37,114 bases of DNA from Desulfoluna sp. (lineage in GTDB: Bacteria > Desulfobacterota > Desulfobacteria > Desulfobacterales > Desulfolunaceae). The stretch is from assembly GCF_030145185.1 (NCBI RefSeq), contig NZ_JAQYWB010000059.1, forward strand, positions 1-37,114, in the 5' to 3' direction. The notes below the pieces were generated by a model. The model had not been told where the DNA came from and searched no databases. It saw only the letters and a program-made list of their open reading frames with translations. Positions 1 to 37,114 of the stretch are shown piece after piece (within the stretch, counting starts at the first letter, position 1; every line of letters begins with the position of its first letter). A program made the position numbers and the translations under genes.

Positions 1-92
1 AATCTAACCCCCTTTAAAGTGTGCGTATTATACAATACATGCACCTCAAAAAGCAAGGGAAAAAAGCTTGATTTTTCAATTGAATAACGCAA

Positions 93-716
93 ATGAGAGT
101 GGTTTTTTGTCTTAAGGTGTGCGCTTTATCCCATTTTCAGGATGTAAAGGATATCAAGCAGACCTTTTCACGGATCTATAACCGGAAAAAGAATCGTCGG
201 GGGACCCTCTGGGGTGAGCGTTTTAAAAGCGTGATTGTAGAGAAAGGTGAGACCGTTATTAACTGCCTGGCCTATATAGATTTAAACGCTGTGAGGGCAG
301 GTATTGTGAAACGGCCTGAGGATTATCGCTGGTGCTCCATCGGGCACCATGTGCAGACGGGAAACCGAGATGATTCTTTTTTTATAGAATTTCGGTTGGT
401 GGAGTTCGGGGTGGAGAGTGCAACGCGCCTGCAAAAATATCGCGAATTTCTCTATCATGCGGGATCGTTGAAAAAACGGGGCAAGGCCGCAATCCCGACG
501 CGGATATTTCAGTCAGAAAAGGAAAAGAATTTTGAGCTGGATCGCATTCGGCGGTTCAGGTCCCGAACCCGGTATTTTACCGACTCGGGAGTTATCGGCT
601 CCAAGTCTTTTGTTATCGGAACCTATGAAATCTTTAAGGATCGGCTTTATGGGAGCCGGGAACGCGTGCCAACGCGGGTCAGCGGCTTTGACGGCATGTA
701 CTCCATGAACGATTGA
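93..716 (+). pseudogene. 5'-truncated RAYT (REP-associated tyrosine transposase, Y1/IS200-like)
   Basis: This is the C-terminal part of a Y1_Tnp/RAYT transposase. The family's core block is readable (RGTLWGERFKSVIVEKGET, then NCLAYIDLNAVRAG and PEDYRWCSIGHH) and is followed by the family's basic tail. The N-terminal part with the HUH metal-binding motif is missing: the frame is closed by a stop at 81-83 just upstream of the first ATG, and the first 15 residues do not fit the family. It should therefore be non-functional for strand cleavage. A second relic of the same family lies at 17924-18376 and matches it closely over the last 110 residues. The REP-like palindromes across the window are the sort of elements such enzymes mobilise. 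The family call is secure; the exact break point is estimated. Confidence 0.8.
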
Positions 717-816
717 GAGAGGCTTGACGGTTTTTAGTCGCTGCACAGCAAAAGTCTGCAATTGATAAGAACGAATTCAGCACCCAGTCCTGTCGACGTG
801 AGGGCATACGATTCAT

Positions 817-1010
817 GTTTTGTCCTTCGTCATTTCAGCTGGAAGGGCTGTTCCTGCATCTGCCTGTTCGGGCATCGATTCACAATGCCACATTAAGCCC
901 AGATCGAATCAGCGGGGTTACAACGCTTTTATTGGGTCAGGAACGGCGTAAAAAGAAATATCATGTCATGAGATTCAACATCAGGCGCTTGCTGCCTGTC
1001 CCTTAGTTTT
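817..1010 (+). repeat. 194-bp interspersed repeat R1, copy 1
   Basis: This copy matches 4507-4700 without indels (constant offset 3690) and with only about ten differences. It is followed by a run of short CTTAGTTTT repeats up to about 1045. A 63-codon frame (815-1006) runs through it, but the second copy has a stop in that frame, so it is probably non-coding. The two copies are in the same orientation and bracket the DUF4041 gene and lgt. Confidence 0.85.
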
Positions 1011-1048
1011 CTTAGTTTTCTTAGTTTTTAGTTTGCTCTTAGTTTGCT

Positions 1049-2668
1049 TCAACTCACTAATTCATGTTCTGCCTCGACAGTTCTTGGTTCTTTAGCACCC
1101 TTCATTACAGCTTCTAATGCCAATGACTCCCGATATTCTTGAGCCTCAGCAGCCATAGTCCAATGAGCTTCAAGCCCAATTTTTTCCACAACCGTCCTAA
1201 TCTGCTTTATACCCACCCGAAAAAACTCTTTCCGTGAATTCACCTTATTGACCTGCTCGTCCATAAATATTCGGTGTAATTCTTTTTCAAGAGTAGGCGC
1301 GTCTTCACTATGAATCATTGCGTGGACATCAAACGCAAAGGGAACACTTGCGTCGCCGAGTTCTTTAACACGGTCTAAAGGTTCAAGCCGCCGGGTAAGA
1401 CCAATTTTAAACACATCTTCGCCAAAGGACCCTACATTGGAAATAACGTATACATGACCTCGACGGGTTTGCTGGGCCATGGACAACGCCCTTTGATTCT
1501 TGGCTTCTGCGTCTTTAAGTTGAAGCTGGAGATCCGCAAGTTTTTGTTCAAACTCAAGTCGCTGCTCATCGTTGGCATTTTCGAGTTCTTTGCGAGCTTT
1601 CTCCATGGCAGCCTGAAGTATTTTCTCTTCTTTTTCTGCCTGTTTTATGGCCCTCTCATACTCTTTTCTGGCCTTCTCTTCTTCCCGCATGGACTCTTTA
1701 ATGAGCCTCTGTTCCTCGCGTTCCTGAAGCTTTAACTCATTGGTTTTAACGGCCCACTCCAACTCACCAACCCGGGCGTCACGATAATCTGGAAGAATTC
1801 GGGCATTTCTAAAGGCCTCACCATTATGGTTCACAAGGCTGAAGGCATCCAGAATCTCCTGGTTTAATTTTCCAAAATTATCATGCTTCACCTTAGATAA
1901 CGTGGTGTCTACTTTCCCATTAAATGCATCCAGAACAAAACGGACAGCTGTCCCTTTTCGGTGAGTCTCAACATAGTCACACGCAGCAGCAATACCATTT
2001 TTAATCATTCGTTTTGTCTTCTGGCGCGCATCTTTTAGCTCAACGCCAGCTTCTTTGTGACTGAACTCTTCAGCCAGTTCATCAAGCAGGCTTTTGTTGG
2101 GAATGATGTATTCATCACCATACCCTTTAATGATATTTTTCATGGCTTTGGCCGCTTGCTCATAATGCTTTGCGTTTTCAACAGCCTTCAATGCATCACC
2201 GGCAACCTCTTCTGCCTGGGTGCGGGCACTTTGAACTATACCTACAGCCTCTTTGATGGCTGTATCGTACTCTTCTTGAGATTTTTTGCTCTTCTGCTTG
2301 GCACTTTCGACGACTTCTTTTGCGTACTGATCGGCCCTCTGTTTAATCTTGTTGGACCTGTTTTCAATATCTTCAAGCAACCTCACCGACTCTTTTTCAG
2401 CTTCAGATTTAATTCTCTCAGCTTCGATCTTTGCATCTTCAATACCTTGGTATTGCCAGAGAGGATTTGTCTTTTCTTCAAGCGACAGATATTCCTCTTT
2501 CAGCTTCTCAATCTCAGCTTGACTCTCCTCTTTCACTTGGCCAATTTCGACTTCAAGTGCAGTACCTCTCTTTATGGCGTTCCTGCTTTTAAAAAATAAA
2601 AAGGCGGCAATAAACGGGCTAATCACGATCAGGAAAACGACTACACCAGCTATAAAGTCTGGATTCAT
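1049..2668 (-). CDS. Membrane-anchored DUF4041 / GIY-YIG (T5orf172, Mug113-type) protein
   Basis: This 539-residue protein begins with one hydrophobic membrane segment (about residues 5-27). A long charged coiled coil follows (about 35-190), then a DUF4041-like middle (about 190-310), a second coiled coil rich in Glu, Lys and Gln (about 310-400), and a C-terminal GIY-YIG-like domain of the T5orf172/Mug113 class. In that domain the strand GHVYVIS, the FKIGLTRR segment, an ELHRIF helix and the REFFRV end are all visible. Such proteins occur in prophages and defence islands; their biochemical role is poorly defined, and nuclease activity is inferred from the fold only. The gene is AT-rich relative to the purine genes and lies between two copies of repeat R1, which suggests acquisition. 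It has no obvious operon partner. Confidence 0.8.
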   Translation of the reverse strand: MNPDFIAGVVVFLIVISPFIAAFLFFKSRNAIKRGTALEVEIGQVKEESQAEIEKLKEEYLSLEEKTNPLWQYQGIEDAKIEAERIKSEAEKESVRLLEDIENRSNKIKQRADQYAKEVVESAKQKSKKSQEEYDTAIKEAVGIVQSARTQAEEVAGDALKAVENAKHYEQAAKAMKNIIKGYGDEYIIPNKSLLDELAEEFSHKEAGVELKDARQKTKRMIKNGIAAACDYVETHRKGTAVRFVLDAFNGKVDTTLSKVKHDNFGKLNQEILDAFSLVNHNGEAFRNARILPDYRDARVGELEWAVKTNELKLQEREEQRLIKESMREEEKARKEYERAIKQAEKEEKILQAAMEKARKELENANDEQRLEFEQKLADLQLQLKDAEAKNQRALSMAQQTRRGHVYVISNVGSFGEDVFKIGLTRRLEPLDRVKELGDASVPFAFDVHAMIHSEDAPTLEKELHRIFMDEQVNKVNSRKEFFRVGIKQIRTVVEKIGLEAHWTMAAEAQEYRESLALEAVMKGAKEPRTVEAEHELVS

Positions 2669-3155
2669 ATTGTCACCTTTGCAGGAAAATAATCATACTC
2701 AAATATGGCATCAACACGTGAATATTCAAAGAGAACCATACGCCTCAAAGTATGACTATTCAATCGAAAGCTGTACACACAGGTAAAAAATACTCGTCAG
2801 AACTCACGAAGATAGACAGTAAATCAAATCAAGAACTGCAGAGAAGCTATTTTGGAAATGGGATTGGGATAAGTTAAACCCGGCTGTTAAATGTGGCAGG
2901 GGTCGCGCCTTGATATTTTACACAGCCCCCTCTCATTGTTCGTCGATTTATCCATGAACGGCATGAGGCTAAAGCTGGGAAACGTCGAAAAGGCTCCGAA
3001 CGAGGAGGCCCCGACAAAAAAAGCCGTGACCACTTACCCCGATAAGGCATGAAGCAGAAAATCGGTTTCCCGAGCAAAAACTGCTTCCGATTTCTGCCGG
3101 TGGATCGATTGCAAAGCAAAGGGCTGTTAAACCACGAACCACACAAAAAACACGA
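2669..3155. other. Intergenic region, no convincing gene
   Basis: No gene with family similarity is visible. At 2897-2915 there is a degenerate single copy of the GGGGTCGCGTCTTGACATT motif that forms the ends of the element at 3447-3648. A 53-codon frame (2890-3051) starts inside that motif and is probably a relic or chance frame. The promoter of the minus-strand DUF4041 gene must lie just right of 2668, but no clear boxes are seen. Confidence 0.4.
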
Positions 3156-3259
3156 ACAGGGCAGCATTCAGCCGCCACAAAAAAATTTCCTTTTCAATCT
3201 CTGGCTTTTTTTCGTGTCTTTCGTGCTTTTCGTGGTCAAAAATTATGTGAGCTCTTTTC
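3156..3259 (+). repeat. Interspersed repeat R3, copy 1
   Basis: It matches 18443-18546 at roughly 85% by eye. Both begin ACAGGG, share GCATTCAG(C/T)(C/T)GCCACAAAAAA, and contain the segment TTCGTGTCTTTCGTGCTTTT, a motif seen in dispersed bacterial repeats. No coding role is apparent. Confidence 0.7.
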
Positions 3260-3370
3260 TGGATAAGCAGGGTCGCAAGCACACTATAGGTGTCACATGG
3301 CGGGCTGTTTTCGTTAATCTGGCTGCCTGAAGGAGCTTGGGCTGAATCGGTACGGCGAATTCAAACCAAC

Positions 3371-3442
3371 CCGCTTTCAAGGTGGCACACCTTGTCGCTG
3401 GAGGCCTTTTTTGTTGTGCTGAAGCAGTGACGGTCAATTCAC
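3371..3442 (+). repeat. REP-like palindrome, long form
   Basis: This copy reads CCGCTTTCAAGGTGGCACAC, then CTTGTCGCTGGAGGCC, a T-run, and a tail ending CGGTCAATTCAC. The copy at 8660-8730 has the same layout including the tail. The core AAGGTGGCNCACCTT plus GCCGCCGGAGGC recurs eight times in the window, mostly at gene 3' ends. Confidence 0.8.
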
Positions 3443-3446
3443 GAGA

Positions 3447-3648
3447 AGGGGTCGCGTCTTGACATTGGACATCCTGTTAAATCCTTTCAGTTTTATACAA
3501 CATCCGGTTTGGCACTATATGCTACTTCAGGCACCATTATGCAGGTTTTAAGAATCTTGGTCCTATAACTATATCGGCCTCAAGCCACCGATTAAAAAAG
3601 CGAGAATCAATGAGTAGGAGTTGTGTCAAATGTCAAGACGCGACCCCT
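3447..3648. mobile_element. 202-bp MITE-like element with 20-bp perfect terminal inverted repeats
   Basis: The left end (3447-3466) reads AGGGGTCGCGTCTTGACATT, and its exact reverse complement stands at 3629-3648; pairing continues imperfectly inward (GGAC against TGAC). The 160-bp interior is AT-rich with no coding potential. The right end overlaps the 3' end of lgt and supplies its last codons and stop. No target duplication was recognised. RAYT-related ends are a possibility but not proven. Confidence 0.8.
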
Positions 3649-4465
3649 CCCCTCGATTCTTCCCGAAATAAGGCCAGACGATCAGAACAAAGCCTGCGGC
3701 GATCATGGGAAGACTCAACATCTGCCCCATGGTGATGGGAAGCCCATCTGCCCAGAAGGCCTGGGTGGTCTTGAAGGATTCAAGGATCAGGCGGGTTGAA
3801 AAGACGGTGATGAGGAACAGACCGGAGAGACGCTTAGGAGACTTGCTTACACCGGCTCTGTCGCAGATAAACAGAAGAAGAAAGATGGCGGCATAGCTGA
3901 ACGATTCATAAAGCTGCACCGGATGCCTCGGTGTGGCATCGATGCGGGCAAAAATGACAGCCCAGGGCACATCGGCGGGATGGCCCACAATCTCGGAGTT
4001 GAAAAAATTGCCCATGCGAATCAAGGCGCCACCAAGAATGGCTGGAATAGCCAATCGATCCAGAAGTGCCCAGAACGCGAAGGCTTGCTTGCGGCAAAAG
4101 AAGTGCAGCGACACCAGAAATCCCACCAACCCGCCATGGCTGGCGAGACCGCCCCTCCACAGCATCGGTATCTCTAAAGGATTTGCCAGATAGTACCCGG
4201 GATCGTAGAAGAGGCAATGGGCCAGACGTGCGCCGATCAGTGTTCCCACAATCAGGTACAAAAGCATAGAGTCCACAGCGGACGCTATCTCATCCTCGCC
4301 GCCCCAAATGCCCCCATCATCTTGTTTCAATCGCCACAGCATATACCCCTGCCCCAGAAGAAAGGCAGCGGCAAAAAAAAGACCATACCAACGAATCTCC
4401 AAAGGCCCCAGAGAGACCATCACCGGACTTGTATTCCAAATCAAAGCATTCATCATGGCCCGCAT
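3626..4465 (-). CDS. lgt: Prolipoprotein diacylglyceryl transferase
   Basis: Lgt is an inner-membrane enzyme that transfers diacylglycerol from phosphatidylglycerol to the lipobox Cys of prolipoproteins. The 279-residue frame has the family layout: an N-terminal GPLEIRWYGLFFA segment, about seven membrane segments, the signature RGGLASHGGLVGF around residue 105, and the GRMGN-like IRMGNFFNSE block with Arg and Asn conserved. Three nearby ATGs (4465, 4456, 4453) could serve as start; homologues usually begin just before SPVMVSLGP, so the shorter ones are plausible. The final residues GSRLDI and the stop are encoded by the terminal repeat of the element at 3447-3648, so the native C-terminus has been replaced. 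The catalytic core is untouched and the gene should work. One client may be the lipoprotein at 5143. Confidence 0.95.
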   Translation of the reverse strand: MRAMMNALIWNTSPVMVSLGPLEIRWYGLFFAAAFLLGQGYMLWRLKQDDGGIWGGEDEIASAVDSMLLYLIVGTLIGARLAHCLFYDPGYYLANPLEIPMLWRGGLASHGGLVGFLVSLHFFCRKQAFAFWALLDRLAIPAILGGALIRMGNFFNSEIVGHPADVPWAVIFARIDATPRHPVQLYESFSYAAIFLLLFICDRAGVSKSPKRLSGLFLITVFSTRLILESFKTTQAFWADGLPITMGQMLSLPMIAAGFVLIVWPYFGKNRGEGSRLDI

Positions 4466-4506
4466 TGTGGCCTGAATGTCAGACGGGTGTCAAATGACAA
4501 AGCCCT

Positions 4507-4700
4507 GTTTTATCCTTCATCATTTCAGCTGGAAGGGCTGTTCCTGCATCTGCCTGTTAGGGCATCGATTCACAATGCCACATTAAGTCCAGATCGAATC
4601 GGCGGGGTTACAACGCTTTTATTGGGTCAGGAATGACGCAAAAAGAAATATCATGTCATGAGATTCAACATCAGGCGCTTGCTGCCTGTCCCTTAGTTTT
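4507..4700 (+). repeat. 194-bp interspersed repeat R1, copy 2
   Basis: Nearly identical to 817-1010 and in the same orientation. It sits directly upstream of lgt (minus strand), so it may now carry or replace that gene's promoter. The reading frame seen in copy 1 is interrupted here by a stop codon, against a coding role. Confidence 0.85.
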
Positions 4701-4872
4701 TTCCTTAGTTTCTTAATTTTCTTTGAAGCCTAATTTAATGCATTGGTTGTAACCGGACAATCGTGGTTAAAGTTTTATTATAATTTGATTGTACGGGTAC
4801 AGTCTTTAGTGATACGAGCACTTAACATTCGTGATCAGGCACTGCAATAATGTATTGAATGGAACGTGCTAT

Positions 4873-5010
4873 CCCGAATATTTCATGAGGAGCCGATCTT
4901 ACCGAAGCAATAAGTTTTTATTTCGGTATGTTACTGTGAAAAATTTAGATATTTGTAAAATACAAAATGTGATTCACGTTTTCTGCTCGATTTTCTCACC
5001 CTTCGGGCTA
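4873..5010 (+). repeat. MITE family M1, partial copy A
   Basis: The left end CCCGAATATTTCATGAG matches the terminal repeat of the complete copy at 19478-19730. Further in it shares AATACAAAATGT and CACCCTTCGGGC with that copy. The right half is lost. It lies about 130 bp upstream of the caspase lipoprotein gene. Confidence 0.65.
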
Positions 5011-5142
5011 TGCGAATAATGATTCTGATGGCGTATTCAAAAAAGGAAAAAAACAGTTTCAACCTTATGCGGGCAAGAAAGTCGTCCAGGCTTGAATATT
5101 ATATTTAGTGAATCAGTTTTTTAAGGGGGGAGGGGGAAATGT

Positions 5143-8100
5143 ATGGCGTATGTAAGGTCAATTGCTGTGGCTCTATTATTTTTCACACTGACGGGATGTG
5201 GCTTGCCAACTGTGCCTGTGACCGAGATTGTGCCAGTGTCTATGATCGAGACTGTGCCTGTGTCTGTGATCGAGACTGTGCCTGTGTCCGAGATTGTGCC
5301 CGTGCAGGATCATTATCTTCTGGCTGAGGAAATTAAAATTACATCTGCTTTGGATGATGAGATCACCCTTCTGCATAAAAAGATGCCCACGGAGATGATC
5401 ATTCAGCAAATGCACGGTGGTACGATTACAGGCATGGAATTTTCACCGGACGGAACTCTCCTCGCAACATGCTCCGCGGACAGCCTGATAAAAATTTGGG
5501 ATGCAAAAAACGGAAAGCTTCTGCATAACATAAAAGATAAAATCGAAAATAGTATTTTTAAGAAAAAAATGAACGCCGTCGCTTTTTCACCGGACGGTAA
5601 ATATATAGTCTCCGGTGGTACAGATGGATTAGTAAAAATATGGGACGTAAAAAGTGGGGCCATTCTTAAATCCTTTTCTCTGACACAGGAGGAGGGTAAT
5701 GTGTTGAGTGTAGATTATTCTCCTGACGGAAAACGAATTATCGCGGCGGGGGCACGTGATCGTTACAAGGAGGGTAGAGCAAAAATATGGGATATTTCAA
5801 GTGGCAAAATGGTGCTTGCCCTTCAAGGTCATTCCAGTAGAATCAGAAGCATTCAATACTCTCCCAATGGAAAACTCATCCTTTCAGGCTCTTTAGATAA
5901 CATTAAACTCTGGGATGCTCAAACAGGGAAACTCTTAAGTACTATTAAGGCCCCTTTCATATTAGAATGTGCTGCATTTTCCAGGGACGGGCAATGGGTA
6001 GCCGGTGGTTTCGGGGAGGGTATCGTCAGTGTCTGGAGTCTAAAAACAGGTAAAAAAATATTCACAGAAACACTGCAAAATCAAATATATAAAGATATTT
6101 CTAACATTAAGTTCTCCCCTGACGGACATCACCTTTTTTTTAGTACAAAAGAACATATGTCTAAAGTAAATTTGATCAACGGGCAGATTGAATCTTTTGA
6201 TAAAGAGTATTGTGATAAATTTGATATTTCTCCCGACGGGGAGCAGATTGCAAACGCAAATATACATACAGGCATAAGGCTCTGGGATAACGATAAAAAA
6301 AAGGTGCTCTTAACGTTCAGCCAAAGCTCAAATTCGGTTGAAAGCATAGCGGTTTCACCGAACGGACAAGCATTATTGTCAGGTGGCGGTGATGAACTGC
6401 TTAACCTTTGGGACATTAAAAACGGAAAGCTCACCCGTGCAATTAAGCAGAGGAGCTGTGAATCCCTGGAAAGTGTTGTTTTTTCGCCTGATGGTAAAAA
6501 AATGATCGGTGCCGGAAATGACTTTGATAACAAAACAGATGTCCGGGATGTGTCCACAGGAGACATTGTCTTCAGCCTTATAGATAAGGCTGATTCTGGC
6601 CTTAATAAGTACAATAGTATTAAATACTCTCCTGATGGAAGATACATCCTGTCAGGCTCTTATTCCGGTCCTTGGGATGGAACTGTAAAATTATGGGATG
6701 CAGCCACGGGAACACCGATACACCGTTTTACGGGGTCGGCTGTGTGGTCTGTCGCTTTTTCTCCCGACAGCAGGATGATGGCCGCGGGATTTGGTGATAA
6801 CACCATAAAAATATGGAGTGTCAAAAGCGGCAAGATTATTCTATCCAAAAAGCTTGACCATAGTGTGGGTCAGGTGGCGTTTTCTCCAAATGGGACCCAC
6901 CTTTTGTTTTATACATTGGGTCTAAATAGAATAGATATCAGCAATGGGGAAATATCAGCCTTTACACATTGCACACCACGAGTTTTTGATATTTCTACTG
7001 ACGGCAAATATATAATTGGCAGCTCCTTTTTTGGCGATATTCAATTATGGAATGTTAATACGGACACGCTCATCCGAACGTTTAAAGGACACACCGGCCA
7101 TGTGAACAGCATAAAATTTTCTCAAAATGACAAACTTGCCATATCAGGCGGTAAAGACGGCACCATCCGTTACTGGAATGTGGAAACAGGGAAACAGATC
7201 TGCCTCTCAATGACCGATAAAAATGGTGAGTGGGTCGTTATAACCCCCTCTGGAGAGTTTGATAAATCACAGGGCTTTGAAGGCCTCCACTGGGTCAGGG
7301 GCCTTGACGTTCTTGAACTCGATCAATTTTTTGAATCTTTTTATAAGCCAGGTTTAATGGCCCGGGTCATTGATACGGGGGGAGCAGCAGAAAACATTGC
7401 CGGAAAAACAATCGATGCGATGATGGCCTCCCCGCCGCCTGTCATTACGATTATCTCTCCAAAGGCGCTTAAAGCCGATCAGAAAAATGATGCGAGCGTT
7501 GTGGTCAGTCCAAAAGGAACCATAGAGATTGTGCTGGAAGTTAAGGATAATGGCGGAGGAATCAAAGACATTACTCTTTTTCATAACGGAAAGCCTGTTA
7601 AACGAGAACAAAGGGGCATCAAAAAGAAAAGCAGCTCTTCGAATACATCACAGTTCGTCTCATTCCATATGGCCCTTCTTAATGGAAAAAACACCTTTAC
7701 CGCTGTTGCCAAAAGCAAAACCGGCCTTGAATCAAAGCCGGTTAATGCAGCCATTTCATATAAAGACCCGAATCTTGAAAAACCGGATGCCTATTTTGTC
7801 ATTGTGGGCATTAACAACTATAAAAACACAAAATACAACCTGAATTACGGCAGGGCAGATGCTGAAGCGGTCAGCGCACTTTTCAGAGAGAAATCCACGA
7901 AGCTCTTTAAAACCATGCATGTAACAGAACTGTTCGACAATAAGGCGACAAAAACAAATATTCTACAGGCACTTGATAACGTTGTTAAATCTGCAAAACC
8001 GAAAGACGTTTTTGTGCTCTACTATGCAGGCCATGGTGTCATGGTGGAAAATAAAAAAGGGACACCGCATTTTTATATTGCACCCCATGAAGTCACCGCC

Positions 8101-8556
8101 CTGTACCGTGAACAACATATCTGGGCAAACGGGATATCGGCTGAGCAGCTTACCGGATATTCAAAACAGATCAGAGCCAGAAAGCAGTTGCTGATCATGG
8201 ATGCATGCCAGGCGGGCGGTTTTGAGCAGACCTTTGCCATGCGTGGTGCCATTGAAGAAAAAGCTCTGAAACAGCTTAGCCGGTCGAGCGGACTCTACCT
8301 TCTGGCAGCAACACAGTCCGAGCAGTTCGCAACGGAATTTGCGAGTTTAAAACATGGTGTCTTCACCTATGCTGTTTTAAAAGGCCTGCAGGGTGAAGCG
8401 GACGGCAGCCCCAAAGATGGAAAGACGACCGTGCGAGAGCTTTCCGCATTTATCGAAGATAAAATGCCGGGATTAACCGAAACCCATCGCGGCAATGCAC
8501 AATACCCCAGCATTTACGGGCGGGGGCAGGATTTCCCCATACTTCTTTCCCAATAG
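5143..8556 (+). CDS. Secreted lipoprotein with 14 WD40 repeats and C-terminal caspase-like (peptidase C14) domain
   Basis: A lipoprotein signal (hydrophobic residues 7-16, lipobox LTGC with Cys19) predicts membrane anchoring outside the cytoplasm. A short repetitive linker (residues 25-50, variations on VPVSxIETVPVS) follows. About 14 WD40 repeats run from residue 90 to 690, recognisable by FSPDG and xIWD/xLWD pairs; that number fits two seven-bladed propellers. After a GEWVVITPSGEFD linker (about 694) and an Ig-like stretch (about 760-870), the C14 domain starts near 880. The predicted catalytic dyad is intact: His964 in YYAGHGV and Cys1022 in MDACQAGG. The start is supported by a very G-rich ribosome-binding stretch at 5125-5136. 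The gene is AT-richer than the purine genes. Most bacterial WD40-caspase proteins are cytoplasmic or lack a lipobox. The substrate is unknown; protease or scaffold roles are both possible. Confidence 0.9.
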   Translation: MAYVRSIAVALLFFTLTGCGLPTVPVTEIVPVSMIETVPVSVIETVPVSEIVPVQDHYLLAEEIKITSALDDEITLLHKKMPTEMIIQQMHGGTITGMEFSPDGTLLATCSADSLIKIWDAKNGKLLHNIKDKIENSIFKKKMNAVAFSPDGKYIVSGGTDGLVKIWDVKSGAILKSFSLTQEEGNVLSVDYSPDGKRIIAAGARDRYKEGRAKIWDISSGKMVLALQGHSSRIRSIQYSPNGKLILSGSLDNIKLWDAQTGKLLSTIKAPFILECAAFSRDGQWVAGGFGEGIVSVWSLKTGKKIFTETLQNQIYKDISNIKFSPDGHHLFFSTKEHMSKVNLINGQIESFDKEYCDKFDISPDGEQIANANIHTGIRLWDNDKKKVLLTFSQSSNSVESIAVSPNGQALLSGGGDELLNLWDIKNGKLTRAIKQRSCESLESVVFSPDGKKMIGAGNDFDNKTDVRDVSTGDIVFSLIDKADSGLNKYNSIKYSPDGRYILSGSYSGPWDGTVKLWDAATGTPIHRFTGSAVWSVAFSPDSRMMAAGFGDNTIKIWSVKSGKIILSKKLDHSVGQVAFSPNGTHLLFYTLGLNRIDISNGEISAFTHCTPRVFDISTDGKYIIGSSFFGDIQLWNVNTDTLIRTFKGHTGHVNSIKFSQNDKLAISGGKDGTIRYWNVETGKQICLSMTDKNGEWVVITPSGEFDKSQGFEGLHWVRGLDVLELDQFFESFYKPGLMARVIDTGGAAENIAGKTIDAMMASPPPVITIISPKALKADQKNDASVVVSPKGTIEIVLEVKDNGGGIKDITLFHNGKPVKREQRGIKKKSSSSNTSQFVSFHMALLNGKNTFTAVAKSKTGLESKPVNAAISYKDPNLEKPDAYFVIVGINNYKNTKYNLNYGRADAEAVSALFREKSTKLFKTMHVTELFDNKATKTNILQALDNVVKSAKPKDVFVLYYAGHGVMVENKKGTPHFYIAPHEVTALYREQHIWANGISAEQLTGYSKQIRARKQLLIMDACQAGGFEQTFAMRGAIEEKALKQLSRSSGLYLLAATQSEQFATEFASLKHGVFTYAVLKGLQGEADGSPKDGKTTVRELSAFIEDKMPGLTETHRGNAQYPSIYGRGQDFPILLSQ

Positions 8557-8659
8557 CAGGCCTTCGCAGGCTTTGGCACGGGTCAATTGTCATACATAGG
8601 CTCGCCAGAATACCGCTGGGATTTGACCCGAGGAACGAGGGGTAAAGCCCAGCGGTAAC

Positions 8660-8730
8660 CTGCTTTCAAGGTGGCACACCTATCCGCCGGCGGCCTTTTT
8701 TGTTGTGCGGAACAGTTACGGTCAATTCAC
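8660..8730 (+). repeat. REP-like palindrome, long form
   Basis: It reads CTGCTTTCAAGGTGGCACAC, then CTATCCGCCGGCGGCC, a T-run, and ends CGGTCAATTCAC, as in the copy at 3371-3442. It lies between the convergent caspase lipoprotein and marR genes, where the stem and T-run could also end transcription. Confidence 0.75.
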
Positions 8731-8746
8731 CATAAAACCTCTACAT

Positions 8747-9172
8747 TCATTCCGATTTAAAGAGTAAATTAATTCCTGATAATACCTCTTTAAAAATCTC
8801 AATCTGACGTTCATAGAACTCTGAATCTATTTTCTTATTCACAGCATCAATCACAGTGCTGGCTTTGACCGTTTCGGTGATTCCTGATTCTGTGATAGTA
8901 ATAAAAAATTGCCTGCGGTCCTTTTCATTCATCTTTCTCTTCACAAAGCCGGATTTCTCGAGCCGGTCTACAGTTCTGGTGACTGCCGAGTTATCGGTCT
9001 CCAGTGCCCGACTCAACTCGCTCATTGTGCGGCTGTTGCGTTCCCTCAGAAGAAACAGAATTCCCAGCTGCCCCGGGGAGACCTTAAGCCCTGCTTTCGT
9101 GAGCTGCTGCTTAATATAGACCTTCAGTGAGTTTTCGGCCTTTGAAAGCATAAAGAACAAACGGTTATCCAT
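8747..9172 (-). CDS. MarR-family transcriptional regulator
   Basis: This 141-residue winged-helix protein has the MarR pattern: a first dimerisation helix, then the recognition region MSELSRALETDNSAVTRTVD (about residues 53-72), and the wing KSGFVKRKMNEKDRRQFFIT with the conserved DRR turn. GAGGAAAAG stands just before the ATG as ribosome-binding site. It lies downstream of the MBL hydrolase on the same strand, separated by the M1 element at 9213-9367, and probably shares the hydrolase promoter at 10207-10235, where a palindrome typical of MarR operators is found. It is likely an autoregulated repressor of that unit; the inducing ligand cannot be told from the sequence. Confidence 0.9.
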   Translation of the reverse strand: MDNRLFFMLSKAENSLKVYIKQQLTKAGLKVSPGQLGILFLLRERNSRTMSELSRALETDNSAVTRTVDRLEKSGFVKRKMNEKDRRQFFITITESGITETVKASTVIDAVNKKIDSEFYERQIEIFKEVLSGINLLFKSE

Positions 9173-9212
9173 TCTCTTTTCCTCTTCAGTATTAAGATGT
9201 TTTGCAGGCCAG

Positions 9213-9367
9213 CTATCCCGAATATTTCATAAAAATGGTCACGTCAAAGAAATACGACACGATTAAAGCTGTTTACTGTGAAACATATAGAAATTTCTAA
9301 AACACAAAATGCAATTCACGGTTTTCTACCCGATTTTCTCACTCGACTCGTGAAATATCCGGGCTAT
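9213..9367. mobile_element. MITE family M1, short copy B with internal deletion
   Basis: The left end CTATCCCGAATATTTCAT and the right end GTGAAATATCCGGGCTATA form imperfect inverted repeats and match the ends of the 253-bp copy at 19478-19730. The internal AAAACACAAAATGC and TTTTCTACCCGATTTTC stretches also match, but the central part is missing. Its right edge contains the stop codon of the adjacent hydrolase. Confidence 0.75.
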
Positions 9368-10146
9368 ATCGTCTTCACCATATTCAGGGAGGACCACTCT
9401 CCCCCTGACAATACGGTCCATAAATTTTTCTTGGGGAAGAGACGTCTGTCAATTTCCCGGGATTCGAGTCCCTCTTTCTCCAGGGCTCTGACCTTTTCCT
9501 GAAGCGTCAGAAAATAGTCCAGCTTTGATCTGAGTTTTTCCTTACCCTTTTTCTGTATGCCGGAATGGCCGCAGAATATCGTGTCAAAATCGAGTTCAAG
9601 AATTTTCTGAATCGATACGATGGCATCACCGATGTTCTCATCCTTGAATGCCACGGCCTGTCTGCGGCTCACGTACAAGTCTCCGGAAAAGAGCCATCCC
9701 CTGCTCTTCTCATGGAACACGACGTGATCTTGATGATGGCCAGGGGCATTGATCACATCGAATCTGTACTTATCCGTTTCAATAAACTCAGGCATGGGAT
9801 CTGCCGTGAAGGCATCCCGGTTTCTCCAGACGAGCCAACGGTATAATGGAATACTGCTCTTCATAGAAGCTTCAGCTATCGAATGACGGTGAAGGTATAC
9901 GGGAACCTGAAGGCTCTCCTTTATCCATGCGGCGGCCCCTGTATGATCCTCGTGTACGTGGGTCAGGGCAACGCTGTTTATTTTGTTCCCTTTGATCAGA
10001 GACCTCGTCTTTTTTAAAATGGCCCCGGATCCGGCATCTATCAACAAGCCATCTACGATGTAGAGACAAATATCCAGTTTGAATGGGTAGATTCCCGACT
10101 TCGTCTTTGCTGATATGAAATCATTCTCTATTTTTTTAATTATCAT
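9364..10146 (-). CDS. MBL-fold metallo-hydrolase
   Basis: The 260-residue protein shows the metallo-beta-lactamase metal ligands in order: His63, His65, Asp67 and His68 in THVHEDHTG, a further His in APGHHQDH, the bridging Asp in FSGDLY, and the last His in FCGHSG. This full set supports a two-metal hydrolase, but the substrate is not evident (glyoxalase II-like, lactonase-like or other). I chose the ATG at 10146, which has AGGAA six bases upstream; a GTG five codons earlier is possible. The gene leads an apparent MBL-marR unit with a strong promoter at 10207-10235. Its TAG stop falls in the terminal repeat of an M1 element, so the original C-terminus was probably changed by that insertion. 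Confidence 0.88.
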   Translation of the reverse strand: MIIKKIENDFISAKTKSGIYPFKLDICLYIVDGLLIDAGSGAILKKTRSLIKGNKINSVALTHVHEDHTGAAAWIKESLQVPVYLHRHSIAEASMKSSIPLYRWLVWRNRDAFTADPMPEFIETDKYRFDVINAPGHHQDHVVFHEKSRGWLFSGDLYVSRRQAVAFKDENIGDAIVSIQKILELDFDTIFCGHSGIQKKGKEKLRSKLDYFLTLQEKVRALEKEGLESREIDRRLFPKKNLWTVLSGGEWSSLNMVKTI

Positions 10147-10206
10147 CGACAGTTCCTGCACAGGTAGAATGGGTTATGGCCATATTGGATCTGTTAATTT
10201 GTCACG

Positions 10207-10235
10207 ACAATATTTGATTAGTCAAATAATGTCAA
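10207..10235 (-). promoter_or_regulatory. Promoter of the MBL-marR unit with overlapping MarR-type operator
   Basis: On the minus strand the -35 box is TTGACA (10230-10235) and the -10 box TATTGT (10207-10212), exactly 17 bases apart. The palindrome TATTTGATTAGTCAAATA (10211-10228), with perfect 7-base arms and a 4-base centre, fills the spacer. Size, symmetry and position suit a MarR repressor. The palindrome and boxes are seen directly; binding by the MarR at 8747-9172 is inferred. Confidence 0.7.
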
Positions 10236-10372
10236 GAAGCCAGAGGACAGCCAAAATAGGCTCGGCCCCTTTTTGTTCCCTTTCCACGCAATCCCGATAC
10301 TGACAAATAAACGCTGTTGAACACAGAAAAAAAAGAAAGCCGATACCCGCTGGACAGCCCACTGTTTTTTAT

Positions 10373-10413
10373 TGACTTATTCAGTGAACGACCGTTAACT
10401 TAACATACGTTCA
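10373..10413 (+). promoter_or_regulatory. Probable tetR promoter and TetR operator
   Basis: TTGACT (10373-10378) and TAACTT (10396-10401) lie 17 bases apart, a good -35 with a weak -10. Between and over them is the near-palindrome TGAACGACCGTTAA (10385-10398), and a further CGTTCA half-site at 10408-10413 is the inverse of TGAACG. The CAGTGAACG segment recurs with one change as CAGTAAACG in front of the GRE gene, pointing to one regulator for both. Confidence 0.45.
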
Positions 10414-10513
10414 TTAATCAACTGTTCATCATTTTTTAAGTGAGTTCAACGACAGGTCTGTACGCGGTATAGCAAAAATTAAGCCCCCTGCCCCTTTTTC
10501 ACAGGAGAGTCAA

Positions 10514-11161
10514 ATGTCGAAAGCTGTACGCAGTGTTGAAGAAATCGAAGCAATTAAAAATCGAATTCTTGATACGGCCACGATCATTATTTACGAGCAG
10601 GGGTTTGACAACCTGAGCATGAGAAAAATTGCCTCGCGGCTGGGCATGACCGCTGCCAATATCTACAACTATTATTCAAACCAGGATGAGCTGTATCTCA
10701 GCATCCAAATCAAGGGCTTTACGCTTTACAATGACTATATCATGGACGTCTACAATGCATATGACGACCCGGTTGAGAGGCTCGGGAAACTGCTTGTCGC
10801 CTACCTTGATTTCGGAATCGGGAACCCCGGCTATTATGAAATTATGCTGGACAGCAACACGCCAAGGTACAGCGACTACATGGGAACAAAACTGGAAGCC
10901 CTTGCCTATGAGGCCAAGCAATCGGCTCTGACGCTGCTGGGACGGGCCACATCAGCAATCGAAGAGGTTGCCGTTGCCACCGGGCGCTTCCCGCAAGAGG
11001 ACGCCTCCTACCTCTCCCTTCAGCTTTGGAGCCATGTCCACGGCACAGTGATCCTGCAAAACAGACGGATATGGCAGGAGGTGGTTGACGATCCAGAGGC
11101 CATCATCAAGCGGATGGCCAGCGACCTCCTGGAGCACTTTTTGGGGCCAGAAAAACCATAA
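10514..11161 (+). CDS. TetR-family transcriptional regulator
   Basis: The N-terminal 60 residues hold a canonical TetR helix-turn-helix (LSMRKIASRLGMTAANIYNY, then YSNQDELY). The C-terminal ligand domain resembles the TetR_C_33/WHG type, with LQLWSHVHGTVIL. An AGGAGAG ribosome-binding site precedes the ATG. It stands 91 bp upstream of the glycyl radical enzyme gene in the same direction and is its probable local regulator, since palindromes sharing AGTRAACG are found in front of both genes. The effector is unknown; by analogy with other catabolic TetR proteins it may be the GRE substrate or a derived acyl-CoA (inference). Confidence 0.92.
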   Translation: MSKAVRSVEEIEAIKNRILDTATIIIYEQGFDNLSMRKIASRLGMTAANIYNYYSNQDELYLSIQIKGFTLYNDYIMDVYNAYDDPVERLGKLLVAYLDFGIGNPGYYEIMLDSNTPRYSDYMGTKLEALAYEAKQSALTLLGRATSAIEEVAVATGRFPQEDASYLSLQLWSHVHGTVILQNRRIWQEVVDDPEAIIKRMASDLLEHFLGPEKP

Positions 11162-11166
11162 ATAGC

Positions 11167-11181
11167 CAGTAAACGTTACTG
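11167..11181 (+). promoter_or_regulatory. Candidate TetR operator before the glycyl radical enzyme gene
   Basis: CAGTAAACGTTACTG is a 15-base palindrome with perfect 6-base arms around ACG. Its left half matches CAGTGAACG at 10382-10390 in front of tetR except for one base. It begins six bases after the tetR stop codon, about 70 bp before the GRE start. Confidence 0.45.
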
Positions 11182-11252
11182 TTCAGCTTTGCTTTTTTGT
11201 AAATTTTATTTTTGCGCAGCCCTTACAATGAATTCAGGAAAAGGCATTTAAA

Positions 11253-14225
11253 ATGAGCAAAAGAAACTCCATGAACACTCTGGCGAACCTTGCTTTGCGG
11301 ATGATGGCAGCTCAATTTAACCTGAGGCCTTCGCTCCGGGCGTATCTTAAAAGTACGGACGGATGGACCAACTTCACGATCGGCCTTACGACAGAAACCG
11401 GAACGGTGGAGCAGGCCATCGTATTTCATGATGGGCGCGTCAAGGTTATCAAAACAATCCCGGACAACGCCGATGCCGTGATGCGTTTTATAAATGACGA
11501 GGTTTTAAAAGAGATCGTCAAGATCACCCCGAACGAGATGCTCAACCTCGCTTTAAAAAACAAAATCATCCTGGAAGGGAACATGGCCTACCTTCAGGCC
11601 TTCAACTTCTTCATTTCGCTTATCATGGGTAAAAAACACCAGAAAATGCTCGATAAGATCAGACGGGAGGAGATGAAGACCAGGAAAGAAGAGTACGGAA
11701 CAGAGAATACCGGCCTGTCCCAGGAGATCAAAAGCAGGTCGGAATACAGAATGAAAGCCACAGCTGAAAATGATCTCGGTGTCAGATACCTCGATGACCC
11801 GTACCTTTCTGAGTACAGCATTGATGATTTTCCGCGCATAAAAAGACGGCTCGATGAACTCTTAAGCACCAAACCTGAAATCTCCTCGGAGAGACCGCGA
11901 CTTCTTACACGCTGGTACAGAAAAAACGGCTTTGAGGTCGACAAAGAGGGGACCCCCTGGTTCCCGGAGCTGCGTCAGGCACATGCCTATAAATATGTCA
12001 TGGAAAGCAAAAAACCGGTCATCCGCCCGGAAAGTCCGATCGCAGGGACCTGCGCTCCGGAGGATGTTGCGGTCATGATCTACCCGGACACAACAGGTAC
12101 CATGATATGGGGAGAACTCGGATCCATCGACAAACGATTCCTTAATCCCTGCACGATTTCAAAAAAGACAGTCGAGGAGCTCCACGATATATACCCCTTC
12201 TGGGCAAAGAGAATTACCAGAGAGTGGATCCGCTCTAAATTCGATTATCCCCTCTGCCAGAAGATTGACGAACGGGCCGTTGCCTCATTCAACTTTAAGA
12301 CCGTATCCATGTCCCATGTCATTCCCGATCTCTTCACGATCATCAATGAGGGGACCCACAGCATCATTGAGCGAATACGCCGACAGATAGACACGCTCCA
12401 AGAGAGCGAAACCGATCAGTTGAACACCCTGCAGTCCATGATCATCTGCCTGGAGGGGCTCAACATCTACGCAGAAAATCTCGCCGGTGAAGCGCTCAGG
12501 CTTGCAGAAATTGAAGAGGACCCGAACCGTATAGAGGAGCTAAAGAAACTCCATCACATATGCATCCAGGTGCCCGCGCACCCTGCCCGGGATATCGATG
12601 AGGCAATCAACGCCTTCTGGATCTTCTGGGTTGGCCTTGTGATGGAAAACAACAATGTATCGCTTTCGCCGGGTCGGCTTGATCAGGTCTTTCAGCCGTT
12701 CTTTGAAAAAGGGATGGAAAAGTTGTCCTCAAGCGCGGAAAAGCAGGTGTTTACAGAACATGTCATTGAACTTTTCTGTTTCTACTTTATAAGAAATGCC
12801 GAACACCAGAACCTGGTGCCCGATGTGGCGAACTATCTTTTCAGCGGCAGCCATGCCGAGACGGCCATTACTGTAGGCGGGGTAACGCCTGACGGGAAGG
12901 ATGCCGTCAATGATATGACTTACATCCTTCTGAAAGTCACAGAAATGCTCAGGATGAGAGACCCCAACATGAACGCGAGATTCAAGGTCGGAGTCAACAG
13001 CGACACCTATCTCAAGCGACTCTGCGAGGTCAATTTCATCACCGTTGCGACCCCCTCCATGCACGGGGATGATGCGGTGATGGAGGCACTCAGCCAAAGC
13101 GCCGATAAGATCGAAGACATACGCGACTGGGCGGCCACCGGATGTGTTGAGATAACCATCCCAGGAAAGCAGGGAAACCATGCGGGGGCAACCTCCATCA
13201 ACATGGTGGCAGGTCTCGAGATGGCGCTGAACAATGGCTATCATCCCTTAATGAACTGGCATCTCGGACCGGAAACAGGGAAGATTGAAAACGATGATTT
13301 CACGTCCTTTGATGCGTTTTATGACGCCTTTGCCGCACAAACGAAATTCATCATAGATCAGACCATCATGTTCAACAATATGGCGGCAGAAGCATACGCC
13401 TACTTAAGGCCCACGCCGTATCTCAGCGCCGCTATCCAGGGAACCATTGAAAAAGGGAAGGATGTGACCCATGGCGGCGCAATCTACAATACGTCCGGCA
13501 CATTCAACATAGGTCTTTCTGATGTGGTCGATTCCATGATGGTGATAAAAAAACTCGTGTTTGAGGAAAAGAAAATCACCATGAAAGACCTGAAAAGAGC
13601 GGTTGATTCCAATTTTGAAAACGATGCCGCGCTTCACACAATGGTGATGAACAAAGTCCCCCGTTTCGGTTCAGGGAGCGATGAAGCGGTTGACATGGCC
13701 AACCGCGTGGCACACCTGATTCACACCTGCTACAAATCCACAAAAAATTTCCGCGGCGGCGACTATACCGTGGGATTCTGGTCTGTGGCCCAGCACAGCG
13801 CCTACGGCGCTCTCTCCGGGGCGATCCCATCCGGCAGGCTGGCCTATAGCCCCTTCACCCCGGGTCTTACGCCGCATCCATCCGCCTCCATGAACTTTCT
13901 TGACAACATTCGGGACGTCGCAAAGATGAACCCGCATTATATGGATAACAACATCGCCTTTAACGTAAGACTCGTCCCCGCCGAGCAGGATTCACACGAA
14001 AAAACGGTGGATACGATGTTTTCGTACGTGAAGACATATTTTGAACAGGGCGGGATGCAGATGCAATTCAATATCGTCAAATCGGCCGTCTTGAAAGATG
14101 CGATGGTGAATCCGGAACATTATAAAAACCTGCTTGTCCGGATCTCGGGATACAACGCCTACTTCATCCACCTGTCGAGGGATATGCAGCTTGAAATCAT
14201 AAACAGGGCGGAATTCGGAATATGA
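11253..14225 (+). CDS. Glycyl radical enzyme with N-terminal SCP2-like domain; substrate unknown
   Basis: The 990-residue protein has the pyruvate formate-lyase fold. The radical site is Gly966 in LLVRISGYNAYF, 24 residues from the end, and the active-site thiyl residue is Cys631 in ATGCVEITIPG. Glu633 two residues later is the arrangement of the eliminating GREs (glycerol and propanediol dehydratase, choline lyase, hydroxyproline dehydratase), although those normally have GCVEP and here Pro is Ile. The first 125 residues are not part of usual GREs: segments such as AIVFHDGRVKVI, NADAVMRFI and KNKIILEGNMAYL look like an SCP2 sterol-carrier fold, a hydrophobic ligand pocket. AGGAAAAGG precedes the ATG. 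The stop overlaps the activase start (ATGA). No microcompartment shell or aldehyde dehydrogenase genes are adjacent. Class is sure; the substrate is unknown. Confidence 0.93.
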   Translation: MSKRNSMNTLANLALRMMAAQFNLRPSLRAYLKSTDGWTNFTIGLTTETGTVEQAIVFHDGRVKVIKTIPDNADAVMRFINDEVLKEIVKITPNEMLNLALKNKIILEGNMAYLQAFNFFISLIMGKKHQKMLDKIRREEMKTRKEEYGTENTGLSQEIKSRSEYRMKATAENDLGVRYLDDPYLSEYSIDDFPRIKRRLDELLSTKPEISSERPRLLTRWYRKNGFEVDKEGTPWFPELRQAHAYKYVMESKKPVIRPESPIAGTCAPEDVAVMIYPDTTGTMIWGELGSIDKRFLNPCTISKKTVEELHDIYPFWAKRITREWIRSKFDYPLCQKIDERAVASFNFKTVSMSHVIPDLFTIINEGTHSIIERIRRQIDTLQESETDQLNTLQSMIICLEGLNIYAENLAGEALRLAEIEEDPNRIEELKKLHHICIQVPAHPARDIDEAINAFWIFWVGLVMENNNVSLSPGRLDQVFQPFFEKGMEKLSSSAEKQVFTEHVIELFCFYFIRNAEHQNLVPDVANYLFSGSHAETAITVGGVTPDGKDAVNDMTYILLKVTEMLRMRDPNMNARFKVGVNSDTYLKRLCEVNFITVATPSMHGDDAVMEALSQSADKIEDIRDWAATGCVEITIPGKQGNHAGATSINMVAGLEMALNNGYHPLMNWHLGPETGKIENDDFTSFDAFYDAFAAQTKFIIDQTIMFNNMAAEAYAYLRPTPYLSAAIQGTIEKGKDVTHGGAIYNTSGTFNIGLSDVVDSMMVIKKLVFEEKKITMKDLKRAVDSNFENDAALHTMVMNKVPRFGSGSDEAVDMANRVAHLIHTCYKSTKNFRGGDYTVGFWSVAQHSAYGALSGAIPSGRLAYSPFTPGLTPHPSASMNFLDNIRDVAKMNPHYMDNNIAFNVRLVPAEQDSHEKTVDTMFSYVKTYFEQGGMQMQFNIVKSAVLKDAMVNPEHYKNLLVRISGYNAYFIHLSRDMQLEIINRAEFGI

Positions 14226-15142
14226 AAAGCAGTCCACTGATACTGGAGATAAAGGGCAACGCCCTGGATGACGGACCGGGGATACGCACGGTTGTGTTTT
14301 TCAAGGGATGCCCCTTGAATTGCGTCTGGTGCCACAATCCGGAAAGCAAAAAGAGAGGCGTTGAACTATCTTTTGATGCAAACGGGTGCATCGAATGCAA
14401 CCACTGCATAAACGCATGTGCCGCGGGTTCATTGTCTCGAGACAACCCCTTCTTTATTGACCGCGACAATTGCACCCTCTGTTTTGAATGCGTCGAAGCG
14501 TGCCCTTCAGGCTCGATGAGCAGGGTGGGCGCCCCCATGACAATTGATCAGATAGTCGAAAAGGTAACAAAGGACAAAGCGTTTTTCGACACATCAGGCG
14601 GCGGCGTGACACTCTCCGGTGGAGAACCCACCCTTGATATTCCCTTTACCTCAAAACTGATGAAAGAACTGAAGAAAAAAGGCGTACATATTCTCATAGA
14701 GACATGCGGCTTTTTCAATTTCGACTCATTCAAAGACCTTATCTACCCCCATGTGGACATGATTTACTGTGATATAAAACTCATGGACCCTGAAGAACAT
14801 AAAACGTTCTGCGGCGTCTCCAATGATCAGATTCTCAGGAACTTCATCATGCTCAATAAAGAATACAGCAAAGGGGGTGTCGAAATCATTCCACGCACCC
14901 CGTTGGTCCCTGACATTACAGATACAGAGTATAACATCTCAGCTATTGCGAACTTTTATCGTGAGAATGGAGTGAAAAAGGCCGCACTGCTGAGTTACAA
15001 CCCCCTCTGGCATGAAAAAAACAAGAAGGTGGGCGTTAAGAACCCATACAGCGAGATAAAAAAGATGTCTCACTGGATATCGAGGGAGAAGGAGGATGCC
15101 TGCAGGACAATTTTCAAGAATGCCGGTATAGAGGTCGTGTAG
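14222..15142 (+). CDS. Glycyl radical enzyme activase (radical SAM)
   Basis: This 306-residue protein should install the glycyl radical on Gly966 of the enzyme encoded just upstream, using a [4Fe-4S] cluster and S-adenosylmethionine. The radical-SAM cysteines are Cys30, Cys34 and Cys37 (GCPLNCVWCHNP). Two ferredoxin-like clusters follow between residues 55 and 105 (CIECNHCINAC and CTLCFECVEACP), as in the activases of the eliminating GREs. TSGGGVTLSGGEP is the usual SAM-binding GGE region. Its ATG overlaps the GRE stop by four bases, indicating translational coupling. The TAG stop lies at the edge of an M1 relic (15140-15212), so the last few residues may derive from that insertion. Confidence 0.95.
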   Translation: MKSSPLILEIKGNALDDGPGIRTVVFFKGCPLNCVWCHNPESKKRGVELSFDANGCIECNHCINACAAGSLSRDNPFFIDRDNCTLCFECVEACPSGSMSRVGAPMTIDQIVEKVTKDKAFFDTSGGGVTLSGGEPTLDIPFTSKLMKELKKKGVHILIETCGFFNFDSFKDLIYPHVDMIYCDIKLMDPEEHKTFCGVSNDQILRNFIMLNKEYSKGGVEIIPRTPLVPDITDTEYNISAIANFYRENGVKKAALLSYNPLWHEKNKKVGVKNPYSEIKKMSHWISREKEDACRTIFKNAGIEVV

Positions 15143-15212
15143 GTAAACCACGACACCTGCAGCTCTGGTGCCTTGAATATGAATGCACTCGACGCGTGAC
15201 ATATCGGGGTTA
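15140..15212 (+). repeat. MITE family M1, partial copy E
   Basis: GGTAAACCACGACACCTGCA, then GCTCTGGTGCCTTGAATATG and AATGCACTCGACGCGTGACAT match the last third of the complete copy at 19478-19730, ending in a degraded terminal repeat (ATATCGGGGTTAA). Only the right-hand part remains, fused to the activase stop codon. Confidence 0.75.
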
Positions 15213-15250
15213 AACAGGTCAGATCACCGAACCCGAAGCGCAATTGCAAA

Positions 15251-15296
15251 CCCGCTTTCAAGGTGGCGCCACCTTGCCGGAGGCATTGCTTTTTGT
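15251..15296 (+). repeat. REP-like palindrome
   Basis: CCCGCTTTCAAGGTGGCGCC, then ACCTTGCCGGAGGC and a T-rich tail. The inner AAGGTGGCGCCACCTT is a perfect 16-base palindrome. It lies downstream of the activase gene and may stabilise or end that transcript. Confidence 0.75.
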
Positions 15297-15389
15297 ATTT
15301 TTATTTTTCCCGGCACCTTACGCATCGAGGCCACAAAAGAGACTTTTTGTAGAGATTCGTAAAGGATAAGGGAAGGTCGGTTGATGAAT

Positions 15390-15434
15390 AAAAAAAAGCG
15401 CTTTCCATCGGTAAGGATGAAAAGCGCTTTTTTT
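15390..15434. terminator. Bidirectional rho-independent terminator
   Basis: A-rich AAAAAAAAGCGCTTTCCATC faces GATGAAAAGCGCTTTTTTT, forming a long stem with T-runs on both strands. It lies between the convergent GRE operon (plus) and antiporter gene (minus). Confidence 0.8.
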
Positions 15435-15515
15435 GTTCACCATCGTATTTTTGCAAGACCCGGCCTCAAACCACGCAGGCGTTCAAACAAACGCTGGGGT
15501 CCAGAGCCTTCCTTC

Positions 15516-17357
15516 CTACAAAAACATAAAAGCAAGAACCACCACAACCGTTGGCGTAATAGCTGCCAGAGCGAGCTTTCCAGGGTTCACGCCATTTTCG
15601 AAGTACTTTTTCAAAATGGCCTGTCCTGCAGGGTTTGGCGCGTTGGCAATGACCGTCATCCCCCCACCGGCAACCGCCCCTGCCACCACGGCATATTTCA
15701 AGGGATCGGTAAAGTTGGGGACCAAGGTGCTTAGAAAGGTGATGGCTGCGTTGTCGTTAAAAGCCGTGAGCACCGTCGCACAAAGCATCAGAGTCGTTTC
15801 ACCCAGATGGCCCAGAACCGGGGCAATCCACCATGCCTGCACCCCGCCATGAATCACCAGACCGCCAAGGAAAAAACCTACCAGAAGGGCCGGTTTCAGG
15901 TCGACGCGATTCTGAAACGGTGAGGTCACCTGGGCAAACCCCAGGAAGAACAGCATGCCACAGACAAACAGGGCCGGGTAATGCGCATTAACAATGGTCC
16001 AAACCATAAAAAGAACATGAATCACAACCACCCAGAGTGGGACCGGGTCATCGCGCTTGTCCCATTCAGGGTCATAAAAATCAGCTCGCTCCTCTTCCGG
16101 CATCAGGCCGGGGATGGTTTTTCTCATCTCGCGGCGTCTGATCTCATCAAACCGCTCGTCAAAGGCTTCCCTCACCAGCTCAGGGTCCGTCCCTTTTCTC
16201 GTGATCTGATCTTGCAACTGCGCCCTAAGACGGGTCCGGGTCTGTTCTTTAATTTTACCGTACGCCTCTCTGAAGGTTTCGCTGAATTTCAGCTTATCGC
16301 TGATGATGTGCTCTAAGTCACTGAATTCGACCTCAAGATTTTCCCGTGTAAAATATTTCTTCCCAATGCGTTCCTTGAGACTGGCGAGCTCGAATTTTTC
16401 CTGCAAAATATTGAACTCGTTTTTAAAAATCAGGAAGTAGAAAGTATTGGAAATCAGGATACCAATCAATGCTTTCCAACCGAAATGGGTGAACATATGG
16501 GCCATCCCCCAATGCCAGGGGCCGGCCACCATCAGTACCGGGGGTGCCGCAAAGTGTGTCAGCGTCCCCCCAACAGAGACGTTCACAAACAACAGGCCGA
16601 TGGTGGCGTACTTGAATTTCTCACTGGGGTTCAATTCATAAAATTTTGCAGATAACAGAAGCGCCGAAATGGTCATGGCGGCAGGCTCCGTAATAAATGA
16701 ACCGAGCAGGGGCCCAATCGTAAGGATGGTGAACCACCACGCAATAAGCGTCCCACCGGCAAGGTGAGCAATTCGCCACATGAACCCTTCGGCCAGCTTC
16801 AAAATCGGCCGGGTGGATGCCAGGGTCATGATCACCACAACAAACATGGGCTCAGTGAAGTTCACCTTGTGGCCCAGATAGTTCAGCACAGTATGCCAAT
16901 CGTAAAAGAAGAAAATAGCCAGTGCCAGGGCAATCGCCCAGATCCCGAAGACCACTTCCACTTCCCCCAAGAAATGAAACAACCTCGCGCCATGGCTCAC
17001 AGAGTATTTATCCGCTTCCCCGCATTTGATCTTTTCTTTGTGCTCATGCTCCCATCGATGGGCAACGACGAGAAACTTTCCTGCCAAAAAGGTGTGAATG
17101 ATGGCAAAGAGAAAGATCAGGCTCGCCACCAGGTTAAAAGGCTCTTGCACCACTCGCCCTTTCAGACTCTCCAGAATCCCAGAGGCATGTGCGTCTCCGT
17201 AGGAATCCAGGGCTCTGGGAAATACCTCACCTCCTGACACGCCGTGTCCTCCTGGCACACCGTGCCCCCCACCACCACCTGCGGCATAAACCAGGGAGGC
17301 CATCATCATCAATCCAAGCGCTAACAAACCAATACGTACCAGCTTTTTTCTCTCCAT
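15516..17357 (-). CDS. Putative Na+/H+ antiporter (PF07399-like)
   Basis: This polytopic membrane protein is about 613 residues from the ATG at 17357. A further upstream frame start (17432) is less likely, because MERKKLVRIGLLALG opens directly into a signal-like hydrophobic segment. After that segment comes a Gly/His-rich stretch (GGGGGHGVPGGHGVSGG). About eleven membrane segments are visible, with a charged soluble insertion near residues 340-440 (ERIGKKYFTREN to DDPVPL). Membrane segments such as TAFNDNAAITFLSTL resemble the NDN/NDA motifs of ion-coupled transporters of the NhaD/ArsB superfamily. It probably exports Na+ in exchange for protons across the inner membrane; the ion has not been shown. 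No partner gene is adjacent. Confidence 0.8.
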   Translation of the reverse strand: MERKKLVRIGLLALGLMMMASLVYAAGGGGGHGVPGGHGVSGGEVFPRALDSYGDAHASGILESLKGRVVQEPFNLVASLIFLFAIIHTFLAGKFLVVAHRWEHEHKEKIKCGEADKYSVSHGARLFHFLGEVEVVFGIWAIALALAIFFFYDWHTVLNYLGHKVNFTEPMFVVVIMTLASTRPILKLAEGFMWRIAHLAGGTLIAWWFTILTIGPLLGSFITEPAAMTISALLLSAKFYELNPSEKFKYATIGLLFVNVSVGGTLTHFAAPPVLMVAGPWHWGMAHMFTHFGWKALIGILISNTFYFLIFKNEFNILQEKFELASLKERIGKKYFTRENLEVEFSDLEHIISDKLKFSETFREAYGKIKEQTRTRLRAQLQDQITRKGTDPELVREAFDERFDEIRRREMRKTIPGLMPEEERADFYDPEWDKRDDPVPLWVVVIHVLFMVWTIVNAHYPALFVCGMLFFLGFAQVTSPFQNRVDLKPALLVGFFLGGLVIHGGVQAWWIAPVLGHLGETTLMLCATVLTAFNDNAAITFLSTLVPNFTDPLKYAVVAGAVAGGGMTVIANAPNPAGQAILKKYFENGVNPGKLALAAITPTVVVVLAFMFL

Positions 17358-17923
17358 AACATTACCCCACGTCAGACTTCGAAAATATTTTTTAAAACGG
17401 AAAAAGATCTTTTGTACGCCATCGAACCGCATTGTTTCCGCTGAACCATAAAAACAACGAGCCCCAAAGACAGATGGTGTGCTTCACACGAATGAAATAA
17501 GGACCCCATGCGTCTTAAAAATCTTTTTCCTTAACCGGTAAACCCTAATTTATCGGACAGGACTGCTCAAGGAACGCTCATATTACAGAGTGAACCTACA
17601 ACCTGCAGCGTCAGAAGGAATGAACCGTGACGCTGCGTTTCATGACTGAATGGAATTCTCAGGATTTTTTTAGTAATATGCAAGCCCGTTCATAATTTTT
17701 TTTTATCATATATTTGCAATCCATAAGACAAAACACCCTATTTATTGATAATTCTAAAGGTGAAAGAAGAGACGAGGGACAGGCGCGATGCGATTGACCT
17801 CTACACCAATCTGTGAGACACTCACTGCCTAAAAGTAACCCACCTTATTTATTAGAGATTAATTGTAAAAAGCTCACCAATACATCCTTATTTCTGACAT
17901 AAAACACCAAGGAGATGAAGCGT
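17358..17923. other. 566-bp intergenic region with one hairpin
   Basis: This holds the upstream region of the antiporter gene. The only structure I see is an inverted repeat GCAGCGTCA (17605-17613) / TGACGCTGC (17628-17636) with a 14-base loop and no T-run. The stretch 17680-17760 is strongly AT-rich. An AAGGAG motif at 17909-17914 belongs to the RAYT pseudogene that follows. Confidence 0.4.
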
Positions 17924-18376
17924 ATGCCTCGTATTCCCCGGGTGGTCAGGACAGATCCCGACCCAAAGACCGTTTATCATGTGATCAGTCGAACCGCACT
18001 GGACGGCCTCCCCCTTTAAGGATTCTGAAAATGACGAGGGGGTACGTGTGATCCGGCGATTTTCCATGGTGCTCCATCGGACACCATGTGCAGACGGGAA
18101 ACCAGGACGGTTTCCTCTCTCTCTGGATTTCGGGCTGGTTGAGTTCGGTGTGGAGAGCGCTGAGCGACTGAAAAAATACCGTGAAGGTCTCTATCATGCG
18201 GGATCGGTGAAAAAACGGGGCAAGGCGTCGATCCGGACGCGGATGTTTCAGTCAGAAAGGGAGAAAAATTTTGAGGTGGATCGAAGCCGACGGTTCAGGT
18301 CCCGGACCCGGTATTTTACCGACTCGGGAATCATCGATTCCAAGGCATTTGGTATAAGAACCTACGAAATTTTGTA
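17924..18376 (+). pseudogene. RAYT transposase pseudogene, frameshifted and internally deleted
   Basis: The start is intact: AAGGAG, then ATG and MPRIPRVVRTDPDPKTVYHV, the typical N-terminus of these transposases. After SRTALDGLP an extra C shifts the frame; the correct frame continues FKDSENDEGVRVIRRFS. The next 130 or so residues, with the HUH and catalytic Tyr region, are gone, and the sequence jumps to the block equivalent to WCSIGHHVQTGN in the copy at 93-716. A second frameshift follows before LDFGLVEFGVESAERLKKY, after which the tail is readable to EIL. The closing TAA is supplied by an IS66-like end (18374-18387). It cannot give an active enzyme. Confidence 0.85.
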
Positions 18377-18387
18377 ACTATTCAGCT
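18374..18387 (+). repeat. Single IS66/MITE-like terminal sequence
   Basis: GTAACTATTCAGCT is identical to the 14-base end of the complete MITE at 28178-28369. No partner end was found nearby, so it is probably the remaining edge of a decayed insertion that cut the RAYT pseudogene. Confidence 0.6.
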
Positions 18388-18442
18388 TATGTAAAGCCAA
18401 AAGAGGCGCCGGTGGCAAGGGGTAAAGAAATGGTGCGCACGC

Positions 18443-18546
18443 ACAGGGAAGCATTCAGCTGCCACAAAAAATTTCCTTTTCGATCTCTATATTTTTTTCG
18501 TGTCTTTCGTGCTTTTTGTGGTTCAAAAATTATTTAAGCTCTTTTT
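18443..18546 (+). repeat. Interspersed repeat R3, copy 2
   Basis: Second copy of the repeat at 3156-3259, same orientation, with shared TTCGTGTCTTTCGTGCTTTT and (G/A)AGCTCTTTT at the right edge. It lies between the RAYT relic and the tRNA genes. Confidence 0.7.
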
Positions 18547-18682
18547 TAGCTTGCGCACCGCTGAAGTGCCGGACCGATCATCGAACCCGATACGTGTGAA
18601 GGCCCCGGTCGTCGTATAATACTGGAGATAAGGTTCAAGAGTTATCTGATAAGGCGTTGTGGCGGGTAAATTTTGTCCCAAT

Positions 18683-18710
18683 AAAAAAGGCCCCTCCGCA
18701 GAGGGGCCTT
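18683..18710 (-). terminator. Rho-independent terminator of the tRNA unit
   Basis: AAGGCCCCTC / GAGGGGCCTT form a 10-base GC-rich stem with a CGCA loop. On the minus strand it is followed by a T-run (18683-18688), directly after tRNA-Arg. Confidence 0.85.
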
Positions 18711-18724
18711 CACGTCTTCCAAAT

Positions 18725-18801
<77 letters not shown>

Positions 18802-18810
18802 ATAGGGCTA

Positions 18811-18887
18811 TGGGGTGAGCGACGGGGCTTGAACCCGCGACGACCGGAATCACAATCCGGGACTCTACCAACTGAGCTACGCTCACC
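18811..18887 (-). tRNA. tRNA-His (anticodon GTG)
   Basis: The minus strand gives acceptor GTGAGCG / CGCTCAC with the His-specific extra 5' G facing discriminator C, D-arm GCTCAGTTGGTAGAGT, anticodon loop TTGTGAT (anticodon GTG), T-arm GCGGGTTCAAGCCCCGT and encoded CCA. It lies 9 bases upstream of tRNA-Arg. Confidence 0.95.
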
Positions 18888-19159
18888 ACAAAAGCAAAAA
18901 ACTTATACCCGATACCCAGAACCAGATCAAGATAAAACATCGCAAATAAAAAAAACAGGTGTCAGTCCCCTGAAAACCGGCGACAGGCAACGCTCATGAG
19001 ACGGACGATAGAACCGAAAAAAGGCCATGTGAATCATCGTCTGTAACCTTTGTCGCGGCCAAACGTTCTACTGCACAACAGAAACAAACTCACCCAGAAC
19101 CATGGGCGGGCCATCCGGTTTCCGGACAGGGACTTCATTCTTTTATTAAGGAGTTTATC

Positions 19160-19453
19160 ATGAAAACGCTACTCAAAAGCTGTTTACTTATTATCACCTT
19201 GATTATCATGGGTTCCGGCCTGGCAACGGCAAAGGACCAGGATAAAAAGCAGGACAGGACCCAAGACAAAAAGCAGGACGGATCCTGCGAGATGATTCAA
19301 ACGGATCTCTACAACCCTCTCCTGGCCTCAGATCAAACCCGAGACAAAAATCACGACGGTGACAAAAATCACGATCACGACGGCGATGGTGGTGATGGCC
19401 ACGGAGAGGGCGAAGGCACCCACGATAGAGCGCGAGACAAAGAGTGTACCTGA
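19160..19453 (+). CDS. Small secreted Asp/His-rich protein, unknown function
   Basis: The 97-residue product has a clear Sec signal peptide (hydrophobic core residues 8-20, probable cleavage after GLATA at about 24). The mature part is low-complexity: Lys/Asp/Gln repeats (KDQDKKQDRTQDKKQDG), a short middle with one Cys, and then a Gly/Asp/His run (DKNHDGDKNHDHDGDGGDGH). The DxNxDG-like spacing recalls Ca2+-binding loops and the His could bind transition metals, but no complete EF-hand is seen. AAGGAG stands 9 bases before the ATG, supporting a real gene. The two internal repeats (DKKQD, DKNHDGD) suggest slippage expansion. No family was recognised and neighbours give no functional clue. Confidence 0.65.
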   Translation: MKTLLKSCLLIITLIIMGSGLATAKDQDKKQDRTQDKKQDGSCEMIQTDLYNPLLASDQTRDKNHDGDKNHDHDGDGGDGHGEGEGTHDRARDKECT

Positions 19454-19477
19454 CAGACGCCCCCCACCCTCACGGAC

Positions 19478-19730
19478 TTAACCCGGACATTTCATGAGAA
19501 ACCGCAACACAAAAGGATATACTCTTTTATTACAAAGTGTTGCAGCGAAAAAATTAGGCAATCGAAAAATACAAAATGTCGTTTTCGGTTTTCTGTTCAA
19601 TTTTCACACCCTTCGGGCGAGCCGAGGGCACCCATCTTCTGCGTTACCAGAGCGTTGAGGTAAACCACTACATCTACCGCTCTGGTGCCTTGAATATGAA
19701 TGCACTCGACTCGTGAAATATCCGGGTTAA
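19478..19730. mobile_element. MITE family M1, complete copy C (253 bp)
   Basis: The ends TTAACCCGGACATTTCATGA (19478-19497) and TCGTGAAATATCCGGGTTAA (19711-19730) are inverted repeats with two differences. The interior is non-coding and contains nested hairpins, for example CCCTTCGGGCGAGCCGAGGG and an inverted pair CCAGAGCG / CGCTCTGG around AACCACTACATCTAC. Other copies or fragments: 4873-5010, 9213-9367, 15140-15212, 36789-36974 and 36972 to the window end. TTAA at both outer edges may be a target duplication or part of the ends. Confidence 0.8.
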
Positions 19731-19866
19731 ACCAATAAAACCCCCTGTCCGGGGCCATATTCACGCATGATCGGGGCGACACCTGACAAAATTTCCGCCC
19801 CAACACATCTCGCAATGCCCCCCATGACATCCTGCCTGCACGAATTCCCAATGCGCCGCACAACCC

Positions 19867-20757
19867 TCACCGCCCCTTGATCAACACGTTCATAAAGTGT
19901 TCCGTGGAGAGACTTAAAGGAAGCTCTTTATTTGTGACGATCCCGATCGAACGGGACGGCAAGGGTTCTTTCAGGTCGAGGATGTGGATGGTTTCATGAT
20001 CGGTCTCGGGAATGGCATCGGCCATGACGAAACCCACGCCCAGGCCAATGCGGACGAAATCGACGATGAGGTCGATGCTTTCAAGCTCGAACTCCGGAGC
20101 GAGGGTCTCTTTCTGGGCGTGGAAAACGGCGTCAAGGTACCGGCGGGTGTTGGTGTTGGGGGTGAGGGTAATAAGAGGGTAGTTTTTCAAATCTTTGATG
20201 GATGGGTGCTTCGGGAGCGTTTTCGCGTAGGCGTCTGTGGTGATGGCCACCTCCTGAAACCCCTTGATTTCGGTGATGTTGACGCCCTTGACCTTCATGG
20301 TTTCAGGAAGGTTCACCACCCCGAAGTCCATTTTGCCCCCGGCGATGTCCTCCAGGGTCTGCATGGAGGGCTGGTTGGTGATATTAATCTTAATATTCGG
20401 ATAATCCGCATGAAACTGCTTGATATAATGAAGGAGAAAATAACGGCAGATGGTATCGCTGGCGCCAATCTTCACCTCTCCGAACCCGAGAACCTTGGTG
20501 TTCTCGATGTTCCGCTCGCCCGCCTTGATAATGTCATAGGCTTCAGAGATATGAAAAAAAAGCATCTCCCCCTCTTTGGTGAGCTGCATGTTACGCTTGT
20601 TCCGAATAAAAAGCAGAATGTTAAGATGATTTTCCAGTAATTTGATGGATTGAGAAACCGAGCTCTGGGTCACAAAAAGGCATTCCGCAGCCCGCGTGAA
20701 GCTCAAGTTCTTGGCCGCATGATAAAAAACCTTGTAGAGTTCAAAATTGATATTCAT
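19867..20757 (-). CDS. LysR-family transcriptional regulator
   Basis: The 296-residue protein begins with the LysR winged helix (FELYKVFYHAAKNLSFTRAA, then ECLFVTQSSVSQSIKLLENH) and continues with a periplasmic-binding-like effector domain from about residue 90 (GEVKIGASDTICRYFLL). Its general look is that of the CysL/YwfK-type LysR proteins. It is divergent from purL, with 266 bp between the two starts, so it could control purine synthesis or only itself. This would be unusual, since PurR of the LacI type or riboswitches normally do that. The ATG sits in GATATTCATAAA context on the complementary strand, with AGGGTGAT upstream as a modest ribosome-binding site. The effector cannot be guessed. 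Confidence 0.9.
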   Translation of the reverse strand: MNINFELYKVFYHAAKNLSFTRAAECLFVTQSSVSQSIKLLENHLNILLFIRNKRNMQLTKEGEMLFFHISEAYDIIKAGERNIENTKVLGFGEVKIGASDTICRYFLLHYIKQFHADYPNIKINITNQPSMQTLEDIAGGKMDFGVVNLPETMKVKGVNITEIKGFQEVAITTDAYAKTLPKHPSIKDLKNYPLITLTPNTNTRRYLDAVFHAQKETLAPEFELESIDLIVDFVRIGLGVGFVMADAIPETDHETIHILDLKEPLPSRSIGIVTNKELPLSLSTEHFMNVLIKGR

Positions 20758-20793
20758 AAATCACCCTGAAATGGTTACAAAACATAATGCTCC

Positions 20794-20828
20794 AAAAAAA
20801 ACCTCCGGCGGCAAGGTGACGCCACCCT
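20794..20828 (-). repeat. REP-like palindrome, reverse orientation
   Basis: AAAAAAAACCTCCGGCGGCA then AGGTGACGCCACC is the inverse of the copies at 15251 and 28591. It lies in the 5' region between the divergent lysR and purL genes, the only copy here found upstream of two genes. Confidence 0.7.
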
Positions 20829-20838
20829 ATCATTAGCA

Positions 20839-20880
20839 CTGATTGTTATTGACGTTATAATTATTAATTACATTTATAAA
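20839..20880. promoter_or_regulatory. AT-rich divergent lysR/purL control region
   Basis: TTGACG (20849-20854) is followed by an AT-only stretch with TTATAA at both edges (20855-20860 and 20874-20879) and TATAAA at 20875-20880. Spacing to the possible -10 boxes is not ideal. The symmetric AT-rich arms could be a LysR box. No purine riboswitch fold was recognised before purL. Confidence 0.25.
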
Positions 20881-21023
20881 ACAAGCTGTGGTAAGTCAAT
20901 AGAGTCCTTGGGTTCCGGGGCAAGGGGCGCGCGTCACCTCACCCCCTCTGCCCGCACACTGAATTCAAATGTCACTATGCAGCCTTCAGGTATTCAACCA
21001 TATATTGTTTCAGGGGTCGCCAC

Positions 21024-24000
21024 ATGCCAAACAAGATTAGACGGATCTTTGTTGAAAAGAAAAACAACTTCAAGGTCGAAGCGGATCACCTGCTCTCGGA
21101 TCTCACGCACAATCTGAACATTGAAGGTGTCACTGATGTCCGCATCATCAACTGCTATGAGTGCCTTGGCTTTGATGACGCCACCTTTGAGCTTGCTAAG
21201 ACAAATATCTTCAGCGAGCCCAACACCGACGATGTATATAAGGATGCCAGCCGTTTTACCGGGGCCGACTTTGTTTTCAGGATGGGCCTTCTCCCCGGGC
21301 AGTATGACCAGCGGGCAGACTCTGCCATGCAGTGCGTGCAGCTCTTAACCGGTGGTGAGCGCCCCCTGATCCGAGCCTCAAAAGTCATTGCGATAAACGG
21401 AAAAATCTCCGGGGCGGAGGGGCAAAAAATAAAGACCCACATGATCAACGTGGTGGAGTCCTGCGAGCTGGACCTGGCGATTCCCGAGACCATCGAGATG
21501 GACGCAGTGGTTCCCGAGGACGTGATGATCTTTGAAGGCTTTACCGCATTTACCGAAACAGAGCTTGCCACCTTCAAGGACGCCGAAGGTTTTGCCATGA
21601 GCATGGGGGACATCCTCTCCTGCCAGGTGTACTTCCGGGACACCGAAAAACGAAACCCCTCCATCACCGAGATGAAGGCCATCGACACCTACTGGTCGGA
21701 TCACTGCCGTCACACCACCTTCATGACCGAAATTGAAGAGGTGACCATCCAGCCGGGTGACTACGCCGAAGAGATCCAGAAAGCCTACGACCTCTACCGG
21801 GCAGACCGGGTCACATGCGGGGCGAAAAAACCGGAATGCCTCATGGATCTTGCCTGCATCGCCGCCAAGTCCCTGAAGCAGGAGGGATACCTGAAAGACA
21901 TCGACGTCAGCGAAGAGATCAACGCCTGCAGCATCAACGTGGATGTGGACGTGGACGGCGAAAAAATTCCTTATCTGGTGATGTTCAAAAACGAAACCCA
22001 CAACCACCCCACGGAGATCGAGCCCTTCGGCGGCGCGGCCACCTGCCTGGGCGGTGCCATCCGTGACCCCTTGTCCGGCCGATCCTTTGTTTACCAGGCC
22101 ATGCGCATCACCGGCGCGGCAGACCCCCGAACCCCTTTTGAAGCGACCCTTCCCGGCAAGCTGCCCCAGCGCACCATCAGCAAGCGGGCCGCCCACGGTT
22201 ACAGCTCCTATGGCAACCAGATCGGCGTCTCCACCGGCTTTGTCAAAGAGTATTACAACGACCGCTTTGTGGCCAAACGCATGGAAGTGGGGGCCGTCAT
22301 TGCCGCCACGCCCAAAGATCAGGTAATCCGTGAGGTACCGGAACCCGGCGACATCGTCATCCTGGTGGGCGGACGCACCGGACGCGACGGCTGCGGCGGG
22401 GCCACCGGCTCCAGCAAAGAGCACACCGAAGAGTCCCTGGCCACCTGCGGAGCAGAGGTCCAGAAAGGCAACGCCCCGGAAGAACGAAAAATCCAGCGCC
22501 TCTTCAGGCATGAAACCGTCTCTAAAATGATCATCCGCTGCAACGATTTCGGTGCAGGCGGCGTCTCCGTGGCCGTGGGTGAGCTGGCCGACAGCATCGA
22601 CATCTTCCTGGACAGTGTGCCCAAGAAATACAACGGACTGGACGGCACCGAGCTGGCCATCTCCGAGTCCCAGGAGCGCATGGCCGTGGTGGTCAGACGC
22701 GAAAACGCCGAGGACTTCATCCGCCTGGCCGGCACAGAAAACCTGGAAGCCACCGCCATCGCCAATATCACGGACACCGGTCGCCTGAGGATCCAGTGGC
22801 GCGGCACGTGGATTATCGATGTCTCCCGTGCCTTCCTGGACACCAACGGCGTCAGCCAGTCCACCCGCATCGAGGTGGAGTCCCCCGAACAAGGGTCCCC
22901 TGTCTTTAATAAAAAGAAGACCGCGGACCTCGCTGAAACCTGGATCAACACCCTGGCCGATCTCAACGTGGCCAGTCAAAAAGGCCTGGTCGAGCTCTTC
23001 GACAGCACGATCGGCGCCGGCTCCGCCCTCATGCCCTTTGGCGGCAAGACCTACCAGACCCCCACCGAGGGCATGGCCGCCAAGATCCCTGTCGAAAGCG
23101 GAGAGACCCACACCGGAACCCTGATGGCCCACGGATACAACCCGGAGCTGGCTATCTGGTCCCCCTTCCACGGCGGCCTCTACGCCGTGGTGGAGAGCGT
23201 GGCCAAGGTGGTCGCCATGGGCGGCACCTACCAGGACATCTACCTCTCTTTGCAGGAATACTTTGAAAAACTTCGCGGGGAAGCCGTTCGCTGGGGCAAA
23301 CCCTTTGCCGCCCTCCTCGGCGCCTACCGCGCCCAGAAAGAGTTCAAGATCGGCGCCATCGGCGGCAAGGACTCCATGAGCGGTTCGTTTAAAGACTTGG
23401 ACGTGCCCCCCAGCCTTATCTCCTTTGCCGTCTCTGCCATGGACATGAACCACCTCATCACGCCGGAGTTCAAGCTGGCTGACTCCCGGGTTGTCATGAT
23501 CCAGGCAAACCGGAACGCAGCCGAGATCATCGACTTTCAGGACCTCAAGGAAAAATACGACCTGGTCACCCGGCTCATGGCCGAAGGCCACATCATCAGC
23601 GCTCACACGGTCAGCAAGGGTGGAGCCGTGGCAGCGATCTCCAAAATGTGCTTCGGCAACACACTGGGCATGGACCTGAACCCCGAAATCTCAGCCGAGA
23701 TGTTAACGCATGAGGCCATTGGCTCCCTTGTTCTTGAGGTGAGTTCCGAAAAAGAGCTTGCAGAACTCTTCACCACGGCCTATGTCGACTTAGGTATGGT
23801 CACTGAAACCGAAACCATCACACAGGGCGATATGAGCCTGGCTTTGCCTGACCTCATCACCGCCTGGGAAGCACCCTTGAACGAGATCTTCGAGATCAAA
23901 GAGGACCACCAGGGACCCATCGACACCTTATGTCATACGGTCAAAACCATCCATGTAGCCAAACACAAGGTGGCGCGTCCCAAGGTGATCATCCCCTCGT

Positions 24001-24773
24001 TTCCCGGCACCAACTGCGAGATCGACACCCAGCGTGCCTTTACCCGCGCAGGAGCCGACGTAGAGGTGGTGGTCTTTAAAAACCTCACCGCCGCCTGGGT
24101 GGAAGAGTCCATCGCCACCCTCGCAGGCAAAATCGGCGGCGCGCAGATCATCGCCCTGCCCGGTGGGTTCTCCGCAGGGGACGAACCCGAAGGGTCCGGT
24201 AAATTCATCGCCTCCATCTTCAAAAATGAGCGGGTCAAAGAGGCGGTTCACGGCCTCTTAAACGATCGAGACGGTCTCATGCTGGGCATCTGCAACGGCT
24301 TTCAGGCCCTGGTCAAACTCGGCCTGCTGCCCTACGGCGAGATCCGTACCTTAGAAGAGACCGCGCCCACCCTGACCTACAACAAGATCGGCCGCCACAT
24401 TGCGCGCTACGTGAAGACACGGGTCTCATCCAACCTCTCGCCCTGGCTGTCCGGCACGGAAACAGGTGAGATCTTTGAGTCCCCCCTCTCCCACGGTGAG
24501 GGACGGTTCTTTGCCAGCGATGATGTCCTCAAAGGGCTCATCGAAAAGGGTCAGATCGCCACCCAGTACGTGGATGAAACGGGCAACGCCACCTACGACG
24601 GACGCTTCAACCCCAACGGCTCCATCTACGCCATTGAGGGCATTACCAGCGCCGACGGCCGTATTTTTGGAAAGATGGGTCACAGCGAACGTATCGGAAG
24701 CCATATCGCCGGAAACATCTACGGCAAAACAGATATGAAGATTTTTGAGTCTGGGGTAAAGTACTTCCAGTAA
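21024..24773 (+). CDS. purL: Phosphoribosylformylglycinamidine synthase, single-chain form
   Basis: This enzyme converts FGAR to FGAM in de novo purine synthesis, with glutamine and ATP. The 1249-residue chain contains both the synthase and the glutaminase, corresponding to fused PurS-PurL-PurQ. The synthase signature FKNETHNHPTEIEPFGGAATC lies near residue 320 and GGKDSMSG near 785. The C-terminal class I glutaminase (about 985-1249) has nucleophile Cys1090 in LGICNGFQ and the FPGTNCE start. Length and order resemble the compact single-chain form known from Clostridia and Bacteroidetes rather than the ~1300-residue gammaproteobacterial enzyme (from memory of the families). No strong Shine-Dalgarno is visible before the ATG. 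The gene heads purL-purF-purM. A 742-codon antisense frame on the minus strand is a codon-bias shadow. Confidence 0.96.
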   Translation: MPNKIRRIFVEKKNNFKVEADHLLSDLTHNLNIEGVTDVRIINCYECLGFDDATFELAKTNIFSEPNTDDVYKDASRFTGADFVFRMGLLPGQYDQRADSAMQCVQLLTGGERPLIRASKVIAINGKISGAEGQKIKTHMINVVESCELDLAIPETIEMDAVVPEDVMIFEGFTAFTETELATFKDAEGFAMSMGDILSCQVYFRDTEKRNPSITEMKAIDTYWSDHCRHTTFMTEIEEVTIQPGDYAEEIQKAYDLYRADRVTCGAKKPECLMDLACIAAKSLKQEGYLKDIDVSEEINACSINVDVDVDGEKIPYLVMFKNETHNHPTEIEPFGGAATCLGGAIRDPLSGRSFVYQAMRITGAADPRTPFEATLPGKLPQRTISKRAAHGYSSYGNQIGVSTGFVKEYYNDRFVAKRMEVGAVIAATPKDQVIREVPEPGDIVILVGGRTGRDGCGGATGSSKEHTEESLATCGAEVQKGNAPEERKIQRLFRHETVSKMIIRCNDFGAGGVSVAVGELADSIDIFLDSVPKKYNGLDGTELAISESQERMAVVVRRENAEDFIRLAGTENLEATAIANITDTGRLRIQWRGTWIIDVSRAFLDTNGVSQSTRIEVESPEQGSPVFNKKKTADLAETWINTLADLNVASQKGLVELFDSTIGAGSALMPFGGKTYQTPTEGMAAKIPVESGETHTGTLMAHGYNPELAIWSPFHGGLYAVVESVAKVVAMGGTYQDIYLSLQEYFEKLRGEAVRWGKPFAALLGAYRAQKEFKIGAIGGKDSMSGSFKDLDVPPSLISFAVSAMDMNHLITPEFKLADSRVVMIQANRNAAEIIDFQDLKEKYDLVTRLMAEGHIISAHTVSKGGAVAAISKMCFGNTLGMDLNPEISAEMLTHEAIGSLVLEVSSEKELAELFTTAYVDLGMVTETETITQGDMSLALPDLITAWEAPLNEIFEIKEDHQGPIDTLCHTVKTIHVAKHKVARPKVIIPSFPGTNCEIDTQRAFTRAGADVEVVVFKNLTAAWVEESIATLAGKIGGAQIIALPGGFSAGDEPEGSGKFIASIFKNERVKEAVHGLLNDRDGLMLGICNGFQALVKLGLLPYGEIRTLEETAPTLTYNKIGRHIARYVKTRVSSNLSPWLSGTETGEIFESPLSHGEGRFFASDDVLKGLIEKGQIATQYVDETGNATYDGRFNPNGSIYAIEGITSADGRIFGKMGHSERIGSHIAGNIYGKTDMKIFESGVKYFQ

Positions 24774-24797
24774 ACAGGGACGATTAAAGGATTCACA

Positions 24798-26198
24798 ATG
24801 AATTGCGACAAGTTTAAAGACGAATGCGGTGTTCTGGGAATCTTCTCAAAGACAAGCCGGAACCTTTCACGCCGGGTAGCCTTCGGACTCATCTCTCTAC
24901 AGCACCGAGGCCAGGAGAGCGCAGGCATTGCCGCCTACGATGAGGGCAAAGTCCGTCACTACAAAGAGATGGGCCTGGTCCAGGATGTCTTCGACAACGA
25001 CATCTTAGATGGCCTGACCGGCACCATCAGCGTGGGCCACGTGCGCTACTCCACCACCGGAGAGTCCCACGTCTCCAACGCCCAGCCCCTGGTCATTAAC
25101 TACCGGGGCGGGAGCATCGCCCTGACCCACAACGGCAACCTGGTGAATGCCGATAAAATCCGGGACAAACTGGAAATTTCCGGCTCCATCTTCCAGACCT
25201 CCATCGACACCGAGGTCATTGCCAACCTCATCGCCAAAAATTACTCCCTGGGGTTTAAAGAATCCATCCTCAAAACCGTTCGGGAGATCAAAGGCGCCTT
25301 TGCCCTCGTCATCGTCTGCGAAGGCAAACTCATCGGCATACGAGACCCCAACGGCCTGCGCCCCCTGTGCATCGGCAAACTTCCCGACGGCGGCCTGGTC
25401 CTCTCCTCAGAGAGCTGCGCCCTGGACGTGGTCGGCGCCGAGCTCGTGCGGGACGTTAAACACGGCGAGATGGTCATCATCGATGAAAACGGCATCGAGT
25501 CCATCATCTATGACGACAGCCAGCGCGTGGCCCACTGCATCTTCGAATACGTCTACTTTGCCCGCCCCGACAGCGTCATCGACGGCGTCAGCGTCTCCAG
25601 CTCAAGGCGATGTGCCGGAAAAACCCTGGCCCAGGAACACCCCGTAGAGGCCGACATTGTCATCGCCGTGCCCGATTCCGGCATCGACGCCGCCATCGGC
25701 TTCGCCCAGGAGTCCGGCATCCCCTACGGTATCGGACTCATCAAGAACAAGTACATCGGCCGAACCTTTATCCAGCCCGATCAGGAATCCCGCGAGCTGG
25801 CCGTTCGCCTGAAACTCAACGTGCTTAAAGAGAACGTGAAAGGCAAAAGAGTTGTGGTGGTCGATGACTCCATCGTTCGCGGCACCACCAGCCGCAAGAT
25901 CGTCGATGCCCTGAAAAAAGCCGGGGCCACCGAAGTCCACATGCGGGTCAGCTCAGACTCTGTAAAATTCCCCTGCTTCTTCGGCATTGATACCCCGAAC
26001 CGCCAGCAGCTCGTGGGCTCCTCCAAGAGCGTTGACGAAGTCAGAGACCTCATCGGCGCCGACTCCCTGGGCTACATCAGCGTGAAAGGCCTCCTGGCCT
26101 CCGTGGGCAAAACCAACTGCGATATGTGCACCGCCTGCTTCGACGGCGACTACCCCATGGACGTCCCCGAAGAAGTCGACAAACTCATGTTCGAGTAA
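24798..26198 (+). CDS. purF: Amidophosphoribosyltransferase
   Basis: PurF makes phosphoribosylamine from PRPP and glutamine, the first committed step of purine synthesis. The 466-residue chain starts with a short propeptide (residues 1-9), and the nucleophile is Cys10 in DECGVLGIF, exposed after propeptide removal. The Ntn glutaminase fills the first 230 residues. The phosphoribosyltransferase part has the PRPP loop [16 protein letters not shown]. Cysteines in VKFPCFFG and [14 protein letters not shown] fit the iron-sulfur, O2-sensitive class known from Bacillus PurF, reasonable for an anaerobe. It lies 24 bp downstream of purL with AAAGGA before the ATG and is surely cotranscribed with it. 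Confidence 0.97.
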
Positions 26199-26205
26199 TA
26201 GCTTT

Positions 26206-26244
26206 GCCTCCGGCGGCGAGGTGGTGCACCTCGCCGCCGGAGGC
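26206..26244. repeat. Perfect REP-like palindrome between purF and purM
   Basis: GCCTCCGGCGGCGAGGTG, loop GTG, then the exact reverse complement CACCTCGCCGCCGGAGGC: 18-base arms with a 3-base loop. It is followed by TTCTTT, so it may act as an attenuator or protect the purL-purF mRNA from decay. It is the cleanest copy of the family in the window. Confidence 0.85.
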
Positions 26245-26281
26245 TTCTTTAATAAAATACCCTCCCCAAAAGGATAAAAAT

Positions 26282-27322
26282 ATGAGCGAGAAGACAAAAC
26301 TGACCTATGCAGACGCTGGCGTGGACATCAAAGAAGGTGCCGCGGCTGTTGAAAAAATGAAAGCTTACGTCCAGGAGACCTTCACCAAAGGTGTGCTGGG
26401 CGGCCTGGGCGGTTTTGGCGGGCTGTTTGAGCTGGACCTGGAAGGATACCGGAAACCCGTTCTGGTCTCCGGGACCGACGGGGTAGGCACCAAGCTGAAG
26501 ATCGCTTTTTTAACAGACGTCCACGACTCCACCGGCATCGACCTCGTGGCCATGTGCGTCAACGACATCCTGGTTCAAGGGGCAAAACCCCTCTTCTTCC
26601 TCGACTACATTGCCACAGGCCGCATCAGCTCCGATAAGGTAGCCGACATCGTGAAAGGCATCGCCGAAGGCTGCAAGCAGTCCGGGGCCTCCCTCATCGG
26701 CGGGGAGACCGCCGAGATGCCCGGATTCTACTCCGATGACGAATACGACATCGCAGGTTTTACCGTGGGCATCGTGGAAAAAGAAAAAATCATCGACGGC
26801 AGCAAGATCAAAGACGGGGATGTCCTCATCGGCCTGCCCTCCACGGGCATCCACTCCAACGGCTACTCCCTGGTGCGAAAGCTCTTTTTTGACGTGCTGA
26901 ACATGAAGGTCAGTGACCCCGTGGAAGAGCTGGGCATGACCCTGGGCGAGGCCCTGATCACCCCCACCAAGATCTACGTCAAAGAGATCCTGGAGATCCT
27001 TGCCCACCACAGCGTAAACGGCATGGTCCACGTCACTGGCGGCGGCTTCACCGAAAACATCCCCCGGGTCCTTCCCGAGGGCCTCGGCGCCGATATCAAC
27101 ATGGGCAGCTGGGAGATGAACCCCCTCTTTCCCCTCATTCAGGAAAAGGGCAACGTCGACGAGTCCGAAATGTTCAAGACCTTCAACATGGGCATCGGCT
27201 TTATCCTCGCCGTCGACCCGTCTGAAGCCGACGCGATGATGAAAACCATCGAAAAAATGGGCGAAAAAGCTTACACCATCGGCACCGTCACCCAGGGTGA
27301 AGGCATCCGGTATATCAAATAA
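26282..27322 (+). CDS. purM: Phosphoribosylformylglycinamidine cyclo-ligase (AIR synthetase)
   Basis: PurM closes the imidazole ring of FGAM to give AIR, the step after PurL. The 346-residue length is typical. Family blocks in order: [13 protein letters not shown] (residues 6-18), [16 protein letters not shown] (about 60-75), the [18 protein letters not shown] signature (about 95-112), [11 protein letters not shown] (about 138-148), and [15 protein letters not shown] (about 248-262). AAAGGATAAAAAT precedes the ATG at 26282; a longer frame from 26126 only reads through purF in another phase. It is the third gene of the purL-purF-purM unit, separated from purF by a strong palindrome, and is followed by a terminator at 27367. 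Confidence 0.97.
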
Positions 27323-27328
27323 AAAAAT

Positions 27329-27360
27329 GCCTCCGGCGGCAAGGTGAGCCACCTTGAAAG
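27329..27360 (-). repeat. REP-like palindrome, reverse orientation
   Basis: GCCTCCGGCGGCAAGGTGAG then CCACCTTGAAAG, seven bases after the purM stop. It is the inverse of the copy at 28591-28630. Confidence 0.75.
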
Positions 27361-27366
27361 CATCTT

Positions 27367-27419
27367 GCGAAAGCGCTCTGCCCCTCGTTCCTCGGGGCAG
27401 AGCGCTTTCGCCTTTTTAG
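27367..27419 (+). terminator. Strong rho-independent terminator after purM
   Basis: GCGAAAGCGCTCTGCCCC (27367-27384) pairs perfectly with GGGGCAGAGCGCTTTCGC (27394-27411), followed by CTTTTTAG. It ends the purL-purF-purM transcript. Confidence 0.9.
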
Positions 27420-27568
27420 CTGAAAGGTAAATCCAAGAGCTACCGTCGCGGGAAAAAAGGAACAAAAAGCGCCCCCCCATTCTTCAGCCCTATCCCTTGC
27501 AAAATATACTTTTTCGATCTAATGACAATGAGTAACCACTTGCTGCCCTGCCCTTTACCATCAAATTA

Positions 27569-27679
27569 ATGAACAAAGCTCGCAAAGAAGAGCAAAGGAT
27601 CAATAAGATCATATGGGGATTCGTTGCTTACGAAAAGGCGGGGACTCTTGAAGGGGTTCTCAAGCAGGTGAAACCATAA
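27569..27679 (+). CDS. Possible 36-residue small protein, unknown
   Basis: An ATG frame gives MNKARKEEQRINKIIWGFVA, then YEKAGTLEGVLKQVKP, ending 12 bases before the next gene. The composition is protein-like (amphipathic and charged) but there is no good ribosome-binding site and no family was recognised. It could be a leader peptide, a remnant, or chance. Confidence 0.3.
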   Translation: MNKARKEEQRINKIIWGFVAYEKAGTLEGVLKQVKP

Positions 27680-27691
27680 CAGGAGCGTCCC

Positions 27692-28159
27692 ATGAATAAA
27701 CGCTGTCTGCTCATTATTTTCCTGATGGTCTGTTTTCTTTTTCCCATCAACGCAGGTGCCACCCCGAAGATCTCTTCCGGAGAGACCGTGCAGAAGGAAA
27801 GCGGGATTATTTTTCATGGCAACAAAAGAAGTTTCAAATTTCATGCCCCGGATTGCCGTTACTACCACTGTAAAAACTGCACGATTATTCTTCACTCTAC
27901 GACCGAAGCCAAAGAGAAAAATTTCTCCCCCTGCAGCCTGTGCAAACCGCTGTACTATGCCCAACGGCACGCTGAGAAAAAAATAAATCACAGCGACAAG
28001 AGCACTGCGCCTCTCCCTGCGTCGATGCCTTCCTCCGCCGGATTGCGGGCTAAACCGAGTTCACTGCCTGGGAGTGTCACGTGCAAGGAACTGCACTACC
28101 GGTGTGTAAGGTTGCAAGAAAAATATAAAAGTACAAAAGCAATGCCGGCGGCAAGATGA
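27692..28159 (+). CDS. Secreted protein with Ada-like metal-binding Cys cluster
   Basis: The 155-residue product has a signal peptide (hydrophobic residues 5-19, likely cleavage after INAGA at 23). Residues 40-86 resemble the zinc module of Ada (PF02805-like) found at the end of many exported nuclease-like proteins: GNKRSFKFHAPDCRYY, then C60, C63 and the SPCSLCKP pair C81/C84. In Ada this fold binds Zn through four Cys; here Cys55, Cys60 or Cys63, and Cys81 and Cys84 could do so. In an exported protein DNA repair is unlikely and metal or redox binding is more probable. CAGGAGCG precedes the ATG. The last residues (AMPAAR) and stop are encoded by a REP fragment, so the C-terminus was altered by repeat insertion; the stretch after 95 is low-complexity. 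Confidence 0.7.
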   Translation: MNKRCLLIIFLMVCFLFPINAGATPKISSGETVQKESGIIFHGNKRSFKFHAPDCRYYHCKNCTIILHSTTEAKEKNFSPCSLCKPLYYAQRHAEKKINHSDKSTAPLPASMPSSAGLRAKPSSLPGSVTCKELHYRCVRLQEKYKSTKAMPAAR

Positions 28160-28163
28160 GCCA
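28141..28163 (-). repeat. REP-like fragment
   Basis: AATGCCGGCGGCAAGATGAG then CCA is a half-copy of the GCCTCCGGCGGCAAGGTGAGCCA palindrome family. It carries the stop codon of the Ada-like gene. Confidence 0.6.
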
Positions 28164-28177
28164 ATGTATGATTATTT

Positions 28178-28369
28178 GTAACTATTCAGCTATCCATTTT
28201 TTCTTTATGACCCCGGCCTGACAGCACCCTACGCTTTTCGTCTTCCCCGCGCAGTTAGAAGGTGCGGGAGCCGCACCCTACGCGGTGATGAAAAGACGTG
28301 ACGTATTGGCATTTGAATCTTTCTGTCATTTGCCTCGAACGATCGGGCGAAGGCAAGCTGAATAGTTAC
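28178..28369. mobile_element. 192-bp MITE with IS66-like ends and 8-bp target duplication
   Basis: The ends are a perfect 14-base inverted repeat: GTAACTATTCAGCT (28178-28191) and AGCTGAATAGTTAC (28356-28369). The host sequence GATTATTT is duplicated directly outside (28170-28177 and 28370-28377), the hallmark of transposition. GTAA termini with an 8-bp duplication are the rule for IS66-family elements, so an IS66 transposase probably moved it. The interior has no transposase frame; it carries internal inverted pieces such as GCACCCTACGC in two places. The perfect duplication points to a recent insertion. Confidence 0.9.
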
Positions 28370-28443
28370 GATTATTTATTTGCAGCAGCCTGAAGCAGTG
28401 ACGTGGGAGATGGAATTCATAAGGTTGAAACGATATCAAACAT

Positions 28444-28486
28444 GGAGGCAGAGCCTCCGGGGTGCTTTCCCAGGCGAGGCCTGGGA
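28444..28486. repeat. Double-hairpin interspersed repeat
   Basis: GGAGGCAGAGCCTCC (28444-28458) and TTCCCAGG / CCTGGGAA (28467-28474, 28479-28486) form two neighbouring hairpins, followed by CGAG. This pair, in the form gcagagcctc ... cccaggc ... gcctgggaacgag, is a repeat seen in many bacterial genomes (from memory). Only one copy is in the window. Confidence 0.6.
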
Positions 28487-28590
28487 ACGAGTAAAAGGTG
28501 CATGCGTTATCAGCCGCAGCCCCTCACCCGCCACGCGAATGCGGACGCCTTTCATCCCGAAATGACGACACCCGAATCGCATTCGCAAAC

Positions 28591-28630
28591 CCGCTTTCAA
28601 GGTGGCTCACCTCGCCGCCGAAGGCCCGCT
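28591..28630 (+). repeat. REP-like palindrome
   Basis: CCGCTTTCAAGGTGGCTCAC then CTCGCCGCCGAAGGCCCGCT. It is preceded by CCGAATCGCATTCGCAAAC, also found nearly unchanged before the copy at 15251, so the repeated unit extends leftwards. It lies just past the 3' end of the flavoprotein gene. Confidence 0.75.
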
Positions 28631-28653
28631 TTTCACCTTTTTTCTATCTTCTA

Positions 28654-29814
28654 CTACATCGACTCCCCGGCTGCCTGCCCGGAAGCCCAGGCCCAGTGGA
28701 GGTTGAAGCCGCCGAGTTGGCCGGTGACATCGAGGAGTTCGCCGGTGAGGTAGAGACCGGGGGTGAGGCGGCTCTCCATGGTTTTGGAGGAGACGTCTGC
28801 GGTATCCACGCCGCCTGAGGTGGCTTCGGCTTTGCGCATGCCCTCGGTGCCTGAAGGGGTGATGCGATAGTCATGGATGAGCGACACGAGGCGTTCTTGA
28901 TCCTTAAGGGTCAGTTGGGCGATCTGCTGACCGCCCAGTTTGGCGGGGACAAGGGCGGTGGCGAGGCGTTCCGGGAGGATTCGAGAGAGCAGGGTACGCA
29001 CCAGGGGTTTGCCCCCGGCCTCAACCAGGAGGGATTCGATGCGGTTCCCCGGCAGAAAATCAACGGCCATCTCCTGGCCTTTTTCCCAATGACAGGAGGC
29101 GTGAAGGGCCACGGGACCACTGAGGCCCTTGTGGGTGAAAAGGAGATTTTCGGTGAAGCTTTTGCCGCCGACGGTCAGGCGTGCGGGCAAGGCGATTCCG
29201 GTCAGACCTTTGAGCTTCCAGTCACTGGGGAGGGTAAAGGGGACCAGGGCCGGACGCGCCGGGATGATGGTGTGCCCAAACTGTTTGGCGAGGCGATGCC
29301 CCATATCGGTGGCACCCACCTGGGGCCAGGCCGGGCCTCCCAGAGCGATGAGGCAGGAGGCTGCCGTGACCTGTCCCTTTTCAAGGGTCACCTGAAAGCC
29401 GTCTGCCTGGGTTACCCCTGTGATCTCGCTGTCCAGGCGTAGAACTACCTTTGCCTTTCGGCACTCCAGGAGAAGGGCCTCCACCATGTCTTCGGCAGAA
29501 TCCCGGCAAAAGAGCTGACCATGCTCCCGCTCTTCCCAGGGAATATCATGGTTCTCCACAAAGGAGACCACATCCCAGGGACTCAGGCGCGCAAGGGCTG
29601 ATTTCACAAAATGGGGGTTGCGGCAGACGAAATCAGCCGGAGTCGCCTGAAGGTTGGTAAAATTGCATTTGCCACCGCCTGCGATAAGGATCTTGCGACC
29701 GGCTTTTTTCCCATGATCGATGACACACACCGATTTTCCGCGCTTTGCGGCGGTCATGGCCGCCCACAACCCCGAAGCGCCTGCTCCGAGAATAACGATA
29801 TCATAATGTGGCAT
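28654..29814 (-). CDS. BaiN/HI0933-family FAD-dependent oxidoreductase
   Basis: The 386-residue flavoprotein opens with the dinucleotide-binding fold (YDIVILGAGASGLWAAMTAA) and the family-specific KKAGRKILIAGGGKCNFTN at about residues 36-54. A second glycine stretch near 150 (CLIALGGPAWPQVGATDMGH) and the C-terminal ATSGGVDTADVSSKTMESR / GLYLTGELLDVTGQLGGFNL complete the signature. The family includes BaiN (bile-acid 7-dehydroxylation) and many proteins of unknown role; the substrate here is not evident. It is usually about 390-420 residues, so this copy is full length. It stands alone; upstream there is no clear promoter and downstream lie a REP element and other repeats. Confidence 0.93.
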   Translation of the reverse strand: MPHYDIVILGAGASGLWAAMTAAKRGKSVCVIDHGKKAGRKILIAGGGKCNFTNLQATPADFVCRNPHFVKSALARLSPWDVVSFVENHDIPWEEREHGQLFCRDSAEDMVEALLLECRKAKVVLRLDSEITGVTQADGFQVTLEKGQVTAASCLIALGGPAWPQVGATDMGHRLAKQFGHTIIPARPALVPFTLPSDWKLKGLTGIALPARLTVGGKSFTENLLFTHKGLSGPVALHASCHWEKGQEMAVDFLPGNRIESLLVEAGGKPLVRTLLSRILPERLATALVPAKLGGQQIAQLTLKDQERLVSLIHDYRITPSGTEGMRKAEATSGGVDTADVSSKTMESRLTPGLYLTGELLDVTGQLGGFNLHWAWASGQAAGESM

Positions 29815-30225
29815 AACGGGTATCCTAGGTAATCATTGAAAGCGGGTTGCCCATTGCATCCCATGCCGTCCGGCACGCGGTGCGGCGTCTGGTTATAGTG
29901 TCTGAAAGAGGAAACATCAAGAAGAGAAATAAAGGGGGGCAACCCCATCTATTTTAAGTGAAAAAAATCGAGGGGCCAACGCGAAACCGTCCGAAAAGCC
30001 CACATGAGCTTATGCGACCGGACCAAAACAGGATAGACAGCCCAGAAAAGAAGGAAGATAATGGGCCTGGTCTATCCCCCTGAATCGGAAGGAAAAGAGA
30101 AAAAAGGTGGAGTCCTCGGGCATGGCCCTTTATAATCTATTGATCCGTCAATTGGAAGGGTTCATCCGGTGAAATTCAGACCCCATTACGGCCGCAAAAA
30201 ACACTTTTTCATAAAGAGGACGCCT
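29815..30225. other. 411-bp divergent intergenic region
   Basis: This separates the minus-strand flavoprotein gene from the plus-strand DUF3124 gene and must hold both promoters. I see no clear boxes, repeat or coding frame. A ribosome-binding AAGAGGA lies at 30214-30220 before the DUF3124 start. Confidence 0.4.
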
Positions 30226-30693
30226 ATGACTGTACCCTCAAAATACCTCACCGCTGCCTGGATTATCACATTTTTATTGCTGGCACTGCCCGTCGCCCAT
30301 GCCGCCTCCAGGGGTCAGGCCGTCTACGTCTCCGCTTACTCTCATATCTACAGCGGAGACAGGAAAAAACCCTTTGGCCTCGCGGTGACGTTAAGCATCC
30401 GAAACACCGACCCCCACAGCTCCGTTACCATCACCCAGGTGAACTACCACGACTCCGACGGCAAGCTCCTCACCCGATACCTTGCCACGCCCCTGAATAT
30501 TGCCCCCCTGGCCGCCACCCGATTCATCGTGAATGAGTCTGACAAAGCCGGGGGCTCCGGGGCCAACTTCATCGTCACCTGGAAGGCCGATGAACCGGTC
30601 TCTCCGGTCCTCATCGAATCGATCATGATCAGCACCCGGGCCCAGCAGGGCATCTCCTTCACCTCTCGGGGGCAGGTGATTTGGGACCGATAA
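30226..30693 (+). CDS. DUF3124 secreted protein
   Basis: From the ATG at 30226 (AGAGGA five bases upstream) the product has 155 residues; an earlier in-frame start (30169) would add a charged stretch before the signal peptide and is less likely. Residues 8-27 are a signal peptide ending PVAHA. The rest is one DUF3124 domain: VYVSAYSHIYSGDRKKPFG, TLSIRNTDP, NYHDSDGKLLTRYL, GGSGANFIVTWKA and QQGISFTSRG are its conserved blocks. The domain has a predicted beta-sandwich-like composition and no known function; periplasmic location is likely. It is monocistronic, between the flavoprotein and the convergent cooS gene. Confidence 0.85.
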   Translation: MTVPSKYLTAAWIITFLLLALPVAHAASRGQAVYVSAYSHIYSGDRKKPFGLAVTLSIRNTDPHSSVTITQVNYHDSDGKLLTRYLATPLNIAPLAATRFIVNESDKAGGSGANFIVTWKADEPVSPVLIESIMISTRAQQGISFTSRGQVIWDR

Positions 30694-30754
30694 ATTAAGG
30701 GATGATCATTCGAAAAGGCGCCCCACCACCTCGCCACGGCGAGCAGGACGCCTG

Positions 30755-30798
30755 GAAAAAAAAGCCCCTTTAAATCTCGACCGATTTAAAGGGGCTTT
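30755..30798 (-). terminator. Rho-independent terminator of cooS
   Basis: AAAGCCCCTTTAAATC (30761-30776) pairs perfectly with GATTTAAAGGGGCTTT (30783-30798). On the minus strand a T-run follows, so it ends cooS transcription 44 bp after its stop; on the plus strand it may also stop readthrough from DUF3124. Confidence 0.9.
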
Positions 30799-30841
30799 CG
30801 AGCTAACCCGCTCAGTTAAGCGGACCGGATGTCTGAATCCA

Positions 30842-32731
30842 TCATGGTTTCCATCCCAACCCTTTTCGCTTGGCTGTGATTCTATTGTCCAGAAGCTCAG
30901 CGGCCTCTTCAGGGTTTTTTTCGATGATAAATCGAGCCCCAACCAGGTCTTCAAGGCCCTCGGTGGCGAGGTGAGTCACTGTTTCTGAGCCCAAGATATT
31001 GGGCGGATGACCCAGGTGGGTTTCGATGCCTGAGGCCACGGCGTACAGACCGATGGCGGCCGCTTTTTCCGAGTACCACTCCGGTGCGGATGCGGCCACG
31101 GGCAGGTCCGAGAGATCCACGCCCAGAGCGTCGGCCAGAAGCGCGCAAAGTTGCAGAATACGTGAGTTGTCCACGCAGCTCCCCATGTGCAGTACCGGGG
31201 GAATGCCCAGGGCGCCGCAGACCTCCTTTACCCCCGGCCCTGCCATCTCAATACCTTCCGGTACAAGGAGCCCGGCCTTTCCGGCAGCAGTGGTCACGCA
31301 CCCCGTCACCAGAACCAGGATATCTTTTTTCAACAGGGCCTTTGCAAGGCCGACATTCATGGAGTCCTGTTTGAACTTGGGGTTGTTGCATCCCACGATC
31401 CCCACCACACCTCGAATCTTACCTTGGCGCATGGCTTCAATCAGGGGCTCTGCTGTTCCTCCCAGGGCCGCCAGAATCGCTTCGTTTGAAAATCCGGTCA
31501 TAATGGGGACAGGGGTATCGGGTATATCAACCCGTGAGGCATCCCTTTCGGCAAATGCATCCACGGCGAGGGTGACGATCTCACGTGCTTTTTCAAAGGC
31601 ATTTTCAGGATGGATATCAAAGTGTGTGGCCCCGGTGAACCGAGCCTTTCCTGACGTGGTGATGAACCGGGTATGGTAGCACCCCGAGATCTGAACCATG
31701 CTGGGCATGATGCACTGATAATCCACCACCACGGCCTCCACAGCCCCGGTGACGATGGAAAGTTCGGTCATCAGATGGTTGCCCGCCATGGGGATGCCCT
31801 GGCGCATCAGCAACTCATTGCTCGTGCAGCACAGGCCGCCAATGTTAATGCCCGACGCCCCCTTCTCACTGGCCCGAGCCAAGAGATCCGGCATTCGCGC
31901 GGCGGCCAGGATCATCTCCGAGACCACCGGGTTGTGCCCATGGACAAGGATGTTGACCTGATCCTTCTTCAGGACCCCCAAGTTGGCGGTGGAATACGAG
32001 GGGCTCGGAGTACCGAAAATAATATCCGAGAGTTCTGTCCCAATCATGGATCCGGCCCAGCCGTCGGCCAAAGCAGTCCGCGCCGCATGAATCAAGGTGC
32101 TTGGGGCATCGTTGTCACACCCGATGTGGGTGCGGTGCATCATCTCGGCGATCTCACGATCCACACCCCGTGGGGTCATCCCGAGGGTCTTCCAGATTTC
32201 CCGTCTTTTTGCCGGAACCCGACTGAGAAATGACACCTCCTGCTTCCGGCTGCCAAAGTCGCCATAGAGAACCTCCACAAGGTCTCCTGCAATCTCCCGC
32301 GTCGGACGACCTTCTGTATCCACCCCCAGCTCTCCGGCAATCCGCACCAACTTGGCTTCATCGCGTATGCCATAATCTGACGTGCCCCCTGTCACCACGC
32401 ACTCCAAGACCTCAATGAGATCCCTGCCATGGTCAGAATGCCCTGCCACCCCCCCTGCGACGAACCGGCCAAAGTTCCGCGCCACCACCACATCGGCATC
32501 CGCACCGCACACGCCGCGCTGCATCTTCCCATCCTTCTTTGAACTGATGCGGCATGGCCCCATGGTGCAGTTCCGGCATGTGGTGCCGAGCTCGCAGAAC
32601 CGACAGTGGGGAGTCTGCTGCTCCAGGCGATCCCACACCGTCTCAATCCCCTCCGCCTGGGCCTTGCGTATCATCGCCCGGGCGTCTTCCCACATCGAAA
32701 GCTCTTCTACCTGTCGTTTTTCCCTTGCCAT
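30842..32731 (-). CDS. cooS: Ni-Fe carbon monoxide dehydrogenase, catalytic subunit
   Basis: CooS oxidises CO to CO2 (or the reverse) at a Ni-Fe-S C-cluster. I start it at the ATG at 32731, which has GGGAGG seven bases upstream; the longer frame (to 32887) runs over the control region. The 629 residues are typical. N-terminal cysteines: B-cluster Cys52, Cys55 and Cys60 in TCRNCTMGPCRI, then Cys in GVCGAD. The D-cluster pair is Cys43-x2-Cys46, not the Cys-x7-Cys of R. rubrum and Carboxydothermus; a Cys-x2-Cys D-cluster is known from D. vulgaris and holds [2Fe-2S]. C-cluster ligands appear in GHSDHGRD (His), CCTSNE, GCNNP, VTGCVTTAAGK and GSCVDNS. cooA is upstream; no cooF or cooC nickel-insertion gene is adjacent (a terminator and DUF3124 follow). 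Confidence 0.96.
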   Translation of the reverse strand: MAREKRQVEELSMWEDARAMIRKAQAEGIETVWDRLEQQTPHCRFCELGTTCRNCTMGPCRISSKKDGKMQRGVCGADADVVVARNFGRFVAGGVAGHSDHGRDLIEVLECVVTGGTSDYGIRDEAKLVRIAGELGVDTEGRPTREIAGDLVEVLYGDFGSRKQEVSFLSRVPAKRREIWKTLGMTPRGVDREIAEMMHRTHIGCDNDAPSTLIHAARTALADGWAGSMIGTELSDIIFGTPSPSYSTANLGVLKKDQVNILVHGHNPVVSEMILAAARMPDLLARASEKGASGINIGGLCCTSNELLMRQGIPMAGNHLMTELSIVTGAVEAVVVDYQCIMPSMVQISGCYHTRFITTSGKARFTGATHFDIHPENAFEKAREIVTLAVDAFAERDASRVDIPDTPVPIMTGFSNEAILAALGGTAEPLIEAMRQGKIRGVVGIVGCNNPKFKQDSMNVGLAKALLKKDILVLVTGCVTTAAGKAGLLVPEGIEMAGPGVKEVCGALGIPPVLHMGSCVDNSRILQLCALLADALGVDLSDLPVAASAPEWYSEKAAAIGLYAVASGIETHLGHPPNILGSETVTHLATEGLEDLVGARFIIEKNPEEAAELLDNRITAKRKGLGWKP

Positions 32732-32811
32732 GCCGACCTCCCTGTTTTCGGTGCCGAAATCTCTTCGAACCCCTTCCGACAAGAGCGTCGGCACCTCTCC
32801 ATTAGGCACCC

Positions 32812-32855
32812 ACCGTACCATGGGTCTTGCCCTGCTTTCTGTCAGCCAGCCGACA
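32812..32855 (-). promoter_or_regulatory. CooA-type operator and probable cooS promoter
   Basis: TGTCAGCCAGCCGACA (32840-32855) fits the TGTC(A/G)-N6-CGACA pattern known for CooA in R. rubrum. On the minus strand a TACGGT hexamer (32812-32817) resembles a -10 box; this would centre the site about 42-43 bases before the start of transcription, as for class II activation. The palindrome is seen directly; activation by the CooA next door is inferred. Confidence 0.65.
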
Positions 32856-32936
32856 TAAGGCACCGAATTTGTGGCCAGCATGCCCACCCACCCGCACGAG
32901 CGTCAACGGTCCGGGGTCAGCCTGAGCCTGGGATCA

Positions 32937-33572
32937 TCACCCTGCCAGCTCCTCCAGCCGGGCTGCGTCTTCAACCCGGTAGACCCCCCGGCCCAGCTTT
33001 TGAATCACCCCAGAACGGCCCATCTCGGCAAGGAGGGTGGAGGCGGTCTGACGGGACATGCCCAGGTGAAGGGCCAGCTCTTCGATGGTCACGGTCAGGC
33101 GAATCACAGGTCCTTCGGGGTCGTCTCGGGTTTCTGAAAGAAGAAAAGCGGCAAGCCGCGTGGCACTGTCCCGAAAAACCAGACTCTCAATAATCTGAAA
33201 GGCGTTTTTCAATAGCCCCCCCAACACCCGCAACATGGCCTGGGTGACGGCCGGGGCCTCCATCATCTCCCGGTGAAAAGTGGCCACATCGGTCACCAAA
33301 AGGGATCCATCGGTGAGGGCCACCACGTAGGCGCCGGTGTGGCTGCTGTAAATGTCCCCGGGCTCCAGCACCGCAAAGGTGAACTCCTTCTCCTCGTAGG
33401 CCCTGTACACGCGCAAACGTCCCGAGGCCACCACAAACACCTCATTGGAGGACGCCTCCGGAAAAGCGATGCTCTCCCCTTTCACATAGCGCCGCCTCCG
33501 AAAGGCCTTTTTCATGGCTGCATACTCAGGACGTTCCAACTCCTCAAGCAGACTCACCGTTGAAATTTTCAT
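32937..33572 (-). CDS. cooA: CooA-like CO-sensing regulator (CRP/FNR family)
   Basis: The 211-residue protein (start ATG 33572; a TTG nine codons upstream is less likely) has a cyclic-nucleotide-like sensor domain (about 1-125), a long dimerisation helix, and a C-terminal winged helix with recognition segment HLGMSRQTASTLLAEMG. Alignment with R. rubrum CooA places His78 (YSSHTG) on the haem ligand His77. The redox-switch ligand Cys75 is Ser76 here, and the N-terminal Pro2 ligand is absent. His is retained, so haem binding is plausible, but ligation in the oxidised state should differ. It is encoded just upstream of cooS in the same direction, and the matching operator lies between them. CooA-like CRP proteins with Cys75 missing are known elsewhere. 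The identification rests on context plus the His. Confidence 0.8.
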   Translation of the reverse strand: MKISTVSLLEELERPEYAAMKKAFRRRRYVKGESIAFPEASSNEVFVVASGRLRVYRAYEEKEFTFAVLEPGDIYSSHTGAYVVALTDGSLLVTDVATFHREMMEAPAVTQAMLRVLGGLLKNAFQIIESLVFRDSATRLAAFLLSETRDDPEGPVIRLTVTIEELALHLGMSRQTASTLLAEMGRSGVIQKLGRGVYRVEDAARLEELAG

Positions 33573-33855
33573 ACCGATCCGGCCCTCCTCACGCTCCAAA
33601 GATAAAAACGATTTATCACCCGTTCAAACGAACACCTGTCTTCGACTATCCGCAAAAAGGATTGAATTGTCAACGCAGCGATCCCTTACCACTCCCCGGC
33701 AGAACGTTCCCACGAGCCTGTCACGGACGCGAGGAAACATCATGACTTTTGTGCACCAAGGGCCCCTTGATAAACCATCAATCACGGCAAAGATTACATT
33801 CTTTTATGCGAATTGCGTTACCTTGTGTTAACACTGTGTTTTCATTATAGATATA

Positions 33856-33884
33856 TTGAATTAGGCTTTACTTGCGTGTATAAA
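33856..33884 (+). promoter_or_regulatory. Sigma-70-type promoter of the CoA-transferase gene
   Basis: TTGAAT (33856-33861) and TATAAA (33879-33884) lie exactly 17 bases apart, predicting a transcript start near 33891 and a leader of about 110 bases. Upstream at 33823-33832 GTGTTAACAC is a perfect 10-base palindrome that could be an operator. The rest of 33573-34000 shows no gene. Confidence 0.6.
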
Positions 33885-34000
33885 GGTTCCTTAAATCAGA
33901 TCTTGTTTTTGGGGGTAATCATTTTTATTCGCGGTGCGACAAGCGGTTTGCAGAGGAAGGCTCCCGTTCTCACCCTACCAAGCCGCTAGAAGGAGGCCAC

Positions 34001-35326
34001 ATGAGCGATCGATTAGAGCGTGAATACGAACTGAAAAGAGTCGGCGCAGCCGAAGCCATGGCAGGTATCAAATCGGGCGACCGAGTCTTTTACGGGGAGT
34101 TCACTCTCTTCCCGAGATTGTGCGATGCCGCACTTGCGGACCGCCGGGACGAACTCACCGGGGTGAACGTGGACAGCGTCTGCTTTACCCAGATGCCCAA
34201 GGTGGCCGAGTTGGATCCCCATGGGGAGCACTTCATTCTCAACGACTGGCACTTCGGAGGCATCAGCCGAAAACTCCACCGAATGGGCCGTTGCAACTAC
34301 ATTCCCCTGACCTACCACCAGGGACCGCGCATCATCCGAAAATATCAGGATTACAATGCCGTGGTCGTCACCACCGGTCCTATGGACAAACGGGGATACT
34401 TCAACTACGGCATCTCCAACTCGCTGACCCCATCGGCCATCGATAAAGCCAAATGGGTTGTGGTCGAGGTGAATCCCAACATGCCCAACTGCCTCGGGGG
34501 AAATCAGGAGTCCATCCACATTTCCCGCATAAACGCGGTGGTGGAGGGTCGCACGGACAAACTCGTTGAGGTCCCGGGTGCCAAGGCATCAGAGGTCGAC
34601 CAGGCCATTGCCGGTCACATCATGAAGGTCATCGAAGACGGTTCCTGCCTTCAGCTTGGCATCGGCGCCCTGCCCAACGTCATCGGCAACATGCTCGCAG
34701 AAAGCGATCTCAAGGACCTGGGCATTCACACCGAGATGCTGGTGGACTCCTGCGTGGATCTCTACGAGTGCGGCAAAATCACCGGGGCCAAAAAAGTCAT
34801 CGACAAATACAAAATGGCCTACACCTTTGCCATGGGCACCTCCAAGCTCTACGATTTTCTCCACAACAACCCGACCTGCGCGTCCTATCCGGTGAACTAT
34901 ATCAACGATCCCAAAATCATCGCTTTGAACCCCAAGGTGATCGCGGTCAACAACGCCGTGGCCATCGACCTCTACAGCCAGGTCTGCTCAGAGTCTGCAG
35001 GCACACGCCAGGTCTCAGGCACCGGGGGCCAGCTCGACTTCATCTTTGGCGCCTTCGGCTCCAAAGGGGGCAAAGGCATCATCGGCTTGAGTTCCACATA
35101 CACAGACGGCAAAGGGGTGGTTCACTCCCGCATCAACCCCACGCTGACGCCGGGTTCCATCGTCACCCTGCCCCGCTCCATGGTCCAGTACGTGGCCACG
35201 GAATACGGCATGGTTCAGCTCAAAGGCAAGTCCACGGTGGAGCGCGCCGAAGCGCTTATCAGCATTGCCCACCCGGACTTCCGTAACGATCTGGCCAACG
35301 AAGCCGCCGCCATGGGCATCGGTTAA
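34001..35326 (+). CDS. Acetyl-CoA hydrolase/transferase family (4-hydroxybutyrate or butyrate CoA-transferase type)
   Basis: The 441-residue family I CoA-transferase exchanges CoA between an acyl-CoA (commonly acetyl-CoA) and a short carboxylic acid through a glutamyl-CoA thioester. The predicted catalytic Glu245 lies in GIHTEMLVDS, as in the 4-hydroxybutyrate CoA-transferase of Clostridium. Other family blocks are GIGALPNVIGNML (about 222-234), the oxyanion/CoA loop SGTGGQLDFIFGAF (about 343-356) and PRSMVQYVATEYG near 400. AGGAGG precedes the ATG by seven bases. It is divergent from cooA. Substrates could be acetate with butyrate, propionate or 4-hydroxybutyrate; the sequence alone does not decide. 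It is probably monocistronic, and a hairpin lies after it. Confidence 0.92.
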   Translation: MSDRLEREYELKRVGAAEAMAGIKSGDRVFYGEFTLFPRLCDAALADRRDELTGVNVDSVCFTQMPKVAELDPHGEHFILNDWHFGGISRKLHRMGRCNYIPLTYHQGPRIIRKYQDYNAVVVTTGPMDKRGYFNYGISNSLTPSAIDKAKWVVVEVNPNMPNCLGGNQESIHISRINAVVEGRTDKLVEVPGAKASEVDQAIAGHIMKVIEDGSCLQLGIGALPNVIGNMLAESDLKDLGIHTEMLVDSCVDLYECGKITGAKKVIDKYKMAYTFAMGTSKLYDFLHNNPTCASYPVNYINDPKIIALNPKVIAVNNAVAIDLYSQVCSESAGTRQVSGTGGQLDFIFGAFGSKGGKGIIGLSSTYTDGKGVVHSRINPTLTPGSIVTLPRSMVQYVATEYGMVQLKGKSTVERAEALISIAHPDFRNDLANEAAAMGIG

Positions 35327-35371
35327 AAAACAGCCGGTGGTGATAAAAATCGACTGCACACCTTCGATGCG

Positions 35372-35392
35372 GGGACCCGAAGTTCGGGTCCC
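35372..35392 (+). terminator. Hairpin after the CoA-transferase gene
   Basis: GGGACCCGA / TCGGGTCCC form a 9-base GC-rich stem with an AGT loop, 46 bp after the stop codon. The T-run is missing (TGCATTCAG follows), so its terminator role is only probable. Confidence 0.45.
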
Positions 35393-35562
35393 TGCATTCA
35401 GCCCCCTTTACGTCGGCACCTGCAACATGTCCCCCAGTCCCCGCCGGAAACAAAAGCGCCTTTCAATCCAACCTGTGATACAGTGTGTCATGATGTGACG
35501 GTCTCTTTATATGGCCGCAACGCCTGGCCAAACGAACCCAACAGGAAAAAAGCCAAACTGCC

Positions 35563-36141
35563 ATGTTAAACGACCGCGATGACTTTCTCGATGAGACCTT
35601 CTCCCACACAGACCTTACCGATCAGGACCTTTCAGGAAGAATCTTTGAATCCTGCCACTTCGAGCACTGCACCCTGTCCAACACACGCCTTACAAACACC
35701 ACCTTTGAGAACTGTACCTTCGCCTCCTCTTCCCTGATGATGGCCGACGTCACCCGGACCACCTTTGACACGGTCCGCTTTGATGCATGCAAAGTGGCGG
35801 GAATCAACTTCAGCACCCTCAACGATTTTTGCATCAATCTTATCTTTAAGAGTTCCAAACTGATCTCCTGCACCTTCACCGGAATGGATCTTCGAAAGAC
35901 CCCTTTTTCTGACTCTCAGATCGAGGAGTCCAACTTCCGTGAATGCAACCTCAAAGAGTCCGATTTTACCAACGTCTATTTTCGAACCACCACCTTTTCC
36001 AACTGCACCCTCTCTGCCGCAGACTTCAGAGGGGCTTCCGGCTTCACCATCAACCCCTGTCACAATGCCCTCAAAGGGGCCAGATTTGACAACGCAAGCG
36101 CCCTGCAACTTCTTCAGCCCTTCGGCATCACCCTGGGATAA
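35563..36141 (+). CDS. Pentapeptide-repeat protein
   Basis: The 192-residue protein is built of A(D/N)LXX-like pentapeptides: central Phe/Leu recurs every five residues, for example in TRLTNTTFENCTFASSSLMM and SNFRECNLKESDFTNVYFR. Such proteins fold as a right-handed square helix; relatives of this size include McbG and Qnr, which mimic DNA and protect gyrase, but many have other roles. Two stacked repeat blocks separated by a short break (about residues 84-96) and a C-terminal tail (ALQLLQPFGITLG) are visible. There is no signal peptide, so it is cytoplasmic. Ribosome-binding support is weak. No resistance gene is nearby and gyrase protection is only one possibility. Confidence 0.85.
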   Translation: MLNDRDDFLDETFSHTDLTDQDLSGRIFESCHFEHCTLSNTRLTNTTFENCTFASSSLMMADVTRTTFDTVRFDACKVAGINFSTLNDFCINLIFKSSKLISCTFTGMDLRKTPFSDSQIEESNFRECNLKESDFTNVYFRTTTFSNCTLSAADFRGASGFTINPCHNALKGARFDNASALQLLQPFGITLG

Positions 36142-36347
36142 AAACAGCGCCGGTCTTCATGCTGAGGCCCTGATTCATATCCCTTTATCCAAAGTGGCAA
36201 AAAACAACAGCTCCAGAACGAAGGGCCAGCCTGTACGTGGCTCTTTCCAAATAAAACGTGCTATTCCAAGGCACTGTGCCTTTCCCTCTCCCCTTCAAAC
36301 ATGCTACAATGGGCCATTAAAAAACCCTCACAAAACGAGACCGCCCC

Positions 36348-36788
36348 ATGAACATGGTACGATTAATTTACGCCAGCCGCCTGGCGCCCCATGCCGGGCC
36401 TCGAGACGTCCAAATCATTCTGGAAACCGCCCGAGCCAACAATCCCGCCAAGGGCATCACAGGAGCCCTCTGTTATAACGACACCTATTTTCTCCAGTGC
36501 ATTGAGGGGCCTCGCACCGCCATCAACCAATTGTACACATCCATCCTGAGCGATGAACGGGCGGCGGACTCCACCCTCATGGAGTATTCCGATATCCACG
36601 AGCGGATCTTTGAGAATTGGTCCATGGCCTACGTGAAAGCCGACGAATTGACGGAACAGATTGTGATGAAATATGGGGCCGACAGGCATTTTAACCCCTA
36701 TGAGATGAACGGGGAGCAGGCGTTGGGGTTCATGATCAACCTGGCCCGCGAAAAAGATCGTTATCTGGCAACCGTGATTAAAAAATAA
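36348..36788 (+). CDS. BLUF-domain blue-light sensor
   Basis: The 146-residue protein is a single BLUF flavin photoreceptor domain (about residues 1-95) with a short C-terminal extension. Key flavin-pocket residues are all present with the spacing of AppA: Tyr8 (LIYASR), Asn32 (ARANNPAKGITG), Gln50 (YFLQCIEG) and Trp91 (NWSMAY), matching Tyr21, Asn45, Gln63 and Trp104. No effector domain is fused, so it is a short BLUF protein that must act through a partner; none is adjacent. The gene is monocistronic, with a weak ribosome-binding site. A photoreceptor in a presumed anaerobe would most likely report light as a sign of shallow or oxic water (inference). Confidence 0.92.
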   Translation: MNMVRLIYASRLAPHAGPRDVQIILETARANNPAKGITGALCYNDTYFLQCIEGPRTAINQLYTSILSDERAADSTLMEYSDIHERIFENWSMAYVKADELTEQIVMKYGADRHFNPYEMNGEQALGFMINLAREKDRYLATVIKK

Positions 36789-36974
36789 TTTACCTCAAAG
36801 CTCTGATAACGCGGCAGATGAGTGCACCCGGCTCGCCCGAAGGGTGAGGAAATCAAACAGAATACCATGGATTACATTTTGTATTTTTGAAACGACTGGA
36901 AATATTACTGCAAAGAACCGTAATTACGAATTATTCCTTAATCCTGATTGTTTTCTCATGAAATATCCGGGTTA
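36789..36974 (-). mobile_element. MITE family M1, copy D1, truncated
   Basis: In reverse orientation to copy C. It starts with TTTACCTCAAAGCTCTGATA directly behind the BLUF stop codon, contains CACCCGGCTCGCCCGAAGGG and TACATTTTGTATTTTTGAA, and ends with CTCATGAAATATCCGGGTTA (36955-36974). Its outer third, present in D2, is missing. Confidence 0.8.
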
Positions 36975-37114
36975 GCCCGGATATTTCACGAGTTGGGTGC
37001 GCTCATATGCAAGGCATCAGAGCTGAAGATGTAGTGGTTTACCTCAAAGCTCTGATAACGCGGCAGATGAGTGCACCCGGCTCGCCCGAAGGGTGAGAAA
37101 ATCAGACAGAATAC
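36972..37114 (-). mobile_element. MITE family M1, copy D2, cut by the window edge
   Basis: It starts with TTAGCCCGGATATTTCACGA abutting D1 and repeats D1 with an offset of 249 bases: 37038-37114 matches 36789-36865 with two or three changes. The two copies are head to tail, and the junction CATGAAATATCCGGGTTAGC then CCGGATATTTCACG is itself a near-perfect palindrome. Confidence 0.8.

Follow-up and report, generated by a model that had tools for sequence, protein, structure and literature searches.

A predicted WD40-caspase lipoprotein of Desulfoluna and its apparently exported relatives: a variant of the known orthocaspases

Introduction

The closest described relatives of the protein reported here are the prokaryotic orthocaspases of peptidase family C14. 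In the available portions of the papers cited here, a 2012 survey of 671 metacaspases found WD40 repeats in 73, assigned 98 to the membrane and 30 to the extracellular space, and suggested a role at the surface (PMC3501461), and another 2012 paper described a secreted caspase protein of Bradyrhizobium (PMC3355149). Exported caspase homologues also include Tat-like pseudo-orthocaspases (PMC6426788), secreted caspase-like domains have been proposed to act as toxins or as processing peptidases (PMC3482391), and gingipains, proteases of the cell surface, also have a caspase-like fold (PMC5266723). Non-caspase C14 enzymes characterised so far cleave after Arg or Lys owing to an acidic specificity pocket (PMC5756287, PMC6426788), which is described in the latter paper. 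A sequence-only reading of the gene under study had called such a protein hard to fit to known systems, which was too strong, since a 2012 paper had already noted both WD40-caspase fusions and caspase homologues that are exported (PMC3501461). In the available portions of the open-licence literature we found no description of lipidated WD40-caspases, or of module exchange within them.

Results

The gene and its surroundings

The window, i.e., the whole 37,114-nucleotide stretch of DNA that we analyzed, contains the gene under study and a divergent lgt neighbour:

3626 to 4465, minus strand: lgt, prolipoprotein diacylglyceryl transferase (TIGR00544, 176.1 bits against a cut-off of 118.9)
about 5123 to 5137, plus strand: purine-rich ribosome-binding stretch just 5' of the ATG, read directly in the sequence
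5143 to 8556, plus strand: gene for the predicted WD40-caspase lipoprotein, 1137 aa (open reading frame; Pfam WD40 and PF00656 above cut-off)

The reading frame begins with ATG and is open upstream for six further codons only, and a similar purine-rich stretch precedes the ATG of a paralogue on contig C125 of the same genome. The gene is solitary, with neighbours on the opposite strand; the next downstream reading frame of at least 100 aa encodes a MarR regulator on the minus strand, and 2.5 kb from the gene, at 1049 to 2668, is a PD-Lambda-1-type gene. The low GC3 of the gene suggests acquisition. Plasmid records gave 37 matches, all below 60% identity, and a DNA-level search gave one 99-base match.

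A predicted lipoprotein N-terminus

5143 to 5196, plus strand: signal peptide, residues 1-18 (basic N-region and hydrophobic core)
5188 to 5199, plus strand: lipobox LTGC with predicted lipidation at Cys19 (pattern match; identical motif in the C125 paralogue)
5200 to 5388, plus strand: tether, residues 20-82, with V-P-V repeats (tandem repeat; AlphaFold2 pLDDT below 50 over residues 14-74)

The lipobox that had been read at Cys19 is confirmed, with VALLFFTLTGC, in which Cys19 stands last, matching the Prosite-type lipobox pattern. The linker, described as repetitive, indeed contains a 24-base tandem repeat at 5210 to 5288 (3.3 copies, 87% match) and is disordered in the AlphaFold2 model. A lipobox leads to membrane anchoring outside the cytoplasm, facing either the periplasm or the exterior; this protein, called outward-facing in the sequence-only reading, may be exposed at the surface or may face the periplasm. 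The genome encodes LolA and Lgt, the window copy of lgt being the only one found (one PF01790 match), and a search of the 152-contig draft (96.9% complete) for lspA, encoding signal peptidase II, returned 0 matches. lspA was found in 28 of the 29 relatives searched, so that this genome and one relative were the two without a match among 30 genomes. Each of the six PF00656 proteins that we found in this genome fits the lipobox pattern, the gene start of the one on contig C103 being unsure.

Two propellers, a connector and an Ig-like domain

5389 to 6297, plus strand: beta-propeller 1, blades 1-7, residues 83-385 (28 model strands; seven-bladed propellers align over about 89-385)
6298 to 7188, plus strand: beta-propeller 2, blades 8-14, residues 386-682 (28 model strands; motifs; joint alignment with 2ymu)
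7189 to 7434, plus strand: connector with a conserved W-x-V-x-T-P-x-G motif, residues 683-764 (alignments A1, A3 and A4)
7435 to 7776, plus strand: Ig/fibronectin-like domain, residues about 765-878 (profile match to 3pdd, E 3.4e-5; strands in models)

The reading of 14 WD40 blades, enough for two seven-bladed propellers, was borne out by motifs and model alike. An expression with variants fitted by eye found 14 WD40 core motifs over residues 100-659, the Pfam WD40 match has an E value of 8e-79 with nine stretches individually above threshold, and the AlphaFold2 model (pLDDT 84.3) has 56 strands, i.e., 14 sets of four, over residues 84-679, divided 28 and 28 at about residue 385. Structural comparison of the model places the 14-bladed 2ymu on residues 83-679 (Z 40.3), with an rmsd of 10.6 across both propellers jointly; single seven-bladed propellers superpose on about 89-385 at an rmsd of 1.6-1.9, the single-propeller alignments listed all falling on propeller 1. 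In the connector, W697 is kept in 81 and G704 in 89 of the 90 rows of alignment A4. The Ig-like domain between propellers and caspase was absent from the architecture first proposed.

The caspase domain

7777 to 8553, plus strand: caspase (peptidase C14) domain, residues 879-1137 (PF00656; fold match)
7858 to 7860, plus strand: Asp906, aligned to the metacaspase Asp held to form the specificity pocket (63/63, 24/24 and 89/90 rows)
8032 to 8034, plus strand: catalytic His964 (63/63 rows in A3, 24/24 in A1, 89/90 in A4)
8200 to 8208, plus strand: Asp1020-Ala-Cys1022, pocket Asp and catalytic Cys (Asp1020 in all rows of A1, A3 and A4)
8242 to 8247, plus strand: Arg1034-Gly1035, candidate activation-cleavage site 12 residues past the catalytic Cys

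A caspase-like domain with an intact His964/Cys1022 pair had been claimed from the letters, and the following agree with this: the PF00656 p20 match (75.5 bits against a cut-off of 21.4), the fold match of the modelled domain to metacaspase-4 and MALT1 (Z 22.8 for both), and conservation of the dyad, Cys1022 being invariant in the three overlapping alignments A3, A1 and A4 (63/63, 24/24 and 90/90 rows). The features of a peptidase C14 orthocaspase, i.e., the p20 domain, the His/Cys dyad and, by alignment, both acidic-pocket Asp residues (Asp906 and Asp1020), are all present, and cleavage after Arg or Lys is the specificity that this pocket predicts. Arg1034 is conserved in 61/63 (A3), 88/90 (A4) and 19/24 (A1) rows, and the loop around it (residues 1032-1042) has low confidence in the first AlphaFold2 model. 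With 88.5 bits, the protein falls below the cut-off of 140 for the NCBIfam EACC1-associated caspase (NF047832).

Export signals across the family

Our search of genome contigs with the five-row alignment A2 found 239 relatives, and we retained the 80 best; a scan of the contigs with residues 683-1137 alone gave 26 pattern-matching stretches, none of them a relative. A Sec-type N-terminus was present in 138 of the 146 homologue reading frames scanned, and the claim of a caspase with its sensor platform outside the cytoplasm therefore stands as very probable. Under a stricter signal rule, 127 of 157 family reading frames passed, compared with 63 of 213 same-strand reading frames more than 1.5 kb away. 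At its loosest threshold the signal scan discriminates poorly, passing 149 of 157 family and 324 of 466 control reading frames, and an earlier form of the background test let 125 of 234 controls pass. Export signals are enriched, too, in same-strand genes that lie no more than 150 nt from a family member (68/120 vs 63/213, p 1.5e-6).

Of the 138 N-termini classified, 110 are without a lipobox, and some of these may anchor the protein in the membrane instead of being cleaved off. The lipobox label requires at least 15 changes on the homologue tree, a count that could shift with a few borderline N-termini (e.g., one L183 gene and L070), the SpI/SpII labels being pattern-based. Lipobox-bearing homologues, for which a search had been proposed, are found within this genome (the C125 paralogue and the other caspases) and not among the nearest homologues in other genomes, e.g., L045, L046 and the third gene of L047. 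The sequence-only reading had named close homologues that lack the lipobox and start downstream as evidence against it, and the outcome is mixed: the nearest ones are indeed without a lipobox, yet their starts are not downstream and have ordinary Sec-type signals. Export is thus an old trait shared generally across the family, and having a lipobox is a local option that has been repeatedly gained or lost. The family is widespread and little studied, and it appears to be exported in several phyla.

Neighbouring genes

Recurrent neighbours of the homologues include CsgG-like, GNA1162-like, OmpA, DUF4384 and papain-type proteins, each cluster identified by Pfam from one representative, and part of the family thus has an envelope gene context. 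A universal operon partner was rejected, with the largest non-caspase neighbour clusters covering 9 of 142 loci. An omptin as general partner was likewise rejected: adjacency is seen in this genome only, and 4 of the 21 omptin-bearing genomes (G000, G039, G126 and G153) also carry the caspase family, where about 3.6 are expected from the overall frequencies of 66/389 genomes for the family and 21/389 for an omptin match.

Paralogues and their modules

The C125 paralogue is positioned after an omptin and a second caspase lipoprotein, and this omptin keeps its catalytic positions. Paralogue and window protein are 92% identical in the caspase and 46-51% in the propellers, share 16 of 19 signal residues, and differ between modules at silent sites in parallel with protein identity. 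Silent sites were compared in nine within-genome pairs (three from L047, one each from L083, L124, L174, L175 and L183, and window/C125), excluding pairs from L106, L162 (three), L167 and L171, and with the L177 pair duplicating one from L047; ten between-genome pairs were chosen by us for similarity. Both sensor-alike and protease-alike pairs occur. The L174 and L183 pairs have propellers 26-27% and caspases 80-86% identical. In L124, L174 and L183, silent sites show no difference between modules (p 0.28, 1.0 and 0.35), in pairs that are saturated and so uninformative either way. Sensor and protease modules have separate histories in some paralogue pairs, among them window/C125.

Discussion

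The protein is most likely a membrane-anchored, Arg/Lys-specific protease that its propellers aim at envelope or external proteins, and we give the whole explanation, i.e., an exported, propeller-guided, Arg/Lys-cutting orthocaspase lipoprotein, slightly better than an even chance. A Sec signal would carry the protein through the inner membrane, Cys19 would be lipidated by Lgt, and signal peptidase II would cut just before it; since residue 20 is Gly and not Asp, sorting to the outer membrane would follow under the E. coli rule. The double seven-bladed propeller would then sit on a flexible, repeat-containing tether some 60 residues long and may capture its partner or substrate either at the surface or in the periplasm, and the caspase, switched on by propeller binding or by loop cleavage at Arg1034, would cleave after Arg or Lys. 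In favour of this explanation are the lipobox here and in the C125 paralogue, the Sec-type N-termini and envelope neighbours of the family, the conserved dyad and pocket residues, and the presence of Lgt and LolA; against it are the lack of an lspA match in this assembly, the missing lipobox in the nearest homologues elsewhere, an omptin link seen in one genome only, the poor discrimination of the looser signal scan and the solitary position of the window gene.

The same domains could instead serve as an envelope stress or signalling protease, with propellers that detect ligands either misfolded or derived from the cell wall and with a regulator or lipoprotein of the periplasm as the target of the caspase, in a role like that of DegS or Prc. 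The dominance of lipobox-less N-termini (110/138) fits this, and the CsgG-like, GNA1162-like, OmpA and DUF4384 neighbours suggest periplasmic over external work. However, neighbour families differ between lineages, with no non-family cluster above 9 of 142 loci, and no stress regulator of known type was recognised adjoining the window gene, which leaves this role unlikely, though worth weighing.

We regard as quite improbable a contact-dependent effector or polymorphic-toxin-like weapon, whose C-terminal caspase would be a toxic tip on a lipid-anchored stalk with swappable modules, acting on neighbouring cells. Exported repeat proteins with C-terminal caspase domains have been proposed as toxins (PMC3482391) and surface or fratricidal roles suggested for exported caspase homologues (PMC3501461), at least in the available portions of these papers, and the separate module histories of some paralogues would suit such a weapon. 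No candidate immunity gene occurs among reading frames of at least 100 aa, however, the downstream gene being the opposite-strand MarR regulator, nor do the Pfam families listed (25 of 70) include a delivery domain, and the occurrence of sensor-alike as well as protease-alike pairs is not the pattern of a fixed stalk bearing a variable tip.

Defence of the envelope against phage or other intruders, by an outward sensor with a death or processing protease, is very unlikely: an extracytoplasmic caspase could not easily kill its own cell, phage records searched with residues 683-1137 gave no match, and the identified recurrent neighbours of homologues are non-defence genes, against which stand the PD-Lambda-1-type gene, the low GC3 and a PADLOC match to its general caspase model (6.3e-16), a HEAT-ARM model also matching in a scan that covered only two neighbours of the gene. 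That the protein is cytoplasmic and its signal mispredicted is scarcely credible given the Sec-type N-termini of the homologues and a signal kept between window and C125 despite propeller divergence, even though lspA was not found in the assembly and double WD40 propellers are known mostly from cytosolic proteins.

Bacterial caspases are usually viewed as intracellular death or defence proteases, and the present family appears to be exported in several phyla, keeps its active site and is in part predicted to be lipid-anchored. If active, its members would form a class of envelope or surface proteases resembling an initiator caspase fused to its recognition platform, whose substrates would reveal roles of bacterial caspases apart from self-killing, and the separate sensor and protease histories offer a testable handle on propeller recognition. 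Speculatively, and we hold this to be improbable as a whole, some bacteria may maintain an extracytoplasmic caspase-sensor repertoire of exported proteins, with exchange or homogenisation of propeller and caspase modules among gene copies yielding new combinations outside the cell; here, beside an omptin, it might form an Arg/Lys-directed surface cascade, with one protease activating another through cleavage in the conserved Arg1034 loop.

Comparison with known systems

MALT1, a paracaspase, matches the caspase fold (Z 22.8) and also combines caspase and Ig domains within one protein, but is an intracellular animal protein with 17-18% identity among the alignments listed. The Apaf-1 type ties two propellers to a caspase (alignment with 3sfz spans residues 88-692 at Z 37.8 and rmsd 13.9), whereas the window protein has propellers and caspase in a single exported chain, so that the fold alone is shared. 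Gingipains are secreted by the type IX route. As far as the available portions of their description go, they (C25) resemble the window protein as caspase-like surface proteases with an Ig-like domain, basic-residue specificity and recombining adhesin domains (PMC5266723), but their Ig-like domain follows the catalytic domain; in the window protein this order was not found, the Ig-like domain preceding the caspase, which ends the chain.

The remaining systems are compared on the available portions of the cited papers. Caspase-bearing polymorphic toxins (PMC3482391) share Sec export, repeats and a C-terminal caspase, whereas the window gene has no adjoining immunity gene and, in the Pfam families listed (25 of 70), no pre-toxin domain. 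Exported caspase homologues (PMC3501461, PMC3355149, PMC6426788) are alike in export or membrane location, and as described there do not include a WD40-Ig-caspase lipoprotein family, SpI/SpII switching or module exchange. The prokaryotic WD40 orthocaspases (PMC3501461, PMC5756287) have in common with the window protein the p20 fold, the His/Cys dyad, the pocket Asp and the WD40 fusion, and it differs from them in placing the caspase at the C-terminus, behind the double propeller and the Ig-like domain, and in being exported with a lipobox, lipidation not being described for them there. The lipobox-bearing WD40-Ig-caspase is a variant of the known orthocaspases.

Architecture of the predicted WD40-caspase lipoprotein

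The window gene is solitary, with lgt upstream and a MarR gene downstream, both on the minus strand:

5143-8556, plus strand: open reading frame of the WD40-caspase lipoprotein, 1137 residues
3626-4465, minus strand: lgt, divergent neighbour and sole copy found in the genome

By a pattern check against what we take to be the lipobox pattern, residues 1-19 form a signal and lipobox (VALLFFTLTG/C19). They lead into a tether of V-P-V repeats (residues 20-82), encoded in 24-base tandem units and unstructured in the AlphaFold2 model (pLDDT <50 at residues 14-74). The tandem repeat lies at 5210-5305 and its expansion is absent from the paralogue on C125, another contig of this genome; slippage may therefore alter how long the tether is. 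A motif scan found 14 WD40 core motifs after the tether, and the full-length AlphaFold2 model (63 sequences, pLDDT 84.3, pTM 0.79) has 56 strands in residues 84-679, arranged as 28 + 28. Residues ~89-385 superpose on single seven-bladed propellers at 1.6-1.9 A, whereas residues 83-679 match the 14-bladed 2ymu (Z 40.3) with an rmsd of 10.6 A, so that the placing of one propeller against the other lacks detailed support. C-terminal of the propellers follow a conserved TPxG connector, an Ig/fibronectin-like domain (a profile match to 3pdd) and the caspase domain.

This last domain matches PF00656 (75.5 bits). A second model (residues 683-1137, 90 sequences, pLDDT 87.0) superposes on metacaspase-4 (Z 22.8, rmsd 2.6, 217 residues) and on MALT1 (Z 22.8, rmsd 2.9, 212 residues), and its top Foldseek match is GSU0716 of Geobacter. 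In three alignments that share rows, His964 and Asp906 are each conserved in 63/63, 24/24 and 89/90 rows, and Cys1022 and Asp1020 each in 63/63, 24/24 and 90/90. Asp906 and Asp1020 align with metacaspase positions thought, according to an excerpt of PMC6426788, to acidify the pocket. Strongly conserved as well is the pair Arg1034-Gly1035 (Arg in 61/63, 88/90 and 19/24 rows of alignments with shared rows), which lies 12 residues past the catalytic Cys inside a loop, 1032-1042, of low confidence in the first model; around this loop the second model has no stretch below pLDDT 50, with a region mean of 57-67. We infer that this is a candidate activation-cleavage loop of the caspase-like kind, for which caspase-3 offers the comparison.

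Export is a probable family trait, the lipobox a recurrent variant

We scanned two sets of homologues. The first comprised 63 ORFs in the window's class, of which 4 belong to its own genome (60 stretches fetched, mostly best first among 100 matches); the second comprised 83 ORFs at named loci, chosen as the best 80 among 239 relatives. By record title, these best 80 were mostly Bacteroidota, with Nitrospirae, Deltaproteobacteria or Desulfobacterota, Spirochaetaceae, Elusimicrobia, Planctomycetota and others. Three duplicated loci and 13 ORFs lacking a closed 5′ end had been set aside before counting; of the 146 ORFs in both sets, 138 had a Sec-type N-terminus, and the other eight include fragments and unsure starts. 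Under a stricter rule, 127/157 family ORFs pass compared with 63/213 ORFs on the same strand at distances above 1.5 kb (p 3e-23, a guide only, as are all our export p-values, since the loci are mutually related); a looser rule separates poorly (149/157 family, 324/466 control ORFs). A location of the window's WD40-caspase outside the cytoplasm is thus well supported.

The lipobox, present in the window gene as well as the C125 copy, fits by pattern 28/138 classified homologues (21/56 in the class set, 7/82 in the named set). On a 121-row tree the ordinary-signal (SpI) or lipobox (SpII) label requires 16 changes, at least 15 of which are forced by starred branches and a shuffled-label mean of 18.9, and the closest rows from other genomes are SpI; the predicted lipid anchor is therefore a recurrent variant within an exported family. 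All six PF00656 matches in this genome fit the lipobox pattern, the gene on contig C103 being without a clear start upstream of it. LolA is present, and LspA had no match in the draft assembly; as 28/29 relatives carry LspA, including 5/5 of the same genus, an assembly gap is likelier than true loss.

Sensor and protease modules have apparently separate histories

The window protein and its C125 paralogue are identical at 237/259 caspase residues and at 46-51% in the propellers, and four-fold degenerate sites differ at 26/109 versus 72/125 (Fisher p <1e-6). DNA identity climbs steeply at about 7700 and falls past the stop codon, so the alike tract is roughly the caspase domain; in the signal and the upstream region, too, the two copies are closer to each other than in the propellers. 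Locus L083 shows the reverse (14/233 propeller and 37/75 caspase differences, p <1e-6), its tandem members at 4792-10967 (plus strand) sharing 517/558 propeller but only 161/253 caspase residues. Propellers are also the more alike in two pairs at L047 (90/245 versus 53/77, p 1e-6; 65/106 versus 30/36, p 0.015) and one at L175 (99/208 versus 29/42, p 0.012), leaving window/C125 as the only tested pair with the caspase more alike by silent sites. Overall, p was <0.05 in 5/9 within-genome pairs, three holding after correction for nine tests, and in 0/10 between-genome pairs, which we picked for similarity. The simplest reading of these sequence comparisons would be that gene copies have swapped modules or undergone gene conversion.

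Third-position GC (GC3) is 39.8% for the propellers and 49.2% for the caspase, compared with 52-64% in other window genes nearby and 67-78% in those at 21-35 kb, which suggests that the gene was acquired. The GC3 exception in the window (41.9%) is a PD-Lambda-1-type gene at 1049-2668 (minus strand), a single-gene anti-phage candidate (PADLOC E 1.6e-114; DUF4041 and T5orf172). Elsewhere, 11253-14225 (plus strand) encodes a 990-residue glycyl radical enzyme with ~190 residues ahead of its PFL-like domain, below every curated NCBIfam cut-off; an activase gene (14222-15142, plus strand) overlaps it.

Gene neighbourhoods

On C125, an omptin, a 1177-residue caspase lipoprotein and the WD40-caspase lipoprotein follow in this order on a single strand, separated by 92 and ~210 bases. 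This run, at locus L009, amounts to three consecutive predicted envelope proteases:

L009:12745-13845, minus strand: omptin
L009:9119-12652, minus strand: caspase lipoprotein
L009:5872-8910, minus strand: caspase lipoprotein

The C125 omptin, the only one found in this genome, matches PF01278 (4.7e-43) and in alignment retains the positions that we take to be catalytic in OmpT. Co-occurrence of omptin and caspase is near expectation in the class sample (4/21 omptin genomes versus 66/389). Export signals are commoner in same-strand ORFs within 150 nt than in distant ones (68/120 versus 63/213, p 1.5e-6).

Recurrent neighbours of the caspase genes, each named from one Pfam-scanned representative
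Papain-type and DUF4384: 6 loci, five within 80 bases
OmpA: 7 loci, three at >1.4 kb
CsgG-like: 5 loci, adjoining the caspase gene
GNA1162-like: 4 loci, second gene downstream
DUF4384: 4 loci, adjacent
Alpha/beta-hydrolase: 4 loci, two distant

Papain-family (C1) type proteins lie upstream of the caspase gene at L163:2532-4022 (plus strand; this one carries a DUF4384 domain), L135, L143, L158, L168 and L182. At L047:2484-13059 (plus strand), a DUF4384-type cluster gene immediately precedes three tandem WD40-caspase genes. Each of the two WD40-caspase paralogues has a metallo-beta-lactamase-fold gene at most ~1 kb downstream (9364-10161 and, assigned by eye, L009:3562-5397, both minus strand); an excerpt of PMC3501461 lists Lactamase B among caspase-operon enzymes.

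Proposed function and known systems

The window protein is most likely a membrane-anchored Arg/Lys-directed orthocaspase, its membrane face, lipid and chemistry being those we infer. Its propellers would select a partner or substrate outside the cytoplasm, and ligand binding or cleavage at Arg1034 might activate it. The leading alternatives are a signalling protease in the periplasm and a toxin on display, caspase domains occurring in Sec-exported polymorphic toxins (PMC3482391, in part). Exported caspases and WD40-caspase fusions were already known before this gene: such fusions, as well as N-terminal export signals, have been on record since 2012, with surface or fratricidal roles suggested (PMC3501461, as excerpted), and a later survey speculated, in the portion available, that bacterial metacaspases degrade extracellular protein (PMC4933709). 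For the orthocaspase proposed here, the nearest working analogue is the gingipains, as described in an extract of PMC5266723.
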